Below, piece by piece: positions 1 to 64,000 of a DNA stretch of 64,000 nucleotides. Within the stretch, counting starts at the first letter, position 1; each line of letters starts with the position of its first letter. The stretch spans positions 4,826,501-4,890,500 of the forward strand of contig NZ_CP112874.1 in NCBI RefSeq assembly GCF_029910235.1, in the 5' to 3' direction. A model generated the notes under the pieces. It was given only the letters and a program-made list of their open reading frames with translations. It had not been told where the DNA came from and did not search any database. Position numbers and translations under genes: made by a program. Source of the DNA: Pseudanabaena galeata CCNP1313. Lineage in GTDB: Bacteria; Cyanobacteriota; Cyanobacteriia; Pseudanabaenales; Pseudanabaenaceae.

Positions 1-768
1 TGTGCTTTGGATGATCAACTTTTCGATATTGCCATCTTGATCGGTGACAATTTCCTTGAGGGCAACACCTGTATGCACTTCGCCGCCTCTTGCCATGACA
101 TAATCAACGATCGGCTGACAGAGACGCTCAGGAGGTGCGCCATCTAAATAAGCAATTTTGGAGCCGTCCTTTTGTTGGAGAAACTTATTGAGGGCGCGGA
201 GGGGAATCGTTGCCGAAATCACATTGGGATCGATAAATTTGAGGGATTTACAAACAGCAATAAAAATGTCAGTGGTAATGTCCTTGCCGATGCCACGCAT
301 TTCTAGCCATTCTTCAAAGGTGTATTTGTCCATCGACACAACATAGTCATCGCCGCGAATAATTGCAGGAATTAGCCCGATCGCAAACCGAATCTTTTGA
401 TTCCAAGTGAGCATATCGTTGTTGCGTAGAATCGAGGTAATGATATTGAAAGGAGCGGGGATATTAGGTACGTCAAACCATGACAATACCCCTGGCTTTT
501 CAGGTTGATTAAAAATTAAAGCATGGCGTTTCCATTGCAGGCGATCGAGGATATTTAGCTCACCCATCAGTTGCAACATATTTGGATAAGCGCCAAAAAA
601 GTTATGTAGCCCTGTTTCGATCCAGTCGCCATCGGCATCTTTCCATGCTGCTACTAAGCCGCCGAGAACGTTACTGCGCTCTAGCAAAATCGGCTGATGT
701 CCTAAATCCACCAAATACTTGGCACAGGATAATCCTGCTAACCCTCCTCCAGCGATCGCAACGCGCAT
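1..768 (-). CDS. crtP: 15-cis-phytoene desaturase, N-terminal part (runs off the window)
   Basis: The first 256 residues are present; the gene continues beyond base 1. This FAD enzyme introduces double bonds into phytoene in carotenoid synthesis at the thylakoid membrane. The protein opens with the dinucleotide-binding motif [14 protein letters not shown], followed by the acidic end of the Rossmann fold ([11 protein letters not shown]) and the desaturase stretch [13 protein letters not shown]. The start is the ATG at 766-768, which puts the FAD motif at residue 5, as is usual in the plant/cyanobacterial Pds family. In many cyanobacteria crtB lies directly downstream of crtP; that position is outside this window. 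The 5' side faces a long hairpin and then menA on the other strand. Confidence 0.93.
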
Positions 769-858
769 ACTTTTTCGATACCTATACGTTTAATTTTTTA
801 TGTTTAATTATCTCCATCTTACTTTGCAAAGCTTAATAATTCACTAAATTTTGTCAGT

Positions 859-913
859 AAAACCCAGAAAGTAGAGTGGGGCGCTAAGCGCCCCACTCTA
901 CTTTCTGGGTTTT
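859..913. repeat. 55-nt perfect hairpin, AAAACCC family (copy G1)
   Basis: Inverted repeat starting AAAACCCAG and ending CTGGGTTTT, with a GC-rich tip (GGGGCGCTAAGCGCCCC). It lies between the divergent crtP and menA genes, so it is unlikely to be a simple terminator. It belongs to the dispersed 47-55 nt hairpin family described in the findings. Confidence 0.75.
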
Positions 914-953
914 ATATTGATGAACCATTGGATAATCGCATTTTTGTTTTAAG

Positions 954-1898
954 ATGGCGATCAGCACTTCAATCTTAGCCAGTATGGTAAAAAGCCTCAT
1001 TGATTCCCCTGAGATATCTAGTAAGCCATCTCGTAGATTATGGATGGCGGCGATTAAGTTCCCGATGTATAGTGTGGCGATCGTGCCGATCGCTACGGGT
1101 ACGGCTGTTGCTTATCGCAATATAGGGGCGATTAACTGGAGTATTTTTTTCATGTTTCTGGTTTCCGCAGTCTTGATTTTAGTCTGGGAAAATCTCTGCA
1201 ATGACGTATTTGATTCGGAAACAGGCATTGATATCAATAAGGCGCATTCAGTTGTCAATCTTACGGGCAAGAAGAATTTAATCTTTGCGATCGCTAATAT
1301 TTGTTTGCTTCTAGGCATTAGTGGCGTATTGGCTATTTCTTGGATACAGCAAGATATTGTGGTGGTTAGTGCGATCGCCCTTTGCTGTTTTCTCGGCTAT
1401 ATTTACCAAGGTCCCCCATTTCGGTTGGGATATCAAGGATGGGGCGAGGTTTTATGCTTTTTTGCCTTTGGACCCTTAGGAGTTTCGGCAGCTTATTATA
1501 GCCAAACTAAATCTTGGTCTATTGGCGCGATCGCCGCAGCAATCATTGTTGGAATTATTACTAGCCTGATTTTATTCTGTTCTCATTTCAATCAAGTTGC
1601 CGATGATCTTGCCGCAGGTAAGCGATCGCCTGTTGTGCGTTTAGGCACTAAGCGCTCAGCCCAACTTTTACCTTGGATTTGTGCTGTGATCTATGGGATT
1701 GCGATCGTAGCGATCGCTCTTAATTTTTTCCCCATCTGGACTGCGATCGTTTTAGTTAGCTTACCGATTGCATGGAAATTGTCTAGATTCATTTTAGAAA
1801 ATCATGATCAAGCCGATCTATTACTAGATTACCGATTCATTGCAGTGGCACTACATTTTGTTATCGGTTCATGTCTGAGTATTAGTCTGATTTTTTAG
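954..1898 (+). CDS. menA: 2-carboxy-1,4-naphthoquinone phytyltransferase
   Basis: A UbiA-type polyprenyl/phytyl transferase of 314 residues that attaches the phytyl chain to the naphthoquinone ring in phylloquinone (vitamin K1) synthesis, needed for the A1 site of photosystem I. The prenyl-diphosphate and Mg-binding motif is visible as NDVFDSETGID near residues 83-93; a second polar loop (FNQVADDLAAGKRSP) lies near residues 212-226. Eight or nine hydrophobic segments fit an integral membrane protein. The tract RRLWMAAIKFPMYSVAIVPIA is typical of cyanobacterial MenA. The start is uncertain: Met11 at 984 is an alternative to 954. Confidence 0.9.
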   Translation: MAISTSILASMVKSLIDSPEISSKPSRRLWMAAIKFPMYSVAIVPIATGTAVAYRNIGAINWSIFFMFLVSAVLILVWENLCNDVFDSETGIDINKAHSVVNLTGKKNLIFAIANICLLLGISGVLAISWIQQDIVVVSAIALCCFLGYIYQGPPFRLGYQGWGEVLCFFAFGPLGVSAAYYSQTKSWSIGAIAAAIIVGIITSLILFCSHFNQVADDLAAGKRSPVVRLGTKRSAQLLPWICAVIYGIAIVAIALNFFPIWTAIVLVSLPIAWKLSRFILENHDQADLLLDYRFIAVALHFVIGSCLSISLIF

Positions 1899-2143
1899 AA
1901 AATGCATCTATTGAAACTTAGGGTCTATCGGTCATAAGTTTGTTGGAAATCCACTAGCATAATACTTCTGGCAGTTTCAAAACTTCGTATCACCTATAAA
2001 GTTCTTGAGAGAAAAACAAGCCAATTTATAACAGATAAACTAAAGAAAGAAAGAAAGAAACTTTATAAAAAGAATTAACTGTTTTTTAAGTTTACATTTG
2101 GGTTTCAGTCATTATAATATTGGTGTAACAGCTTCTAACGATT

Positions 2144-3091
2144 ATGAATCACAATTTAGGAAAGGAAAATATTACTGTGGTTTGTGTGGCTGACAACAAT
2201 TATGCGATGCCAATTGCTGTCACTGCCTGCTCAATTCTCAAACATCTACCACCCGAACAATCACTAGATCTGTATATACTTGATGCTGGGATTGAACCTA
2301 TTAATGTTAAAAAGATTCTTAAATCTCTTGACTTATCTAGATGTAAGGTTAACTTTATCAATACCAAAGATCAATTTAAAGACGTTCCCACATCCGATCA
2401 TCTTACTGAGTCAACATTTCATCGACTTTTAATCCCTCAGCTTCTTTCTCAAGATTTGCACAAAGTCATTTATTTAGACTGTGACCTGTTAGTTCTAAGT
2501 GATCTCAGTATTTTATGGAATATTGACATTGGAGACAAACATATTTTAGCAGTCCAAGACCTTAGTATAAAAACAATAGCTAACGCTATCAAAGATTATC
2601 AACTACTTGGCATACCTCCAGATTGCAAATACTTTAACGCTGGTGTTCTAGTATTTAATTTAGACAAATGGAGAGAATTTGACACTTCATCAAAAATAAT
2701 AGAATATGTTCGTAAACCTCGTAAATCTTTATTGTTATATAATGATCAGGACGCTCTAAACGCAATTTTGTGGGATAAATGGCTGGAGCTTGATCCTAAG
2801 TGGAATAGACAATTTAAATCTGATGCTAATGAAGATCGTAAACTTGTTGATTTGCTTACTGAAAGGTATGGAGAAGATGCTTCATTAGAGATTGCAAATA
2901 ATCCATACATTATTCATTTTATACAGGATACAAAACCTTGGCAATATTATCGCCATCCCAAGAAAAATCTTTTTTATGAATATCTTGATCTGACTGATTG
3001 GGCTGGATGGAGATATAGTATATGGACAGTTCTTTGGCGCAAATTGAGCAAAATATTTAGCAAATACTTTGTAATTAGAGTAAAGACCTAA
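2144..3091 (+). CDS. Glycosyltransferase family 8 protein
   Basis: A 315-residue GT8 enzyme (LPS galactosyl/glucosyltransferase and glycogenin-like fold). The N-terminus ITVVCVADNNYAMPIAVTAC begins the nucleotide-sugar fold. The metal-binding DxD motif is D112-C-D114 in YLDCDLLVL, followed by the family motifs YFNAGVLVFNL and YNDQDALNA. It probably transfers hexose from a UDP-sugar onto a cell-surface glycan; donor and acceptor cannot be read from sequence. It opens a group of four glycosyltransferases on the same strand, with more A+T than the flanking housekeeping genes, which is common for surface-polysaccharide loci. No signal peptide or membrane segment is visible. Confidence 0.85.
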   Translation: MNHNLGKENITVVCVADNNYAMPIAVTACSILKHLPPEQSLDLYILDAGIEPINVKKILKSLDLSRCKVNFINTKDQFKDVPTSDHLTESTFHRLLIPQLLSQDLHKVIYLDCDLLVLSDLSILWNIDIGDKHILAVQDLSIKTIANAIKDYQLLGIPPDCKYFNAGVLVFNLDKWREFDTSSKIIEYVRKPRKSLLLYNDQDALNAILWDKWLELDPKWNRQFKSDANEDRKLVDLLTERYGEDASLEIANNPYIIHFIQDTKPWQYYRHPKKNLFYEYLDLTDWAGWRYSIWTVLWRKLSKIFSKYFVIRVKT

Positions 3092-3586
3092 ATATAAATA
3101 ATTAGATTGATTTGTATTACGAGTCTGAAGATATAAAACTATTTTTTATATAGTTAATGATTGATTAGTTTTAGGGTTACCATCAAATTTAGAAGTGAGG
3201 CATTGGGTAGTTAGTGGGGATAATCTTAGTGGTGCAGAAGATTTTGAGATCTTAGATAAGACAATGACCTACTTATTAAGATATCCCCGCAAGCACCTAA
3301 TTACTTGTTGAGTTTGCTATTAGTATCTGAATAATCACAAAAAAAATTTAGATTAGCCTATTTATAAAAAACCTTGGCAAGAAATAATGTGGGAAATACC
3401 TAGAGGTTTCTGAAGCACTAAGGAGGATAGTTCAAGCTAACGAAAAAGTTGCAAATACGTTGATCACGATTCAACTAGTTAGCACTTATTTTTCAACCAG
3501 TTAAGCCTATCGTGTAAAGCTAACTATTTATTTGCCAATTCACCAAAAGTTTACTATCTTTTCAACTGTACTTTTCAGAAACTTAA
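3092..3586. other. 495-bp AT-rich gap between glycosyltransferase genes
   Basis: No intact gene is visible. A frame open from about 3162 to 3311 has no start codon; it contains HWVVSGDN and ILDKTMTYLLRYP and ends at TGA. It may be the worn end of a lost gene, but I cannot assign a family. Unlike most gaps here it lacks a long GC-tipped hairpin. The last 50 bp should hold the promoter of the next gene. Confidence 0.35.
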
Positions 3587-4726
3587 ATGAAAATCTTACT
3601 TGCTATTCATCATCCATTAGATCCTAATCTAGGCGCTCCAGGAGTGACTTGGAGACTAGGACAAGAATATATAAAACTTGGACATGAGGTAAAGTTTTTT
3701 TCTTTTGACGACATGCCCAACTTTCTACCTGAATTAGTAAAGGCTGTCATATTTCCTGAATTCTTGGCATCTAAAATGCCGACTCTCATCAAACAAGAAG
3801 GTATTGATGTTATTGATGCTTCTACAGGGGATAGTTGGGTATGGGCAAAATGGATAAAGCCACTCTCAAAAAAAACGCCACTATTAGTCACACGCAGTCA
3901 TGGTCTAGAGCATACTGTCCATCTTCAGTTGCTTAAAGATGTGAAGTTAGGCAAAGCAAAAGTCAGTTGGAAATACCCTATCTACCATGGTGGTTTTCAT
4001 CTTTGGGAAGTCGCAAAATCCATGCAGTTAGCTGATTTAGTACTTTGTCTTAATCAGCATGATATGCAATATTCGATCAAACAATTGGGTGTTTCAGCAG
4101 AACGAGTCCATGTTGTGAATAATGGCATCTCAAGTAGTCTATTAGGACTATCAATGGAGAGATTATCTGAGGATAGCAAAATTCGGATTGCACATATTGG
4201 TAGTTATATTCCCCGTAAAGGTATTGAGTACAGTGTGCCTGCGTTAAATCGGATTTTACAAAAATATCCCGATATAGAAGTTAGTTTCTTAGGAGCTATG
4301 GTTCCGCCAGAAAGGGTCTTAGCCGATTTTGATCCGTCATTTCACGATCGCATTCATGTTATTTCTAAATATCAAAATAGTGATTTGCCATCTCTATTAG
4401 CAGGGCATAGCATCCACTTGTTTCCCTCTCTTTCAGAAGGATGGGGATTAGCAGTTGTTGAAGCAATGGCTTGTGGTTTAGCTCCAATCATTTCAAATAT
4501 TCCTGGTCCAACAGAAATGGTGAAACATGATTTTGATGCGCTGGTAGTTCCGCCTAGAGATACTGAAGCAATTGAAGAAGCAATTACAAAATTAATTGGA
4601 GATCGGGCTTATTTAGAAAAACTACGTAACAATGCGTATAAGACTGCTCAAAGCTACTCATATACCAATATTGCTAAACAAAATTTGGATTTGTATAACA
4701 GAGAGCTTACTAAAGTTAAAGGCTAA
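3587..4726 (+). CDS. Glycosyltransferase family 4 (GT-B fold)
   Basis: A 379-residue retaining GT-B glycosyltransferase. The N-terminal domain starts ILLAIHHPLDPNLGAPGVTW, including a glycine-rich acceptor loop. The C-terminal donor domain has AHIGSYIPRKGIEYSVPAL, and the GT4 EX7E element appears as SEGWGLAVVEAMACGLAPI. It should act in the cytoplasm or at the inner membrane face, assembling an exopolysaccharide, O-antigen or glycolipid. It is followed after 64 bp by a second GT4 and is probably co-transcribed with it. The substrate cannot be predicted. Confidence 0.85.
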   Translation: MKILLAIHHPLDPNLGAPGVTWRLGQEYIKLGHEVKFFSFDDMPNFLPELVKAVIFPEFLASKMPTLIKQEGIDVIDASTGDSWVWAKWIKPLSKKTPLLVTRSHGLEHTVHLQLLKDVKLGKAKVSWKYPIYHGGFHLWEVAKSMQLADLVLCLNQHDMQYSIKQLGVSAERVHVVNNGISSSLLGLSMERLSEDSKIRIAHIGSYIPRKGIEYSVPALNRILQKYPDIEVSFLGAMVPPERVLADFDPSFHDRIHVISKYQNSDLPSLLAGHSIHLFPSLSEGWGLAVVEAMACGLAPIISNIPGPTEMVKHDFDALVVPPRDTEAIEEAITKLIGDRAYLEKLRNNAYKTAQSYSYTNIAKQNLDLYNRELTKVKG

Positions 4727-4790
4727 AGCATTGTAAACTTGTTTTATGTAAAATCAAGCCGAATTTTCTAAAATAACCAAGTCAAAAAAC

Positions 4791-5936
4791 ATGGATTACA
4801 CCACTAAGGTTTTGGCGATCGCTGAGTCTTCTATGGGGCATAAGACTCACATCATGACAATGCAAAAATATTTTGAGTCTTCATTATGCTACGTTGATAT
4901 CTATTGGAGTGATCAAGAAAGAGAGATATTTACCAGAGTTATTAATAAGATACTTAACTTACGGGTTCCAAATAAATTTGTACAGTCCTATAATTTAGAC
5001 TTATTTCGATTTCGTGCACAGCTTGGTTATGCATTACTTGCCAAAAGATTGATAGCTAGAAAAATTAGTCAAGCTGATTATAATGTTTTGTTCTTCCATA
5101 CTCAGCCATTAGCATTTCTGTCACTAAATTTAATGCTAAAAATGCCATCAGTAGTCAGTATTGACATGACTAACAAGCAAGCAGCAGAAGAGTCTACGAA
5201 TAAACATAGATGGACTTATAGTCCCAACAAGTTTTTGGAGAAACAAGTATATCAAAACTGTTCCAAAATCTTAACTTGGACCGAATGGGCGCGTAGTTCA
5301 GTCATTAATGATTATGGTATTCACCCAGACAAAGTAAAAGTGGTTCCTCCAGGAGTGGATACAAATCGCTTAGTATTTACAGATAGGAACCATAAGTCAA
5401 GTCAAGGTTTATATAACATCTTATTTGTTGGTGGAGATTTTAAACGCAAAGGGGGAGAAGATCTCCTTGCTGTTTTTTTAGCGCAATTTGCAGATCAAGC
5501 GATACTGCATATAGTTACTAGTCTAGGTGCAGTTAGTTGTGATCATCCAAATGTTCGTATATATAATGGTGTAGAAGCTTATAGCTCTTTGTGGTTTGAT
5601 CTATATAGACAAGCAGATGCTTTTGTTATGCCAACATATGGAGATGCTTTTGGCATAGTCTTTATTGAAGCAATGGCATCTGGCTTGCCTGTAATTGCAT
5701 CTAAACTTACTCAAACCACTGAAATTGTTACTGATGGAGAAACAGGGTTCCTTGTTACTCCTGGGAATCGTCAAGATCTAGCTCATAAACTGCAACTATT
5801 AATTGATGATCCTAGCTTGGGTAGACAAATGGGAAAAAGGGCAAGGGAAGTAGTTGAAGAAAGTTTTGATACTCAAAAGAATTTTCAAAAAATAGAGTTA
5901 ATATTTGAAGATTTAAGTACATGTTTGAAAAATTAA
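4791..5936 (+). CDS. Glycosyltransferase family 4
   Basis: A 381-residue GT4 enzyme. The donor-site half contains ILFVGGDFKRKGGEDLL and the EX7E region GDAFGIVFIEAMASGLPVI, followed by the usual tail with TDGETGFLVTPG. The N-terminal half diverges from the preceding gene, so the two are not recent duplicates and probably add different sugars. It is the third member of the polysaccharide group. A palindromic repeat cluster (5960-6140) separates it from the fourth glycosyltransferase, so transcription may stop or be weakened there. Confidence 0.85.
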   Translation: MDYTTKVLAIAESSMGHKTHIMTMQKYFESSLCYVDIYWSDQEREIFTRVINKILNLRVPNKFVQSYNLDLFRFRAQLGYALLAKRLIARKISQADYNVLFFHTQPLAFLSLNLMLKMPSVVSIDMTNKQAAEESTNKHRWTYSPNKFLEKQVYQNCSKILTWTEWARSSVINDYGIHPDKVKVVPPGVDTNRLVFTDRNHKSSQGLYNILFVGGDFKRKGGEDLLAVFLAQFADQAILHIVTSLGAVSCDHPNVRIYNGVEAYSSLWFDLYRQADAFVMPTYGDAFGIVFIEAMASGLPVIASKLTQTTEIVTDGETGFLVTPGNRQDLAHKLQLLIDDPSLGRQMGKRAREVVEESFDTQKNFQKIELIFEDLSTCLKN

Positions 5937-5959
5937 GCAAAGACGTTGAGCGTTTAGGT

Positions 5960-6140
5960 TTTACAGCGCTTTGCGCCCAAACCCAAACCAAGAAGACTTT
6001 TAAAAGCGTTGCAAAGCAACGCTTTTAAAAGTCTTCTTGTGGTTCGTTTGATCGGTAATTGCTGTATAAAAAGTAATGTAGCGCTCTTAAATGAGTTGTA
6101 AGATTTTGAGTGTTGTGAGAGTGCGCCGCGCACTCTCACA
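5960..6140. repeat. Repeat cluster: hairpin with TACAGCGCTTTGCGC flank, plus a second hairpin
   Basis: A 49-nt perfect inverted repeat (5990-6038) carries the flank TACAGCGCTTTGCGC on its left and TTCTTGTGGTT on its right. The same flanks recur at 20942-21006 around a different stem. A second 27-nt palindrome (6114-6140, stem TGTGAGAGTGCG) ends next to ATTTAGGATTGCTATA, a motif that recurs near 19449 and, inverted, near 53206. Confidence 0.7.
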
Positions 6141-6193
6141 ATCTATTTAGGATTGCTATAAGTCAATAAATATGTCTCTAGAGTATTACCAAA

Positions 6194-7300
6194 ATGAATA
6201 GGGTTCATCATTGTGCTAACTATTTAGCAACTTCTGGCGGCGGCGTGAAATCCTATGTGGATGGACTTTTGACGGAATTACCAGAGATGTTTGCTCATGA
6301 GATTATTCCATCATTAAAGAATTTTGATCAAAGTCAATACAAGTTATTGCACCTCCATGAAGGAGAGATGATTTTAGACCTTAAGGATCAATGTCCTGCT
6401 GTTTATACTCTACACAATCACCATCCCTACTGCCCTAGCGGCTCAAAATATTTCCCACAGCAAGGAGTTTGCGATCGCAAAATGTCTGTTATTGGATGTA
6501 CATGGGGACATTTGATCGATGGATGCGGAAGTCGGCGACCAAAAAAAATTATTTCTAACTTTAAGAGAGCCTATAGTGCGTTGGATGTCCTCAAAAAGTT
6601 AAAGATTACAGTGATTGCAAATAGTGATTATGTGCGATCGCAGTTGATTGCCAATGGGTTACCAGAATCACAGGTAATAACTTTACGGTGTGGGATAGCT
6701 GCAACTTCCTCTAAGCATGAGCCTTTAGATCAAGACATACACGCTCAAAAGCGAATTCTCTTTGCAGGTAGGATAGTGCCAGAGAAGGGGCTGGATTGGT
6801 TATTAAGAACGATGCCTCTTTTAGATCAGCGTATTCATCTTGATATTGCAGGTGAAGGGTGGGCTATGCCACAGGTTCGGAAGTTAGCAGAGTATTTGAA
6901 TATTGGCGATCGCCTTACTTGGCATGGCTGGTGTCAAAAAGAGAAGCTAGAGGAGCTATATCGTCAAAGCTTTGCTGTAATCTTTCCTAGTGTTTGGCCA
7001 GAGCCTGCGGGATTAGTTACTTTGGAAGCCTATGCAAGATTTCGCCCAGTAATTGCTAGTAACGTTGGCGGGATTCCTGAACATGTTCAGGATGGGAAAA
7101 CAGGAATTTTAGTGGAGCCAAATAATAGTCAAGATCTAGCTGCGGCAGTCACGGATTTGGCTAATAATTTTGGCAAATCACGCGAAATTGGTATAGCTGG
7201 CAATAATTTATTTCACTCAGAATTTACCCTTGCTATTCATGCTCAAAGATTGCAAGAAATTTATGATTTAGCGATCGCTAAGTTTCATAAATCTTTTTGA
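6194..7300 (+). CDS. Glycosyltransferase family 4
   Basis: A 368-residue GT4 enzyme with the N-terminal acceptor loop TSGGGVKSYVDGLL and a donor domain starting ILFAGRIVPEKGLDWLL. The EX7E element is WPEPAGLVTLEAYARFRPVI. A cysteine-containing middle section (CPSG, CDRK, GCTWG, GCGSRRP) is seen in a subgroup of capsule and LPS glycosyltransferases. It is the last gene of the surface-glycan group. Transcription converges on rpaB, with a shared terminator-like hairpin between them. The substrate is unknown. Confidence 0.85.
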   Translation: MNRVHHCANYLATSGGGVKSYVDGLLTELPEMFAHEIIPSLKNFDQSQYKLLHLHEGEMILDLKDQCPAVYTLHNHHPYCPSGSKYFPQQGVCDRKMSVIGCTWGHLIDGCGSRRPKKIISNFKRAYSALDVLKKLKITVIANSDYVRSQLIANGLPESQVITLRCGIAATSSKHEPLDQDIHAQKRILFAGRIVPEKGLDWLLRTMPLLDQRIHLDIAGEGWAMPQVRKLAEYLNIGDRLTWHGWCQKEKLEELYRQSFAVIFPSVWPEPAGLVTLEAYARFRPVIASNVGGIPEHVQDGKTGILVEPNNSQDLAAAVTDLANNFGKSREIGIAGNNLFHSEFTLAIHAQRLQEIYDLAIAKFHKSF

Positions 7301-7334
7301 TAAAAGCCTGTCTGCGGCAGACTTTTATCAAAAT
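7295..7334. terminator. Bidirectional terminator between convergent genes
   Basis: Stem TTTTGATAAAAG...CTTTTATCAAAA with a GC-rich apex (TCTGCGGCAGA), followed by T-runs on either strand. It overlaps the stop codon of the glycosyltransferase and ends three bases before the rpaB stop, so it can serve both genes. Confidence 0.7.
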
Positions 7335-7336
7335 TT

Positions 7337-8074
7337 TTAAGCTTGTTTCGATTCTGATCCATCGATGATGCGTTGGAATAGATAGCCTGTCCCACGAGCT
7401 GTCAAGATCAATTCAGGATTGCTAGGATCTTCTTCGAGCTTTGCCCGCAAGCGAGAAATATGAACATCAACAACGCGAGTATCCACATGGCGTTCTGGTG
7501 TATACCCCCAGACCTCTTGCAAAATTTCTGCTCTCGAAAAAGCTTCACCCGATCGCCCGACCAATAGCTCTAACAAACTAAACTCCATACCCGTCAAACG
7601 GATACGCTCATCGGACTTATAGACTTGACGCTTATTAGTATCAATCTTGATCGTGTTGATATGGATCACGCCAGAACTGGGGATGCCTGATGTGCCATTG
7701 CGATCAAAGCGCCGCAATACTGAACGAATCCGCGCTTCTAATTCCTTTGGTGAAAAAGGCTTAACAACGTAATCATCTGCACCTAATTCGAGTCCTGTAA
7801 TGCGATCGGCAACATCACCTAAAGCGGTCAGCATGATAATCGGGATATCCGATTCTTTGCGAAGCTCTTGACATACCCCGTAGCCGTCGAGCTTTGGCAT
7901 CATTACATCAAGAACCACCAAGTCAGGGTTTTCTTTATGAAAAACTTCGATCGCTTCTTCGCCATCTGCGGCGGTGACGACCTCGTAACCGATCATCGAC
8001 AGACGTGTCTCCAGAATTCGACGGATACTAGCTTCGTCGTCTACAACTAGAATTTTTTCCTTATGGTTTTCCAA
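7337..8074 (-). CDS. rpaB: OmpR-type response regulator RpaB (Ycf27)
   Basis: A 245-residue response regulator that controls high-light and redox genes, including hli and photosystem genes, and is partnered by the kinase NblS in cyanobacteria. The receiver domain holds the acidic pair D12-D13 and phosphoacceptor D56 (LVVLDVMMPKLDG). The winged-helix DNA-binding domain spans about residues 140-235 (GMEFSLLELLV, VDVHISRLRAKLE). The sequence is almost collinear with RpaB of other cyanobacteria, giving a firm assignment. It is transcribed away from a gene encoding a high-light-inducible protein, a common RpaB target. Confidence 0.96.
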   Translation of the reverse strand: MENHKEKILVVDDEASIRRILETRLSMIGYEVVTAADGEEAIEVFHKENPDLVVLDVMMPKLDGYGVCQELRKESDIPIIMLTALGDVADRITGLELGADDYVVKPFSPKELEARIRSVLRRFDRNGTSGIPSSGVIHINTIKIDTNKRQVYKSDERIRLTGMEFSLLELLVGRSGEAFSRAEILQEVWGYTPERHVDTRVVDVHISRLRAKLEEDPSNPELILTARGTGYLFQRIIDGSESKQA

Positions 8075-8261
8075 GCCAGTTTACACTCCACTATGCTGCT
8101 AGCTACAATTCAGTAAAATTTTATAGTTTTACATATTTATTTAACTAAGTTTACAAGAAATCGGTCGTTACAATCCGAAAACAAAACTTAAAGTTTCAGA
8201 ATAAACTTAATCTGGGGTTTACCTGATTTATAGCTACAGTCACCTGTCTCATGGACAAATC

Positions 8262-8316
8262 AAAAACCAAGAATTGATTGGCGGAGCTTTGCGCCGCCAA
8301 TCAATTCTTGGTTTTT
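8262..8316. repeat. 55-nt hairpin of the AAAACCC family (copy G2)
   Basis: Inverted repeat with stem AAAAACCAAGAATTGATT and a GC tip, flanked by GGACAAATC on the left and ATGTCC on the right, i.e. the family flanks in reversed orientation. Its stem is nearly the same as the copy at 13572-13620. It sits between the divergent rpaB and hli genes. Confidence 0.75.
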
Positions 8317-8420
8317 ATGTCCTACACTTGGCAACTTGTGCTGTCGCTTCTTTCCGATTTTATGTAAGCGATTGCGATAAAATTGTATGAAGTTTTATGC
8401 ACAATGAGGATTTTGCGATT

Positions 8421-8594
8421 ATGACTGAACCAACTCAAGTACCACAAGCTACTGATCCAAAAATGGGATTTAACACCTATGCAGAAAGGTTAAATGGTAG
8501 AGCCGCTATGGTTGGTTTTATCATTGCCGTTGCGATCGAGCTTTTCACTGGTAAAGGTTTGTTAGCATGGCTAGGTCTAATTGATATAGGCTAA
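8421..8594 (+). CDS. High-light-inducible protein (Hlip, single-helix CAB-like)
   Basis: A 57-residue single-helix protein of the chlorophyll a/b-binding superfamily. It binds chlorophyll and carotenoid in the thylakoid membrane and protects photosystem assembly under excess light. The signature is AERLNGRAAMVGFIIAVAIE, with the Chl-binding E, N and R. I prefer the ATG at 8421 (MTEPTQVP) over the in-frame ATG at 8397, because GAGG stands about 11 bases ahead of it and the shorter form matches usual Hlip length. It ends just before a terminator hairpin (8597-8623). Confidence 0.88.
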   Translation: MTEPTQVPQATDPKMGFNTYAERLNGRAAMVGFIIAVAIELFTGKGLLAWLGLIDIG

Positions 8595-8596
8595 TG

Positions 8597-8623
8597 AAAT
8601 AAGGGCGTGAAGCGCCCTTATTT
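8597..8623 (+). terminator. Terminator after the Hlip gene
   Basis: Perfect stem AAATAAGGGCG...CGCCCTTATTT just after the stop codon, followed within a few bases by T-rich DNA. Confidence 0.6.
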
Positions 8624-8656
8624 CGGTTTCTAGTTTTTTTAATTCTTTTTTTAGTT

Positions 8657-9139
8657 ATGGCATCTGGCAAAATCGAGAACTCTCTGTACTGGACTGCGGC
8701 AATTTTGGGATTAGTTCTCGATCAAGCCTCCAAATATCTAGTTGTGCAATATCTCAAACCCCTAAAATCAGTCCCCTTGATTAATGGGGTATTTCATTTT
8801 ACCTATGCGACTAACACAGGTGCGGCTTTTAGCTTGTTTAGTGGTCAGATTGATTGGCTCAAATGGGTATCGATGATTGTGAGTTTGGGGCTAGTAGCCT
8901 TTGGGGTTTTTGGTAAAAACTTAAATCGCTGGGAACAAGTTGGCTATGGCTGCATTTTGGCGGGAGCCGCAGGCAATGGCATCGATCGCTTTGTGGCGGG
9001 TTATGTAGTTGACTTTATCGATATACGGATTATTCGCTTTGCGATTTTTAATATTGCCGATATCTCCATTAATATCGGTTTGGTTTGTCTAGCGATCTCG
9101 GTTTTATTTCTAACCAAACCATCTAAGTCAAAAAACTAG
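8657..9139 (+). CDS. lspA: Lipoprotein signal peptidase (signal peptidase II)
   Basis: A 160-residue integral membrane aspartyl protease that removes signal peptides from diacylglyceryl-modified prolipoproteins. Conserved LspA boxes are present: LDQASKYLV (21-29), ATNTGAAFSLF (51-61), AGNGIDRF (105-112), VVDFIDI (117-123) and FNIAD (131-135). The two catalytic aspartates are expected to be D119 and D135. Four membrane helices fit the hydrophobic profile. It appears to be a single-gene unit, with a long hairpin directly downstream. Confidence 0.94.
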   Translation: MASGKIENSLYWTAAILGLVLDQASKYLVVQYLKPLKSVPLINGVFHFTYATNTGAAFSLFSGQIDWLKWVSMIVSLGLVAFGVFGKNLNRWEQVGYGCILAGAAGNGIDRFVAGYVVDFIDIRIIRFAIFNIADISINIGLVCLAISVLFLTKPSKSKN

Positions 9140-9142
9140 ATA

Positions 9143-9197
9143 AAAATAGGAGCCGATGAAAAGTAGCCTGCGGCTACTTTTCATCGGCTCCTATTTT
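9143..9197. repeat. Perfect hairpin after lspA
   Basis: Inverted repeat AAAAATAGGAGCCGATGAAA...TTTCATCGGCTCCTATTTT around GTAGCCTGCGGCTAC. It is a GC-tipped dispersed hairpin and could also end lspA transcription. Confidence 0.65.
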
Positions 9198-9207
9198 AGT
9201 TTTTAAG

Positions 9208-9324
9208 TTAACGTGAGTTCGATATAGCCATTTGCGGCGTGCGAAGCACGCCGCAAATGGCGAAAAATGGTAAGAATCGCTTAGCGATTCTTACCATTTT
9301 TCGCTTTCGTCGAACTGACGCTAA
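9208..9324 (+). repeat. MITE-like element A, copy 1
   Basis: A 117-bp element bounded by AACGTGAGTTCGA and TCGAACTGACG (imperfect terminal inverted repeats). It carries two hairpins, one with stem GCCATTTGCGGCGTG and one with stem AATGGTAAGAATCGC. Near-identical copies lie at 11122-11234 and 61026-61138, in the opposite orientation. Confidence 0.85.
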
Positions 9325-9368
9325 TTTATAAAAGTGTCGTCACACTTTTGTAAATTAAAAACTAAACC

Positions 9369-9415
9369 TAATCCAAGAAAACAAAACGGCTACGCCGTTT
9401 TGTTTTCTTGGATTA
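9369..9415. repeat. Perfect hairpin upstream of parA-like gene
   Basis: Inverted repeat TAATCCAAGAAAACAAAACG...CGTTTTGTTTTCTTGGATTA about 50 bases before the next start codon. With element A and an intervening small stem it fills the 328-bp gap 9140-9467. Confidence 0.65.
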
Positions 9416-9467
9416 GAGCGTGAAGCGCTATATTGCTAGTTAGAAGTTATTTGAGAGGCTTAAGAGT

Positions 9468-10109
9468 ATGGCAAATTCCCCAAAAATTGTAGTCGTTACT
9501 AATGGTAAAGGGGGGGTGGGTAAAACAACAACAGCGATCGCCTTAGCGGGTATCTTGGCTCAGGACACAAAAGTATTAGTCGTGGATGCTGACATCCAAG
9601 GAAGCTTGTCTTGGTGGGTAGGACGTAGCAACAAGGACATGGGTTTTGATATTGCCAAAGAAATTGATCCGACTCATTTAAAAAAACTACCGAAACTCAG
9701 CAGTTACGATCTAGTATTGGTAGATACACCACCTGCGCTACATTCCCATGCACTTGCCACGGTTGTTGCGATCGCTGATTATTTGGTTTTGCCAAGTCCA
9801 CCTGCTCCGATGGATTTAACAGCTCTAATTGATACTGTTAAAAGTACAGTGCGACCTGCCCAAGTTCCCCATCGAGTTCTCCTCACCCGTGTTGATCCGC
9901 GATGTCTGAACGAAGCGCTTGAAGCTCAAAATACTCTATTAGAGGTGGGAGTACCTGTTTTTCATGCGTTTGTAAGAGCTTACAAAGCCCATGAACGCGC
10001 TGCTTTAGAAGGGAAATTGGTTACAGAATGGAAAGGCAAAAATGCTAGAGAAGCGGAAGCAGACTATCGACGCGTAGTTGATGAACTGCGTCGGGACATT
10101 TTAAAGTGA
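9468..10109 (+). CDS. ParA/MinD-type ATPase, candidate type-2 McdA
   Basis: A 213-residue ParA-family ATPase. The deviant Walker A box is GKGGVGKTT at residues 13-21, with signature Lys14 and Lys19; Walker A' is VLVVDADIQGS and Walker B is LVLVDTPPAL. Such proteins form ATP-dependent dimers on the nucleoid and position plasmids, chromosomes or protein cargos. It is short, lacks an N-terminal HTH, and is followed 57 bp later by a coiled-coil protein ending GWMD. That arrangement resembles the McdA/McdB carboxysome-positioning pair, type 2, in which McdA keeps the signature lysine. ATPase identity is firm; the McdA role is inferred. No parS-like site was recognised. Confidence 0.88.
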   Translation: MANSPKIVVVTNGKGGVGKTTTAIALAGILAQDTKVLVVDADIQGSLSWWVGRSNKDMGFDIAKEIDPTHLKKLPKLSSYDLVLVDTPPALHSHALATVVAIADYLVLPSPPAPMDLTALIDTVKSTVRPAQVPHRVLLTRVDPRCLNEALEAQNTLLEVGVPVFHAFVRAYKAHERAALEGKLVTEWKGKNAREAEADYRRVVDELRRDILK

Positions 10110-10166
10110 TATGAGGTGTCAAGTACCACATATTAAGGAATGAAATAAAAAATAAAAAGTAAAACT

Positions 10167-10838
10167 ATGTCAACTAAAAAGAAAGTCGGAATTTCGGATT
10201 TATTACGTGATGAAGTTCAGAAGGAACCTGAAGCTTCAGTTAAGAATATGTCAACTGAACAAACTATTGAAGTAAAAGCAGAAACAATCTCTGATGGGAT
10301 TAACAAAATTGCTAGTGTTCCTAATTCACAGAAGGCGATAGCGGATTCTCCAAATATTGATGATCGCACAAAAGCAAAAATTTCTGAATTAGAGCTATTA
10401 CTTGCTCAATCACTAGAAAGGGAAACTGTCCTTTCGCAAACTGTAACCGATCTAGAAAAAGATTTGAAATTTAGCCACACTAATGTTGAGCTTTTGCAGA
10501 AATCACTGGCGGCGATCGAGAGCCTCAAAAATGAGCTAGATCAACAACTTGTAGAAGTAAAACGTGACAACTTACGCTTGGCTGAAGCAAATATTCAATT
10601 ATCGGAGCAGGTTAAAGCGTTAGATGCTGCAAAAACACCAGTAACTGATACTTCTAATTCTTCTCAATTGGTGTCACAAAATCCGCAAAATGCTTCCCAA
10701 AATAATAGAGCAACTCCTCGAAAGCAACCTGTCGAGCAGCCCTATGCCCAACGCGATCGTAGTCTCTATGCCCGCCCAACTGGCTCTAACGAACAATTGC
10801 AGCGTATAAACAATAAAAATATTGGTTGGATGGACTAA
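10167..10838 (+). CDS. Coiled-coil partner of the ParA ATPase, candidate type-2 McdB
   Basis: A 223-residue hydrophilic protein with no enzymatic motif. Residues 1-60 are charged and probably disordered; about 70-155 form a heptad-rich coiled coil (KAKISELELLLAQSLERE onward); about 160-200 are rich in Q, N and S; the last residues are NIGWMD, with Trp221 third from the end. A charged N-terminus, central coiled coil with Q-rich section, and a Trp at the extreme C-terminus are the published hallmarks of cyanobacterial McdB. It lies in tandem with the ParA gene and is probably co-transcribed. It could instead be another ParA-associated adaptor. Confidence 0.6.
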   Translation: MSTKKKVGISDLLRDEVQKEPEASVKNMSTEQTIEVKAETISDGINKIASVPNSQKAIADSPNIDDRTKAKISELELLLAQSLERETVLSQTVTDLEKDLKFSHTNVELLQKSLAAIESLKNELDQQLVEVKRDNLRLAEANIQLSEQVKALDAAKTPVTDTSNSSQLVSQNPQNASQNNRATPRKQPVEQPYAQRDRSLYARPTGSNEQLQRINNKNIGWMD

Positions 10839-10842
10839 TAGC

Positions 10843-10876
10843 AAAACACAAAGTGGCTAAGCTATTTTGTGTTTTT
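10843..10876 (+). terminator. Terminator of the parA-like operon
   Basis: Stem AAAACACAAA...ATTTTGTGTTTT with an apical GGCTAAGCT loop and a T-run, about 5 bases after the stop codon of the coiled-coil gene. Confidence 0.6.
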
Positions 10877-10969
10877 AAACCCTTAATGGGTTTGCAGGGT
10901 GGTTTCATTTTCGGAAAAGCAAATAGGAAGGGAGGTGCAGTAAAATCAGAGGGAAGAAGAGTTAGTCAG

Positions 10970-11107
10970 AGTATCTAAGAGAGACCGTAGTTTGATGTAA
11001 ATTGTCCAAAGTCTTGCCCAGATTGGGCTGATTATTTTTGAGGGCAATCAAATAATGCTGTTCCTGCTCAGCAATTAATTTCACCGTATCTTTTTGACGA
11101 GATTGTA
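10970..11107 (-). pseudogene. ISAs1-like transposase remnant
   Basis: The minus strand encodes QKDTVKLIAEQEQHYLIALK followed by NNQPNLGKTL, which resembles the conserved core of ISAs1/H-repeat transposases (CQK...LI...Y..ALK.NQ..L). Only about 45 codons survive. The upstream side of the fragment is cut off 15 bp from element A copy 2, and the downstream part is lost. No intact terminal repeats are visible. A longer open frame exists only because it reads through element A. Confidence 0.55.
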
Positions 11108-11121
11108 AAGTGAAGTGTGTA

Positions 11122-11234
11122 AACGTCAGTTCGACGAAAGCTAAAAATGGTAAGAATCGCTTAGCGATTCTTACCATTTTTAGCCATTTGCGGCGTGCTT
11201 TGCACGCCGCAAATGGCGATATCGAACTCACGTT
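11122..11234 (-). repeat. MITE-like element A, copy 2
   Basis: Same element as 9208-9324 in inverted orientation, bounded by AACGTCAGTTCGACGAAAG and TCGAACTCACGTT. It fills the space between a transposase remnant and the pyrD stop codon, ending 4 bp from it. Confidence 0.85.
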
Positions 11235-11238
11235 CTTT

Positions 11239-12351
11239 TTATTTATGGGCTAGCCCGATCGCCTGTTGAATATTCTCTAAGCCATTAGCTTCTAACTTAG
11301 CAACCAAACCTTGCAAGATCTGCTTAACAATCATTGGTCCCTCATAAATTAAACCCGTATAAACCTGCACGATCGCCGCTCCAGCCGTAATTTTTTGCCA
11401 AGCATCTTCTGCCGTGAAAAGACCGCCCACGCCGATGATTGGAAGACTGCCCTGTGTCGTCTGCCAGATCAGGTTGATCACTTCCAGAGAGCGATCGCGC
11501 ACAGGCTGACCACTGATACCGCCTGCTTCTTCGGTGACAGCTTTACCCGTCATTACTAGATGCGTAGTCGTTAAGTTTTGGCGTGAAATTGTTGTGTTTG
11601 TAGCGATAATTCCTGCTACGCCATAGGCTTGACTTGCCTTGACCACTTCAATAATGTCAGCATCATTTAAGTCTGGGGCAATTTTTACTAAAATCGGTTT
11701 GTTCTGGGTGTTAATTGGATTTAGCTCCGCAAGAATTCCGCATAACTGGTCAGTTGCTTGCAAGTCTCGCAAATTGGGCGTATTTGGTGAACTGACATTA
11801 ACTACAAAATAATCACCAAACTCATAGAGCGATCGCAAGCTTTCGGCATAGTCTAATTTTGCATCGACAATCTCCGTAATTTTAGACTTGCCCAGATTAA
11901 TGCCAAGGGGAATACTCAGTTTATGGACTTGTAAATAATTTTTGAGATCTACTGCTGTTGCGGCTGCGCCACGATTATTAAAACCCATACGATTTAAAAC
12001 AGCGCGATCGCTGGGTAAGCGAAACAAACGTGGTTGTGGATTGCCAGACTGAGCATGGGCTGTAATCGTCCCCACTTCTGCAAAGCCAAATCCCAAATGT
12101 TCCCATGCACCGATCGCTTCTGCATTTTTATCAAAACCTGCTGCCAACCCAACGGGATTCTCAAATTTTAGATTCCATAAAGTTTGTGACAGCCGCGAAT
12201 CGCTATAGTAAAGGGTAGACTTGGCGATCGCTTGCAGTATGGATGACTCACTAATCCGCCGACAAGTGGCGATCGCTAAATGATGAGCAGCTTCAGGATC
12301 GAGGGAAAATAACAGGGGACGCACCCCATATTGATAGGCAGCACTTAACAT
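11239..12351 (-). CDS. pyrD: Dihydroorotate dehydrogenase (quinone), class 2
   Basis: A 370-residue FMN enzyme that oxidises dihydroorotate to orotate with quinone in pyrimidine synthesis, bound peripherally to the membrane. Class 2 features are the N-terminal membrane-associating helices (residues 1-40), then NPVGLAAGFDKNAEAIG, GFGFAEVGTIT, FNNRGAAA, and NVSSPNTPNLRDLQ with the class 2 catalytic serine region. The FMN phosphate site is IIGVGGLFTAEDAWQKI near the C-terminus. Length is normal for the family. It is divergent from gvpG, with a small hairpin (12367-12391) between them. Confidence 0.95.
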   Translation of the reverse strand: MLSAAYQYGVRPLLFSLDPEAAHHLAIATCRRISESSILQAIAKSTLYYSDSRLSQTLWNLKFENPVGLAAGFDKNAEAIGAWEHLGFGFAEVGTITAHAQSGNPQPRLFRLPSDRAVLNRMGFNNRGAAATAVDLKNYLQVHKLSIPLGINLGKSKITEIVDAKLDYAESLRSLYEFGDYFVVNVSSPNTPNLRDLQATDQLCGILAELNPINTQNKPILVKIAPDLNDADIIEVVKASQAYGVAGIIATNTTISRQNLTTTHLVMTGKAVTEEAGGISGQPVRDRSLEVINLIWQTTQGSLPIIGVGGLFTAEDAWQKITAGAAIVQVYTGLIYEGPMIVKQILQGLVAKLEANGLENIQQAIGLAHK

Positions 12352-12366
12352 AGGTTTAGTTAATTA

Positions 12367-12391
12367 GCTTTTCTTGCGAAGCAAGAAAAGC
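12367..12391. repeat. Small hairpin between pyrD and gvpG
   Basis: Perfect palindrome GCTTTTCTTGCGAAGCAAGA etc., 25 nt, in the 71-bp divergent gap. It lies in the presumed promoter region rather than at a gene end. Confidence 0.5.
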
Positions 12392-12422
12392 GGCAATAAG
12401 GAATTAAGGAGTACATTTCCCA

Positions 12423-12650
12423 ATGATATGGCAACTACTGACAGCACCCCTCGATGGACTAGTCTGGATTGCAGAGCAAATCGAAGAAAGGGCGACTACT
12501 GAATTAGAAAAAACCGAAAATCTGCAAAAACGTCTCACTACTTTACAACTAAAGTTTGATCTTGGTGATATTAGTGAAGAAGATTTCATGGCTCAAGAAC
12601 AAGAAATTTTAGAAGCTATGGAAGCAGAAATAAATGAACAAGACGAATAA
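12423..12650 (+). CDS. gvpG: GvpG-family gas vesicle protein (orphan)
   Basis: A 75-residue protein matching the GvpG family from end to end: hydrophobic start IWQLLTAPLDGLVWIAEQIEERA, a helical middle, and the conserved LQLKFDLGDISEEDFMAQE. GvpG is a minor, assembly-related protein of gas vesicle clusters. No gvpA, C, N, J, K, L, F or V gene is found nearby, so this copy stands alone between pyrD and a pentapeptide-repeat gene. It may serve a gvp cluster elsewhere or have another role. A MITE-like element starts two bases after its stop codon. Confidence 0.75.
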   Translation: MIWQLLTAPLDGLVWIAEQIEERATTELEKTENLQKRLTTLQLKFDLGDISEEDFMAQEQEILEAMEAEINEQDE

Positions 12651-12651
12651 A

Positions 12652-12782
12652 CAGCAATTCTCACTATGAAACCGATTTTGGTATTTCCAGCGCCGAAGGC
12701 GCTGGAAATACCAAAATTGTTTTTTTGAAAGTACGCCATTGGCGGACTTTCAAAAAACCGATTTTTATAATGAGAATTGCTG
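12652..12782. repeat. MITE-like element B with nested hairpins
   Basis: Ends are CAGCAATTCTCACTATGAAA and its imperfect complement TTTTATAATGAGAATTGCTG (about 18 of 20 matching). Inside are stem ATTTCCAGCGCCGAAGGCGC... and stem TTTTTTGAAAGT.../ACTTTCAAAAAA. The outer repeat continues into AACCGATTTT on both sides, so it looks like a complete 131-bp non-coding element. Confidence 0.75.
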
Positions 12783-12840
12783 ATGAATAAACCAGAGCAG
12801 AACGCGCTCTAGTTTATTCTTAACAGAAACGGTAAATCTA

Positions 12841-13572
12841 ATGGAAATCAGTGAACTAATCAATAGCTACCATGCTGGTCGCCGCAATTTTGCGGGAGTC
12901 AACCTCAGTAAAACGGATATGAATGGAATTGACTTGAGTCATGCCGATCTCAGTGGTGCAAATCTGAGTGAATCTAGTCTCTACGGCGCAAACTTAAGCA
13001 ACGCTAAGCTAAATGGTGCAGATTTTAATGGTGCAAAGCTATATCGCGCTAACCTTGTCAGCGCTAATTTCAGTGGCGCTGATTTAGGAGAGGCGGATCT
13101 CAGCGAAGCCAATCTCAGTGATGCCAAGCTCTATGGGGTGAATTTGTATGGAGCAATTTTGAACAAAGCTAAATTACCCCGCGCTAAATTAAATGGTGCA
13201 AATATGGGTAAAGCTAAGCTAAATAGGGCTGATCTTAGTGAGGCAATTCTCAGGGATGCGCGGTTATTTGGCGCAGGGCTAAATGAGACGATGTTGCAAC
13301 GAGCTGATCTGAGTAGGGCTAGTCTCAATGGTGCAAATCTAAATAAAGCCATGCTATGTGAGGTGGATCTAACTTTTGCGAGTTTGTACGGTGCAAGTTT
13401 ATGTGATGCTGATCTGAGCGAAGCCGATCTCACTAGTGCCAATCTCCAAGGCTCCGATCTATCTCGCGTAAATTTTTATAAGGCTAACTTAAGTAAAGCA
13501 AAAATGGCAGACGCTGTTACTGAGGGGATGTTGACCCAAGAGGCAAATTTAACAGGCATCATCTGGTCATAA
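12841..13572 (+). CDS. Pentapeptide-repeat protein
   Basis: A 243-residue protein made almost wholly of A(D/N)LXX pentapeptide repeats from about residue 17 to 232 (for example ADLSGANLSESSLYGANLS). This predicts a right-handed quadrilateral beta-helix of around ten coils. There is no signal peptide, membrane segment or catalytic domain, so it should be cytoplasmic. Such proteins are very numerous in cyanobacteria and mostly of unknown function; a few mimic DNA and bind gyrase, but nothing here points to that. It is a single-gene unit flanked by repeats. Confidence 0.9.
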   Translation: MEISELINSYHAGRRNFAGVNLSKTDMNGIDLSHADLSGANLSESSLYGANLSNAKLNGADFNGAKLYRANLVSANFSGADLGEADLSEANLSDAKLYGVNLYGAILNKAKLPRAKLNGANMGKAKLNRADLSEAILRDARLFGAGLNETMLQRADLSRASLNGANLNKAMLCEVDLTFASLYGASLCDADLSEADLTSANLQGSDLSRVNFYKANLSKAKMADAVTEGMLTQEANLTGIIWS

Positions 13573-13653
13573 AACCCAAGAATTGATTGGCGGCGCTCCG
13601 CGCCGCCAATCAATTCTTGGAGCTATAAAGGTGACGCGAAGCGTCACCTTTAA
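13572..13653. repeat. Two hairpins after the pentapeptide-repeat gene (copy G3 plus a short stem)
   Basis: The first (13572-13620) has stem CCAAGAATTGATTGGCGGCG, nearly the same as copy G2 at 8262. The second (13625-13653) is AAAGGTGACGCGAAGCGTCA etc. They lie between convergent genes and could also terminate both. Confidence 0.7.
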
Positions 13654-13655
13654 AA

Positions 13656-14270
13656 TTACTTATTGCCGTAAGCTTGCCATGCCAAATTGACTAGTGAATT
13701 AAATATAGCGGCAGCAGCGATCGCATTGCCTTTCCGACCATCAACACGAATATGGGGAATTAATGAGTCATTTAATCGTGACTTGATCACATCGGTATCA
13801 ATAAACCCCGCAGGAGTTCCAATTACCAGAGCAGGTTTAACATCCTCCATCTCGATCAAATCCACCAAGGTTGCCAATGCTGTTTGCGACTCACCGATCA
13901 CAAAAATGGCTTCAGGATAGCGTTTTGCCAAAGTTTCAATTCCCCAAGCTGCTTGGGTTTTACCTTTTTGAGGACGGGTAATCGCTTCAACACCACAATA
14001 AATAGGATTGGCAAAAGTATCACAGATTTTAGGAAAGATCGCCGCTTGCACCGTTGGGACATCTACGATAATTGTGGTGCGTGTAGCGAGGGCTGTGGCT
14101 CCAGCCTGCAGGGAATTTTCAGAAAACCTGACGAGATTTTTATATTCAAAGTCTGCGGTCGCATAAATTACTTGGCGCACAATTTCATATTCAGATGGTG
14201 AAAGTGAATGTTCACCAATCTCGTTATCGATTATTGCTAAGCTTTGTGCGTCCGTAATATGCCATTCCAT
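13656..14270 (-). CDS. cobH: Precorrin-8X methylmutase family protein
   Basis: A 204-residue CobH/CbiC enzyme that moves the C11 methyl group to C12, turning precorrin-8X into hydrogenobyrinate or its cobalt form in corrin (B12) synthesis. Recognisable stretches are YEIVRQVIYATADFEYKNLV, AGATALATRTTIIVDVPTV, NPIYCGVEAITRP, PALVIGTPAGFI and IRVDGRKGNAIAAAAIFNSL. The catalytic histidine of characterised enzymes (His43 of P. denitrificans CobH) falls where this protein has Tyr in VIYATAD. I believe this Tyr is common in cyanobacterial homologues, but cannot confirm it here. No other cob genes are adjacent. Confidence 0.88.
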   Translation of the reverse strand: MEWHITDAQSLAIIDNEIGEHSLSPSEYEIVRQVIYATADFEYKNLVRFSENSLQAGATALATRTTIIVDVPTVQAAIFPKICDTFANPIYCGVEAITRPQKGKTQAAWGIETLAKRYPEAIFVIGESQTALATLVDLIEMEDVKPALVIGTPAGFIDTDVIKSRLNDSLIPHIRVDGRKGNAIAAAAIFNSLVNLAWQAYGNK

Positions 14271-14352
14271 AAAATTATGCGATTACCGTAGTTTAGTCAT
14301 ATAGCATTCAGCTATGACCGTACCATATTTTAGAGAATGTCGCGATTTTTGC

Positions 14353-14399
14353 ACCCAATAGGGAGAGGCAGCGCGAAGCGCTGCCTCTCCCTATTGGGT
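14353..14399. repeat. 47-nt hairpin between cobH and the GGDEF gene (copy G9)
   Basis: Inverted repeat ACCCAATAGGGAGAGGCAGC...ending CTATTGGGT, with a GCGCGAAGCGC tip. It is directly downstream of the REC-GGDEF gene (minus strand) and may terminate it. Confidence 0.65.
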
Positions 14400-14406
14400 T
14401 TTGAGA

Positions 14407-15450
14407 TTATTCTGGAACATAAGCATTTTGCCTAACACAATTTCGCCCTTCGGCTTTGGCGAGATACAAGGCTCGATCTGCTGACTTGATTAGATGAATC
14501 ACTTCAAAATCTTGAGTGGGTAAAATTGTCGCAACGCCACAGCTAATCGTCATATACTTAGCAACTTTAGAGTAATCGTGAGGCAATTGCAGCGATCGCA
14601 CAATTTCTATAGCTCGCATTGCCACATTCATTCCCCCCTCGGCATCGGTATTCGGTAAAATAATCGCAAATTCTTCCCCCCCATAACGAGCCACCAAATC
14701 CGCAGGACGATTGGTTGATTTACTAATTGCTTGGGCAACCTCCTGTAAACAGCGATCTCCCTCTTGATGTCCGTAATTATCGTTATAGTTTTTAAAAAAG
14801 TCGATATCGCATAGCACTAATGAAATTGGAATTTGTTCTCTATGCGATCGCTTACATTCCTGCTCCAGATATTCATCTAAGCAACGACGATTAGCCACTT
14901 GCGTTAAGCCATCGATGGAAACCAATCTTCTTAGCTCTTGCACCACAACTGCTAATTGTTGGTTGGCGGCTTCAAGCTGTTGGCGGAGATTGGCTTGCTC
15001 CAGCAAACGCCGCACTCTCTGCCGTAGCACCGCCCAATGAATGGGCTTAGTCACATAGTCTGAAGCCCCCACATCATAGGCGCGATCTACTGATTCGCGA
15101 TCTTCCAGCGCCGTAATAATTAAAACAGGCGTATGATCGCCATGAGGCAGTTTTTGCAGCCGTGAACAACATTCAAAGCCATCCAAGACAGGCATCATGG
15201 CATCCAGTAAGATGATATCTGGTAGATGTTCTTGATAAACTTTTAATGCCTCCATCCCGTTAGCAGCCTCAATCACGCGATAATTTTCCCGTTCCAAATA
15301 ACGTACTAAAATTTTTCGCATAAACAAATCATCATCCACTATTAAAATCTGAGCAGTCTTGGATGATGATTTTTCGAGGGTATTAATTTCTTGACTTACT
15401 TTTGGGCTAGGATGCTGCTTATGGCGATCGCTAATATCATCGATTGTCAT
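14407..15450 (-). CDS. Response regulator with diguanylate cyclase output (REC-GGDEF)
   Basis: A 347-residue two-domain regulator. The receiver domain (about 34-155) has the acidic pair DD in ILIVDDDLFMRK, phosphoacceptor D in IILLDAMMPVLDG and the conserved K in DYVTKPI. A helical linker (160-180) leads to a GGDEF domain (about 185-340) with the active motif RYGGEEFAIIL. It should make cyclic di-GMP from GTP when phosphorylated. No RxxD inhibitory site is obvious. It lies 155 bp downstream of the LOV-PAS-GAF hybrid kinase on the same strand, making it a likely phosphotransfer target. A small hairpin separates them. Confidence 0.92.
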   Translation of the reverse strand: MTIDDISDRHKQHPSPKVSQEINTLEKSSSKTAQILIVDDDLFMRKILVRYLERENYRVIEAANGMEALKVYQEHLPDIILLDAMMPVLDGFECCSRLQKLPHGDHTPVLIITALEDRESVDRAYDVGASDYVTKPIHWAVLRQRVRRLLEQANLRQQLEAANQQLAVVVQELRRLVSIDGLTQVANRRCLDEYLEQECKRSHREQIPISLVLCDIDFFKNYNDNYGHQEGDRCLQEVAQAISKSTNRPADLVARYGGEEFAIILPNTDAEGGMNVAMRAIEIVRSLQLPHDYSKVAKYMTISCGVATILPTQDFEVIHLIKSADRALYLAKAEGRNCVRQNAYVPE

Positions 15451-15540
15451 TACATGGTTAGACGGTAAAATTGACGTTAACAGACATGCGTCTACCTGAA
15501 GAGTTTAAGTGGTTCAGCCTAATTAAAACCTGAAACCAGA

Positions 15541-15573
15541 GATTGTTCCGCCCGTGTAGCGGGCGGAACAATC
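15541..15573. repeat. Hairpin between hybrid kinase and REC-GGDEF gene
   Basis: Inverted repeat GATTGTTCCGCCCG...CGGGCGGAACAATC around TGTAG. It could lower read-through from the kinase into the GGDEF gene. Confidence 0.55.
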
Positions 15574-15605
15574 TTCTAGGTTTCTAGTGTACTTATCTTA
15601 GCTAC

Positions 15606-18600
15606 TTAGTGATATTTTTCATGCTCTAATTCAGATTTAACATTTGCATATTCATCAGTAATTTTATTGATTTTGATATCTAAGTCCTCATATTTTTGAT
15701 TGCGTAGACTTGTTTCCAATTCGCGGCATAGAGTTGATAGATCTTCTGCACCAATTACACTACTGCTGGATTTTAAGGTGTGAACAGTCCGCACCATTAC
15801 CTCAAAATTTTTCTGTGCAAGGCTAGTATATAACTCTTGGAGGAGTGATTGCGTATTATCTAAGTAACTATCAATCAGTTCAATCAAAAATTCTGGATCT
15901 TCGCCGCCAATATCACTGGCGACTTCATGAAGAGTAGAAATATTAATTGAAGATAATGGTCTGGATTTATTTGGGATGACAGGTGGACATTCTCGTAAAA
16001 CCCTCACAAGTTCAGCGTTAAGGATAGGCTTGCTGAGATAGTCGTCCATACCTGCGGCTAGACAAATCTCACGATCGCCTTGCATGGCATTGGCGGTCAT
16101 CGCCACAATCCTCGGCTTGGAGATGAGTTTACCGTTTTGCCAATTCTGCTCAATTAGTTGAGTGGCTTCGAGTCCATCCATCTCTGGCATTTGCATATCC
16201 ATAAACACTAAGTCATAGGGCTGCTGCGAAAGAGCCGATAGTACCTCTAAGCCATTAGCGGCCACATCAGCCCGATAACCCATACGTTGCAAAATATGTA
16301 TGGCTACTTTCTGGTTAACCACATTGTCCTCAGCTAGCAAAATTCGCAATGGATGATTTCTTGCCATAAGTGGATCAAAGGCAAAACTTTGCTTTGGTGA
16401 GCCTAGAGTAATTCGTGCCGTATTTGATTGATTAGCTAAGTTTTGAGCAATATTTTGACTGATGGTTTGACTAATTGACTGAGGCGATCGCACCGTGGGT
16501 GAGATTAGTTGCGAATCACTAACATTGATCGGTGCAGGTTGTTCCCAAATGTTAACGGGAGCCGTAATCGTAAAGTAAAAAGTAGAACCTTTCTGCTCAC
16601 TGCTTTCCACCCACATTGTGCCGCCCATCAGTTCACATAGGCGCTTACTGATCGCCAGACCTAGCCCAGTCCCCCCATATTGTCGAGTGGTTGAGGCATC
16701 TACTTGGCTAAAGGGCTGAAATAGTCGATATAGGCGATCGCTAGGTATACCAATCCCTGTATCTTTTACAGCAAACTGTAGGGTTCGCAGCAACTGAGTT
16801 TCTTCATGATGATCGCTCAGTTCACACCGCAAATAATGCGAAACAAGCATTTGCGTAACTGAAATATTGACAGAGCCGCGACTTGTAAATTTGATCGCAT
16901 TGCCAATTAAATTTGCTAAAACTTGCCGTAATCGAGTCATATCACCGATCACAATCAAATCCACATCGGGATGAATCAAATAACCGAGTTCAATGCCTTT
17001 TTCCAATGCCTTAGCTGAGAGCAACTCGATCGTATCTTCTAAACAAGTTCGCAAATCAAAGGTTTGTTCTTCTAGTTCTAAATGTCCTGATTCAATTTTG
17101 GAAAAATCTAAAATATCATTGATGATCGTCAGTAATGTGTTACCCGCATTCCGAGCAATCTCCACAAATTCCCGTTGCTCTCTGGTCAAATTTGTATCTA
17201 GTAACACCCCTGTCATCCCAATGACCGCATTCATAGGAGTACGAATCTCATGACTCATAGTCGCTAAGAAATCACTCTTAGATCGATTAGCCGCTTCTGC
17301 GATCACTCGTGCTTCTTCTAATTCTTTATTTTGTTTAATTAGTTGTTCCCTCTGACGGGTTTCTTGCATTAGTAAATTGGCTTGTGACAGGGCGATACTA
17401 ACTTGATTTGCTACGGATTCAAGCAATTCTTTTTCTTCAATTGTCCATTCGTGAAAACTATTACAGTGATGTAATAAAATAATCCCATTGGTTAATCCAT
17501 GGGATGAAGTACGGATCGCTAAAAGCGATCGCAATTGCATTCGATAAAATAGTTCACCAAACTCATCTAAGTCTGACTCAGTATAAACATTAGTAATAGC
17601 GATCGCTTGATCTTGACTGGAAATTTTTTTGCCAAAAGCACTATCTAACAAAGGTAATTCAAGATCTTTAACCGAAAAAATTCTGTCTGCTAATTGTTCA
17701 GACATTAGCGAAATTTGAGATTGTAAAGCTGAATCATGGTTTTGGTAATCGAGTTTATAAATCAGGCAGCGACTAGCATGAAAGGCTAACTGAATTTGAT
17801 GAGCAGCTGTTTCAAAAATACTGTTTATATCCAAACTTTGACGAATTTCATCAGTAATACGGTTAAGTAATACGGTAAGACGCATTTGCCTTTTTAAATC
17901 TTTTTCAGCCTCTTTGCGGGCTGTAATATCCATTTGAATACCAATAAAATGCGTTACCTTATTGGTGTCATCACATATTGGAGAAATATTTAACTCATTC
18001 CAAAATAAAGAGCCATCTTTGCGATAGTTTCTAATGACAACGCTACAAGCTTCTCCTTTCAAAATTGCATTTTTGAGGATATCTTTTTCAGATTGAAATA
18101 CATCACTTCCTTGTAAAAAACGACAATTTTTGCCCATTACGTCACTAGCTTCATAGCCAGTGATTTTTTCAAACGCAGAATTTATATAGACAATCGGATT
18201 GTTTGGGAGGCGAAAATCAGTAATGACGATACCATTGTGGCTTGAAGCGATCGCCCGTTCTTGGAGACGCAGCGTTTCTTCAAATTTTTTGCGATCGCTA
18301 ATATCAAAGCGAATGGCGAGATATTGCATTGGCTTACCATGATCATCAAGCAGGGGAATGATCGTGCTGTCAGTCCAATAAAATGTGCCGTCTTTAGACG
18401 CATTGCGAATTTCACCGCGCCATACATTACCGCTGATGATGGTATTCCAGAGGTTGGTAAAAAATTCTGGTGAATGATAATCGGAATTGATAAATCGATG
18501 ATTTTTCCCAATTAATTCATCTTGACTATAGCCAGAGATTTCGCAAAATTTATTGTTTGCATAGGTAATCGACCCGTGCAAATCTGTAACGGCAACGATC

Positions 18601-19175
18601 GCAGCTTGGTCAAGGGCAAATTTTTGAAATTCTAATTCGTGCAGAGTGGTTTGCAACTTAGACTCTGCAAGCTTGCGGTTTGACAAATCGCTGGCAATAC
18701 CTAAAAATCCTGAAATTTGATTATCGTCATTTCGCAGTGCTGAAATAGAGAGCATCACAGGAAATCGCGATCCATCTTTACGGATATATGTCCATTCTCT
18801 TTCCTCTATTTGTCCTAATTTCGCTTTGGCGACAAACACCTCAAAGCCTACTGGAATTGGTCGGCCTAGCTCTTCAGTTAAGGCGATCGCCCGTTGTTGA
18901 ACCTCTGACAAATCATGAAAGCGCTCAGGAGAGCAATTGCCAATTATTTCTGATGCTGCATAGCCTAGCCAACGCTCAGCCGTGGTATTAAAAGCACAAA
19001 TTATTCCATCAACAGTTGTCGCAATAATTGAGTAGTTGGCACTATCTAAAATTGCTTGGTGCAATTTCAAGGTCTCTTGGACTGTATTTTTTGCCGTTCT
19101 TACCATCCCATTATTTAAAGAATTTCTGCGTTTTTCTGGATAGGTTGGCAAATCACCATCAGTAGATTTAGACAT
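15606..19175 (-). CDS. Hybrid histidine kinase with PAS-PAS-LOV-GAF input, receiver and Hpt domains
   Basis: An 1189-residue soluble phosphorelay kinase. Order: PAS1 (about 38-165), PAS2 (180-295), a LOV-type PAS (300-425), GAF (435-600), HisKA with His642 ([18 protein letters not shown]), HATPase with N box NLIGNAIKF and GGTGLGLAI, receiver with Asp993 ([13 protein letters not shown]), and Hpt with His1132 ([11 protein letters not shown]). The third PAS has the flavin-binding hallmark GKNCRFLQG with photoactive Cys351, then [13 protein letters not shown] and FIGIQMDIT with the conserved Asn and Gln, so blue-light sensing through FMN is expected. PAS2 has His in place of that Cys. No membrane segments. 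The probable partner is the downstream REC-GGDEF protein. Confidence 0.92.
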
Positions 19176-19261
19176 AATTCAAGAAGCCCCCAGATATGAA
19201 ATCTATCCAAAAATAGATGAAGGGTTGATATTAGGTCAGCAAAAGAAACCTGTAAATGCCC

Positions 19262-19326
19262 AGATCCCCGACTTTTTCTAGGCAAGCAAAGACAGTTTGC
19301 AAATTCACAAAAAAAGTCGGGGATCT
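19262..19326. repeat. Inverted-repeat element AGATCCCCGACTTTTT
   Basis: A 65-bp element with perfect 16-bp arms AGATCCCCGACTTTTT and AAAAAGTCGGGGATCT around an AT-rich centre. It lies in the divergent promoter region between the hybrid kinase and mnmE. The rest of gap 19176-19532 is AT-rich with no gene; an ATTTAGGATTGCTAT repeat scar occurs near 19449. Confidence 0.6.
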
Positions 19327-19532
19327 TAATCTTTGCTATTTAAGTTTTCTTATGCCTAGCTACTTACACAACAAACATGAATTGTGAATGAATTGCGAAA
19401 AATTAAGTTTCACAGTGCGGAGCCTAAGCTCCATGCTTTGTTTACAAATGATTTAGGATTGCTATGTAACAATCATAAAATCATTTTCTATAACAATCAT
19501 AAGCCATTTATTCAGTTTTTGAGAGCAACGGT

Positions 19533-20936
19533 ATGAGTTTATCTGAGACGATCGCTGCCATTGCCACAGCGATTTCACCCCAACAGGGCAGTGTGGGCAT
19601 TGTGAGATTATCGGGCGATCGGGCGGTGGCGATCGCGCAGCAGCTTTTCCATGCAGGCGGTAAACAAGTTTGGGAAAGTCATCGTATTCTTTATGGCTAT
19701 GTGAAGCATCCAGTCTCGGAAACTATTGTCGATGAAAGCCTATTGCTGTTGATGAAAGCACCTCGTTCTTTTACTCGCGAAGATGTCGTAGAGTTTCATT
19801 GTCATGGGGGAATTATGGCAGTGCAGCAGGTGTTAAATCTTTGTTTAGAGCAGGGTGCAAGACTAGCAGAAGCAGGGGAATTTAGTTTAAGAGCTTTTCT
19901 CAATGGTCGAATCGATCTTACGCAAGCTGAAAGTATTAATGATCTCGTCGGTGCTAAGTCAGCCCAAGCAGCCCAATCGGCGATCGCCTCTCTTCGTGGC
20001 AAGCTCGCGCAGTCTTTAAAATATTTGCGTGGTAAATGCTTGAATGTCTTAACTGAAATCGAAGCGCGGATTGATTTTGAAGATGATTTGCCACCCCTTG
20101 ATGTGGAATGGGTCAAAGCTGAAGTTAAGACGGTTTCTCAAGAATCGCAACAGATTTTAGCCACAGCCGATCGCGGTGAACTATTGCGAACGGGTTTAAA
20201 AGTAGCGATCGTTGGTCGTCCCAATGTCGGTAAATCAAGTTTATTAAATGCATGGAGCCGTAGCGATCGGGCGATCGTTACGGATTTGCCAGGAACAACT
20301 CGTGATGTCGTTGATTCGCAATTAGTGGTGGGTGGCATTCCCATTCAAGTTCTCGATACCGCAGGGATTAGGGAAACAGAGGATATAGTCGAAAAGATCG
20401 GGGTGGAGCGATCGCGGCAAGCGGCTCAGTCTGCGGATTTAGTGTTGATGGTAATTGACGCAAGTGTGGGCTGGAGTGAGAAGGATTTAGAAATCTATGA
20501 GACTGTACGTGATCGCCCAGTAATTTTGGTGGTGAATAAGATTGATCTTGTTCCTTGTCCCAGTGAGCAAGAAGCCCTCACCCCCAGCCCCTCTCCCATG
20601 GGGAGAGGGGAGCAGGAAATTCTCATTGTCAAAACTGCGGCTTCTCAACAACAGGGAATCGAGGATCTAGAAGCGGCAATTTTAAGATGTATTCACCAAG
20701 ATGCGATCGCGGCGGCAAATATAGATGTTGCCATTAATCAGCGTCAGAAAGCTTGTTTACTAAGGGTGGTGCAATCCTTAGCTAATGTGCAAATTACGAT
20801 CGCCGATCAATTACCGCTTGATTTCTGGACAATTGATTTACGCGATGCCATTAGTGCGATCGGTGAAATTACAGGCGAAGAGGTTACCGAATCAGTTCTA
20901 GATCAAATTTTCAGTAGATTTTGCATTGGCAAATAA
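19533..20936 (+). CDS. mnmE: tRNA modification GTPase MnmE (TrmE)
   Basis: A 467-residue GTPase that, with MnmG, installs the carboxymethylaminomethyl group on U34 of certain tRNAs. The N-terminal folate-binding domain starts [20 protein letters not shown]; the G domain shows [30 protein letters not shown] and NKID; the C-terminus is the obligatory FCIGK. Just after NKID, residues 348-361 read [14 protein letters not shown], encoded by a repeat of the CCCTCACCCC/GGGAGAGGGG family inserted in frame (20574-20616). This makes the protein slightly longer than usual. The insertion lies in the G domain loop after G4, where length variation may be tolerated. Confidence 0.95.
20574..20616. repeat. 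Palindromic repeat inside the mnmE coding region
   Basis: Sequence CCCTCACCCCCAGCCCCTCT followed by its hairpin complement (CCCATGGGGAGAGGGGAG). The same family occurs in the gap at 29779-29876. Within mnmE it is in frame and encodes a Pro/Ser-rich peptide. Confidence 0.75.
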
Positions 20937-20941
20937 ACTAC

Positions 20942-21006
20942 CTACAGCGCTTTGCGCTCAAAACCAAACCAAGAAATTTAAAAAAATTTCTTGTGGTTTA
21001 TTTGAT
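20942..21006. repeat. Hairpin with TACAGCGCTTTGCGC flank
   Basis: Flanks TACAGCGCTTTGCGC and TTCTTGTGGTTT match the copy at 5960-6052, but the stem between them (AAGAAATTT/AAATTTCTT) is different. It lies just after the mnmE stop codon and abuts element D copy 1. Confidence 0.65.
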
Positions 21007-21173
21007 AGCTGATGTTAGGTGGAAGGAATTCTTGCGATGGCGTAAGTCTATGGCTGGCACGGGGGATTGACCCTACAAGATCTAAAATTTACAGGTAGGG
21101 GCAATCCCCCCGTGGTTGCCCTACTTCGCTAGCAGCAAGAGATTCATCATCTAAGTTCCACAAAACATCAGTG
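21007..21173. repeat. Element D, copy 1 (about 167 bp)
   Basis: Ends CTGATGTTAGGTGGAA and TTCCACAAAACATCAG form imperfect terminal inverted repeats. The body includes GGCTGGCACGGGGG, a TTTACAGGTAGGGGCAATCC block and CTTCGCTAGCAG. It is highly similar along its full length to 47936-48103. No coding capacity. Together with the preceding hairpin it accounts for most of gap 20937-21264. Confidence 0.8.
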
Positions 21174-21264
21174 ATAGGTGATTGCGGTAAATCGAACTAT
21201 CCTTTTTGATCTAGAGTAGAGATGGGTAGCGCGAAACGCTACCCATTCTATAAATATTAAAACT

Positions 21265-22446
21265 ATGCTAATTCGATTATTTCAAAAACAAGACAGCGAC
21301 CAGATCGCCCAGTTGTTCCATGACACTATCCGCGAGGTAAATATTCGTGACTATTCTTCTGCACAGGTACAGGCTTGGGCTCCAGATGATTTATATTTCA
21401 CCAATTGGACAGAAGACTGCACTAGCAACTTTACCTATGTTGCGGAAGAAGAAAGCGAAATCATTGGTTTTGCTCAACTCGAAACTAATGGTCATATTGA
21501 TTGTTTCTTTTGCCATAAGGACTATCAGCGCTGCGGTGTAGGAACACGGTTATATCAAACGATCGAGGCAAAGGCTCTAGAATTAAAAATAGAACGCTTA
21601 TTTGTAGAAGTAAGTATTACAGCGAGAGCATTTTTTAAGAGTCGGGGATTTTCTGTAGTTAAGGAACAGCAGGTAACTTGTCGTGGTGAAAAGCTGACTA
21701 ATTTTGTTATGGAAAAGTCGCTTGCCAAGTATTTAGAGAAGTCTGAACCTTTCGTTGTCGCTACGTTCTATCATTTTGCTGCTCTAGCTGATTATGTATC
21801 GATGCGTCCTGCAATTACAGATTTTTGTAATAGTCACGAACTCAAAGGGGTAATTTTATTAGCAAGGGAAGGAATTAACTCCACGATCGCAGGTAGTCGA
21901 GAGGGAATTGATGCCCTGTTAAGCTACTTACGATCTGACTCACGTTTACAAGGTTTAGAGCATAAAGAGACCTATTGTGATGTTATGCCCTATAACAAGC
22001 TAAAGGTAAGACTCAAAAAAGAACTTGTAAAGTTTGGAGTTTCTGATATTGATCCTAGTAAAGAAGTGGGAACCTATGTAAGTCCTCAAGATTGGAATCA
22101 ATTAATTAGCGATCCTGATGTATTAGTCATTGATACACGCAATATTTATGAGGTGGAGTTTGGTACTTTTAAAGGAGCGATCGATCCCAATTTAGATTTC
22201 TTCCATGATTTCCCTAAGTATGTTGAGGAGAATTTAAGCGATCGCAAGCAGCAAAAAATCGCCATGTTCTGCACAGGTGGCATCCGTTGCGAGAAGGCAA
22301 GCGCCTATATGTTGGCTCAAGGCTTTGATGAGGTTTACCATCTCAAGGGAGGCATTCTCAAATATCTAGCAGAAGTTCCTCCCGAAGAAAGTCTCTGGGA
22401 AGGCGAATGTTTTGTCTTTGACGATCGCATTGCGACTAAGGGATAA
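21265..22446 (+). CDS. Fusion of GNAT acetyltransferase and TrhO-type rhodanese (tRNA uridine hydroxylase)
   Basis: A 393-residue two-domain protein. Residues 1-150 are a GNAT N-acetyltransferase (YnaQ/YafP-like) with the acetyl-CoA loop YQRCGVGTRLYQTIE and FFKSRGFSVVKEQ. Residues about 155-390 are a TrhO/UPF0176 protein: ferredoxin-like N-domain (FVVATFYHFAALADY, LLAREGINSTIAGS), then a rhodanese domain with catalytic Cys in AMFCTGGIRCEKAS. TrhO uses prephenate-derived chemistry to make 5-hydroxyuridine at tRNA U34. The C-terminal Cys-rich tail of long TrhO proteins is absent. Its last 11 bp overlap the convergent phosphatase gene. The acetyl acceptor is unknown. Confidence 0.85.
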   Translation: MLIRLFQKQDSDQIAQLFHDTIREVNIRDYSSAQVQAWAPDDLYFTNWTEDCTSNFTYVAEEESEIIGFAQLETNGHIDCFFCHKDYQRCGVGTRLYQTIEAKALELKIERLFVEVSITARAFFKSRGFSVVKEQQVTCRGEKLTNFVMEKSLAKYLEKSEPFVVATFYHFAALADYVSMRPAITDFCNSHELKGVILLAREGINSTIAGSREGIDALLSYLRSDSRLQGLEHKETYCDVMPYNKLKVRLKKELVKFGVSDIDPSKEVGTYVSPQDWNQLISDPDVLVIDTRNIYEVEFGTFKGAIDPNLDFFHDFPKYVEENLSDRKQQKIAMFCTGGIRCEKASAYMLAQGFDEVYHLKGGILKYLAEVPPEESLWEGECFVFDDRIATKG

Positions 22447-23248
22447 ATGGCTTGGCTATTTCCTGAGCCATTGGCAAGAGTTCAGGATGGCTCACTACTA
22501 AGGTGGGAAAACTACGGCTACTGTAATCTTTGCCAAGTTCTAATGGAAAGATATTTTGAGAAGCTTCTAAGGGAACCCAGATCGCGCCGATCGCTTTGAT
22601 AATTACCCATACAGCCGCGATATCCCAAATTTTTGGAGTTGCTTCTACTGCGCCAATCGTAGAGCCGATCGCTACCGTCAAAATGTTATAACTAGCCACG
22701 CCCAACATTCGCAATTTAAAAGGGAACTTGGATCGTCCCATTTTTTCGAGACTGCGGGAACAGGCGCTAAAAAAGTAATTGCCAAGTGCATCAGGATCAG
22801 GTGAAGTCTCAGGTAAATGAAGCGGTGTGTCGTTGAGAAATGCTGCTGAGCCATGCTCATCTGACCAACCATAAATATTTTGACGCAATGGCGGTATGGC
22901 AACATAGCCAAACACAGGTGTCCCACGATGCAATAGCCCCAAGGATATGCCCCAAATCGGAATCCCTCTGGCAAAATTGGTAGTACCGTCAAGGGGATCG
23001 ACTACCCAAGCCCATTCGCGATCGGGCAAAATTTGCGTTGACTCTTCAGTTAAAATGCCATATTCAGGAAACTCTTTTTCCAGCGCCGCTTTGATATAGG
23101 CATCCGCCCAACGATCGCTTTTAGTTACAAGGCTACCATCATCCTTAGCGATCGCTACTCGCGCCTGATCAAAATCAGCAAGGAGGTGATCGCCTACCTG
23201 CCTAGTTAATTCTTGGATAAAGGGAAGAATTGCGGTCCAGTTATTCAT
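22436..23248 (-). CDS. Inositol monophosphatase family protein
   Basis: A 270-residue Mg-dependent sugar or inositol phosphatase. Metal-binding motifs are present: GILTEES (Glu of motif 1), WVVDPLDGTTNFARGIP (motif A), and the C-terminal WDIAAVWVIIKAIGA, where the canonical form is WD.AAG. The typical Gly of the last motif is replaced by V. The substrate could be inositol-1-phosphate, a histidinol-phosphate-like compound, or a sugar bisphosphate. The end overlaps the convergent GNAT-TrhO gene by 11 bp. A 59-nt hairpin lies upstream. Confidence 0.88.
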   Translation of the reverse strand: MNNWTAILPFIQELTRQVGDHLLADFDQARVAIAKDDGSLVTKSDRWADAYIKAALEKEFPEYGILTEESTQILPDREWAWVVDPLDGTTNFARGIPIWGISLGLLHRGTPVFGYVAIPPLRQNIYGWSDEHGSAAFLNDTPLHLPETSPDPDALGNYFFSACSRSLEKMGRSKFPFKLRMLGVASYNILTVAIGSTIGAVEATPKIWDIAAVWVIIKAIGAIWVPLEASQNIFPLELGKDYSSRSFPTLVVSHPELLPMAQEIAKPFIP

Positions 23249-23278
23249 AGGTTGTTAAGTAGCTCGACGCAGGATAAA

Positions 23279-23337
23279 CTAAAAGGCAAAAAGCTGTGGC
23301 GCACGCTGCGCGTTCGCCACAGCTTTTTGCCTTTTAG
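23279..23337. repeat. 59-nt hairpin upstream of phosphatase gene
   Basis: Stem CTAAAAGGCAAAAAGCTGTG...ending in CTTTTAG with tip GCGCACGCTGCGCG. Its inner stem CTGTGGCGCACGC is shared with the hairpin at 25442-25494. It lies between two divergent genes. Confidence 0.65.
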
Positions 23338-23422
23338 CATACTGCACGGTTGGCGCGAAGCACCCCTCTAATTGTGCGATAAAATGCAATCATATTAGGA
23401 CGTATGAGGATTCTTTAGACCT

Positions 23423-24220
23423 ATGAACTTGAGCCTGAACCTGAGTCTAAGTTTAGGTCGCGTTTGGGCGATCGCCACCAACGTATTTCGCGAAACTGTG
23501 CGCGAACAGGTGCTGTATCTATCTCTGCTATACACGGCGATCGTGGTATCAGCGATGCTGATGTTGCCAGAATTTTCCTATGACTCATCAGCAAAGATGA
23601 TTGTCGATGTTGGTATTGCCGCGATCGAAGTGGTGAGTTTGATTGTGGCAGTGTTAGTTGGTACGAATCTGATCAATAAGGAAATCGACAAACGCACAAT
23701 TTTTATCTTGATTGCTAAGCCCATGCATCGTGCAGAATTTATGCTAGGCAAACACCTAGGCTTAACGGCTGTGGTTGGTGCTTTGGTATCAATTATGACG
23801 GTAATTTTTATTGTATTGATGGCGATCAAAAATATTCCGATCCCAATTCCTGCAATTCTTACGGCTAACTTTTTTATCTTTTGGCAGATCATGCTGCTAG
23901 GGGCGATCGCCATTTTCTTTGGTTCCTTTTCAGGTTCCCTAATTGCCTCTTTACTGACCCTTGCCGCTTATTTCATCGGTAACTTTAGCCGTGATTTGTT
24001 GTTATTGGGTGAGATTTCTAAAAATCCCAGTTTGCAATCTGTAACCCGCACTTTGTATATGATTCTGCCCGATTTGTCCCGTGCTAATCTTAAAAATGAG
24101 GCAGTTTACAATATTTTGCCAAGCTTGCCCGATATGTTTAACAATGGCGTGTATATCCTAAGTTATGCGCTGTTGACCTTAGCGATCGCGATTCTCATCT
24201 TCGCCCGTCGCCAATTTTAA
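23423..24220 (+). CDS. ABC-2 type transporter permease
   Basis: A 265-residue integral membrane protein with six likely helices, a cytoplasmic N-terminus (VWAIATNVFRETVREQVLYLSL) and the ABC-2 family tract NKEIDKRTIFILIAKPMHRAEFMLGKHLG, in which a coupling helix follows the first long helix. It probably pairs with a separately encoded ATPase, because no ABC ATPase lies nearby. The substrate is unknown. It is a single-gene unit; a terminator-like hairpin (24243-24271) follows the stop codon. Confidence 0.8.
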   Translation: MNLSLNLSLSLGRVWAIATNVFRETVREQVLYLSLLYTAIVVSAMLMLPEFSYDSSAKMIVDVGIAAIEVVSLIVAVLVGTNLINKEIDKRTIFILIAKPMHRAEFMLGKHLGLTAVVGALVSIMTVIFIVLMAIKNIPIPIPAILTANFFIFWQIMLLGAIAIFFGSFSGSLIASLLTLAAYFIGNFSRDLLLLGEISKNPSLQSVTRTLYMILPDLSRANLKNEAVYNILPSLPDMFNNGVYILSYALLTLAIAILIFARRQF

Positions 24221-24242
24221 AAGAACAACATTTTTTTCTTTA

Positions 24243-24271
24243 AGAATGGCGGCGCATCGCGCCGCCATTCT
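24243..24271 (+). terminator. Hairpin after the ABC permease gene
   Basis: Perfect stem AGAATGGCGGCG...CGCCGCCATTCT with tip CATCG, followed by TAATTTTG. It may be a terminator and also resembles the dispersed GC-tipped hairpins. Confidence 0.55.
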
Positions 24272-24313
24272 AATTTTGTGGATTAAGATTAAGTATATTT
24301 TAGTGAATTATCT

Positions 24314-25441
24314 ATGCGCTATCGTCGTTTTGGCAAAACTGAGATGCTCCTGTCCGTCTTTTCATTAGGAGCAATGCGCTATATGGAATCGGCAGACAAT
24401 GCCCACAAAACGATCGCAAGAGCTTTAGAAGTTGGCATTAATCATATTGAAACTGCTCAAGGCTATGGCAAGAGCGAAGAGTTTATCGGCAAAGCGATGC
24501 GAAATGGATTGAGCCAACAACGCGATCGCTTTTATCTGACCACCAAAATATCGCCAACCAAAGACGCAGACTCCATGCGTCGCCAAATCGAGCAGTCCCT
24601 AAAAAAGATGAATGTGGACTATGTTGATAACTTCGACATACATGGCATTAACTTACAAGAACATCTCGACTTAGTAACCAATCCTAATGGCTGTATGAAA
24701 GCTGTTAGAGAAGCCATCGATCAAAAGATGATCGGTCATGTCGGCTTCTCTACCCATGCGCCCCTTGACGTAATTCTCAATACGATCAACACCGATTTGT
24801 TCGAGTCAATTAATCTCCATTATTACTACTTCAATCAACGCAATGCCCCTGCGGTTCAGCTAGCCCACGAAAAAGATATGGGCGTATTTATCATCTCGCC
24901 ATCGGATAAAGGCGGAATGCTATATAAACCCTCCGAAGAATTAGCAGGTGTGAGCTATCCCTTCACGGCTCTGTATATGTGCGATCGCTTTCTGCTCAGT
25001 GATCCCCGTGTGCATACCCTTAGCCTTGGTGCAGCCAATCCTGCCGAAATCGACTCGCATCAAGACGCATGGGATCACATTGAGCCTATGTCCGAATTGG
25101 AGCAAGCAGTTCTCGATTGTATCAATCGCCGCTATACCATCCTTGAAGGCGATCGCTGTTCTCAATGTTATGAATGCTTACCATGTCCTGAAGAGATTAA
25201 TATTCCTGAAGTGTTGAGGCTCAGAAACTTAGCAGTCAGTTTTGATATGGTGGAGTTTGGCAAATATCGTTACAAAATGTTTGAAAATGCAGGGCATTGG
25301 TTCCCAGGTCGTAAAGCAATTCGTTGCACAGACTGCGGTGATTGCTTGCCCCGATGTCCAGAGAAATTAGATATTCCCAAGCTTTTGCGTGATACCCACG
25401 ATCGCTTACAAGGAGAAGAAGGCAAGCGGCTTTGGGAATAA
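24314..25441 (+). CDS. Aldo/keto reductase with C-terminal iron-sulfur motifs
   Basis: A 375-residue protein. The N-terminal AKR barrel (1-265) has catalytic candidates Tyr in TAQGYGKSEEF, Lys in YLTTKIS and His in FDIHGINL, with C-terminal NADPH-site features (LSLGAANPAEIDSH). The C-terminal 100 residues carry two ferredoxin-like Cys clusters, CSQCYECLPCP and CTDCGDCLPRCP, each followed by PE..DIP. This AKR plus 4Fe-4S architecture is widespread in cyanobacteria and anaerobes; its substrate is unknown. Electrons could pass between NADPH and ferredoxin-like centres. A 53-nt hairpin follows the stop codon. Confidence 0.88.
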   Translation: MRYRRFGKTEMLLSVFSLGAMRYMESADNAHKTIARALEVGINHIETAQGYGKSEEFIGKAMRNGLSQQRDRFYLTTKISPTKDADSMRRQIEQSLKKMNVDYVDNFDIHGINLQEHLDLVTNPNGCMKAVREAIDQKMIGHVGFSTHAPLDVILNTINTDLFESINLHYYYFNQRNAPAVQLAHEKDMGVFIISPSDKGGMLYKPSEELAGVSYPFTALYMCDRFLLSDPRVHTLSLGAANPAEIDSHQDAWDHIEPMSELEQAVLDCINRRYTILEGDRCSQCYECLPCPEEINIPEVLRLRNLAVSFDMVEFGKYRYKMFENAGHWFPGRKAIRCTDCGDCLPRCPEKLDIPKLLRDTHDRLQGEEGKRLWE

Positions 25442-25494
25442 ACCCCAAAAAACTGTGGCGCACGCACAGCGTGCGCCACAGTTTTTTGGGGTTA
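25442..25494. repeat. 53-nt hairpin after the aldo/keto reductase
   Basis: Stem AACCCCAAAAAACTGTGGCG...ending TTTTTTGGGGTT with tip GCACGCACAGCGTGC. Probably doubles as a terminator. Confidence 0.65.
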
Positions 25495-25523
25495 TGCCCA
25501 GCTACTTATAGCTGTTAAGACAT

Positions 25524-25578
25524 AAAACCCAAATAGTGTGAAGTGGTGCTTCGCGCCACTTCACACTATTTGGGTTTT
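25524..25578. repeat. 55-nt hairpin of the AAAACCC family (copy G4)
   Basis: AAAACCCAAATAGTGTGAAG stem with CTTCGCG tip, flanked by AGACAT on the left and GATTTGTCCTG on the right. It lies between two plus-strand genes. Confidence 0.75.
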
Positions 25579-25674
25579 GATTTGTCCTGATACAGGTGGT
25601 TATAGCTATATTAGTTTTTTGGTAGGATGAGATACATTCTGCATTTAGAAATAAATAAAATCTAAAATAAATCT

Positions 25675-26166
25675 ATGGCTTCCAGTTATTCTTTCGATGT
25701 GGTTAGCGATTTTGATCATCAAGAACTTGTCAATGCGATCGATCAAACTCGTCGTGAAATTGTTAGTCGCTATGACTTAAAAAGCACTAAAACAGAAGTT
25801 GAACTTGAAAAAGAATCAATAACCATTAACACAAATAGTGAAATGACGCTTACTTCTGTGATTGATGTGATGCAATCTAAGGCGATTAAGCGTGGTTTGT
25901 CTCTAAAAATCTTTGACTACGGCGAAGTGGAATCTGCTAGCGGTAATCGCGTAGTTCAAAAGATTAAGCTGAAGCGCGGAATTGAGCAAGAGCAAGCCAA
26001 GAAACTCTCGAAAACCATCCGCGATAATTTCCCTAAAGCTCAGGCTTCCATTCAAGGCGATGCATTGCGGGTTACTTCCAAATCAAAAGATGAACTTCAA
26101 GAAATCATCCAACTTGTAAAGACAGAAGACTTTCCCCTCGCTCTACAATTTACAAACTATCGTTAA
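25675..26166 (+). CDS. YajQ-family (UPF0234) nucleotide-binding protein
   Basis: A 163-residue soluble protein of the YajQ family from end to end: [25 protein letters not shown]-like [10 protein letters not shown], and [14 protein letters not shown]-like [19 protein letters not shown]. The fold is two ferredoxin-like domains. Some YajQ proteins bind cyclic di-GMP and modulate transcription factors; others are only known to bind RNA or nucleotides. The neighbourhood has no clear functional partner, although a GGDEF protein lies about 10 kb away. Length is normal. Confidence 0.9.
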
Positions 26167-26315
26167 TCACTGATGTTACGGCGAACAAAGATAGTCATAA
26201 GGTTTCAATGTCATCTTGAAAAAGGGCTTGGAGACCAAGCCCCTACCATTACAAAAATGTAGGGGCTTGGTCTCCAAGCCCTAATCTCTGCTTGTTGATA
26301 ACATGATTAATCTAA
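26165..26315. repeat. Repeat with CACTGATGTTACG end and 60-nt hairpin
   Basis: It begins CACTGATGTTACGGCG, like the left end of element D, and ends GTTGATAACATGATT. Inside, 26223-26282 is a perfect inverted repeat of AGGGCTTGGAGACCAAGCCC with CTAC/GTAG extension. GGTAGGGGCTT-GTCTCCAAGCCC recurs near 29920. It starts within two bases of the YajQ stop codon. Confidence 0.6.
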
Positions 26316-26316
26316 T

Positions 26317-26343
26317 AAAAAAGGGCGCTTCGCGCCCTTTTTT
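26317..26343. terminator. Bidirectional terminator
   Basis: AAAAAAGGGCGCTTCGCGCC followed by CTTTTTT. It lies between the convergent YajQ and DUF4079 genes and has T-runs on both strands. Confidence 0.75.
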
Positions 26344-26344
26344 G

Positions 26345-26827
26345 TTAGGAAACTTTGAACATTTTTTCTAAAATTCTCTGCACGATTTGCCAACCTGTGA
26401 AAGTTTGCCAAGCAAAAACACCTATCAAAGCCGTATTTACAGTGATATGTGTGACTCGCGCCCATTCTTTACCCTGTTGCAATAATGGTGCAAGCGCCGC
26501 CGACAATGCAGCTAAAAATGCTAAGCCCAAACCTGCTAGCAGATGTCCACCCACAAATAGTTTGCCACTATCGTTATAGGTGACTGCCATACCGCCGACA
26601 GCACCTGCTACCATCAACACCAAAAAGACTGATCCAAGTTTGTGATGCAGGATGTTGTAACGCTTCGAGATCAAGGCTTTTTTCTCTTCCCCTTCAGTGC
26701 TGCGAATCCTGCGATATTGCCAGCCAACATATCCTGCATAAAGTGCCAAAAATAGAGTTAAGAGCATCAGAATTGGGTGAGCAAAGGTCACCACAGTTTT
26801 AAATGGTTCTGGAATTGCGACAATCAT
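26345..26827 (-). CDS. DUF4079-type integral membrane protein
   Basis: A 160-residue protein with four probable membrane helices (about 14-34, 68-88, 96-116, 128-150) and conserved polar residues within them. Notable are the histidines in TFAHPILMLL, YNILHHKLGSV, VGGHLLAGL and THITVNTALIG, consistent with a cytochrome b561-like or heme-binding fold, though this is inference. It matches the cyanobacterial/plant DUF4079 family, whose function is not established. It is a single-gene unit. The 306-bp gap upstream holds one AAAACCC-family hairpin. Confidence 0.75.
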   Translation of the reverse strand: MIVAIPEPFKTVVTFAHPILMLLTLFLALYAGYVGWQYRRIRSTEGEEKKALISKRYNILHHKLGSVFLVLMVAGAVGGMAVTYNDSGKLFVGGHLLAGLGLAFLAALSAALAPLLQQGKEWARVTHITVNTALIGVFAWQTFTGWQIVQRILEKMFKVS

Positions 26828-26934
26828 AGTTCTTAGTTGAAATTAGCAGTGTGAAGACGCTGTATCAAATCTTATCTTATGTTAATATTCCCACCAAGGA
26901 AAGTTATAGCAATGTAAGTTTTGCTTAGGACATT

Positions 26935-26987
26935 AAACCCAAAAGATGAGTGGCGGCGCGAAGCGCCGCCACTCATCTTTTGGGTTT
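26935..26987. repeat. 53-nt hairpin of the AAAACCC family (copy G5)
   Basis: Stem AAACCCAAAAGATGAGTGGC with tip GCGCGAAGCGC, flanked by TTAGGACAT and GATTTTTGTCC. It is the main structure in gap 26828-27133. Confidence 0.75.
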
Positions 26988-27133
26988 TGATTTTTGTCCG
27001 AGCTATCTCTTACATTGCTAAAGTGTTGAAATTAACCTGTTATGGATTTTGAGTTTGAGATTAGCTTTATACAAACTTACATAGCGATCGCTGTTACCAT
27101 CAATGATAATTTCTGGAAAGGAGCAAGCATTCG

Positions 27134-28096
27134 ATGTCCGTAGTCAATCAGCAAGAAGTTTTGGCAAGCTTTAAAGTTTTGGTAAGCATGGCAAAAGCCG
27201 ACGGCAAACTGCTCGAAGAAGAGTTTGCCAGTCTTGCCGATACCTTTGAAGAAATTCATCTGCCCGAAGGTGTTACCGTCGATCGCCTCTTGAATGAAGA
27301 AGATGCGCCAATTGATGAATTACTGACCCAAATTACCAGTGAAATCGCACAGGAGATGGTTTATCAGTCAGCCTATGCGATGGCAAATATCGATGGTGAG
27401 TGTAGTTCCGAAGAAAAAGAACTGCTAGATAAAATTGGTAAAACTTTTACTAGTTCTAAGCTTTGGGGCAAACAAGAGTGGCTAGAAACCCTAGAGCGTC
27501 GCTCCACCAAATCCTCAATTTCAGAGCAAGTACGTCAAATCGACGATCCTGATAAGCGTGCGGCTGAGGTCGAGAATGCTACTACCGATGCCTGTTTTTT
27601 AAATGCTGTTTTAGGCGCATTCCCGATCCCAGGGATCGCGATCGCCTTTGACATGCTGATCTACTGGAATCAACTCGATCTCGCCCAAGCGATCGGGCAA
27701 AGCTGGGGCTATGACCGCAATCGTGACGATTTCCGCAAAGCTATCTTTGGTAGTTTGGGGATCACTGGCACTAGAATCGCAGTGAGTAACCTAGCCAAGC
27801 TAGTTCCTGTATTCGGAATGGTTGTTGGTGCAACTACTGCCTATGCCAGTACATGGGCATTGGGCAAGGTTGCCAATGAATACTTTGCTTCGGGTGGTGA
27901 GATGGATGCTTTTAGCATTCGTCAAGCCTTTAAAAAAGCGAAGAAAGAGGGTGAAGCGATCTACAAAACTAAAGCTGAAGAAATTGCCGCCAAGAAAAAA
28001 GCGATTGAGCCTCAAGTACAGTTGCTCAATGAGGAACTAAAAGCAGGAAGTATCACCCCTGAAGAATATCAAGAGAAGCTAAAAAACCTTCTCTAA
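27134..28096 (+). CDS. TerB-like and DUF697-like protein of unknown function
   Basis: A 320-residue protein in three parts. Residues 1-115 resemble TerB/tellurite-resistance helical domains (LVSMAKADGKLLEEEFASLA and ANIDGECSSEEKELL, two acidic metal-binding-like repeats). Residues about 150-245 include small hydrophobic helices (AVLGAFPIPGIAIAFDMLIY and VPVFGMVVGATTAY) like DUF697 proteins. The C-terminus is helical, with a SHOCT-like end EELKAGSITPEEYQEKLKNLL. It may be membrane-associated. Function unknown. A strong terminator follows. Confidence 0.7.
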   Translation: MSVVNQQEVLASFKVLVSMAKADGKLLEEEFASLADTFEEIHLPEGVTVDRLLNEEDAPIDELLTQITSEIAQEMVYQSAYAMANIDGECSSEEKELLDKIGKTFTSSKLWGKQEWLETLERRSTKSSISEQVRQIDDPDKRAAEVENATTDACFLNAVLGAFPIPGIAIAFDMLIYWNQLDLAQAIGQSWGYDRNRDDFRKAIFGSLGITGTRIAVSNLAKLVPVFGMVVGATTAYASTWALGKVANEYFASGGEMDAFSIRQAFKKAKKEGEAIYKTKAEEIAAKKKAIEPQVQLLNEELKAGSITPEEYQEKLKNLL

Positions 28097-28099
28097 ATC

Positions 28100-28134
28100 T
28101 AAAAAGAAGGGGCGCTATGCGCCCCTTCTTTTTT
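28100..28134. terminator. Bidirectional terminator
   Basis: AAAAAGAAGGGGCGCTATGC with the complementary arm GCGCCCCTTCTTTTTTT, between the convergent TerB-like and CopD-like genes. Confidence 0.75.
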
Positions 28135-28580
28135 TATGCAAAGCCGCCAAGGCGAATCCCTGCGCCTAAAATCGCAAATAAAACGGCTAGGGTTGTGACT
28201 CCAATAATGTGATAAGCCAAGGAGTTCAAAGTTTCTTTAGTGAGATTAGGAATGATAAAAAAGCGGGCATGAATCGCCAGTGCGATCGTTCCTAACAAAA
28301 GTAATAACTTGAAGCCAATATAAGTTGACAGATACGAATCAAAGGCGAGGAAGTTCTGGAAATTCGGAAAATAAGTCCATGTGAGCCATAGTCCTGTAAC
28401 CACCTGCAACAACAGCGCAGTGAGTCCAAATCCTTCAAAATGTTCTTCAAATTGATGGATGCGATCGGGATCGCGATGTTTGAGAGCTTGGGGTAGAACG
28501 GTTGTTGCTAATACAAGATGCCCACCTGTCCAGACCGTGGCTCCTAAGATATGCAAAACAACTAAAATTTTAAATAACAT
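28134..28580 (-). CDS. CopD-like integral membrane protein
   Basis: A 148-residue protein with four predicted helices. It starts ILVVLHILGATVWTGGHLVL, in which His and the W-GGH motif resemble the CopD/YcnJ and cytochrome b561-like families; further histidines occur in FEEHFEGF and LAIHARFFI. It could bind copper or heme, which is not provable here. It is the last gene of a minus-strand group with the broken RIC gene and the globin glbN, both tied to nitric oxide or oxygen chemistry, so a role in that response is plausible. Confidence 0.7.
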   Translation of the reverse strand: MLFKILVVLHILGATVWTGGHLVLATTVLPQALKHRDPDRIHQFEEHFEGFGLTALLLQVVTGLWLTWTYFPNFQNFLAFDSYLSTYIGFKLLLLLGTIALAIHARFFIIPNLTKETLNSLAYHIIGVTTLAVLFAILGAGIRLGGFA

Positions 28581-28647
28581 TTTGTGCTTTACAGGCGCAA
28601 CCTGCCTTGGTCTAGGTTTTATAAATATAGCGATCGCTTAATTCTGA

Positions 28648-29231
28648 TTAGCTTTGACTAGCTTTGCTTTTCTCTAAAGCGATCGCTTTAGGAAAAAGCA
28701 CATTATTTTCCTTATGAATATGCTGATGCATATCCTGCTCAAAGTTCAGCAAACTATCAAGCATGGCGCGATAGGTGTTACAAGCCCATTCAGGGGGCGT
28801 GTAATTATCGGTGAGTTGACGCAATTGACCGAGGGCAACGCCAGCTTCATCATGCTCAAATTCCATCTGATGTACAGGATTAGCGATCGTGCCGCAATGG
28901 AAAGAGGGAACGGTGTCGCTAGATTCTAACTGACGGATCATTGGGAACAAAATCTTTTCTTCCTTCTGCAAATGCGTCTCTAGTTCTTGAGATACCGCGA
29001 GAAATATATCCTTGATTTGATGGAGGCGTGGTTCTTTTTCCCCATGTACCGCCGCAACTTTGGCTACCATCTTTTCCAAGCGAGGTAGCTCAGTATGTAG
29101 GTAAGCATGGTGAGTTTGTTCGATATGGTCGGCTAGTAATAGTCAACTTTGGCTTGTTCAAACAGTCGCGAAAGGGAAGGGCGATCGCGAACGATTTCGC
29201 CTACGGTATCGCTGATTTGAAAAGTTGCCAT
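28648..29231 (-). pseudogene. RIC/YtfE (ScdA) iron-sulfur repair hemerythrin, disrupted by internal deletion
   Basis: The ATG at 29231 starts MATFQISDTVGEIVRDRPSL, the normal ScdA N-domain, which continues to QAKVDYY and then stops at 29135-29133. In another frame, LADHIEQTHHAYLHTELP continues without a gap into the hemerythrin domain (LEKMVAKVAAVHGEKEPRL, EKILFPMIRQLE, FEHDEAGVALG, HQHIHKENNVLFPKAI), which ends at 28648. The missing piece is what normally follows DY: the CCGG motif and about 40 residues. So an out-of-frame deletion joins the two parts. The hemerythrin part (from ATG 29079 or an upstream TTG) keeps its di-iron His and Glu residues and could still be made. Confidence 0.82.
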
Positions 29232-29294
29232 ATATTTAGTCTCCTGTTTGTTCTACTTCGAGAGTGCAGCTTTGCCGCGCTCTCGACAAAATAA

Positions 29295-29669
29295 TTAGCC
29301 GTTCAAAACATCTTTTTTGTGTTGAGGAGCCGCCGCTACTGCCGCCACCTCTGCCAAAAGATCATCAGAAACTCCCATCTCTTTGAGGGTAATCATCAAA
29401 TCCTCGGCAACCGCATCAAAGTGGTCGCTGTTTAAGCCCTGCATTTCTACCAACTTCTTGTGAGCTTCGCGCATATAACGCCCGTCATATTTGTCTGTAC
29501 CACCAAAGGCATAGGTGAGGAAGGCTTTCTGATGCGCCCTTTGCTTCACCATATCTGTATCTGCAAAAAAGTGTTTGATGCGATCGTCTTGTAATACTCT
29601 TTCGTAGAAGCGATCGACGGCTACATCAACGGCTGCTGCGCCACCAAGCTTTTCAAATAATGTTGTCAT
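29295..29669 (-). CDS. glbN: Group I truncated hemoglobin GlbN
   Basis: A 124-residue 2-on-2 globin. With the start at ATG 29669 (MTTLFEKLGG), the heme residues fall at Tyr22 (B10), His46 (distal) and His70 (proximal, MREAHKKLV), and a further His at 117. These match the positions known in Synechocystis GlbN, where His46/His70 ligate heme and His117 forms a covalent link to a vinyl group. This numbering supports the chosen start over an upstream ATG at 29702. The family protects against reactive nitrogen species and handles NO and nitrate. A palindrome matching Crp/Fnr-type sites lies 57 bp upstream. It is followed by the broken RIC gene. Confidence 0.93.
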   Translation of the reverse strand: MTTLFEKLGGAAAVDVAVDRFYERVLQDDRIKHFFADTDMVKQRAHQKAFLTYAFGGTDKYDGRYMREAHKKLVEMQGLNSDHFDAVAEDLMITLKEMGVSDDLLAEVAAVAAAPQHKKDVLNG

Positions 29670-29725
29670 ATGCAATTTCTGTTTATCTAATGTCGATAGC
29701 ATAGGAGAACATCATCTGAGAAGTC

Positions 29726-29741
29726 TTTGACTTAAGTCAAA
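29726..29741 (-). promoter_or_regulatory. Candidate Crp/Fnr-family operator upstream of glbN
   Basis: Perfect 16-bp palindrome TTTGACTTAAGTCAAA, i.e. TTGAC-N4-GTCAA, the spacing of FNR/DNR/NnrR sites. Its centre is about 42 bp upstream of a plausible start point 7 bp after a TATGCT box at 29703-29698 (minus strand), the position used for activation by this family. A Crp/Fnr gene lies 240 bp away, divergently transcribed. Confidence 0.6.
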
Positions 29742-29778
29742 AAACTTAAAAAATCCTTAACTCTAGAGCTAATCTTGA

Positions 29779-29876
29779 CGCACCCCTCATCCCCCAACCC
29801 CTTCTCCCGCAGGAGAAGGGGAGAAAAATTAGATTTCTTGTTCCCCTCTCCTGCGGGAGAGGGGCTAGGGGTGAGG
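29779..29876. repeat. CCCTCACCCC/GGGAGAGGGG palindromic repeat
   Basis: CACCCCTCATCCCCCAACCC ... CTAGGGGTGAGGG forms a large inverted repeat, with inner arms CTTCTCCC GCAG GAGAAGG and CTCTCCTGCGGGAGAG. It is the same family as the insertion in mnmE. It sits in gap 29670-29978, which also has the operator above and a GTAGGGGCTTAGTCTCCAAG scar near 29920. Confidence 0.7.
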
Positions 29877-29978
29877 GCTTAGCGCTTTGGTGTGTTAAGT
29901 ATATGAACACCTTAGCAAAGGTAGGGGCTTAGTCTCCAAGCCCCAATCTCATCTGTGATTTTTTGATTGGAAGTATAG

Positions 29979-30689
29979 TTGTTGAACGCAACGATCGCAT
30001 TGAGGAAAATGTTAAACAAATTAGACTTGAGCCATTGGTTGCAGACGATTCTAATTTTTCGAGGATTATCACCAGAGCAAATCATTCCTTTAGCTCAAAT
30101 TGCTCAACTGCAAAAATTTGAAAAGGGTGAAGTAATCTTCCAGCAAGATAGTGAAGCAACAGGATTTTTCATAGTCCAAACAGGACGAGTCAAGGTTTTT
30201 AAAATGGCTGCCAATGGCAAAGAACACATCTTACATTTGCTTAATGTGCAAGATTACTTTGCAGAAGTACCAGCCTTAGATGGTAGAGCCTTCCCTGCTT
30301 CGGCGATCGCATTGGAATACATAGAATTAATTTTCTTTCCTCGACTTCCCTTTCTCGAATTACTTCACCAATATCCTGCGATCGCCATCAATATGTTGAT
30401 GAGTATGGCAAACCACTCACGCAAACTCGCGCATATGGTTGAAGAACTCTCCTGCAAAGATGTACCACAACGATTAGCGTCCTATTTATTGGCTTTGAGC
30501 GATCGCGAATTTGGCGCTAATGTCATCACTCTAGATGTCACTAAAACACAATTAGCTGCAACTTTAGGAACGATTCCAGCCACCCTATCTAGGGCTTTTT
30601 ATCGTCTTAGTAGTGAAGGATTAATTGCCATTAATGGTTCACAGATTGAGTTATTAGATCGCGATCGCTTGCAAGATACCAGCGATTAG
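29979..30689 (+). CDS. Crp/Fnr-family transcription regulator (DNR-like)
   Basis: A 236-residue regulator. Residues about 20-135 form the cyclic-nucleotide-binding-like fold (FRGLSPEQIIPLAQIAQLQK, GEVIFQQDSEATGFFIVQTGRVKVFK). The dimer helix runs to about 160, and the HTH lies at about 185-220 (VTKTQLAATLGTIPATLSRAF). There is no Cys cluster for an FNR iron-sulfur centre and no NtcA signature, so it is closest in layout to DNR/heme-NO sensors, where heme binds in the sensory pocket. In the recognition helix, T-x-S-R is kept but the usual Glu (PET.SR) is Ala. The start may be internal (Met11). It is divergent from glbN and could control it. Confidence 0.85.
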   Translation: MLNATIALRKMLNKLDLSHWLQTILIFRGLSPEQIIPLAQIAQLQKFEKGEVIFQQDSEATGFFIVQTGRVKVFKMAANGKEHILHLLNVQDYFAEVPALDGRAFPASAIALEYIELIFFPRLPFLELLHQYPAIAINMLMSMANHSRKLAHMVEELSCKDVPQRLASYLLALSDREFGANVITLDVTKTQLAATLGTIPATLSRAFYRLSSEGLIAINGSQIELLDRDRLQDTSD

Positions 30690-30692
30690 CAT

Positions 30693-30747
30693 CAAGAACC
30701 GATTATTTGTGGCGCGGCTTCGCCGCGCCACAAATAATCGGTTCTTG
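30693..30747. terminator. 55-nt hairpin between convergent genes
   Basis: CAAGAACCGATTATTTGTGG with a GCGGCTTCGCCGC tip and the complementary arm. It lies between the convergent Crp/Fnr gene and ispE and probably terminates both. Confidence 0.65.
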
Positions 30748-30772
30748 ATTTTGTTAAGCCCCTTGTATGTGA

Positions 30773-31681
30773 TCAAGCATCAAAGATCGATCTAACTAAG
30801 CTCTTTACCACCCATACATCAATGTCATCGGTTCTTACAGCCTCAGCAATTTGCTGAGCGCGATCTAGATCGGGCGCGATCGCAAATACCGTTGAGCCTG
30901 AACCAGACATCATTGCACCAAGACATTCTTGATCTAGTAATTTATTTTTTAGTTCAGCAATTGCAGGATACTCAGGCAATACTACTCGTTCGAGATCGTT
31001 GTAAAGTAAGCGCCCAATTTTATGAGGTGCGGATTCACCACCAGAAGCGATCGCCGCCACAATTTGGCTAGAGAGATTTTGATTTTTGACTTGACTCGTT
31101 GCAAGCAACTCTTGCTTGCGGAAAGTTTGATAAGCCCATGCAGTCGCGATCGCAATCTGACGTGGCTTGCAAATCACTAATACTAAATCAATGAGATCGG
31201 GCAAAGGTGAAAGTACTTCGCCACGACCTGTCGCTAAAGCAGTGCCACCAGAAACACAGAAAGGAATATCAGAACCTAACTGAGCTGCAAAATCACAAAG
31301 CTGTGATTGGGTGAGTCCCAAATCCCAAAGGCGATCAATCCCTACAAAAACTGCGGCGGCATTGGCTGAACCACCAGCTAAACCAGCCCCCATCGGAATT
31401 TTCTTGTCGATCGCAATCTCCATGCCCCCAATCTCTGGATAGACACTCTGCATCAAAGCAGCAGCTTTGTAAGCCAGATTGGAGCGATCGCAAGGTACTT
31501 CAGGGTTAGTACAAAGGATTTGAATTTCATCTGTACCGATTTTACGAATATCAACGCGATCGCATAGATCGATACTCTGCAAAATCATCACTAGATCGTG
31601 GTAACCATCAGCACGATTCCCCGTAATCTCCAGATAGAGATTAATTTTTGCGGCAGCTTTGAGAGAAATACGCGAGGTCAT
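30773..31681 (-). CDS. ispE: 4-diphosphocytidyl-2-C-methyl-D-erythritol kinase
   Basis: A 302-residue GHMP kinase that phosphorylates CDP-methylerythritol in the MEP pathway of isoprenoid synthesis. N-terminal KAAAKINLYLEITGNRADGYH with the catalytic-lysine region; ATP loop PMGAGLAGGSANAAA; C-terminal GHMP motif LGAMMSGSGSTVFAI. Length is normal. Its start codon overlaps the pipX stop codon by four bases (31678-31681, ATGA type), so it is translationally coupled to pipX. Products of this pathway feed carotenoids and the phytyl chain, connecting in function with crtP and menA at the window's start. Confidence 0.95.
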   Translation of the reverse strand: MTSRISLKAAAKINLYLEITGNRADGYHDLVMILQSIDLCDRVDIRKIGTDEIQILCTNPEVPCDRSNLAYKAAALMQSVYPEIGGMEIAIDKKIPMGAGLAGGSANAAAVFVGIDRLWDLGLTQSQLCDFAAQLGSDIPFCVSGGTALATGRGEVLSPLPDLIDLVLVICKPRQIAIATAWAYQTFRKQELLATSQVKNQNLSSQIVAAIASGGESAPHKIGRLLYNDLERVVLPEYPAIAELKNKLLDQECLGAMMSGSGSTVFAIAPDLDRAQQIAEAVRTDDIDVWVVKSLVRSIFDA

Positions 31682-31947
31682 TGGGAAAAAGTTCGCTTGT
31701 ATATGTGCTGTAAGTTTTTTTGATCGGTATCAGTGCCACCACGCCGTAGCGATCGCATTTGGTTTTCGACCATGAGTTTGGCATCTGCTCGAGAGACAGG
31801 CTCAAACTGAACACCGTCAGGACCAGTAGTAATTAGGAAAAACAACCTTTGAGCGTAGAGAGTGGTAAACAAACTACGAAACTCATCTACCCTACATAAG
31901 CGAGATAGCAAGCCAAAAGTAGGATGATTTAGATAGTGTTCGGACAT
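31678..31947 (-). CDS. pipX: PipX, PII-interacting coactivator of NtcA
   Basis: An 89-residue protein that matches PipX: YLNHPTFGLLSRLCRV, LFTTLYAQRLFFLI, FEPVSRADAKLMVENQMRSLRR and a C-terminal helix. The N-terminal Tudor-like domain binds either PII (GlnB) or NtcA, and so links the 2-oxoglutarate signal with nitrogen gene activation. The start is ATG 31947 (MSEHYLNHP), as in other PipX; a longer reading frame to 32019 adds a sequence not found in the family. It overlaps ispE by four bases. In many cyanobacteria pipX precedes pipY instead, which is not seen here. Confidence 0.93.
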   Translation of the reverse strand: MSEHYLNHPTFGLLSRLCRVDEFRSLFTTLYAQRLFFLITTGPDGVQFEPVSRADAKLMVENQMRSLRRGGTDTDQKNLQHIYKRTFSQ

Positions 31948-32194
31948 TTGGCAGGCTAGAAAATTTAGTAAATTTGATGAACTAGGAGAGGTGAATTTTT
32001 TCTGTATCGTAAACAACATGAGTTTAACGAAATAATCAGGGAGGAGGATTTATCAAGAAGCTAAAAAATCCCCAGAGATCAGACAATACAACCTATTCGA
32101 TAATATTACGATTACTATTTTGATATGTTAAGTGCGATTAATCAGGAAATGTTATCAAACCTTAACGACTTTTTAGCTAGACTTCGAGTAAATT

Positions 32195-32602
32195 ATGACT
32201 CAAATTTTTAATTTTCATATTCTTCCAAGACTTGTTTTAGTTGTAGTCATGCTCTTTACCCTTTTGACCGCACCCTATCAAGCGATCGCTGCTGAACGTC
32301 GTCCTGTGATCCCCGCTAATGGTCAACCAATTCTCAGTGGTAATATGCATGGCTCTGACTGGATTGCGGCTTCCCAAGATTCTAAGCAAGCCTATTGTGA
32401 AGAAGCCTTTGCCGCCTTTCGTGGCTCTGCGGCTCAAAGCTATATCATTAGCCACAATATCCAAAGTCTGAGTCCAGAAGGACTATGCGATCGCATGGAT
32501 CAGTACTATAGCCTCGAAGAATATGCCGATGATCGGCTCGGATCAGCCGCCGCGATCGCCCCCATCCTCTTTGCTGATACACCCCTTGGCACAAAATACT
32601 AA
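32195..32602 (+). CDS. Secreted hypothetical protein
   Basis: A 135-residue protein with an N-terminal signal peptide (LPRLVLVVVMLFTLLTAPYQAIA, cleavage likely after AIAA) and a mature portion of about 100 residues with two cysteines (AYCEEAF and GLCDRMD) that could form a disulfide. The C-terminal half is acidic (YYSLEEYADDRLGSAAAI). I do not recognise the family. It would be exported to the periplasm or thylakoid lumen. It lies between divergent pipX and the desA group, as a single-gene unit. Confidence 0.6.
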   Translation: MTQIFNFHILPRLVLVVVMLFTLLTAPYQAIAAERRPVIPANGQPILSGNMHGSDWIAASQDSKQAYCEEAFAAFRGSAAQSYIISHNIQSLSPEGLCDRMDQYYSLEEYADDRLGSAAAIAPILFADTPLGTKY

Positions 32603-32824
32603 AATAAATTGGTCAAATTGTAGCCTTACCTTTGGGGCGAGGGAACAATGAGATTAAGTCCATTGTCTGTGTGCTAAGTGACAGTTAATGAGATTCCGCT
32701 CCGTATAATTACTCATTAGATATGTTTATGGGTATACAAAAATACACATGACATAAGCTAAAATCTGAGGCATAAATATTTTTGTGGTGTGATCGTAACG
32801 TTTTAAAAGCGTTTTAAAGGAAGT

Positions 32825-33007
32825 ATGAGCAAACAAACTGAAGCCCTAACCAAAGAGATTTCTACATTGAACGTAACCGCTAAAAAGTTATATTCCGAAG
32901 AAGTTCAAGCCGAACTGGCGGAATTGCAATCTGATATCGATGTTCTTTTCCAGCAATTACAAAGCTTGAGCCGTCAACGCCTGACCACAGTAGGGAGTGC
33001 TCAGTAG
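32825..33007 (+). CDS. Small coiled-coil protein upstream of desA
   Basis: A 60-residue acidic protein with heptads ([40 protein letters not shown]), predicted to form a helical hairpin or dimer. It has no recognised family. It is preceded by AAAGGAAGT, a good ribosome-binding site, and its stop codon shares one base with the desA GTG start (TAGTG), so the two genes are co-transcribed and probably coupled in translation. A role in desaturase expression or stability is only a guess. Confidence 0.6.
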
Positions 33008-34041
33008 TGGTTGCCATACAAAATTCCTCACACACTCTTACCCCTGAGACCACCCTCCGCGACATCATCAAAACCATTCCTTCTGAGTACTTTGAGAAAA
33101 AACCTCTCAGAGCTTGGTTGAGTGTACTATTTTCCTTGACGACTGCCGCACTTGGTTATGCCAGCATTGCCTTCTCGCCTTGGTATCTGTTACCCTTTGC
33201 TTGGATCTTTACAGGTACGGCTCTCACTGGCTGGTTCGTAATTGGTCATGATTGCGGACATCGTTCCTTCTCCAATAAGATTTGGATTAACGATCTTGTC
33301 GGTCATATTGCTTTCTTGCCATTAATTTTCCCTTTTCACGGTTGGCGCTTCAAGCATGATCACCATCATCAACATACTAATAAGATGGGCGAGGACAATG
33401 CTTGGTATCCTTTCACCGTTGAAGAATATGAAGAAGGCAAAGGTTTGATTTCTGGGGTATATCGCCTAATTCGTACTCGCTTTTGGTGGATAGGTTCAAT
33501 TATTCACTGGGCAAATTTGCATTTTAATTCCAGTCTTTATCCTGAGCGTCAGCGCGAGCAAGTTAAGTTTTCCTATCGTTTGGTTATCGTTTTTGCAGCG
33601 ATCACCTTTCCAGTTTTGATTTACACCACGGGTTTCTTAGGATTTATCAATTTCTTTTTGATGCCTTGGTTGGTTTATCACTTTTGGATGAGTACATTCA
33701 CGATTGTTCACCACACGATGCCAGATATCCAGTTTAAAGATAAGGATAAATGGCACGCTGCCACCGATCAGCTAACAGGAACTGTCCATTGCGACTATCC
33801 TGCTTGGGTAGAATGGCTATGTCACGATATTAATGTGCATGTTCCTCACCATATTTCTACTGGTATTCCTTCGTATAACTTGCGTCTAGCGCACAAGTCT
33901 CTCGATGAGAATTGGGGTCAATATATGTACAAGACTAAGTTTTCTTGGGAATTGATGAAGGATATTGGCGATCGCTGCCATATCTATGACGCAGAAAAAT
34001 GCTACAAAACCTTTACTGAAGTTGATGCTAAATCAGTTTAA
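33007..34041 (+). CDS. desA: Acyl-lipid delta-12 fatty acid desaturase
   Basis: A 344-residue membrane di-iron desaturase that introduces the second double bond (delta-12) into fatty acids on membrane lipids, using ferredoxin; it underlies cold adaptation. The three histidine boxes are HDCGH (81-85), HDHHHQH (about 118-124) and HVPHH (about 280-284). Four membrane helices lie in two pairs. The sequence [20 protein letters not shown] and the [10 protein letters not shown] region are typical of DesA rather than DesB or DesC. The start is a GTG overlapping the previous gene's stop. A strong terminator (34060-34100) follows. Confidence 0.93.
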
Positions 34042-34059
34042 CTAGCATTAATTTTAATC

Positions 34060-34100
34060 CCAAAAAAACAGACGTTGCTAAGCAACGTCTGTTTTTTTGG
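34060..34100 (+). terminator. Rho-independent terminator of desA
   Basis: Stem AACAGACGTTGC...GCAACGTCTGTT with flanking A-run and T-run (CCAAAAAAA/TTTTTTTGG), 20 bp after the desA stop codon. Confidence 0.85.
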
Positions 34101-34161
34101 TTTCGGGGCATTGCTTTGCACTGCCCTGAACTTTTTGGATCAATGCTATTGCGCGATTATG

Positions 34162-34195
34162 TTTCATATTGTAGTATGCATACTACAATATGAAA
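34162..34195. promoter_or_regulatory. Perfect 34-bp palindrome before rtcB (candidate operator)
   Basis: Half-site TTTCATATTGTAGTATG is followed directly by its exact reverse complement, with no spacer. It ends eight bases before the rtcB start codon, covering the place of the ribosome-binding site and the likely start of transcription. This suggests a dimeric repressor site or an mRNA hairpin that limits translation. It is AT-rich and unlike the GC-tipped hairpins found elsewhere in the window. Confidence 0.6.
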
Positions 34196-34203
34196 TTAAG
34201 ACT

Positions 34204-35385
34204 ATGCCTTATCAAAAGTTAAATATCTCCACACCCAAGCCTGTGTTGTCTTGGGCTGCTCATGATCTAGGTTATGAAGAAACCAAAATGGCAAAAAATG
34301 TTGCATCCTTGCCCTTCGTGTTTAAGCATGTAGCGCTTATGCCTGACGTACATCTCGGTAAGGGCGCTCTCGTTGGTTCCGTGATTGCCACTAAAGAAGC
34401 GATCGTACCTGCGGCGGTAGGCGTAGACATTGGCTGCGGCATGGCAGCAATTAAAACTCCATTTCGTTATGAACAGCTAGAAGGTAAGCTTAAGCAAATT
34501 CGTCTAGAAATTGAAGCCGCAATTCCCGTAGGCTTTAATGACAATAAAGAAGTTGAAAAGCCAGTGCTAAATTGGCAAGGATGGCGAGAATTCCGCGAAT
34601 TACATTCAGGAGTTCAACATCTGGAAGGTAAAGCGATGAAGCAAATGGGTTCTTTAGGTGGAGGTAATCACTTCATAGAGGTTTGCATAGATACAGATAA
34701 TCAGGTGTGGCTGATGCTGCATTCTGGTTCTCGAAATATTGGCAATATGCTGGCTCAAAGACATATCGATACAGCCAAAAATCTCGCACGGTTAGCAGAA
34801 AATTCTTTGCCTGATAAGGATCTTGCCTATTTTATTGCGGGTACTGCTGAATTCGCAGCTTATTGGCGAGATTTACAATGGGCGCAGGAATATGCGCGTT
34901 TCAATCGCGATGTCATGATGGCGAGATTTAAGAAGATCATCGAGAAGTTTGCTAGCGGTGGTAAGCCTGTGAAGCCTTTACTAACTGTAAACTGTCATCA
35001 TAACTATGCAGAAAAAGAAACTCATTCCGGAGAAGATGTCTATGTCACCCGCAAAGGTGCAGTAAGGGCAAGAACTGAGGACTATGGTATTATCCCTGGC
35101 TCAATGGGAGCGAAATCTTTTATTGTCAAAGGAAAAAGTAATGCCGAAAGTTATTGCTCCTGTTCTCACGGGGCGGGGCGATTGCTATCGCGGAGTAAAG
35201 CGAAGGATCAATTCACTTTAGATGACCTAATTCAGCAAACTCAAGGCATTGAGTGTCGCAAGGATACAGGCATCATTGATGAAATTCCTGCGGCTTATAA
35301 ACCAATTGAGCAAGTGATGAATCAGCAATCTGATTTAGTGGAAGTTATCGCAACTTTGAAACAAATTATCTGTGTCAAAGGTTGA
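34204..35385 (+). CDS. rtcB: RtcB-family RNA-splicing ligase
   Basis: A 393-residue GTP- and Mn-dependent RNA ligase that joins 2',3'-cyclic phosphate and 5'-OH ends in tRNA repair. Signature motifs: LMPDVHLGKGALVGSVI, VGVDIGCGMAA (metal-binding Cys), GSLGGGNHFIEV, MLHSGSRNIG, VNCHHNYAE and SHGAGRLLSRS with the histidine that accepts GMP. The start is ATG 34204 (MPYQKLNIS); the frame stays open to 34075 only because it reads through the desA terminator and the palindrome. No archease gene is adjacent. The palindrome suggests dedicated control. Confidence 0.92.
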   Translation: MPYQKLNISTPKPVLSWAAHDLGYEETKMAKNVASLPFVFKHVALMPDVHLGKGALVGSVIATKEAIVPAAVGVDIGCGMAAIKTPFRYEQLEGKLKQIRLEIEAAIPVGFNDNKEVEKPVLNWQGWREFRELHSGVQHLEGKAMKQMGSLGGGNHFIEVCIDTDNQVWLMLHSGSRNIGNMLAQRHIDTAKNLARLAENSLPDKDLAYFIAGTAEFAAYWRDLQWAQEYARFNRDVMMARFKKIIEKFASGGKPVKPLLTVNCHHNYAEKETHSGEDVYVTRKGAVRARTEDYGIIPGSMGAKSFIVKGKSNAESYCSCSHGAGRLLSRSKAKDQFTLDDLIQQTQGIECRKDTGIIDEIPAAYKPIEQVMNQQSDLVEVIATLKQIICVKG

Positions 35386-35388
35386 ATT

Positions 35389-35428
35389 AACGTGAGTTCG
35401 ACGCAAATGGCTATATCGAACTCACGTT
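35389..35428. repeat. Element A, short deletion derivative (copy 4)
   Basis: Perfect 13-bp ends AACGTGAGTTCGA and TCGAACTCACGTT enclose only CGCAAATGGCTATA, a remnant of the first hairpin of element A. It begins four bases after the rtcB stop codon. Confidence 0.75.
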
Positions 35429-35439
35429 GTCTAGGACAT

Positions 35440-35494
35440 AAAATCCAAAATAAAAGCGGCGGCGCAAAGCGACACCACTTTTATTTTGGATTTT
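35440..35494. repeat. 55-nt hairpin of the AAAACCC family (copy G6, imperfect)
   Basis: AAAATCCAAAATAAAAGCGG stem, flanked by CTAGGACAT and GATTTGCCC. The apex has mismatches (GGCGCAAAGCGACACC), so this copy appears to be decaying. Confidence 0.7.
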
Positions 35495-35530
35495 GATTTG
35501 CCCTATAGCAATTTGCGCTCAAACAAAAAA

Positions 35531-35557
35531 AGAAGGTTCGCCATGCGAACCCTCTTT
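35531..35557 (-). terminator. Terminator of ndhD
   Basis: AGAAGGTTCGCCATGCGAAC with complementary arm, followed on the minus strand by TTTTTTTGTTT. It overlaps the 3' end of ndhD. Confidence 0.65.
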
Positions 35558-35560
35558 AGG

Positions 35561-37159
35561 CTATTTGCTTAAACTTGGTGAAGGTTGAGTTTGTAGACTC
35601 GCCAAACGCTTGTTATCGCGTTTATTAGCTAGAGCGGGAACCGCCTCACGCAGAGTAGTCGCTAGTTGTGTCGTGGTCGAATCATAGATTTGTGTCACGA
35701 TTTTAGGATAGAAACCGATACCAATAATTGGAATCAACAGACAAGCAATAATAAAGACCTCACGAGGTTCAGCATCAACGAGATCTTGATGAGAAGTGAG
35801 CGCTTTATTTTCTTGACCATAGAAAATTTCGCGCAACATCGAGAGCAGATATACAGGCGTTAAGATCACACCCACTGCCATCAACAAGAGGGCAATAACT
35901 TTAAATGTGCCGCTATAAGCATCACTCGTAGCAAAACCAACAAAAATCATTACCTCAGCCACAAAACCACTCATCCCCGGTAAAGCCAGAGATGCAAGGG
36001 AGCAGGTCGTGAACATCGCAAAGATTTTGGGCATCTGCTGACCGACTCCACCCATCTCATCAAGGATCAATGTGTGGGTGCGATCGTAGGTTGCCCCCAC
36101 TAGGAAAAATAAGCTCGCGCCAATTAGTCCATGGGAGATCATTTGCAACATTGCGCCACTTGTACCGAGATCGGTGAATGAAGCTAAACCGATTAGCACA
36201 AAGCCCATATGCGAGATCGATGAATAGGCTATCTTGCGTTTGAGACTGCGCTGAGCAAAAGACGTAAGCGCCGCGTAAATAATATTAACGATTCCCAAAA
36301 TTACTAAGATCGGTGCAAAGTAAGCATGGGCTTCAGGTAACATACCTGCATTCATCCGCATTAGGGCGTAGCCACCCATTTTTAGCAAAATACCTGCAAG
36401 GAGCATGTGAACTGGTGCGGTTGCTTCACCATGAGCATCGGGTAACCATGTATGCAAAGGGAAAATTGGCAACTTGACTCCATAGGAAATCAAGAATGCG
36501 CCATAGGCTAGCAGTTGGAAGGTGAGGGGATAGTTCTTATTAGCAAGGGCGGCCATGTCAAAGGTGACAGTATCACCATAAAAAGCCATCGCCAATCCAG
36601 CTACAAGGATGAACAGGGAGCCGATCGCTGTGTAAAGAATAAATTTGGTGGCAGCATATAGTCGCTTATAGCCCCCCCAGATTGACAGCAACAGGTATAC
36701 AGGAATTAGCTCTAGTTCCCATGTTAGGAAAAACAGCAACATGTCCTGCACAGCAAATACGGCAATCTGTGCGCCATACATTGATAGTAGTAAAAAATAA
36801 AATAAGCGAGGCTTCAGAGTGACAGGCCAAGCTGCCAAGGTTGCTAATGTGGTGATAAATCCAGTCAGCAAGACCAAAGGCATCGAGAGTCCATCAACGC
36901 CCACTGACCAATTTAGCCCCAGTTGCGGAACCCACGAATAACTCTCAACGAGTTGGAGGTTGGGGTTGCTGTAGTCATATTTTGTGCAGAAGGCATAGGC
37001 GATCGCCGCAAAGTCAATCAGTCCCACCACTAGTGCAAACCAGCGAATGTTTTTGCCATCACCTTTGTCTGGGACAAAGGCAACCACGAGGGACATAACT
37101 ATGGGAAAGGCAATGATAAACGTGAGCCAAGGGAAGTTTTCGAGACTTAACATATTCAA
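35561..37159 (-). CDS. ndhD: NAD(P)H-quinone oxidoreductase chain 4 (NDH-1 subunit NdhD)
   Basis: A 532-residue, 14-helix proton-pumping subunit of the thylakoid NDH-1 complex. Typical motifs: [37 protein letters not shown] (with the functional Glu), [51 protein letters not shown] and [14 protein letters not shown]. It probably belongs to the respiratory/cyclic NdhD1-D2 type rather than the CO2-uptake NdhD3-D4 type, judging from general likeness only. It is transcribed divergently from psbU over a 319-bp shared region with no other gene. Confidence 0.93.
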
Positions 37160-37478
37160 AAGTAACCGTTGTAATTACCCACCCATTTCTAGACAGTCAT
37201 TTTACCTATGGTCACTTACCGACTCTGTAGTTGTTTATAGTTACTTAAACCTAGGCGATCGCCATAAATTTAAGATTTCAGTCTGGGATCGTTATAGGGT
37301 AGGGGATTAAGGATTTTTTGTTGGTTTGAAATTTATGTAAATGTTTGTAAAGGAGAGTTAACAAATAGAGACAATTGTTTACATATTCTTGATTTGCTAC
37401 ACCTAAGGCTTTGGGTTTCCAATTTTCTGCTAATCTCGAAAGTGAATAAATTAATTTTTTAATAGAGAGATTTTGGGC
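37160..37478. promoter_or_regulatory. Divergent promoter region ndhD/psbU
   Basis: The 319 bp hold no gene and no GC-tipped hairpin. The part next to psbU is very AT-rich (TTTGTAAAGGAGAGTTAACA, TTAATTTTTTAATAGAGAG) and must carry the psbU promoter. I did not recognise a specific operator. Confidence 0.4.
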
Positions 37479-37862
37479 ATGAAAGCACTTATACGCTTTT
37501 CTGTTTTACTAGTGGCGATCGCGTCAATTTGGACAACTGGCTTTTTAGGTTCTTTTGGCAGTAACTCTGCATTTGCCGAAGAATTACCTGCTACCAATTT
37601 TTACACACAAGATCTTAGCAAAATCGACCTGAACAACGCTAACATCAACACTTTTCGTCAAGTACGTGGTATGTATCCCACATTAGGTAGGATCATCATT
37701 GAAAATTCACCTTATAAATCCTTAGATGAGGTGCTAGCAATTAATGGTTTAAATGAATCACAAAAAGAACTGATCAAAGCAAATGCTGATAAGTTCACCC
37801 TCAAAAAGCCTGATGAGTCTATGGGGCGTGAGCGAATTAACAATGCTAACTACAGATTGTAG
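37479..37862 (+). CDS. psbU: Photosystem II 12-kDa extrinsic protein PsbU
   Basis: A 127-residue lumenal protein that stabilises the manganese cluster region of photosystem II with PsbO and PsbV. The signal peptide (residues 1-33, ending SAFA) targets it to the thylakoid lumen; the mature protein starts EELPATNFYTQDLSKIDLNN and has paired helix-hairpin-helix motifs (RGMYPTLGRIIIENSPYKSL, VLAINGLNESQKELIKAN). The start is ATG 37479 after AGAGAG; the in-frame TTG at 37473 is less likely. A strong terminator follows (37897-37927). Confidence 0.94.
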   Translation: MKALIRFSVLLVAIASIWTTGFLGSFGSNSAFAEELPATNFYTQDLSKIDLNNANINTFRQVRGMYPTLGRIIIENSPYKSLDEVLAINGLNESQKELIKANADKFTLKKPDESMGRERINNANYRL

Positions 37863-37896
37863 ATTGTAATTAAAAGATGCGCTTTGCGCCATGAAT

Positions 37897-37927
37897 AAAA
37901 AAAGCAGCACGTAGTGCTGCTTTTTTT
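37897..37927 (+). terminator. Terminator of psbU
   Basis: AAAAAAAGCAGCACGTAGTG plus the complementary arm CTGCTTTTTTT. A textbook rho-independent terminator 35 bp after the stop codon. Confidence 0.85.
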
Positions 37928-38034
37928 ATGTTGAAAATCATCCCGATCGCGATCGCACGGTATGTTGCTAAAATGTTACACATCGCAATAAAAAGACAAA
38001 TTCAACCCAATTTTAGGAAAATAGGTATAAATAC

Positions 38035-38385
38035 ATGGCTCTTTTCGGATTATTTGGCAAAAAGGATGAGAAGAAGGATGCAAACAACACAGAATCATCT
38101 TATTTTCTGGATGAAGACTCCGCCAAAACCTTTGGCAACATCGATTACATGCGTACACCCAAGGCTGTCAAAAAAACATTCCCTACGGTTAACGGTGTCA
38201 AAGGCGCTGAAATTACTGAGATTGTATCAGCAACCGAGAAAATTGAAGGCAATGAAATTGATGTTCCTATCAGCAATGTTTCTGAACCAAAACCACAATC
38301 CACATTTGAGCCAAAGATTAACACTCGTGTAGATTCGAGTATGGATATCTTTCTCAACATGGCAAAAGATATTAAAAAGAAATAA
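38035..38385 (+). CDS. Conserved hypothetical cyanobacterial protein
   Basis: A 116-residue hydrophilic protein. The N-terminus MALFGLFGKKDEKKD is amphipathic and could touch membranes. Next come YFLDEDSAKTFGNIDYMRTP and KAVKKTFPTVNG, a tract I believe is conserved among cyanobacteria. The middle (60-95) is low complexity and rich in E, P and S, and the end MDIFLNMAKDIKKK is helical. Function unknown. It lies between psbU and ftsY and has its own terminator, so it is probably a single-gene unit. Confidence 0.65.
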   Translation: MALFGLFGKKDEKKDANNTESSYFLDEDSAKTFGNIDYMRTPKAVKKTFPTVNGVKGAEITEIVSATEKIEGNEIDVPISNVSEPKPQSTFEPKINTRVDSSMDIFLNMAKDIKKK

Positions 38386-38436
38386 ATCCATAAAAAAAGA
38401 AGCGACGCTTTGCGTCGCTTCTTTTTTTATGGATTT
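38384..38436 (+). terminator. Terminator after the conserved hypothetical gene
   Basis: AAATCCATAAAAAAAGAAGC hairpin around GACGCTTTGCGTC with complementary arm and T-run, overlapping the stop codon. Confidence 0.8.
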
Positions 38437-38584
38437 CGGAAAACCGTCTAGATCTGATTTAGTACTAATAACCTATACACCGTAAACTATCTTAGTAAGT
38501 TGACCAAATATTCAATTTGTAGAGAGCGCTTCGCATCTTCTACAAGTTGAATACAGATTCAAGCATGGCGCAAAGGGTATTAGC

Positions 38585-40327
38585 ATGGTGTTTAACTGGT
38601 TTCGGCGAAAGTTTGACGATGACAAAAGTGTAAATGATCAATCCGTAGAGTCACCCCAAGCTGAAGAAAAGACACCTGAATCTACACCTGTTGAAGATCC
38701 TAGCCCGATCTCAACGCCAGCATCACAGGATTTATTAAATTGGGCAAAGGCTGCCTATGCCAATGTGCAGCAACAAGCTGAAGTTGCGGAAGATCAAGCG
38801 ACTGAGGCAGAGGTCCCAGAGCCAGAAATTACTGAGCAAGAAGCCAAGGTTGCTGAGCCTGAACTGGTTGAAGCGACTCCAGAAATTATTCAGCAAGAAG
38901 CCAAGGCTACTGAGCCAGAAATTGCTGAGCCTGAGATTGCAGAACCAGAAGCTGCTCTAGAAATTAGAGAGCCTGAAGTCATTACTGAATTGCAAGTTGA
39001 TGAACCTGCAATGTTTGAAGCTGAGCTAGAAATTAGTGAGTCAGTTGCTGAGTCTTCTTTAGAAGTATCTCCAGAAACAACCACTGAAGTTCCTGCATCA
39101 GTTGAACCTGCGATTGAACCAGCGATCGCTGAAGTTATTTCCTCAGAAGTAGTTTCTCCAGAAGTAACTACTCCTGAACCTGAAGCAGTGCCTTTTTGGA
39201 TGCAGTCCGAAAGCGATCGCCAAGCGAGGATTGCCGCTCTCGAAGCCACAGCGATTATTGAGCCAGAGCCAGAAGTTAAACCTGTAGCTACTTCCAGACG
39301 CAAAGCCACGATCAAGTTTGATGATGATTTTATCTGGTCAGCCGAAGTCCTCGCCTCCCAAGGTCGTCGCCCCGAAGAAATTTCTGTCGAAGAAATCACA
39401 TGGCTGAATCGGTTACGTCAAGGTTTAGACAAAACTCGATTATCGCTAGTCAATCAACTTAAGGCGATCGTCGGACAAGGTCCCCTCAGTGCTGATTCCG
39501 TTGATGATATTGAGGCTTTGCTCTTGCAGGCTGATGTTGGCGTTAAGGCAACCGATCAAATTATTGCCAAGCTGCAAGATAAACTCCGCAAAGAAGTACT
39601 GCCCCCAGAAGAAGCGATCGCCTATCTCAAACAAATTTTGCGCGAAATGCTTGATGTATCAGCGCAGAAAGGTGGTGAACCGATCCCCATGTTGATTCCA
39701 GAGAAGAATCAACTAAATATTTGGTTGATCACTGGCGTAAATGGGGCTGGTAAAACGACGACGATCGGTAAACTATCGCATCTCAGTGTCAAATCTGGCT
39801 ATAAAACCCTCATCGCCGCCGCCGATACTTTCCGCGCTGCTGCGGTTGAGCAGGTCAAGAGTTGGGGACAAAGATCGAATGTAGATGTAATTTGCAACCC
39901 AGCCCAAAATGCCGATCCCGCCGCCGTGGTTTTTGATGCGATTAGCGCGGCTCAAGCCAGAGGCACTGAGTTATTGCTTGTAGACACTGCTGGCAGATTG
40001 CAAAACAAGAAGAATCTGATGGAAGAACTCAGCAAAATCCGCCGCATCGTCGATAAAAAATCAGCCGATGCCAAGATCGAATCTTTGCTAGTGCTAGATT
40101 CCACCCTTGGACAAAATGGACTTAAACAAGCCGAAGTTTTTGCCCAATCCGCAGGGATTACGGGCGTGATCCTCACGAAGCTTGATGGCACGGCAAAAGG
40201 TGGGGTGGCGATCGCTGTCGTGCAACAACTTGGTTTACCCATCAGATTTATTGGCGCAGGTGAAGGGATTGAAGACTTGCGTCCCTTTTCAAGCTATGAA
40301 TTTGTCGAAGCATTATTAAGTAACTAG
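38585..40327 (+). CDS. ftsY: Signal recognition particle receptor FtsY
   Basis: A 580-residue SRP receptor GTPase that directs ribosomes with nascent membrane proteins to the translocon. The C-terminal NG domain (about 275-580) has GVNGAGKTTTIGKLSHLS, ADTFRAAAVEQVKSWG, LLVDTAGRLQNKKNLM and TKLDGTAKGG. The N-terminal 240 residues are acidic and repetitive, with many EPE, AEPE and QEAK units (about 40-215), much longer than needed; a short basic N-terminus (FNWFRRKF) may bind membrane. Repetitive length is probably variable between strains. Confidence 0.94.
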   Translation: MVFNWFRRKFDDDKSVNDQSVESPQAEEKTPESTPVEDPSPISTPASQDLLNWAKAAYANVQQQAEVAEDQATEAEVPEPEITEQEAKVAEPELVEATPEIIQQEAKATEPEIAEPEIAEPEAALEIREPEVITELQVDEPAMFEAELEISESVAESSLEVSPETTTEVPASVEPAIEPAIAEVISSEVVSPEVTTPEPEAVPFWMQSESDRQARIAALEATAIIEPEPEVKPVATSRRKATIKFDDDFIWSAEVLASQGRRPEEISVEEITWLNRLRQGLDKTRLSLVNQLKAIVGQGPLSADSVDDIEALLLQADVGVKATDQIIAKLQDKLRKEVLPPEEAIAYLKQILREMLDVSAQKGGEPIPMLIPEKNQLNIWLITGVNGAGKTTTIGKLSHLSVKSGYKTLIAAADTFRAAAVEQVKSWGQRSNVDVICNPAQNADPAAVVFDAISAAQARGTELLLVDTAGRLQNKKNLMEELSKIRRIVDKKSADAKIESLLVLDSTLGQNGLKQAEVFAQSAGITGVILTKLDGTAKGGVAIAVVQQLGLPIRFIGAGEGIEDLRPFSSYEFVEALLSN

Positions 40328-40354
40328 TTTTTGCGGTGCTTCGCGCCGCAAAAA
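40328..40354 (+). terminator. Hairpin after ftsY
   Basis: TTTTTGCGGTGCTTCGCGCC etc. directly after the stop codon; one mismatch near the tip. Confidence 0.55.
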
Positions 40355-40461
40355 TACTTTTAAAAAATTACTGAAATCGTTTGTTAATTTTTGTCCAACT
40401 AAGGCTAAACTGTTTGACTAAATTAGCTTTCGTACAAACCACCTAGCGTTGCAGCATTGGT

Positions 40462-41850
40462 ATGTCTCTATCATTGCCACCTAGAAATAGATCACTCCCA
40501 TCACAGCCAGATATCGACAATGCCTCTGTGATGGTGATGAAGGATCTCAAAGACCTGCTCAGACGGATGAGTCAGGATCAAAATAAAATCCATGAGCTAC
40601 TTAGCTTTTTGGGTTACGCTCTCCGCAGCTTTAGTAACCTCAATCAGTTTTTAGAATTAATTCCCCTGATTGCCAGTCGTGTGACTGACTCAGATGGTGG
40701 TGCGCTAATTTTATTTAAGGCAAGTGGACAAATGCGCCTAGAGTCTTTGCATTGTCCTGAGCGCAATCAAGGCGGCATGAAAGCGCAACAAGTAAGAACG
40801 GCGATCGAACGAGCGATCCAACAGGTCTTAACAGGCAGTCCAACCGCTCTTGATGAGATGGTCAGTCGCTATCTAGGTGCAGATGTCCATTTGTACGGCA
40901 CATCGGTTTTAGTCAAAAATGCAGTGCGCGGTCGCCTTTATATTTTCAGCCGTAAACCTGATTATATTTGGACAGATAACAAGCGGACTTTGATGCGCCT
41001 TGTTGCCGATCAAACCTCAGTTGGTTTAGAAAATCATGAACTCACTACCGAATTAATCAAAAAAGAGCGTCAAGATCGGGAGATGGAGATCGGCGCAGAA
41101 ATCCAGCGCCAACTCTTACCACGCACCTGTCCCAAGATTCAAGGTATTGAGATCTCAGCGAAATGCTCTACGGCTAGCCGAGTAGGTGGCGACTATTATG
41201 ACTTTATCCCGATGCAAAAGGGCGATCGCTGGAGTTTTGTGGTCGGTGATGTGATGGGCAAGGGCGTTCCCGCAGGATTAATCATGACCATGACAAGAGG
41301 GATGTTGCGAGCAGAAGTATTAAATAACCATTCTCCCAGCAAAATTTTGGAACATCTCAATGAGGTGATGTATGAAGATTTAGAGAAATCTCATCGCTTC
41401 GTGACCATGTTTTATTCAGAATATGATCCCGAAACGCAGATTCTTTCCTTTAGTAATGCCGCCCATACTCCTGCCTTACATTGGCGAGCCAAGACAAGAT
41501 CTGTTCATGCCCTCGATACCATGGGGGCTTTGATCGGCTTAGAGGCTGGGTCGAAGTATGAAGAACGCAGCACTCACCTAAATTCAGGTGATGTCGTCAT
41601 CTATTACACTGATGGCTTCACTGAGGCGGCTAGTCCAGAAGGCGATCGCTTTGACGAAGAAAATCTTCGCAAAGCCCTAGACTGGGCTTGTCAAAATTGT
41701 TTTCCCCTTTCTGATGATGTGACTCGTCCACAAATGATTCTTGACTACATCTTCCAAGAAGTGCAAAACTTTATTGGAGAAGGGCATACTCACACTGATG
41801 ATATGACCCTCGTGGTTATGCATATAAAAGATAAAGCCCTAGTAAATTAA
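40462..41850 (+). CDS. RsbU/SpoIIE-type PP2C serine phosphatase with GAF domain
   Basis: A 462-residue phosphatase. The N-terminal half has a helical lead and a GAF-like domain (about 55-195; ELIPLIASRVTDSDGGALIL, TLMRLVADQTSVGLEN). The C-terminal SpoIIE/PP2C domain (about 225-460) shows EMEIGAEIQRQLLPR, ASRVGGDYYDFIP (metal-binding Asp), VGDVMGKGVPAGLIM, FSNAAHTPALHW and YYTDGFTEAASPEGD with TDDMTLVVM. It should dephosphorylate an anti-sigma antagonist in a partner-switching pathway. An RsbW-like kinase is encoded at 61266-61721, but a link is not shown. A small membrane-protein gene follows 16 bp later. Confidence 0.9.
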   Translation: MSLSLPPRNRSLPSQPDIDNASVMVMKDLKDLLRRMSQDQNKIHELLSFLGYALRSFSNLNQFLELIPLIASRVTDSDGGALILFKASGQMRLESLHCPERNQGGMKAQQVRTAIERAIQQVLTGSPTALDEMVSRYLGADVHLYGTSVLVKNAVRGRLYIFSRKPDYIWTDNKRTLMRLVADQTSVGLENHELTTELIKKERQDREMEIGAEIQRQLLPRTCPKIQGIEISAKCSTASRVGGDYYDFIPMQKGDRWSFVVGDVMGKGVPAGLIMTMTRGMLRAEVLNNHSPSKILEHLNEVMYEDLEKSHRFVTMFYSEYDPETQILSFSNAAHTPALHWRAKTRSVHALDTMGALIGLEAGSKYEERSTHLNSGDVVIYYTDGFTEAASPEGDRFDEENLRKALDWACQNCFPLSDDVTRPQMILDYIFQEVQNFIGEGHTHTDDMTLVVMHIKDKALVN

Positions 41851-41866
41851 CCCAAGACTAAAAATT

Positions 41867-42145
41867 ATGTTTGACTTAGCCCAAGCCCAGCATTTGGTAA
41901 CTAGTGTGACTATCACTGACTTATCATTTCATTTGTCAGCACTCAATATTCCTAGCAATTTACATCTCAATATTGCAGATTTGCATTCACATATAAATAT
42001 GGATTTGCTTGCTCAACAGTTTAATCAGGATGTCATGGGAGACTTAGGAAAAGGCTGGAATAACTTTGTAAAATCTGGCCAAATTTGGGCGCTGATGATT
42101 GGTGTCGTCGTCGGCTATCTATTTAGAAGCATTACCAACACTTAG
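41867..42145 (+). CDS. Small hypothetical protein with C-terminal membrane helix
   Basis: A 92-residue protein with a polar N-terminus rich in short hydrophobic repeats (HLSALNIPSNLHLNIADLHS) and a C-terminal membrane helix (IWALMIGVVVGYLFRSITNT). It follows the PP2C gene by 16 bp on the same strand, and a terminator comes after it, so the two probably form an operon. No family recognised. It could anchor something to the membrane. Confidence 0.6.
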   Translation: MFDLAQAQHLVTSVTITDLSFHLSALNIPSNLHLNIADLHSHINMDLLAQQFNQDVMGDLGKGWNNFVKSGQIWALMIGVVVGYLFRSITNT

Positions 42146-42150
42146 AACAC

Positions 42151-42181
42151 AAAAAAAGCTGCACTCAGTGCAGCTTTTTTT
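42151..42181. terminator. Bidirectional terminator
   Basis: AAAAAAAGCTGCACTCAGTG with complementary CAGCTTTTTTT, between the small membrane-protein gene and the convergent initiator tRNA gene. Confidence 0.8.
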
Positions 42182-42186
42182 GTTAA

Positions 42187-42260
<74 letters not shown>

Positions 42261-42312
42261 TTGTTTCGCTTAGCTAATATAGCATGGTTTTATGGGAACG
42301 CAAGCATTTTCT

Positions 42313-42369
42313 CAAAGTTTTTTAAAAATGGCTCTGTACATTGTACAGAGCCATTTCTAAAAAACTTTG
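42313..42369. repeat. 57-nt hairpin between tRNA-Met and 6S RNA genes
   Basis: CAAAGTTTTTTAAAAATGGC stem, TCTGTACATTGTACAGA centre and near-perfect complement. On the minus strand it follows the 3' end of 6S RNA, so it may stop that transcript. Confidence 0.65.
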
Positions 42370-42374
42370 ATTTT

Positions 42375-42564
42375 TCACCCCTCCGTAACGCCGTCTTACC
42401 TCAGTTGTTTGACCCGGTAAAACCAGGTGGAGGCTTGGCTCTCAGCCTAACTTAAGTTCCCAGATGCAAGTCTGGTTTACTGCGGCGGAGATTACGAAGA
42501 CTCCTAGAAAACAATTATCGATCAAGACACATTATCGGTAGTCACGCACGCCACAGAGGAGCTT
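42375..42564 (-). ncRNA. ssrS: 6S RNA
   Basis: Minus-strand RNA of about 185-190 nt. The 5' strand CTCCTCTGTGGCGT (from 42561) pairs with the 3' strand GCGTTACGGAGGGG (to 42378): 14 consecutive pairs including G-U, giving the terminal stem expected of 6S RNA, 184 nt apart. Inside are CCAGACTTGCATCTGG and GGCTGAGAGCC hairpins and an unpaired middle. A perfect TATAAT box (42575-42570) lies just upstream of the inferred 5' end. 6S RNA binds the sigma-70 holoenzyme by imitating an open promoter. Identified from structure, length and promoter; ends are approximate. Confidence 0.75.
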
Positions 42565-42569
42565 GACTA

Positions 42570-42575
42570 ATTATA
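42570..42575 (-). promoter_or_regulatory. -10 box of the 6S RNA promoter
   Basis: Perfect TATAAT on the minus strand, 6-7 bases before the inferred 5' end of 6S RNA. A -35 box is not clear. Confidence 0.55.
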
Positions 42576-42649
42576 GCAATCTAAGCCAACAAAATAGGAA
42601 AAGTGCAAAGCACCCAGTAACTCTCAATATATGGCTGTCGCCATTCTTG

Positions 42650-42719
42650 AATAGTGTGAGGCGGCGCTTCGCGCCGCCTCACACTATTTTGTTTTTTCCA
42701 GCGCCGCAGGCGCTGGAAT
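42650..42719. repeat. Two GC-tipped hairpins after the DUF554 gene
   Basis: 42650-42688: AATAGTGTGAGGCGGCGC stem, similar to part of copy G4. 42697-42719: TTCCAGCGCCGCAGGCGCTG etc., similar to the stem in element B. Both follow the stop of the minus-strand DUF554 gene and may terminate it. Confidence 0.65.
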
Positions 42720-43459
42720 TATTGAAGACTATCTGCTAGCCAGTAAACTAATGGCGCGATCGCTAAAGCTGGTAAAAAAGATGCAACTCTGACTTTAGCG
42801 AGTTCTAACAAGTTTAAACCTAGCCCCAAAAGCATTAAGCCCCCAACGCCTGTAATAATTAGTACGGGCTGAGCATTAGTGGGATCGGGTAAGCTTTGCG
42901 CTAAATTTCCTGCAAGCAAAGATAAACTGCCTTGATACAGAGCAACGGGCAAAGCCGAGAATCCAACACCGATTCCATAGGTGCTAGCAAATACGATTGA
43001 AATAAAACCGTCTAGAGCCGACTTGAGAACCAAAAGATTATCTTCGCCTCTGAGTCCGTTATTGAGGCTGCCAATAATTGCCATTGGTCCAATACAGAAT
43101 AAAAGACTCGCCGCAACAAACCCTTCTGTAAATTTACCTTTGCCCTTAAATTTCGCTTTTAACCAATCGCCAACCGATTCTAAACGTTTCTCGATTTGCC
43201 CTAATTCACCAATCACACCGCCAATGATTAACGCAATCAGCGATAGAATCACACCATCTAAAGCGCCAGCTTTAACCTTAAGTAAGCTATTTGCCATATT
43301 TATGCTGACAAACATGGTGATTAGCCCGATCGCTTGTTTGAGAATGGGTAACGACTGAGAAAGAAAACGACCGCGTAAAATGAGTCCGAGGAATGTACCA
43401 AAGGCGATCGCCAAAACATTAATCCAAGTCCCACTGGTTTTAGTCCAAAAATCTAACAT
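42719..43459 (-). CDS. DUF554 integral membrane protein
   Basis: A 246-residue membrane protein with seven hydrophobic segments, belonging to the DUF554/YdfK family: GTWINVLAIAFGTFLGLILR at the start, LFCIGPMAIIGSLNNGLRGE and VLKSALDGFISIVFASTYGI in the middle, and LLGLGLNLLELAKVRVASFL near the end. The family is presumed to be a transporter, but no substrate is established. Single-gene unit, transcribed away from chlN. Confidence 0.85.
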   Translation of the reverse strand: MLDFWTKTSGTWINVLAIAFGTFLGLILRGRFLSQSLPILKQAIGLITMFVSINMANSLLKVKAGALDGVILSLIALIIGGVIGELGQIEKRLESVGDWLKAKFKGKGKFTEGFVAASLLFCIGPMAIIGSLNNGLRGEDNLLVLKSALDGFISIVFASTYGIGVGFSALPVALYQGSLSLLAGNLAQSLPDPTNAQPVLIITGVGGLMLLGLGLNLLELAKVRVASFLPALAIAPLVYWLADSLQ

Positions 43460-45141
<1,682 letters not shown>

Positions 45142-45147
45142 ATATTA

Positions 45148-45230
45148 GATCCCCCCCAGCCCCCCTTATAAAGGGGGGAGAATCAAGAATTATCTTCTTC
45201 CCCCTTTATAAGGGGGATTGAGGGGGATCG
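45148..45230. repeat. GATCCCCC inverted repeat between chlN and chlB
   Basis: GATCCCCCCCAGCCCCCCTT ATAAAGGGGGG ... CCCCCTTTATAAGGGGG ATTGAGGGGGATC: nested inverted repeats filling most of the 135-bp gap. A short run of CCAATCACCAATT-like repeats follows. It may weaken or process the operon mRNA. Confidence 0.7.
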
Positions 45231-45276
45231 TTACCAATCAACAATTTCCAATCACCAATTTTCAATCATTCAACCT

Positions 45277-46968
45277 ATGGAATTAACCCTCTGGACTTAC
45301 GAAGGTCCTCCCCATGTGGGAGCGATGCGAATTGCAACTAGCATGGAAGGAGTGCATTATGTACTTCACGCACCACAGGGCGACACTTACGCCGATCTAC
45401 TGTTTACGATGATCGAGCGACGCGATCGCCGTCCGCCTGTAACCTATACGACTTTTCAAGCTCGTGATCTGGGTGGTGATACTGCCGAGATGGTCAAGAC
45501 TTCAGTACGTGATGCCTATGAAAGATTTAAGCCTCAAGTAATGTTGGTTGGCGAGAGTTGCACTGCTGAGTTGATTCAAGATCAGCCAGGCTCTCTCGCC
45601 AAAGGCATGGGCATACCAATTCCGATCGTCAGTTTAGAATTGCCAGCTTATTCCAAAAAAGAGAATTGGGGCGCGAGTGAAACTCTATATCACTTAGTTC
45701 GCACTTTACTTTTGCCTGTTGTCCCTGCACCAAACACACCAAGACCTAAGCGCGATCCTCATATTCGTCCCAAAGCTAATATCTTAGGCCCAACAGCATT
45801 GGGCTTTAGGTGTCGTGATGATATTCGCGAAGTGATTAAGTTGCTTGGGGAAATTGGCGTTGATGTGAATGTAGTCGCACCAATGGGAGCAACACCAGAT
45901 GACTTAATGCGGATTCCCGATGCTGATTTTAATATTTGCCTCTATCCTGAGATCGCCCTCACAACTTGTACTTGGTTGACCCGCAGTTTTGCCCAACCAG
46001 TCGTCAAGATAGTGCCAATCGGTGTTGGCGCAACTCGTGACTTTATTGCGGAAATTGGTAGGGTTGCAGATATTGATGTTAGTCAAGCTCTAGCGCGATC
46101 GCAGTCCGACACTTTAGGGAACTGGGATGCTGCGCGAGTCTCATCGGGGGCTGAAGCTAATGCTTCCAGACTTCCTTGGTATTCGCGATCGGTTGACTCC
46201 ACGTATCTAACGGGTAAGCGCGTATTCATCTTTGGTGATGCGACTCATGCCTTAGCGGCAGCAAGAATTGCTACGGAAGAATTGGGCTTTACCCTTGTTG
46301 GTATTGGAACCTATAGCCGAGAATTTGCGCGAGAAGTACGCGAAGTGGCGAAGAAGCATGGACTCGAAGCCGTGATTAGTGATGATTATCTTGCTGTGGA
46401 AGCTAAAGTTGCTGAAGCCGCTCCAGAACTAGTGCTTGGCACTCAGATGGAACGACATATTGCCAAACGCTTGGGTATCCCTTGCGCGGTAATTTCTGCA
46501 CCAATCCACGTTCAAGATGTACCTGCTCGTTACTCACCTCAAATGGGTTGGGAAGGTGCGAATGTGATTTTTGATAGCTGGGTGCATCCTTTGATGATGG
46601 GTCTAGAGGAGCATTTGATTGGGATGTTCCGTGAAGACTTCGAGTTTGCGGAAGGACATATGAGCCATTTGCATACTGCTCCATCACAGGAGAATCGCCG
46701 CGAAACGTTGACAACAGAATCAGTGGGAGAGGCGATCGCGATCGCCTCGACAGGTGGTTCTAATCAAGCCGTTCTTACGCCCGTGGAAGTGACTCAAGAG
46801 TTGCAGGGAATTACTTGGAGCGCTGATGGTGAAGCTGAGTTGAAGAAGATTCCCTTCTTTGTACGTGGCAAAATCAAGCGCAATACTGAGAAATTCGCTA
46901 GCGATCGTGGACTCACTTCGATCACCGTAGAAACTCTCTACGACGCAAAAGCAGCGATCGGCAAGTAA
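45277..46968 (+). CDS. chlB: Light-independent protochlorophyllide reductase subunit B, BchB-like form
   Basis: A 563-residue NifK-like subunit, partner of ChlN. It starts [20 protein letters not shown], and has [93 protein letters not shown] and a C-terminal [17 protein letters not shown]. These are the BchB/picocyanobacterial motifs, not those of typical ChlB (MKLAYWMYAGPAHIGTLRI). It is about 50 residues longer than Nostoc-type ChlB, mainly from the variable stretch before the C-terminal domain (about 460-500) and the loop near 150-165. Confidence 0.95.
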
Positions 46969-47022
46969 TTGATTTGGGAGCAAAGCTCCCAATCAAAGTT
47001 TATTAATATAGTTGTTTTATAG

Positions 47023-47934
<912 letters not shown>

Positions 47935-47935
47935 T

Positions 47936-48103
47936 CACTGATGTTACGTGGAAAGAATTCCTTCGATGGCGGAAGTCTAGGGCTGGCACGGGGGCACAGC
48001 CCCTACAAAATCTGCAATTTACAGGTAGGGGCAATCCCCCCGTGGTTGCCCTGCTTCGCTAGCAGTAAGAGATTTATCATCTGCGTTCCACGTAACATTC
48101 ATA
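47936..48103. repeat. Element D, copy 2 (about 168 bp)
   Basis: Ends CACTGATGTTACGTGGAA and TTCCACGTAACATTCA form terminal inverted repeats. The body matches 21007-21173 closely (GGCTGGCACGGGGG, TTTACAGGTAGGGGCAATCC, CTTCGCTAGCAG). It starts two bases after the chlL stop codon. Confidence 0.8.
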
Positions 48104-48109
48104 ATCATC

Positions 48110-48140
48110 AAAAAAGCCCTCGCTAAGCGAGGGCTTTTTT
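48110..48140. terminator. Bidirectional terminator
   Basis: AAAAAAGCCCTCGCTAAGCG followed by AGGGCTTTTTT, between chlL (through element D) and the convergent GNAT gene, whose stop it touches. Confidence 0.75.
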
Positions 48141-48694
48141 TAGAGATCTAGCGATCGCGTAATCGCATACATCTTTACATCCCACGATCGCTCTTTATAA
48201 AAAAGATAGTTATGCAAAATCCCCTCAAATTGCATTTCTGCTTTTTCTAAAACCCTAGCGGAGGAAACATTATTTACATCGCAAATGGCTTGTATCCTTT
48301 GCAAATGCATAACATGAAAGCCAAAGGCGATCGCCGATTTTGCTGCCTCAGTCATTAATCCCTTACCCCAATAATTTCTGGATAGCACATATCCCAGTTC
48401 AGCACGTCGATGGACAGATGTGGTATGCAAACTACAAGTTCCAATTAATTTGCCATTCTTTTTCATCACTATTCCCCAATTCATTCCCTTTCCAGAACGA
48501 TACATCTGAAAGACAAAGTTGTTCAAATATTCATAGGTTTCATTAATCGACCGATGCGTTGCCCATGCAGTGTAAGTGGTTACTTGCGGATCACTGGCAT
48601 AGGCAAAAATATCATCAGCATCAGTAATCGCCAATTTTCGCAAGATAAGCCGTGGTGTTTGCAGTGTTAAAAATTGTTCAGGCAGATCTAGCAT
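48140..48694 (-). CDS. GNAT acetyltransferase, RimJ/RimL type
   Basis: A 184-residue N-acetyltransferase. It starts with LQTPRLILRKLAITDADDIF, the RimJ/RimL signature, has the acetyl-CoA motif RAELGYVLSRNYWGKGLMTEAA, and ends with the motif ICDVNNVSSARVLEKAEMQFEG. It could acetylate protein N-termini or small amines; the acceptor cannot be predicted. Length is normal. Single-gene unit. Confidence 0.87.
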   Translation of the reverse strand: MLDLPEQFLTLQTPRLILRKLAITDADDIFAYASDPQVTTYTAWATHRSINETYEYLNNFVFQMYRSGKGMNWGIVMKKNGKLIGTCSLHTTSVHRRAELGYVLSRNYWGKGLMTEAAKSAIAFGFHVMHLQRIQAICDVNNVSSARVLEKAEMQFEGILHNYLFYKERSWDVKMYAITRSLDL

Positions 48695-48835
48695 AGTTAA
48701 GGTGCTGCAATTAAGAAACAGGTTGCCGACAAATTCTCCCCATTGACTTCGCCATTTTGGTTAATACCACAACATGGCATAGCCATTGTGTGTTGTGGTA
48801 TTAGCAGCGCATATTTGTCCATTTCATAACATGAT

Positions 48836-49219
48836 TTATGGCTGGGGATTACGGATAGAACTAATTGCTTGATTAAGCGATCGCAGTTCTTGCAAAATTT
48901 CTCGTAATAATCGATTAGTCTCATTTTGAGTAGACTCTTGCACCTGAATTGTCACTTGTTTCATTTTCAGGACATCCTTCGCAAATCTTGACACCTCAGT
49001 GGGGTGAAATAACAAAGGTTCGCGATCGCTTTGGCGGAGTTCAGGATTTAGCCTGTTTGGATCGTAAGGTAAGTTCAGTAAACCTTGGGCTGGATCGGTA
49101 TTGGCATAGCGATATATAGAAGCACGCGATCGCCCTAATGCTTTTTGGATTGCTTCTACATCCATTAGCTCGTAGTTATGATCGGATTTTAGTTCAGCGT
49201 GGGAATACGCAGGATTCAT
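48836..49219 (-). CDS. Hypothetical protein with MerR/HTH-like N-terminus and C-terminal helix
   Basis: A 127-residue protein taken from ATG 49219 (MNPAYSHAELKS). An upstream ATG at 49279 would add residues encoded by a 7-bp tandem repeat and is unlikely. Residues 18-42 (MDVEAIQKALGRSRASIYRY) look like a helix-turn-helix, RLNPELRQSDREPLLFHPTEV resembles a site-specific DNA-binding tail, and the C-terminal 45 residues form a long helix (QVQESTQNETNRLLREILQE) that could dimerise. I do not recognise the family. Confidence 0.55.
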   Translation of the reverse strand: MNPAYSHAELKSDHNYELMDVEAIQKALGRSRASIYRYANTDPAQGLLNLPYDPNRLNPELRQSDREPLLFHPTEVSRFAKDVLKMKQVTIQVQESTQNETNRLLREILQELRSLNQAISSIRNPQP

Positions 49220-49221
49220 AT

Positions 49222-49320
49222 GAATTGGGTAATGGGTGATGGGTGATGGGTGATGGGTGATGGGTAAACCAATCCCCAATTACCAATTATCAATTACCCA
49301 TCACCAATTACCAATCCCCA
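49222..49320. repeat. Short tandem repeat, 7-bp unit, with related AATTACCA array
   Basis: From 49225 a heptamer GGGTGAT (first unit GGGTAAT) repeats five or six times; after AAACCAATCC, the motif CAATTACC / CCCATCACC is repeated in complement form. This is a short tandemly repeated repetitive (STRR) tract of a kind common in cyanobacteria. It may form a hairpin. Confidence 0.8.
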
Positions 49321-49413
49321 ATTTAAAACCGCGCCCCACAGGAGCGTAACTTTAGTTGGTAATGTATTTTGGACAACTACTTATAATAAAAGCAGTATTT
49401 CGTGGAGATTTCG

Positions 49414-52272
49414 GTGAAGCGTAATTTTATGCTCTCTTTTTTGAGTCGAGGCCTAGCTACAGCGATCGCTGTAGTGATGCTCAGTAACTTGCCCCTATCT
49501 TGGCAATCATCTTGGTGGCAATTGTCAGGTAATCAAGCCTATGCTGCTCAGCCTGATCTAGTTGCCAAAACCGCTACATCCTCTAGTAAACCCTCTAGTC
49601 AATCGCCTGATTTGCTAACGGGTAATGTCGTTAAAACTGTTTTGGATAATGGCTTGACGGTTTTAACCAAAGAAGTAAATACAGCTCCAGTGGTCACTGT
49701 CCAAGTATGGTATCGCGTTGGTTCTCAAAATGAAAAAACGGGAATCACAGGTATTTCCCATCAACTGGAACATTTGCTATTTAAAGGAACCAAGGAGCGT
49801 CCGATCCAGTTTGGACGATTGTTTAGTGCATTAGGTAGTAACTCTAATGCTTTTACTAGCTATGATATGACGGCTTATTTTGGGACAACAGGCAGCGATA
49901 AGCTGGATGCAATGCTCAGACTGGAAGCCGATCGCATGGTTAATACTGTCGCTGGTGAAAATGAGCTCAAAAGTGAACGTACTGTCGTTTTATCGGAACT
50001 AGATGGCGGAAACAATAACCCAGGCACAAGGCTTTATCGACAGGTGATGTTAGCCGCATATCCAGAGAGTTCTTACGGTTGGCCCGTGATTGGCTATCGT
50101 CCTGATGTTGAGAACTATACGGTTGAGGATATCCAAAATTATTACCGTACTTTTTACCGTCCTGACAATGCCACGCTGGTAATTGTTGGCAATTTCAACA
50201 CCGCAGACACACTCAAAAAGGTACGTGAAATCTATGGTGAGATCGCCGCTCCCCCAAAACCTAAAGTTTTAATTACCCCTGAAGCCCAACAAAGTAAACC
50301 TAAACCACCAGAGCCGAAATCAGCGCAGGAGCCAATTCGTCTCAAAGAACCTGGTAGTGTGCCATTTTTGCAAGCAGTCTATCCGAACTTGCCTAAAATC
50401 AATGATCCAGATGTGGCGGCGATCGATGTGATGGACAGCATTTTGACATTGGGTAGAAGCTCTCGACTCTATCAAGCTTTGGTGGAGACAGGCTTAGCCA
50501 GTAGTGCTAGTGGTAGTGGTTCGGCGATGATTGGCACGGGTTGGTATTTTATGGGTGCGACTCCGACCGCAGGTAAATCCCTCGAAGAACTCGATCGCCT
50601 GCTACTAGCTGAAGTTGACAAGCTGCAAACGCAGCCGATTACAGCCGAAGAACTGGAGCGGGCGAAAACCAGTATGCGCGCAAGCTACATTCTCGGCAAT
50701 CGGGATGTGAATTCACAGGCTATTCAAATCGGTTATAACCAAACCGTAGCTAAGGATTATCGCTATAGCGATCGCTATTTGAGTGCAATCGATAAAGTCA
50801 CAAGTGCGGATGTTCGGCGTGTAGCCAAGCAATATTTACAACGCGATCGCCGAGTGGTCGGATATTTTGAGCCATCGGTGATTACGGCTGGGGCAGGGAC
50901 TACGCCTAGCAATGCTCACTCTTCAAATGCATTTCAACCTAGTTCTCCCGTTGATCCTGCTGAAGTTGCCAAGTACTTACCTGAGAGTGCTTTAGTTGCT
51001 AAGGCTGCAATTCCCCCTGAGGTAAATCCTGATAAGTTCACTTTATCTAATGGGTTGAAAGTTCTGTTATTAAGCGATCGCAGTACTCCATCTGTAACTT
51101 TAGTGGGTGAAATCAATGCAGGAGCAGGTTTTGACTCAGTTGAGAAAGCTGGTTTAGCAGGGCTTACGGCTCAAAATATCACCAACGGCACAACAACTAA
51201 AGATGCATTAACCCTAGCTTCACGGTTAGAAAATCGTGGAGCCAGTTTAGGATTTTCGGCTGGTCGCGAAAGTGTGGGTATCTCTGGCATATCACTGTCC
51301 AAGGATTTGCCAATTGTGATCGATCAATTAGCTGACTTGCTCCAAAATGCAAATTTTCCAGCTAAGGAATTTGAACTCAATCTTCAGCGTAATCTCCTCG
51401 CCTATAAGTCAGAGATGGATAACCCCAACTCTTTAGTGCGTCGGATTTTTCAATCAACGCTCTATCCTAAGGGACATCCATTTCAGGCGATGCGAACGGA
51501 AGAAACGCTCAAGTCTTTAACCCGTGAAGATTTAGCTAAGTTCTACAAGACCTACTATCGACCTGACAATACGATTCTCACGCTCATGGGTGACTTCGAC
51601 CCTGCGGAGGTGAAAGCCTTACTCGAAGAAAAATTGGGTAAATGGCAAGCTACAGGTAAAGCGCCAAATTTCCAATACCCAAAAGTTCCAAATCTTGAGC
51701 GTACTAATGAAAAGCAAGCGACTCTAGCAGGTAAAACTCAGGCGGTAACCATCATCGGTCATCCGAGTATTTCCCGCTTCGATCCTCAGTATTACCCAGC
51801 GCTCTTGCTGAATCAGGTTGTCGGTGGTGATACCTTAGCTAGTCGTCTTGGTACAGAAATTCGCGATCGCCTTGGTTTGACCTATGGCATTTACAGCTAT
51901 TTCCAAGCGGGTAGACCACCACAGGGAGCATTTATGGTGCAGATGCAAACCAGTGGTAAGGATACAGAAAAGGCGATCGCAGCCACGGTGGCTTTGCTCA
52001 GAGATGTTCGCGATAAAGGTATCACTCAAGCTGAATTTGATGTGGCAAAAAAGAGCTTGCTTAATAGCTTTAGTACTGAGTTTGCAGACCCTGACAGTGT
52101 GGCAAGTTCTCTGCTCAGTGATGAAATCTACGGCTTACCAGTCGGCGATTTCTATAAGTTCCCTCAGCGTATTCAGTCGGTTACTTTTGATCAGGTCAAT
52201 CGTGCGGCTAAGGAATTATTACAACCCGATAATCTTTTGATTGTCTCGGTAGTTCCTAAAGCTGAAAAATAG
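49414..52272 (+). CDS. M16-family zinc metallopeptidase, two-lobed (952 aa)
   Basis: A large secreted or membrane-anchored peptidase. The start is probably the GTG at 49414 (GGAG six bases ahead); GTG 49402 is an alternative. Residues 1-50 act as a signal peptide (cleavage near QAYA). The first M16 unit (about 70-500) has the zinc motif H116-Q-L-E-H120 followed downstream by the third-ligand Glu region LRLEADRM. The second unit (about 540-945) has the fold but no HxxEH, as in paired M16 proteins in which one half is inactive. A Pro/Lys-rich linker (PEAQQSKPKPPEPKSAQEP) lies near 290-310. Substrates unknown. Single-gene unit. Confidence 0.88.
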   Translation: MKRNFMLSFLSRGLATAIAVVMLSNLPLSWQSSWWQLSGNQAYAAQPDLVAKTATSSSKPSSQSPDLLTGNVVKTVLDNGLTVLTKEVNTAPVVTVQVWYRVGSQNEKTGITGISHQLEHLLFKGTKERPIQFGRLFSALGSNSNAFTSYDMTAYFGTTGSDKLDAMLRLEADRMVNTVAGENELKSERTVVLSELDGGNNNPGTRLYRQVMLAAYPESSYGWPVIGYRPDVENYTVEDIQNYYRTFYRPDNATLVIVGNFNTADTLKKVREIYGEIAAPPKPKVLITPEAQQSKPKPPEPKSAQEPIRLKEPGSVPFLQAVYPNLPKINDPDVAAIDVMDSILTLGRSSRLYQALVETGLASSASGSGSAMIGTGWYFMGATPTAGKSLEELDRLLLAEVDKLQTQPITAEELERAKTSMRASYILGNRDVNSQAIQIGYNQTVAKDYRYSDRYLSAIDKVTSADVRRVAKQYLQRDRRVVGYFEPSVITAGAGTTPSNAHSSNAFQPSSPVDPAEVAKYLPESALVAKAAIPPEVNPDKFTLSNGLKVLLLSDRSTPSVTLVGEINAGAGFDSVEKAGLAGLTAQNITNGTTTKDALTLASRLENRGASLGFSAGRESVGISGISLSKDLPIVIDQLADLLQNANFPAKEFELNLQRNLLAYKSEMDNPNSLVRRIFQSTLYPKGHPFQAMRTEETLKSLTREDLAKFYKTYYRPDNTILTLMGDFDPAEVKALLEEKLGKWQATGKAPNFQYPKVPNLERTNEKQATLAGKTQAVTIIGHPSISRFDPQYYPALLLNQVVGGDTLASRLGTEIRDRLGLTYGIYSYFQAGRPPQGAFMVQMQTSGKDTEKAIAATVALLRDVRDKGITQAEFDVAKKSLLNSFSTEFADPDSVASSLLSDEIYGLPVGDFYKFPQRIQSVTFDQVNRAAKELLQPDNLLIVSVVPKAEK

Positions 52273-52274
52273 TC

Positions 52275-52319
52275 ATACCAAGGCTCAAAATGGGCTTCAC
52301 CATTTTGAGCCTTGGTATC
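52275..52319 (+). terminator. Terminator-like hairpin after the M16 gene
   Basis: ATACCAAGGCTCAAAATGG and its complement around GCTTCA, directly after the M16 gene stop codon. Confidence 0.55.
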
Positions 52320-52332
52320 AAATCCACGAATC

Positions 52333-53193
52333 ATGATCGCTATGGACAAGCTTTCCCTTTTCCCTACTGAAGACGGCTCAGTTACTTTTTGGTCAGACAC
52401 ATTTCAAGAAACATTTCATAGCTCCCACGGTGCAAAACACGAAGCCGAAGCTAAATTTGTCATACCTGCCAAAATTGCCGAAAAAGCCAGAATCCAAACT
52501 CAACTCAACATCCTCGATGTTTGCTATGGCTTAGGCTACAATAGCGCTGCTGCGATCGCCTGTGTCTCCGAATTACCTGATCGCAGTGCAAATCTCCATA
52601 TCATTGCTCTCGAAAACAACCTCGAAGTCCCCCAAAAAGCGATCGCCGCAGGATTAGTCAGTATTTGGCAACCTGCGATCACGCAAATCTTAAAAACTGC
52701 TGCTGAAACTCAATCCGTAGTTACCGAAAATTTATCTTTACAACTATTAATTGGTGATGCAAGGCAAACAATTAGCCAAGTTCCAACTCAATGGGCTGAT
52801 GCAATCTTTCTCGATCCCTTCTCACCGCTTCACTGTCCCCAACTCTGGACAGTCGAGTTTATCCAACTTTTAGTCAACTGCCTCAAACCTGACGGCTATC
52901 TGGTTACTTACTCCTCATCCGCCGCCGTCCGTACCGCCATGCTGTTGGCAGGACTAGAAATAGGGGCGATCACACCAGTTGGACGCAAATCCCCCAGCAC
53001 GATCGCCGCTTTTTCACCTATACCCTTACCACCTATTTCCGACACCGAAGCCGCTTTTTTAAAAACTCGTGCGGCGATTCCCTACCGCGATCGCACCTTA
53101 CAAAGTACAGCCGCCGAAATAATTGCTAGCCGTCAAGCCGAACAAAAAAACAGCAAACTTCCTCCAAGTTCTAGCCTCCGCAAAAAAGTTTAG
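52333..53193 (+). CDS. MnmC-like (DUF752) SAM-dependent methyltransferase
   Basis: A 286-residue Rossmann-fold methyltransferase related to the N-terminal domain of MnmC, which methylates the aminomethyl group of mnm5-uridine in tRNA. Motifs: DGSVTFWSDTFQETFHSSHG, SAM motif I ILDVCYGLGYNSAAAIACV, and DAIFLDPFSPLHCPQLWTVEF with the catalytic Asp region; LVTYSSSAAVRTAMLLAGL is the family's typical C-terminal part. It lacks the FAD-oxidase half of bacterial MnmC. The start may be ATG 52333 or 52342; an open frame from TTG 52312 reads through a hairpin. mnmE at 19533 acts in the same tRNA pathway. Confidence 0.85.
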   Translation: MIAMDKLSLFPTEDGSVTFWSDTFQETFHSSHGAKHEAEAKFVIPAKIAEKARIQTQLNILDVCYGLGYNSAAAIACVSELPDRSANLHIIALENNLEVPQKAIAAGLVSIWQPAITQILKTAAETQSVVTENLSLQLLIGDARQTISQVPTQWADAIFLDPFSPLHCPQLWTVEFIQLLVNCLKPDGYLVTYSSSAAVRTAMLLAGLEIGAITPVGRKSPSTIAAFSPIPLPPISDTEAAFLKTRAAIPYRDRTLQSTAAEIIASRQAEQKNSKLPPSSSLRKKV

Positions 53194-53207
53194 ACATAAG
53201 CAATCCT

Positions 53208-53256
53208 AAATGATTTGTGAGAATGAGCCTAAAAGGCTCACTCTCACAAATCATTT
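53208..53256. repeat. Hairpin with AGCAATCCTAAAT flank
   Basis: AAATGATTTGTGAGAATGAG stem, centre CCTAAAAGG, complement ending ATCATTT. It is preceded by AGCAATCCTAAAT, the inverse of the scar near 6145 and 19449. Confidence 0.65.
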
Positions 53257-53312
53257 AATCTCATAAAGAAAAAAGTTTAGATATATAGCAAAGCAAGTTT
53301 TGCTTAGGGCAT

Positions 53313-53367
53313 AAAACCCAAGAATCGAGTGGCGGCGCTTCGCGCCGCCACTCGATTCTTGGGTTTT
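53313..53367. repeat. 55-nt hairpin of the AAAACCC family (copy G7)
   Basis: AAAACCCAAGAATCGAGTGG stem with CGGCGCTTCGCGCCG tip, flanked by TTAGGGCAT and GGTTTGTAC. With the preceding hairpin it fills gap 53194-53495. Confidence 0.75.
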
Positions 53368-53495
53368 GGTTTGTACTAGCTAACTCTTTTTTTGCTATAG
53401 CGCTTCAAGCTATATCTAAACTTTTTTGCAAAAATTATAGACATTAGATCATTCATGCTCTAACATAGATGATCGCGACTTTTTTGGCATTCCTC

Positions 53496-53858
53496 ATGAA
53501 CGCTTCTGAAATCATCCGCTCAATTGAAGCGGAATATATCAAAACAGATCTCCCAACAATTTATGTAGGAGATACTGTCAAGGTTGGAGTTAGGATTAAA
53601 GAGGGCGGCAAAGAACGTACTCAGCCATACGAAGGCGTGATCATTGCGAGACGTGGTTCCAGTGTTAATACTGTTATTACCGTCCGTCGGGTATTTCAAG
53701 GGATTGGAGTTGAGCGAGCCTTCTTGCTACATTCTCCCCAAATTGAAAGTATCAAAGTGATTCGTCGTGGTAAAGTCCGTCGTGCTAAGCTCTACTACTT
53801 ACGTGATCTAGTTGGTAAAGCAACTCGTCTTAAACAACGATTTGATCGCCCACTATAG
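53496..53858 (+). CDS. rplS: 50S ribosomal protein L19
   Basis: A 120-residue ribosomal protein at the 30S-50S interface. From ATG 53496 it reads [20 protein letters not shown], the cyanobacterial L19 start, then [57 protein letters not shown] and [20 protein letters not shown]. The reading frame extends to ATG 53469, but those nine residues are not in the family. It is followed by tRNA-Trp, the usual cyanobacterial order before secE. Confidence 0.95.
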
Positions 53859-53955
53859 AGTCATCTATGGTTATACTAAGTATCAAACACTATTTTTTTA
53901 TAGCAATTGATACAGATATAACTGGTTGCGTATCGAAATCGTGTTTTCACTACGT

Positions 53956-54028
53956 GCGTCCTTAGTTCAGTTGGTAGAACGCAGGTCTCCAAAACCTGAT
54001 GTCGGGGGTTCGAGTCCCTCAGGGCGCG
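53956..54028 (+). tRNA. tRNA-Trp (CCA)
   Basis: A 73-nt cloverleaf. The acceptor stem GCGTCCT pairs with AGGGCGC (one G-U), discriminator G73. The anticodon loop CTCCAAA sits on stem CAGGT/ACCTG, giving anticodon CCA. The T-loop TTCGAGT is normal, CCA not encoded. It lies between rplS and secE, a conserved cyanobacterial context. Confidence 0.96.
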
Positions 54029-54131
54029 CTTCACCAATTTCACAAGATCGAAACTATTTAAGTTTGTTCAAGACTTTACTTAAACACATCGCATTTATCA
54101 AGATTGCAAAGGGATCTCAAGAGTTGCCGCT

Positions 54132-54383
54132 ATGACGAAAAACGAACTAAAAGAGCAACCAAAAGAAGCACCGAAAGCTGGAGCAGATGTACAGTCTGAA
54201 CCAACTGGAGTTGCCAAACTTTTTGTGGAATCCAAAGCCGAATTCGGTAAGATTGTTTGGCCCACTCGCCAACAACTGATTAGTGAATCTGCATCGGTTC
54301 TTTTGATGATCGTTGCGGTAGCAACCTTTGTTTATCTAATTGATGCTTTGTTTAAGGCGATCGCATTGCAGGTGTTTCAATAA
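54132..54383 (+). CDS. secE: Preprotein translocase subunit SecE
   Basis: An 83-residue subunit of the SecYEG channel in the plasma and thylakoid membranes. The N-terminus is hydrophilic; the amphipathic motif FVESKAEFGKIVWPTRQQLI precedes a single membrane helix (ASVLLMIVAVATFVYLIDAL). This single-helix form is typical outside enterobacteria. Its stop codon overlaps the nusG start by one base (TAATG), so the two are coupled. Confidence 0.94.
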   Translation: MTKNELKEQPKEAPKAGADVQSEPTGVAKLFVESKAEFGKIVWPTRQQLISESASVLLMIVAVATFVYLIDALFKAIALQVFQ

Positions 54384-55027
54384 TGTTTACCGAGGACATC
54401 GACCACTCATCTAGTAGCCACGAAGATGAAGACGTACTATTTAACTGGTACGCCGTCCAAATTGCTTCAGGCTGCGAAAAAAAGGTTAAGTCGAGCCTAG
54501 AGCAACGCATCAAAACTCTTGATGTCGAAGATAGGATCAAGCAGATTGAAATCCCGCAGACACCGACCGTCAAACTGAGAAAGGATGGCAGTCGAGCAAC
54601 CTCTGAGGAAAAGATTTTCCCTGGATATGTTCTAATTCAAATCAAAACTGTCAGAAATGAGATCGGACAGCTAGAAGTTGATGATGATGCATGGTTGGCT
54701 GTCAAAAGCACCCCCCATGTAATTAACTTCGTTGGTACAGAACAAAAACGTCATTACGGTCGTGGTCGTGGACATGTTAAACCTCGTCCTTTAACCGAAA
54801 AAGAAGTCGAAAGAATCTTCCGTGTCACCGTCGAACAAGAGCCAGTTCTCAAAATTAATATGGCTCAAGGCGACAAAATCAAAGTGCTTAATGGACCCTT
54901 CAAAGACTTTGAAGGTGAAGTGGTGGAAGTTAGCCCAGAACGTAGCAAACTTAAAGCCCTTCTTTCCATCTTTGGTAGAGACACTCCTGTAGAACTAGAA
55001 TTCAATCAGGTTCAAAAGCAAAACTAA
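54383..55027 (+). CDS. nusG: Transcription termination/antitermination protein NusG
   Basis: A 214-residue elongation factor. The NGN domain starts FNWYAVQIASGCEKKVKSSL and includes EEKIFPGYVLIQIK; the C-terminal KOW domain has MAQGDKIKVLNGPFKDFEGE and ends with the usual VELEFNQVQ. It links RNA polymerase to ribosomes or Rho. Length is slightly above that of E. coli due to an N-terminal acidic lead. Overlaps secE by one base and precedes rplK. Confidence 0.95.
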   Translation: MFTEDIDHSSSSHEDEDVLFNWYAVQIASGCEKKVKSSLEQRIKTLDVEDRIKQIEIPQTPTVKLRKDGSRATSEEKIFPGYVLIQIKTVRNEIGQLEVDDDAWLAVKSTPHVINFVGTEQKRHYGRGRGHVKPRPLTEKEVERIFRVTVEQEPVLKINMAQGDKIKVLNGPFKDFEGEVVEVSPERSKLKALLSIFGRDTPVELEFNQVQKQN

Positions 55028-55084
55028 TTCACTCAAACGCAGGTTTGTAGTTTCTTAAACGGCTAAAATTAACGGCTAAAATCA

Positions 55085-55510
55085 ATGGCTAAGAAAGTTA
55101 CAGCAATTATCAAGTTAGCACTTAATGCTGGTAAGGCTAGTCCAACTCCACCAGTTGGTCCCGCTCTAGGTCAGCATGGTGTCAACATCATGATGTTTTG
55201 TAAGGAATACAATGCCCGTACTGCTGATCAAGCAGGTATGGTCATTCCTGTAGAAATATCTGTTTATGAAGACCGAAGCTTTACCTTCGTTCTCAAAACA
55301 CCACCAGCATCAGTTTTAATTCAAAAAGCGGCTGGTATTTCCTCTGGTTCGGCAGAGCCTAACCGTAAAAAAGTAGGTTCGATTACCAAAGATCAACTTC
55401 GCCAAATTGCGGAAACCAAAATGCCTGATATCAATGCAAATGATATCGATGCAGCAATGAAGATCATTGAAGGCACAGCAAAGAATATGGGCGTTACGAT
55501 TAGCGCTTAG
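55085..55510 (+). CDS. rplK: 50S ribosomal protein L11
   Basis: A 141-residue component of the GTPase-associated centre, binding 23S rRNA. Sequences [40 protein letters not shown] and the C-terminal [26 protein letters not shown] are typical. It belongs to the secE-nusG-rplK-rplA-rplJ-rplL cluster, 58 bp after nusG. Confidence 0.97.
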
Positions 55511-55621
55511 TTCTTCGCCTTGCAAGTTTTCAAGATCAACAAGCAAGATCAATACGTTTCAATAAAAATTTTAGTTGGGGGAGGGAATTAAGTTTTCCGA
55601 TCGCACCCCGTAGGAGTAATC

Positions 55622-56335
55622 ATGGCAAAGAAAATCTCAAAGCGACTTAAGGAAGCTCTCAGCAAAGTTGAGACCCGTCCTTATGCGCCAATTGATGCGT
55701 TAGAACTAGTTAAGGTAACTGCAACCGCTAAGTTTCCTGAGTCGGTAGAAGCGCACGTCAGACTAGGTATCGATCCGAAGTACGCCGATCAACAATTGCG
55801 GACAACGGTGACTTTACCTAAGGGTACAGGTCAAACAATTCGCGTGGCAGTTATTGCTCGTGGTGAAAAAGTTGCTGAAGCAACCGCCGCAGGTGCAGAC
55901 ATCGCTGGTTCTGAGGAACTAATTGATGAAATCAGTAAGGGAAGAATGGATTTTGATTTGCTGATTTCCACACCTGACATGATGCCCCAAGTGGCTAAAC
56001 TTGGTAAATTGCTTGGTCCAAGAGGATTGATGCCTTCGCCTAAAGGTGGTACGGTAACTACCGATTTGGGTGGTGCAATTAATGAGTTCAAAGCTGGTAA
56101 GCTAGAATTCCGTGCTGATCGTACTGGAATTGTTCACATTCAGTTTGGTAAAGCTGCTTTCCCTGCTGAAGACTTGCTAACTAACCTTAAAGCTTTGCAA
56201 GAAACGATTGATCGTAATCGTCCCTCTGGCGCAAAGGGTAGATACTGGAGATCAATCTATGTGTCTGCAACGATGGGACCTGCGATCGAAGTTGATGTTG
56301 CTGCATTACGCGACCTCAAACTTGCAGAAGCATAA
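55622..56335 (+). CDS. rplA: 50S ribosomal protein L1
   Basis: A 237-residue protein of the mobile L1 stalk, near the E site. It has [20 protein letters not shown] at its start, [38 protein letters not shown] and [13 protein letters not shown], the L1 signature. In many bacteria L1 represses its own rplK-rplA operon by binding the mRNA leader; no leader site was identified here. Preceded by TAGGAG. Confidence 0.97.
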
Positions 56336-56658
56336 ATAAAGCCTTTCTAAAGTCATTATCCTAGAGATTCCTTAGCGCCAAGCAGTGAGAATCTCTAGGA
56401 ATCATTAAAAGCCAAGTCTAATAGTTGTAATAAGCCTAGAAAGAAATTTCGACAACTGAATATCTCCATAGACAGCAGGTGCTGATTGCTTAATTTCCTG
56501 CCGAGGTGTTTAAAAAAAGATTCTTGAGAGAATACTTTTTTAGCCTCGGTCTGCGAAAAGACGAGGCTTTTTTAATGACTTTTAAAGATACATACAGCCA
56601 ATTTAATAGCGAGTCAAATCGTTGAAATTGGTTCCAAATACAAGGAGGTGAAAACCAT
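56336..56658 (+). promoter_or_regulatory. L10 leader with attenuator-like hairpins upstream of rplJ
   Basis: The 323-bp non-coding leader has a perfect 11-bp stem CCTAGAGATTC/GAATCTCTAGG (56363-56402) and, further on, a hairpin AGCCTCGGTCT-GCGAAA-AGACGAGGCT followed by TTTTTTA (about 56544-56576), a rho-independent terminator shape. A GCCGAGGTG segment at about 56501 can pair with the terminator's CCTCGG arm and act as an antiterminator. The position before rplJ matches the known L10 leader class, in which the L10(L12)4 complex binds its own mRNA. Confidence 0.7.
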
Positions 56659-57186
56659 ATGGGTAAGACCCTAGACCAAAAGAAATTTTTAGTCGGCGAA
56701 ATGACCAAAGAGTTTGAAGGAACTCAGATGGTCATGGTAATTGACTACTCAACTTTGTCAGTAGCTGAGATTACCAAGCTCCGCCGTTCACTCCGTCCTA
56801 CGGGTACGGTGTGCAGAACCACCAAAAACACTTTGCTCAAGCAAGCAATCTCTGATGTACCCGAATGGAAGTCTCTCGAAGGCTTTTTAACTGGTCCTTC
56901 GGCATGTTTATTTGTCAAAGACGATATTGGTGGTGCTGTTAAGGCTTACCAAGCTTTCCAAAAGGAATCTAAGAAAACCGAACTTCGTGGCGGTGTCTTA
57001 GAAGGTCGCGCTTTGACTGCAAAGGACTTGCAGGCGATCGCCGATCTACCTTCTAAGGAAGTACTCATCGCGCAAATTGCTGGTGCAATCAATGCGGTTA
57101 CCGCCAAGATCGCGATCGGCATCAAAGAGGTTCCTCAATCTCTGGGCAGAGCTATCAAAGCTGTTTCCGAAAAGGAAGCTGCTTAA
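56659..57186 (+). CDS. rplJ: 50S ribosomal protein L10
   Basis: A 175-residue protein that anchors L7/L12 dimers on the ribosome stalk. It starts MGKTLDQKKFLVGEMTKEFE after the strong site AAGGAGGTG, includes VAEITKLRRSLRPTGTVCRT and TKNTLLKQAI, and ends with the helical L12-binding tail. The preceding leader probably allows autogenous control with L12. Confidence 0.96.
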   Translation: MGKTLDQKKFLVGEMTKEFEGTQMVMVIDYSTLSVAEITKLRRSLRPTGTVCRTTKNTLLKQAISDVPEWKSLEGFLTGPSACLFVKDDIGGAVKAYQAFQKESKKTELRGGVLEGRALTAKDLQAIADLPSKEVLIAQIAGAINAVTAKIAIGIKEVPQSLGRAIKAVSEKEAA

Positions 57187-57315
57187 GAATCGATTGGCTA
57201 TTAGCGTTTAGCTATTAGCTCAATCTCTATAAAAGCTAAAGGCTAATAGCTAATCGCTAGCAGCCTCAAGCAACCAAACCTAAAATCTAATCTAATTAAT
57301 CTAAAGAGAAAAACT

Positions 57316-57708
57316 ATGTCTGCAAAAATCGACAGCATTATTGAAGAACTAAAGTCTTTGAGCCTTCTTGAAGCTTCTGAATTGGTCAAAGCGATCGAAG
57401 AAACCTTCGGCGTTTCGGCTGCTGCTCCTGTTGGAGGCATGATGATGGCTGCTCCTGGTGCTGCTGGCGCTGCTGCTGAAGAAGTTGAAGAAAAGACTGC
57501 TTTTGACTTGGTACTTGATGAAGTTCCTGCTGACAAGAAGATTGCTGTTCTGAAGATCGTTCGCGAAATCACTGGACTAGGTCTAAAAGATGCTAAGGAT
57601 TTAGTTGAGTCTGCTCCTAAGACAGTTAAGGAAGCTATGGCTAAGGCTGATGCTGAAGCTGCTAAGAAGCAAATCGAAGAAGCTGGTGGTAAGGTTTCCA
57701 TCAAGTAA
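57316..57708 (+). CDS. rplL: 50S ribosomal protein L7/L12
   Basis: A 130-residue stalk protein that recruits translation GTPases. The N-terminal dimerisation domain ([20 protein letters not shown]) is followed by an Ala/Gly-rich hinge ([20 protein letters not shown]) and the C-terminal domain with [20 protein letters not shown] and [20 protein letters not shown]. Last gene of the ribosomal cluster. Repeated ATTAGC(G)ATTAGC-like sequence lies in the 130-bp gap before it. Confidence 0.97.
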
Positions 57709-57842
57709 TTACCCAGTAACTACTTAGTTCTAAACGCTAAATAAATGTGGAAAAGGAAGGGGTAAATCTAATTGATACTCCTTTCTTTTCTTTTTTGAGT
57801 ATGCTTTGTTATAGTAGTCAAAAATACATTTGCTACAAAAAT

Positions 57843-58046
57843 ATGAAATGGCGAGTTGTACTAGAACCCGATCCAGAGACAAATGACTGGTCAGTTTGGT
57901 GTCCAGAGTTATCTGGATGTGTATCTGCTGGTGTTACTCAAGAAGACGCTTTGCGAAATATTTGTGAAGCTATAGAGCTTTATTTACAGCCCGATCCTAT
58001 TGAACTGCTCCCTAACGCGGTTATCCGTGAGGTAGTTGTAGGATGA
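57843..58046 (+). CDS. hicB: HicB-family antitoxin
   Basis: A 67-residue protein with the partially degraded RNase H-like HicB fold: MKWRVVLEPDPETNDWSVWC, then PELSGCVSAGVTQEDALRNI and CEAIELYLQ. No DNA-binding C-terminal domain is present, so control may depend on the HicA-HicB complex alone. I place the start at ATG 57843; the reading frame from 57747 adds a stretch that does not match the family. Its 3' end overlaps hicA by four bases (58043-58046). Confidence 0.85.
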   Translation: MKWRVVLEPDPETNDWSVWCPELSGCVSAGVTQEDALRNICEAIELYLQPDPIELLPNAVIREVVVG

Positions 58047-58246
58047 TCAGAATGCGTAGGATGAACGCTGATGCAGTGGAGCGCATATTACGCAAGTATG
58101 GTTTTGTACTGGTTTCTCAGAAAGTAAGTCACCGCAAATGGTGTAGTTCAGATGGAGACCTTCAAGTCATACTCCCTTACCATCAAGGACGAGATCTACC
58201 CATTGGCACGCTGAGAAATATTGTGGTTACGGCAATGATCCCATAG
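58043..58246 (+). CDS. hicA: HicA-family mRNA interferase toxin
   Basis: A 67-residue double-stranded-RNA-binding-fold toxin that cleaves mRNA. It has the pattern MNADAVERILRKYGFVLVSQ, then KVSHRKWCSSDGDLQVILPY with the catalytic His in SHRKW, and the ending GRDLPIGTLRNIVVTAMI. The gene overlaps hicB by four bases and follows it, so antitoxin comes first. The start may be Met4 or Met7. The pair sits just after the ribosomal protein cluster and just before hisE. Confidence 0.85.
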   Translation: MIRMRRMNADAVERILRKYGFVLVSQKVSHRKWCSSDGDLQVILPYHQGRDLPIGTLRNIVVTAMIP

Positions 58247-58309
58247 GAAGAGTGGAAATCACCATAGCATTAGACATTACACTTACTGCCAAATAAATAA
58301 CTACTCAAT

Positions 58310-58588
58310 ATGAATGATCCCCTTTCAGAATTATTTGCGGTGATTGTTGATCGCCGCGAGAATCCGCAAGAAAGTTCTTATACCTGCAAACTATTTGCAG
58401 GTGGCGACAACAAAATTTTAAAAAAAATTGGCGAAGAGTCTGCCGAAGTGGTGATGGCTTGTAAAGATGATGATCCCGATGCGATCGCCTCAGAAGTCGC
58501 TGATTTGTTCTACCACACCTTAGTGGCGATGGCGCATCACCATGTTGATCTGCAATTGGTATACGACAAACTCGCTCAACGACGCTAA
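58310..58588 (+). CDS. hisE: Phosphoribosyl-ATP pyrophosphatase
   Basis: A 92-residue MazG-like helical enzyme that splits pyrophosphate from phosphoribosyl-ATP in histidine synthesis. The metal-binding motif is KKIGEESAEVVMACKDDD followed by ASEVADLFYHTLVAM. It is encoded on its own rather than fused with HisI as in HisIE, so a separate hisI is expected elsewhere. A terminator hairpin (58594-58632) follows. Confidence 0.92.
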   Translation: MNDPLSELFAVIVDRRENPQESSYTCKLFAGGDNKILKKIGEESAEVVMACKDDDPDAIASEVADLFYHTLVAMAHHHVDLQLVYDKLAQRR

Positions 58589-58593
58589 AAGTC

Positions 58594-58632
58594 AAAAACT
58601 TAAGGTTATGCCAATCACAACCTTAAGTTTTT
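58594..58632 (+). terminator. Terminator of hisE
   Basis: AAAAACTTAAGGTTATGCCA ATCACAACCTTAAGTTTTT: perfect stem ACTTAAGGTT/AACCTTAAGT with A- and T-runs, right after the hisE stop codon. Confidence 0.75.
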
Positions 58633-58694
58633 AGTACGCAATACTTAATTAATGCAGTAAGATTACCTATGAATTGATCAAAGGGTAGATAGCT

Positions 58695-60626
58695 GTGGCA
58701 TCGAATAGTGTAGAGCGTTCTCAGTCTCTGACAGGCAGTATTTTAAAAGGCACTCTTAAAGCTGTTGGTGGCACTTTGCTGGGTCTTATCATGGTTGGTG
58801 GTGCAGCAGTGGCAGGCGGGTTAGTGGGATTGGCTCTTAGTTTTCGTGATCTGCCCGATGTGAGAGTCCTTAAAGGTTATGTCCCTGTCGAAACCACCTA
58901 TATATATGACATTAACGGTGGACTAATTGCCCGTTTGCATGGTGATGTCAACCGTGAAGTTGTTACCCTCGATCGCATCTCGCCGCATCTTAAGCGATCA
59001 GTTTTGGCGATGGAAGATGCGTACTTCTATACCCACAAGGGTATTGATCCCAGTGGTATTGGACGCGCTATTTTAGCTAACTTTAACGCAGGTGGAACCG
59101 TTGAAGGTGGCTCAACATTAACGCAGCAATTGGTTAAAAACTTATTTCTATCTAATGAACGTAGCCTGAACCGTAAAGTTGCTGAAGCAGTTTTAGCAAT
59201 GCGGGTTGAGCAAGTATTTACCAAGGAGCAAATCCTTGAGATGTATCTCAACCAAGTATTCTGGGGAAAAAATACTAATGGTGCAGAAACCGCTTCTCAG
59301 AATTATTTTGGTAAATCTGCTGCTGACTTAACTTTGGGGGAGGCTGCTATATTAGCGGGTACGATTCAAGCGCCTTCAGTTTTCAACCCTGTGGATAACT
59401 ATGCTGAATCCAAAAAACGTCAGGGATTGGTGCTAGATCGTCTTCTAGAGTTAGGATGGGCTACCTCTGCTGAAGTCAAAGCTGCCAAGGCGCAAAAAAT
59501 TACAATTCGCAAGCAAGGGATTTCCTACGAAGCAAGCCGTGTTCCCTATGTATCTCAAGCGGTTACAGCCGAACTAGAAGAGAAATTTGGTCGTGATGTG
59601 GTTCTGCAAGGTGGATTACGTGTGCAGACGACAATTGACTTAAAGTTACAACGCATTGCTGAAGAGGTGGCCGCAGAAGGTCATCGAGATTTAATTGATC
59701 GTGGAGCCTATGCCGATCAATTGTCTTTGGTAGCTGTCGATCCACGCACGGGATTTGTAAAGGCTCTAGTGGGTGGAGTTGGTGAATTTGATAAAAACCA
59801 GTTTAACCGCGCTGTACTGGCTAGAAGACAGTTAGGTTCTTCGTTTAAACCTTTTGTTTACTATCTTGCCTTTGCTTCAGGTAGCTACACTCCTGATTCA
59901 ACGATTGATGATAGTCCTATGTCAATTCCCGATGGTGATGAGCCTTATATTCCTCGCAACTATGACAATAAATTTTCAGGAGCAATGAGCATTCGTCAAG
60001 CGATCGCCGTTTCTCGAAATATTCCTGCAATTAGGTTAGGGCTAGAATTTGGGAATGAAAATGTAGTGGCGCTTTGTCGAAAACTGGGGATCAATAGTCC
60101 GATTCTGCCCGTTGTGTCTTTGCCCCTTGGTGCAGCAGACGTTACGCCCATGGAAGTGGCTGGAGCCTATGCGGTATTTGCCAGTGGTGGCTATAAATCA
60201 AAAACGACGCTAATAGCCCGTGTGACCGATCGCAATGGTAATTTGGTGCTAGATAATACACCCAAACCTGAGTTAATTCTTGATCCTGTTGCGGTTTCTT
60301 ATTTGACCGATGCTATGCGTGGAGTTGTTACTAATGGCACAGCCACAGAAGCCCAAATGAGTGACGGGCGACCTGTAGCAGGCAAGACAGGTACAACTTC
60401 AGACTTTCGAGACGCTTGGTTTGTGGGCTATGTTCCTCAGCTATCCGTTGCCATTTGGATTGGTAATGATGATTATTCGCCAATGGCAAATGGTGTGACG
60501 GGTGGTGTGTTTGTGGCCCCAATTTGGCGCAAGTTTATGGAAAGGGCTTTAGCTGGACAGCCAATTGAGCAGTTCCCTGTGCCAAGTGAAATCCAAGAAA
60601 AAGAAAGTACTAAAAAGAAAAACTAG
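58695..60626 (+). CDS. Class A penicillin-binding protein (glycosyltransferase/transpeptidase)
   Basis: A 643-residue peptidoglycan synthase. After an N-terminal membrane helix (about 22-50), the GT51 domain (about 75-245) has LAMEDAYFYTHKGIDPSGIG with the catalytic Glu, GGSTLTQQLVKNLFLSNERS, and LEMYLNQVFWGKNTNGAETA. The transpeptidase domain (about 310-610) has SxxK in LGSSFKPFVY, SxN as SRN in IAVSRNIPAI, and KTG as GKTGTTSDF. The protein starts with GTG. The layout is that of cyanobacterial PBP1-type enzymes. A small membrane-protein gene follows. Confidence 0.93.
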   Translation: MASNSVERSQSLTGSILKGTLKAVGGTLLGLIMVGGAAVAGGLVGLALSFRDLPDVRVLKGYVPVETTYIYDINGGLIARLHGDVNREVVTLDRISPHLKRSVLAMEDAYFYTHKGIDPSGIGRAILANFNAGGTVEGGSTLTQQLVKNLFLSNERSLNRKVAEAVLAMRVEQVFTKEQILEMYLNQVFWGKNTNGAETASQNYFGKSAADLTLGEAAILAGTIQAPSVFNPVDNYAESKKRQGLVLDRLLELGWATSAEVKAAKAQKITIRKQGISYEASRVPYVSQAVTAELEEKFGRDVVLQGGLRVQTTIDLKLQRIAEEVAAEGHRDLIDRGAYADQLSLVAVDPRTGFVKALVGGVGEFDKNQFNRAVLARRQLGSSFKPFVYYLAFASGSYTPDSTIDDSPMSIPDGDEPYIPRNYDNKFSGAMSIRQAIAVSRNIPAIRLGLEFGNENVVALCRKLGINSPILPVVSLPLGAADVTPMEVAGAYAVFASGGYKSKTTLIARVTDRNGNLVLDNTPKPELILDPVAVSYLTDAMRGVVTNGTATEAQMSDGRPVAGKTGTTSDFRDAWFVGYVPQLSVAIWIGNDDYSPMANGVTGGVFVAPIWRKFMERALAGQPIEQFPVPSEIQEKESTKKKN

Positions 60627-60657
60627 CAAAAAGTATTGCAAATGAATACTTTTTGCA
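60627..60657 (+). terminator. Hairpin after the penicillin-binding protein gene
   Basis: GCAAAAAGTATTGCAAATGA ATACTTTTTGC: perfect stem GCAAAAAGTATT/AATACTTTTTGC directly after the stop codon. It may attenuate read-through into the next gene 46 bp away. Confidence 0.55.
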
Positions 60658-60672
60658 AAATATTAGGAAATT

Positions 60673-60867
60673 ATGTGGCAACAAATTTTATTCATTTTGC
60701 GATTATTTGTTTATTCTGCGATCGCCTCGGCTGTAATTAAATATGTTGCGCCCACTTGGAGCTTTCTGGCGAATAATTTAACAGAAGATGTGATGAATGC
60801 GATCGCGATATCTTTGATTACCCTGCCGATTTGTTTATTTGCCTTTGTTTTGTGGCTTAAGCGCTAA
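60673..60867 (+). CDS. Small membrane protein of unknown function
   Basis: A 64-residue protein with two predicted membrane helices (about 4-25 and 40-62) separated by a short polar loop (PTWSFLANNLTEDVMN). It follows the penicillin-binding protein on the same strand. It resembles short conserved cyanobacterial membrane proteins, but I cannot name a family. Confidence 0.6.
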   Translation: MWQQILFILRLFVYSAIASAVIKYVAPTWSFLANNLTEDVMNAIAISLITLPICLFAFVLWLKR

Positions 60868-60870
60868 TTA

Positions 60871-61023
60871 TTAACGTGAGTTCGGGATAAACTACAAAAT
60901 TTTAAAAGCCACAACAGTAAAAGCCTCGCAAAGCGAGGCTTTTACTGTTGTGGTTCCTAGAGAGGGTTCGCAGCTCGAACCCTCTCTAGGAGCTAGTTTG
61001 AAATCAACCCGAACTGAGGTTAC
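60871..61023 (+). repeat. Element A relative with different internal hairpins (copy 5)
   Basis: Left end TTAACGTGAGTTCGGG and right end CCCGAACTGAGGTTACTTAA resemble the ends of element A. The inside differs: one hairpin with stem GCCACAACAGTAAAAGCCTC and one with stem CCTAGAGAGGGTTCG. It abuts copy 3. Confidence 0.65.
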
Positions 61024-61025
61024 TT

Positions 61026-61138
61026 AACGTCAGTTCGACAAAAGCGAAAAATGGTAAGAATTGCTAAGCGATTCTTACTATTTTTCGCCATTTGAGGCGT
61101 GCGAAGCACGCCTCAAATGGCTATATCGAACTCACGTT
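61026..61138 (-). repeat. MITE-like element A, copy 3
   Basis: Bounded by AACGTCAGTTCGACAAAAG and TCGAACTCACGTT, with the same two internal hairpins as copies 1 and 2 but a few substitutions (GCCATTTGAGGCGTG; TAAGAATTGCTAAGCGATTC). Confidence 0.8.
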
Positions 61139-61150
61139 TACTTAGGACTT

Positions 61151-61204
61151 AAAACCCAAAAGATGAGAGGCGAGGCGTAGCGCCGCCTCTCATCTTTTGG
61201 GTTT
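61151..61204. repeat. 54-nt hairpin of the AAAACCC family (copy G8)
   Basis: AAAACCCAAAAGATGAGAGG stem with tip CGAGGCGTAGCGCCG, flanked by TTAGGACTT. A second palindrome (61213-61267, stem AGCACAAAGATAATAGAATG) follows and overlaps the stop codon of the minus-strand kinase-like gene; it probably terminates it. Confidence 0.7.
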
Positions 61205-61265
61205 GGGTATAAAGCACAAAGATAATAGAATGCGGAGCAAAATGCCGCATCCTATTATCTTTGTG

Positions 61266-61721
61266 CTAAACAAGCTTTACATAACTCTTAGTCATGACAA
61301 AGCAATTACGGCCGTCAGGCGATGTCTCATATCTAATTTCGTCAGCAACAGTCTTGGCAATCATTAATCCTCGCCCCCCCGTGGGAATATCATCAATACT
61401 TTCAAAATCTTTGCTTTTCTGAGACTCTATCGCAGCTCGTTCAATTTCTGCCTGTAGATCAAATGGTTCGCCAAAGTCCCAAATCTTCATTTCTAGGAAA
61501 TACTGATCCTTGTCAAGGATGATCTCAATATCTATGGGCGTTTCTTCAGGCAATCCCTCATGGGCATAGGAAACCACATTGGTAAATACTTCTACTAAAA
61601 CGAGATTACACTGCATCCAAGTTGATTTTGGCAACAGATTTTGAAATTGCTGAAACCACTCTTGCAATTGAGCAAGAGCATAAATATCACTGTTAACTTG
61701 AATATGGTAACGCTCTAACAC
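61266..61721 (-). CDS. RsbW-like anti-sigma/serine kinase (HATPase)
   Basis: A 151-residue GHKL ATPase like RsbW or SpoIIAB. The N-box is NLVLVEVFTNVVSYAHEG, the G1 region IWDFGEPFD and the G2 loop IPTGGRGLMIAKTVAD. In partner-switching systems it phosphorylates an STAS antagonist and holds a sigma factor or other target. The neighbouring STAS gene is not in the window, but a SpoIIE-type phosphatase is at 40462. The order of events is inferred. Confidence 0.85.
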   Translation of the reverse strand: MLERYHIQVNSDIYALAQLQEWFQQFQNLLPKSTWMQCNLVLVEVFTNVVSYAHEGLPEETPIDIEIILDKDQYFLEMKIWDFGEPFDLQAEIERAAIESQKSKDFESIDDIPTGGRGLMIAKTVADEIRYETSPDGRNCFVMTKSYVKLV

Positions 61722-61772
61722 TGATAATTTATCTGAATTTCAAGAATCTATTATTTTTAAGTTTAAGTTCAA

Positions 61773-63116
61773 TTACTGACGGTTATACCAACGCATTAAG
61801 ACACCTGCAAGTTTCTCTGAGTCATGACATACAGTGCCATTGTCTTTCTCTCGCATAATGTTAGCGACTAAAATAGGGCAGCCCATTACAGCAAGGCTAT
61901 CACGGTCTAGATATGTAAAATGCGATCCAGAAGAAGCATAGTGTTGTAGCGATCGCTCTGAAGGTGGATGCTTTTGAACTAAAACCACATCAAACAATCG
62001 TACACCCGCTAACTCATCTAAAACTCTTACATAATCAGATACGGCATAGCCGTCCGTTTCACCTACCTGACTCATGATATTACAAAGATAGATCGATGGC
62101 ACATTGCGATCAATTAATGCTTGGAGTATTTCAGGTACGAGTAGGTTAGGAATGATACTGGTATATAAGCTGCCAGGTCCAATCACAATCAGGTCTGCTT
62201 CGTTGATATCCTCAATGGCTTGGGGCAAACCCTGCGGATTATCTGGCTTACAACCAATATGTTTGATTTTACCTTTGGCTAGGGGAATATTGGACTCCCC
62301 CTCAATATATCGTCCATCTTCAAATTCAGCCCATAGCACCATATGTTCAAGGGTTGCTGGTAAAACGCGCCCCCGTACAGCTAATACCTGTGAACTAGCT
62401 GCGATCGCTTTTTCGAGATCGCCTGTGACTTCACTCATGGCGGTGAGAAATAAATTGCCAAAGCTATGACCAGTTAATCCTTCTCCTGTTTGAAAACGGT
62501 ATTGAAATAATTCTGTGACTAGTTTTTCCTCATCAGCGAGAGCTGCGAGACAGTTACGAATATCGCCTGGAGGTAAGACTCCATACTCACGGCGTAAACG
62601 TCCAGAGGAGCCACCATCATCGGCAACGGTGACGATCGCCGTAATGTTGGCACTATATTGCTTCAGTCCACGTAATAGGTTGGATAAGCCCGTACCACCA
62701 CCCACAGTGACAATTTTCGGTCCACGGTTGAGCTTGCGATGGGAGACTAGCAATTCTAATAGTTCTTTGTCTTGATTGGGCATCAAAACTTGGGTGATCG
62801 ATCCAAGAGCGCGTTTTTGTCCTAGCCACAATAGCCCTAGCCCGAATAAAAGGGCGATCGGTCCACTCATGTTGCGGGGCAAGATCGATACCAAGGTGTC
62901 GATCGCATTACCAATCAAGCGTGACAAATATAAGATCGGAGTTAGCCTTGCGGAGATGGCAACCCCTAACACGATTAACACAATACCGACGATGCTAACT
63001 AGTAGCCATCGCTTCACAAATAATCCTGGTAAAAACCACTGAAACCCTCTCAGCCACTTTCTTCTTTTTAGGGCTGGACGATATCGATTTGCTGGTGGCT
63101 TTTTTGAGGGCTTCAT
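61773..63116 (-). CDS. YvcK/CofD-like (UPF0052) protein
   Basis: A 447-residue protein. The N-terminal 110 residues are basic and have two membrane helices (about 37-57 and 82-98). The CofD-like domain follows: [75 protein letters not shown]-type residues, [20 protein letters not shown] and [20 protein letters not shown]. In Bacillus, YvcK is needed for growth on gluconeogenic substrates and binds UDP-GlcNAc. The membrane-anchored N-terminus appears normal for cyanobacterial members. It lies one base from the yjbQ-like gene. Confidence 0.88.
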
Positions 63117-63554
63117 TTAGCATCCTGTAATATGTACCAGCACTTCGCGGGTATGACCCAAGTTGCGATGTTCCCAGACAAAGATTCCTTGCCAAGTGCC
63201 GAGGGCAAGTTTACCATTAGCGATCGGGATCGTTTCTGAGGTTTTGGTAAGGGTGCTGCGAATATGCGATGGCATATCATCAACTCCTTCAGAGATATGG
63301 CGATATTGGCTAGCATCTTCGGGAATCAGTTTTGTAAAAAATGTTTCTAGATCAGCCAATACATCTGGATCGGCATTTTCTTGAATGATGAGACTCGCGG
63401 ATGTGTGACGTAAAAACACGTTGCACAACCCCATCTTTATCCCTGATTGAGCTAAAACTGCATCCACTTGGCGGGTGATATTGTGCAGCTTTTTGCCATT
63501 GGTACGCAAAGCGATCGTTTGCTGCACCATAGTTTGGACTGTATTTGTGTTCAT
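63117..63554 (-). CDS. YjbQ-family (UPF0047) protein
   Basis: A 145-residue protein of the UPF0047 family: CNVFLRHTSASLIIQENADP and DVLADLETFFTKLIPEDASQY are the signature; the C-terminus is FVWEHRNLGHTREVLVHITG. Members form trimers with a metal-binding pocket, and some have weak thiamine-phosphate synthase activity; the true role is not settled. It overlaps rsmE by four bases (63551-63554) and abuts the YvcK gene, so rsmE-yjbQ-yvcK form one operon. Confidence 0.88.
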   Translation of the reverse strand: MNTNTVQTMVQQTIALRTNGKKLHNITRQVDAVLAQSGIKMGLCNVFLRHTSASLIIQENADPDVLADLETFFTKLIPEDASQYRHISEGVDDMPSHIRSTLTKTSETIPIANGKLALGTWQGIFVWEHRNLGHTREVLVHITGC

Positions 63555-64000
63555 TGAGTATCTAGAAAAGCGCCGACTATGGATAATGCTACCACTGGTG
63601 CTGTGATGGCAGATAAAACCCGATCGCCTAAGGATACAGGGATAAATCCTGCTGCGATCGCCATTTCTTCTTCTCTAGTAGTCCAACCACCCTCGCAACC
63701 TGTGGTAACGATGATCTCAGAATTTTCTTCTCCATTGGAGTTTTGTAGACTAGTGAGTAAATGTGGGGCATTAGGACTAGTTACACATATATATTTCCAA
63801 GTTGGTAATGTTGAGTTTGCTAGAGCGTCTAGCCACGATGTTAATGTTTGGGGACTATAAATTTCAGGTACATAATTACGCATTGATAGCTCGGCTGCTT
63901 CCTCGGCGATGCGTTGCCAGCGATCGCGTTTTTGGTTGCCAATTTCTGTACCTGACTTGAGAATTGTGCGATCGCTAAATAACGGCACAATTTGACGCAC
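63551..64000 (-). CDS. rsmE: 16S rRNA (uracil-1498-N3)-methyltransferase, C-terminal part
   Basis: The last 149 residues of an RsmE SPOUT methyltransferase; the 5' part lies beyond the window, so the GTG at its edge is not a start. It methylates U1498 of 16S rRNA. Present: NQKRDRWQRIAEEAAELSMR (substrate-binding region), IIVTTGCEGGWTTREEEMAI (trefoil-knot GPEGG-like SAM loop) and PVSLGDRVLSAITAPVVALS. In the SAM loop GPEGG is GCEGG, a substitution worth checking. First gene in the rsmE-yjbQ-yvcK operon. Confidence 0.9.
   Translation of the reverse strand: MRQIVPLFSDRTILKSGTEIGNQKRDRWQRIAEEAAELSMRNYVPEIYSPQTLTSWLDALANSTLPTWKYICVTSPNAPHLLTSLQNSNGEENSEIIVTTGCEGGWTTREEEMAIAAGFIPVSLGDRVLSAITAPVVALSIVGAFLDTQ

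Follow-up and report, generated by a model that had tools for sequence, protein, structure and literature searches.

The 34-bp palindrome just upstream of rtcB in Pseudanabaena galeata CCNP1313 very probably holds at its core an operator for the repressor TrcR, which would keep rtcB silent until translation is impaired, while its arms would have been shaped by template switching. Within the window (the whole stretch of 64,000 nucleotides analysed) the palindrome occupies positions 34162-34195 and reads TTTCATATTGTAGTATG/CATACTACAATATGAAA, the two 17-nt arms being 100% complementary with 0 nt of spacer, and 8 nt (34196-34203) lie between its end and the rtcB ATG at 34204. The first-pass annotation had described a perfect, spacer-free palindrome eight bases ahead of the start codon, far beyond chance and not repeated, and this description holds. 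Three first-order Markov shuffles of the window gave no perfect inverted repeats (arms of at least 12, loop of at most 6), and the half-site has no second copy in the window at up to three mismatches; for its inner 14 bases, the 5.84-Mb genome has no other match with fewer than two mismatches. What that annotation missed is that the inner 18 bp (C1:4860670-4860687, window 34170-34187) read TGTAGTAT-GC-ATACTACA, i.e. two inverted TGTAGTAT boxes. The features of the region are as follows.

34060..34100, no strand: separate hairpin with 20-bp arms and a 1-nt loop, 3' of the desaturase gene that lies upstream; by eye it resembles a terminator, and it is taken as a unit boundary
34149..34154, + strand: predicted -35 TTGCGC, 17 bp ahead of the -10; weak match to the sigma-70 consensus, and the promoter scan gave no flag at the predicted rtcB promoter
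34162..34195, no strand: perfect spacer-free palindrome, 17-bp arms
34162..34169, no strand: left outer arm, between the predicted -35 and -10, covarying across species with the right outer arm
34170..34177, + strand: TrcR box 1 (by sequence), TGTAGTAT, identical to the trn operon box named in the available text of PMC10272220
34172..34177, + strand: predicted -10 TAGTAT, inside box 1; in Anabaena this hexamer also serves the trn operon as its -10 (PMC10272220, available text)
34180..34187, - strand: TrcR box 2 (by sequence), inverted, ATACTACA on the + strand, with a start-to-start distance to box 1 of 10 bp
34184..34186, + strand: predicted transcription start zone, placed from the -10
34188..34195, no strand: right outer arm, inside the predicted 5' leader
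34204..35385, + strand: rtcB, RNA ligase, 393 aa; PF01139 E 1.1e-125, homologues aligning from residue 1

The published system offers a close precedent. According to the available text of PMC10272220, the ribbon-helix-helix repressor TrcR of Anabaena PCC 7120 binds a box resembling the consensus 5'-TGTAGTAT-3'; in an operon of 26 tRNA genes this box overlaps the -10 TAGTAT. The same text gives rtcB (all3526) as a footprinted target that is bound and repressed, and that rises 77-fold in a trcR deletion; TrcR also represses itself and other targets, and antibiotics acting on translation elongation lift the repression, alongside falling TrcR protein. The first-pass annotation had proposed either a repressor operator or an RNA switch. 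Of these, the operator is supported because the core consists of TrcR boxes, the genome encodes trcR and, in Anabaena, TrcR has been shown to target rtcB; by sequence, several marks of a TrcR operator are in place, with two exact boxes, a trcR gene carrying its own box pair and an orthologue of a known target downstream. The RNA switch is not supported, as the left arm would fall outside the mRNA if transcription begins where predicted. The annotation's further suggestion, relief through RtcB itself by RNA ends made under stress, is speculative.

Around TAGTA the box is nearly symmetrical, and one TrcR dimer would be expected on each box, with neighbouring dimers on the same face of the helix. 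In the mechanism we propose, two dimers would sit one helical turn apart, each on one of the TGTAGTAT boxes, and TrcR so bound would cover the -10 and the transcription start of rtcB and silence the gene. Under impaired translation the level of TrcR would fall and rtcB would be transcribed, as would the other loci that carry boxes, namely trcR, a locus of tRNA-like RNAs and Ro60 and, in related species, an array of tRNA genes. As for the outer arms, which are outside the box, replication template switching would most likely keep them complementary. What the sequences show directly is the box pair, its conservation, the further loci with boxes, the shared occurrence with trcR and the arm changes in concert; we infer binding by the TrcR of this genome, the promoter and start positions, repression, the presence of two dimers per site and the mutational origin of the arm symmetry.

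The genome encodes one TrcR homologue (C1:708310-708642, E 6.6e-44 with a profile from six aligned TrcR), the promoter of which carries ATACTACACTTGTAGTAT 44 nt upstream of the ATG. Its neighbours are an HNH gene and a gene of the alr0857 family; the Anabaena target table in PMC10272220, in the part available, includes the HNH gene alr0856 and alr0857, beside all0854. The trcR, HNH and alr0857-family genes remain adjacent in this genome (L242:10308-12225, C1 ~708-710 kb), and the tRNA array common beside them in the genus is missing; ARAGORN found no tRNAs in 20 kb around the locus. The published autoregulatory motif, through which TrcR was retrieved, occurs in 41 of 292 genomes of the phylum. 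Among 30 loci from this search, 28 have a TrcR frame downstream of the motif, and Leu44 is in place in the single frame that was counted; in the other two the wrong frame had been taken (L183) or the protein was unrelated (L184). The TrcR of this genome scores 16.2 bits against Pfam RHH_1, below the cut-off of 20.5; TrcR gets only a weak antitoxin match in NCBIfam, and its profile gave no meaningful match to solved structures. A phage ribbon-helix-helix protein used as a seed for TrcR matched in one of 58 genomes (G006) and led nowhere.

A search for pairs of the degenerate box TGTARTAY found four places in 5.84 Mb, and reversed-pattern controls gave none in each search. The convergent pair (spacers of 0-5 searched) occurs at rtcB, the divergent pair (0-4) at trcR, and the tandem pair (1-4) at two places: one is a triplet that precedes a Ro60 gene, the other a weaker pair close to an open reading frame. 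This last match (L097, C1:2467818-2467837) reads TGTAATAC/TGTAATAT, and the nearby frame has no confident Pfam family. Matches to a 16-mer inside reading frames (L070, L072, L074, L076) were treated as chance; that at L068 overlaps a frame but directly precedes an array-type gene.

The Ro60 locus (L179:11220-13700, minus strand, C1 ~556-559 kb) comprises the box triplet, two tRNA-like RNAs and the Ro60 gene, the RNAs lying between the boxes and the gene. The Ro60 protein matches PF25045 (5.8e-39) and TROVE (9.8e-18), and reaches 319 bits against the NCBIfam Rsr model, whose cut-off is 900. In both RNAs a long piece replaces the anticodon arm. The first RNA was recognised by eye; against the tRNA model the second reaches 42.5 bits, and its replacing piece measures 65 nt. 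A tRNA-model match with a long insert was found in all 19 Ro60 loci searched (18 of the genus and that of G029), and a second one passed in two of them. In each of the 19 a tRNA-like domain stands beside a Ro60 gene, the mark of a bacterial Y RNA, to which class these RNAs would by sequence belong; they may be of the YrlA kind. Alignment A2 comprises 18 of the 19 loci, L264 being left out. The common box at rtcB, at trcR and at the Ro60 gene with its tRNA-like RNAs suggests a single RNA-repair programme scattered over the genome.

In a sample of 26 genomes of the genus rtcB was found in 16 and TrcR in 18, with Ro60 in the same 18. The convergent pair precedes rtcB in 16/16, with one change in box 1 in G014 and one change each in box 2 in G009, G014 and G015; the divergent pair precedes trcR in 18/18; and a tandem cluster stands at 18/18 Ro60 loci, all with the same layout of boxes, tRNA-like RNA and Ro60. 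Three boxes were found at 12 of 13 tRNA arrays of the genus (the first tRNA of the G019 array was not located by the pattern, and the array-type loci of G027, G029 and G037 are outside this count). The first-pass annotation had counted non-conservation of the palindrome in close relatives against its reading, and this check did not refute it. The core is kept in all 16 genomes, and perfect outer arms are kept in most, G009 and G014 being the exceptions.

Among 73 named rtcB loci outside the genus (RtcB identity of at most 82%), 47 have a paired box within 300 nt upstream, where 0.2 would be expected, and an internal stretch used as control gave none; the remaining 26 have no paired box at the threshold used. 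When all 80 named rtcB loci are taken, 54 pairs pass, and they come in every orientation; in 47 of them the box starts are 10-11 bp apart. Convergent boxes with long arms were seen in the genus and at no locus beyond it. Ro60 loci that have no box cluster are those of G037, G042 and G052, i.e. three of the four full loci outside the genus and three of the 22 examined (a count that leaves out the partial locus of G044), and the trcR of G029 has no box pair at the start codon used.

The boxes leave the outer 7-13 bp of each arm unexplained; these vary between species, yet are complementary or nearly so in 14 of the 16 genomes. At pairs 10-17 from the centre, 119 of 128 cells are complementary, a number that sliding one arm by 1-3 lowers to 34-44, and of 12 changes on the left and 14 on the right at least 10 coincide, against 0-3 when slid. 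Placed on the rtcB tree, these pairs show 10 two-sided changes and a single one-sided change outside the G009/G014 clade; within that clade there are five one-sided changes, the symmetry is lost and the boxes are kept. In G017 the perfect palindrome extends over at least 44 bp. The complementarity of the outer arms goes beyond what a box pair needs.

The genome is rich in such structures. Perfect short-loop inverted repeats number 54 in the 124 kb sampled here (the window together with L179, L180 and L242; arms of at least 12), against 22 in 493 kb of 73 other cyanobacterial loci, all of them rtcB surroundings, which is about ten times as many per base. Only two of the 54 are spacer-free. Among inverted repeats with arms of at least 17, 33 of 67 are perfect here and 5 of 31 in the reference loci. 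This excess may reflect terminator style. The perfect repeats in the window and the three other loci mostly have loops of 1 or 3 nt. As a cause of the arm symmetry we lean towards replication template switching that copies one arm onto the other, which is our best guess and somewhat the likelier account. In the available part of PMC8794818, template switching can perfect inverted repeats through simultaneous changes; the likeness lies in perfect stems maintained by changes on both sides at once, and the difference in that the process is described there for RNA genes, while here it would act on a promoter operator. One point against it is that a convergent pair is present at the array sites of the genus too, yet these have no long arms.

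The arms could instead be held by selection on the DNA itself, the promoter extruding a hairpin or cruciform as a second, supercoiling-dependent gate. The paired changes, far above those of the slid controls, are what such selection would leave, the single-stranded DNA folds at -12.1 kcal/mol (z -7.9), and among the box loci looked at only the rtcB site has long arms. The symmetry is, however, missing in two of the 16 genomes, and this genome has many perfect inverted repeats in any case, and we regard this explanation as unlikely. A broader form of it would unite a scattered TrcR regulon (RtcB, Ro60 and Y RNAs, a spare tRNA array and TrcR) with an rtcB operator that has grown into a self-complementary DNA element of ~32-44 bp, whose perfect symmetry selection maintains and which extrudes when TrcR leaves, making a supercoiling-sensitive second gate; this is speculative and has a small chance of being correct.

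An RNA switch would require the palindrome to be transcribed and to fold in the leader as a hairpin masking the ribosome-binding region of rtcB, the paired changes then reflecting RNA pairing. If transcribed, the hairpin would indeed be strong (z -4.4 in a 161-nt stretch), and changes do occur in pairs on both arms. The predicted placement of the promoter speaks against it. A TTG is present 21-22 bp before the first box, and 17-18 bp before TAG(T/C)AT, at 16/16 rtcB loci of the genus (in G009 and G014 the TTG at -21 was read from the printed sequence). The predicted start would fall in the right half of the palindrome, and the mRNA would therefore lack the left arm, which lies between the predicted -35 and -10; this counts against a switch. 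Nor is there a conserved promoter further upstream, since column conservation in the upstream regions of the genus is 0.40-0.57 from -90 to -25 and rises to 0.88 from -24 to -19. The hairpin at 34060-34100 would shield the region from the upstream gene. Four of the 11 two-sided changes are transversions, which have no wobble intermediate, and G009 and G014 have dispensed with the symmetry and kept the boxes. As the left arm is upstream of the predicted start and no Rfam family reaches its gathering score, the switch was dropped as the main reading, and we consider it very improbable.

That a regulator other than TrcR reads the boxes is likewise hardly to be expected. Such a view could draw on the indirect case for binding by the TrcR of the genus and on G010 and G019, in which trcR and Ro60 are present and rtcB was not found. 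Against it, the box, the autoregulatory site and the target gene all fit TrcR, and the genes occur together: in 58 genomes rtcB and trcR are both present in 27, rtcB alone in none, trcR alone in nine and neither in 22 (Fisher p 5e-9, uncorrected for kinship), and in the genus both rtcB and Ro60 were found only where trcR is present.

A chance or structural inverted repeat with no regulatory role (a terminator, or a mobile or repeated palindrome) would suit a genome rich in perfect inverted repeats, and has a negligible probability given that the palindrome is single-copy, has no T run, was unflagged by the terminator scan and keeps a fixed place and a conserved core in 16/16 genomes. A mobile or repeated element was ruled out by the single copy, and a terminator of the upstream desaturase by the absence of a T run; the hairpin at 34060-34100 fits that role, and was itself unflagged by a scan that requires a loop of 3-8.

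The TrcR operator at rtcB resembles those described for Anabaena PCC 7120 in the same 8-bp box TGTAGTAT overlapping the -10 (here a predicted one) and in rtcB as a target, and the wider system in the autoregulation of trcR through a divergent pair and in the tRNA array among the targets (PMC10272220, available text). It differs in that the rtcB boxes here are convergent and lie within a perfect palindrome of 34 bp, with binding deduced by analogy. The available text of that paper contains no word beginning with 'palindrom', its Table 1 has no Ro60, and it states that RtcR-type features (RtcR, RtcA, a sigma-54 promoter) are absent from Anabaena. Judged on sequence, the site is an operator of the TrcR class in a new arrangement, with convergent boxes in a palindrome. 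As far as the available part of PMC7790460 describes it, rsr-yrlBA-rtcBA of Salmonella, under RtcR, likewise joins RtcB, Ro60 (Rsr) and Y RNAs, one of which has a tRNA-like domain. There, however, a single operon is run by an activator that senses tRNA fragments, whereas here separate loci share a repressor box. Among the open-access papers listed, none links TrcR to Ro60 or Y RNAs in its title or opening abstract.

An unexplained palindrome thereby becomes a testable operator, and the prediction follows that TrcR, known from Anabaena, also controls the locus of Ro60 and the tRNA-like RNAs. Parts of RNA repair and RNA surveillance that form one operon in some other bacteria would be linked by TrcR, and the scattered regulon, if real, would be the equivalent, under a repressor, of the enterobacterial rsr-yrl-rtcBA operon. 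The 16 genomes also provide a natural series in which to ask whether the concerted evolution of a promoter palindrome stems from selection or from replication template switching.

With respect to the rtcB gene itself, the longer listed frame from TTG 34075 is a mechanical extension of the rtcB frame. The closest named relatives of the protein are those of Phormidium tenue FACHB-1050 and Pseudanabaena sp. SR411 (98%). The right arm contains an ATG that opens a 10-codon frame (window 34190-34222) overlapping the rtcB start, an ATG absent in species such as G002. In G021 rtcB is present in two separate pieces (L032 and L036, G021:C1 ~372.7-375.1 kb), and the box palindrome is intact.
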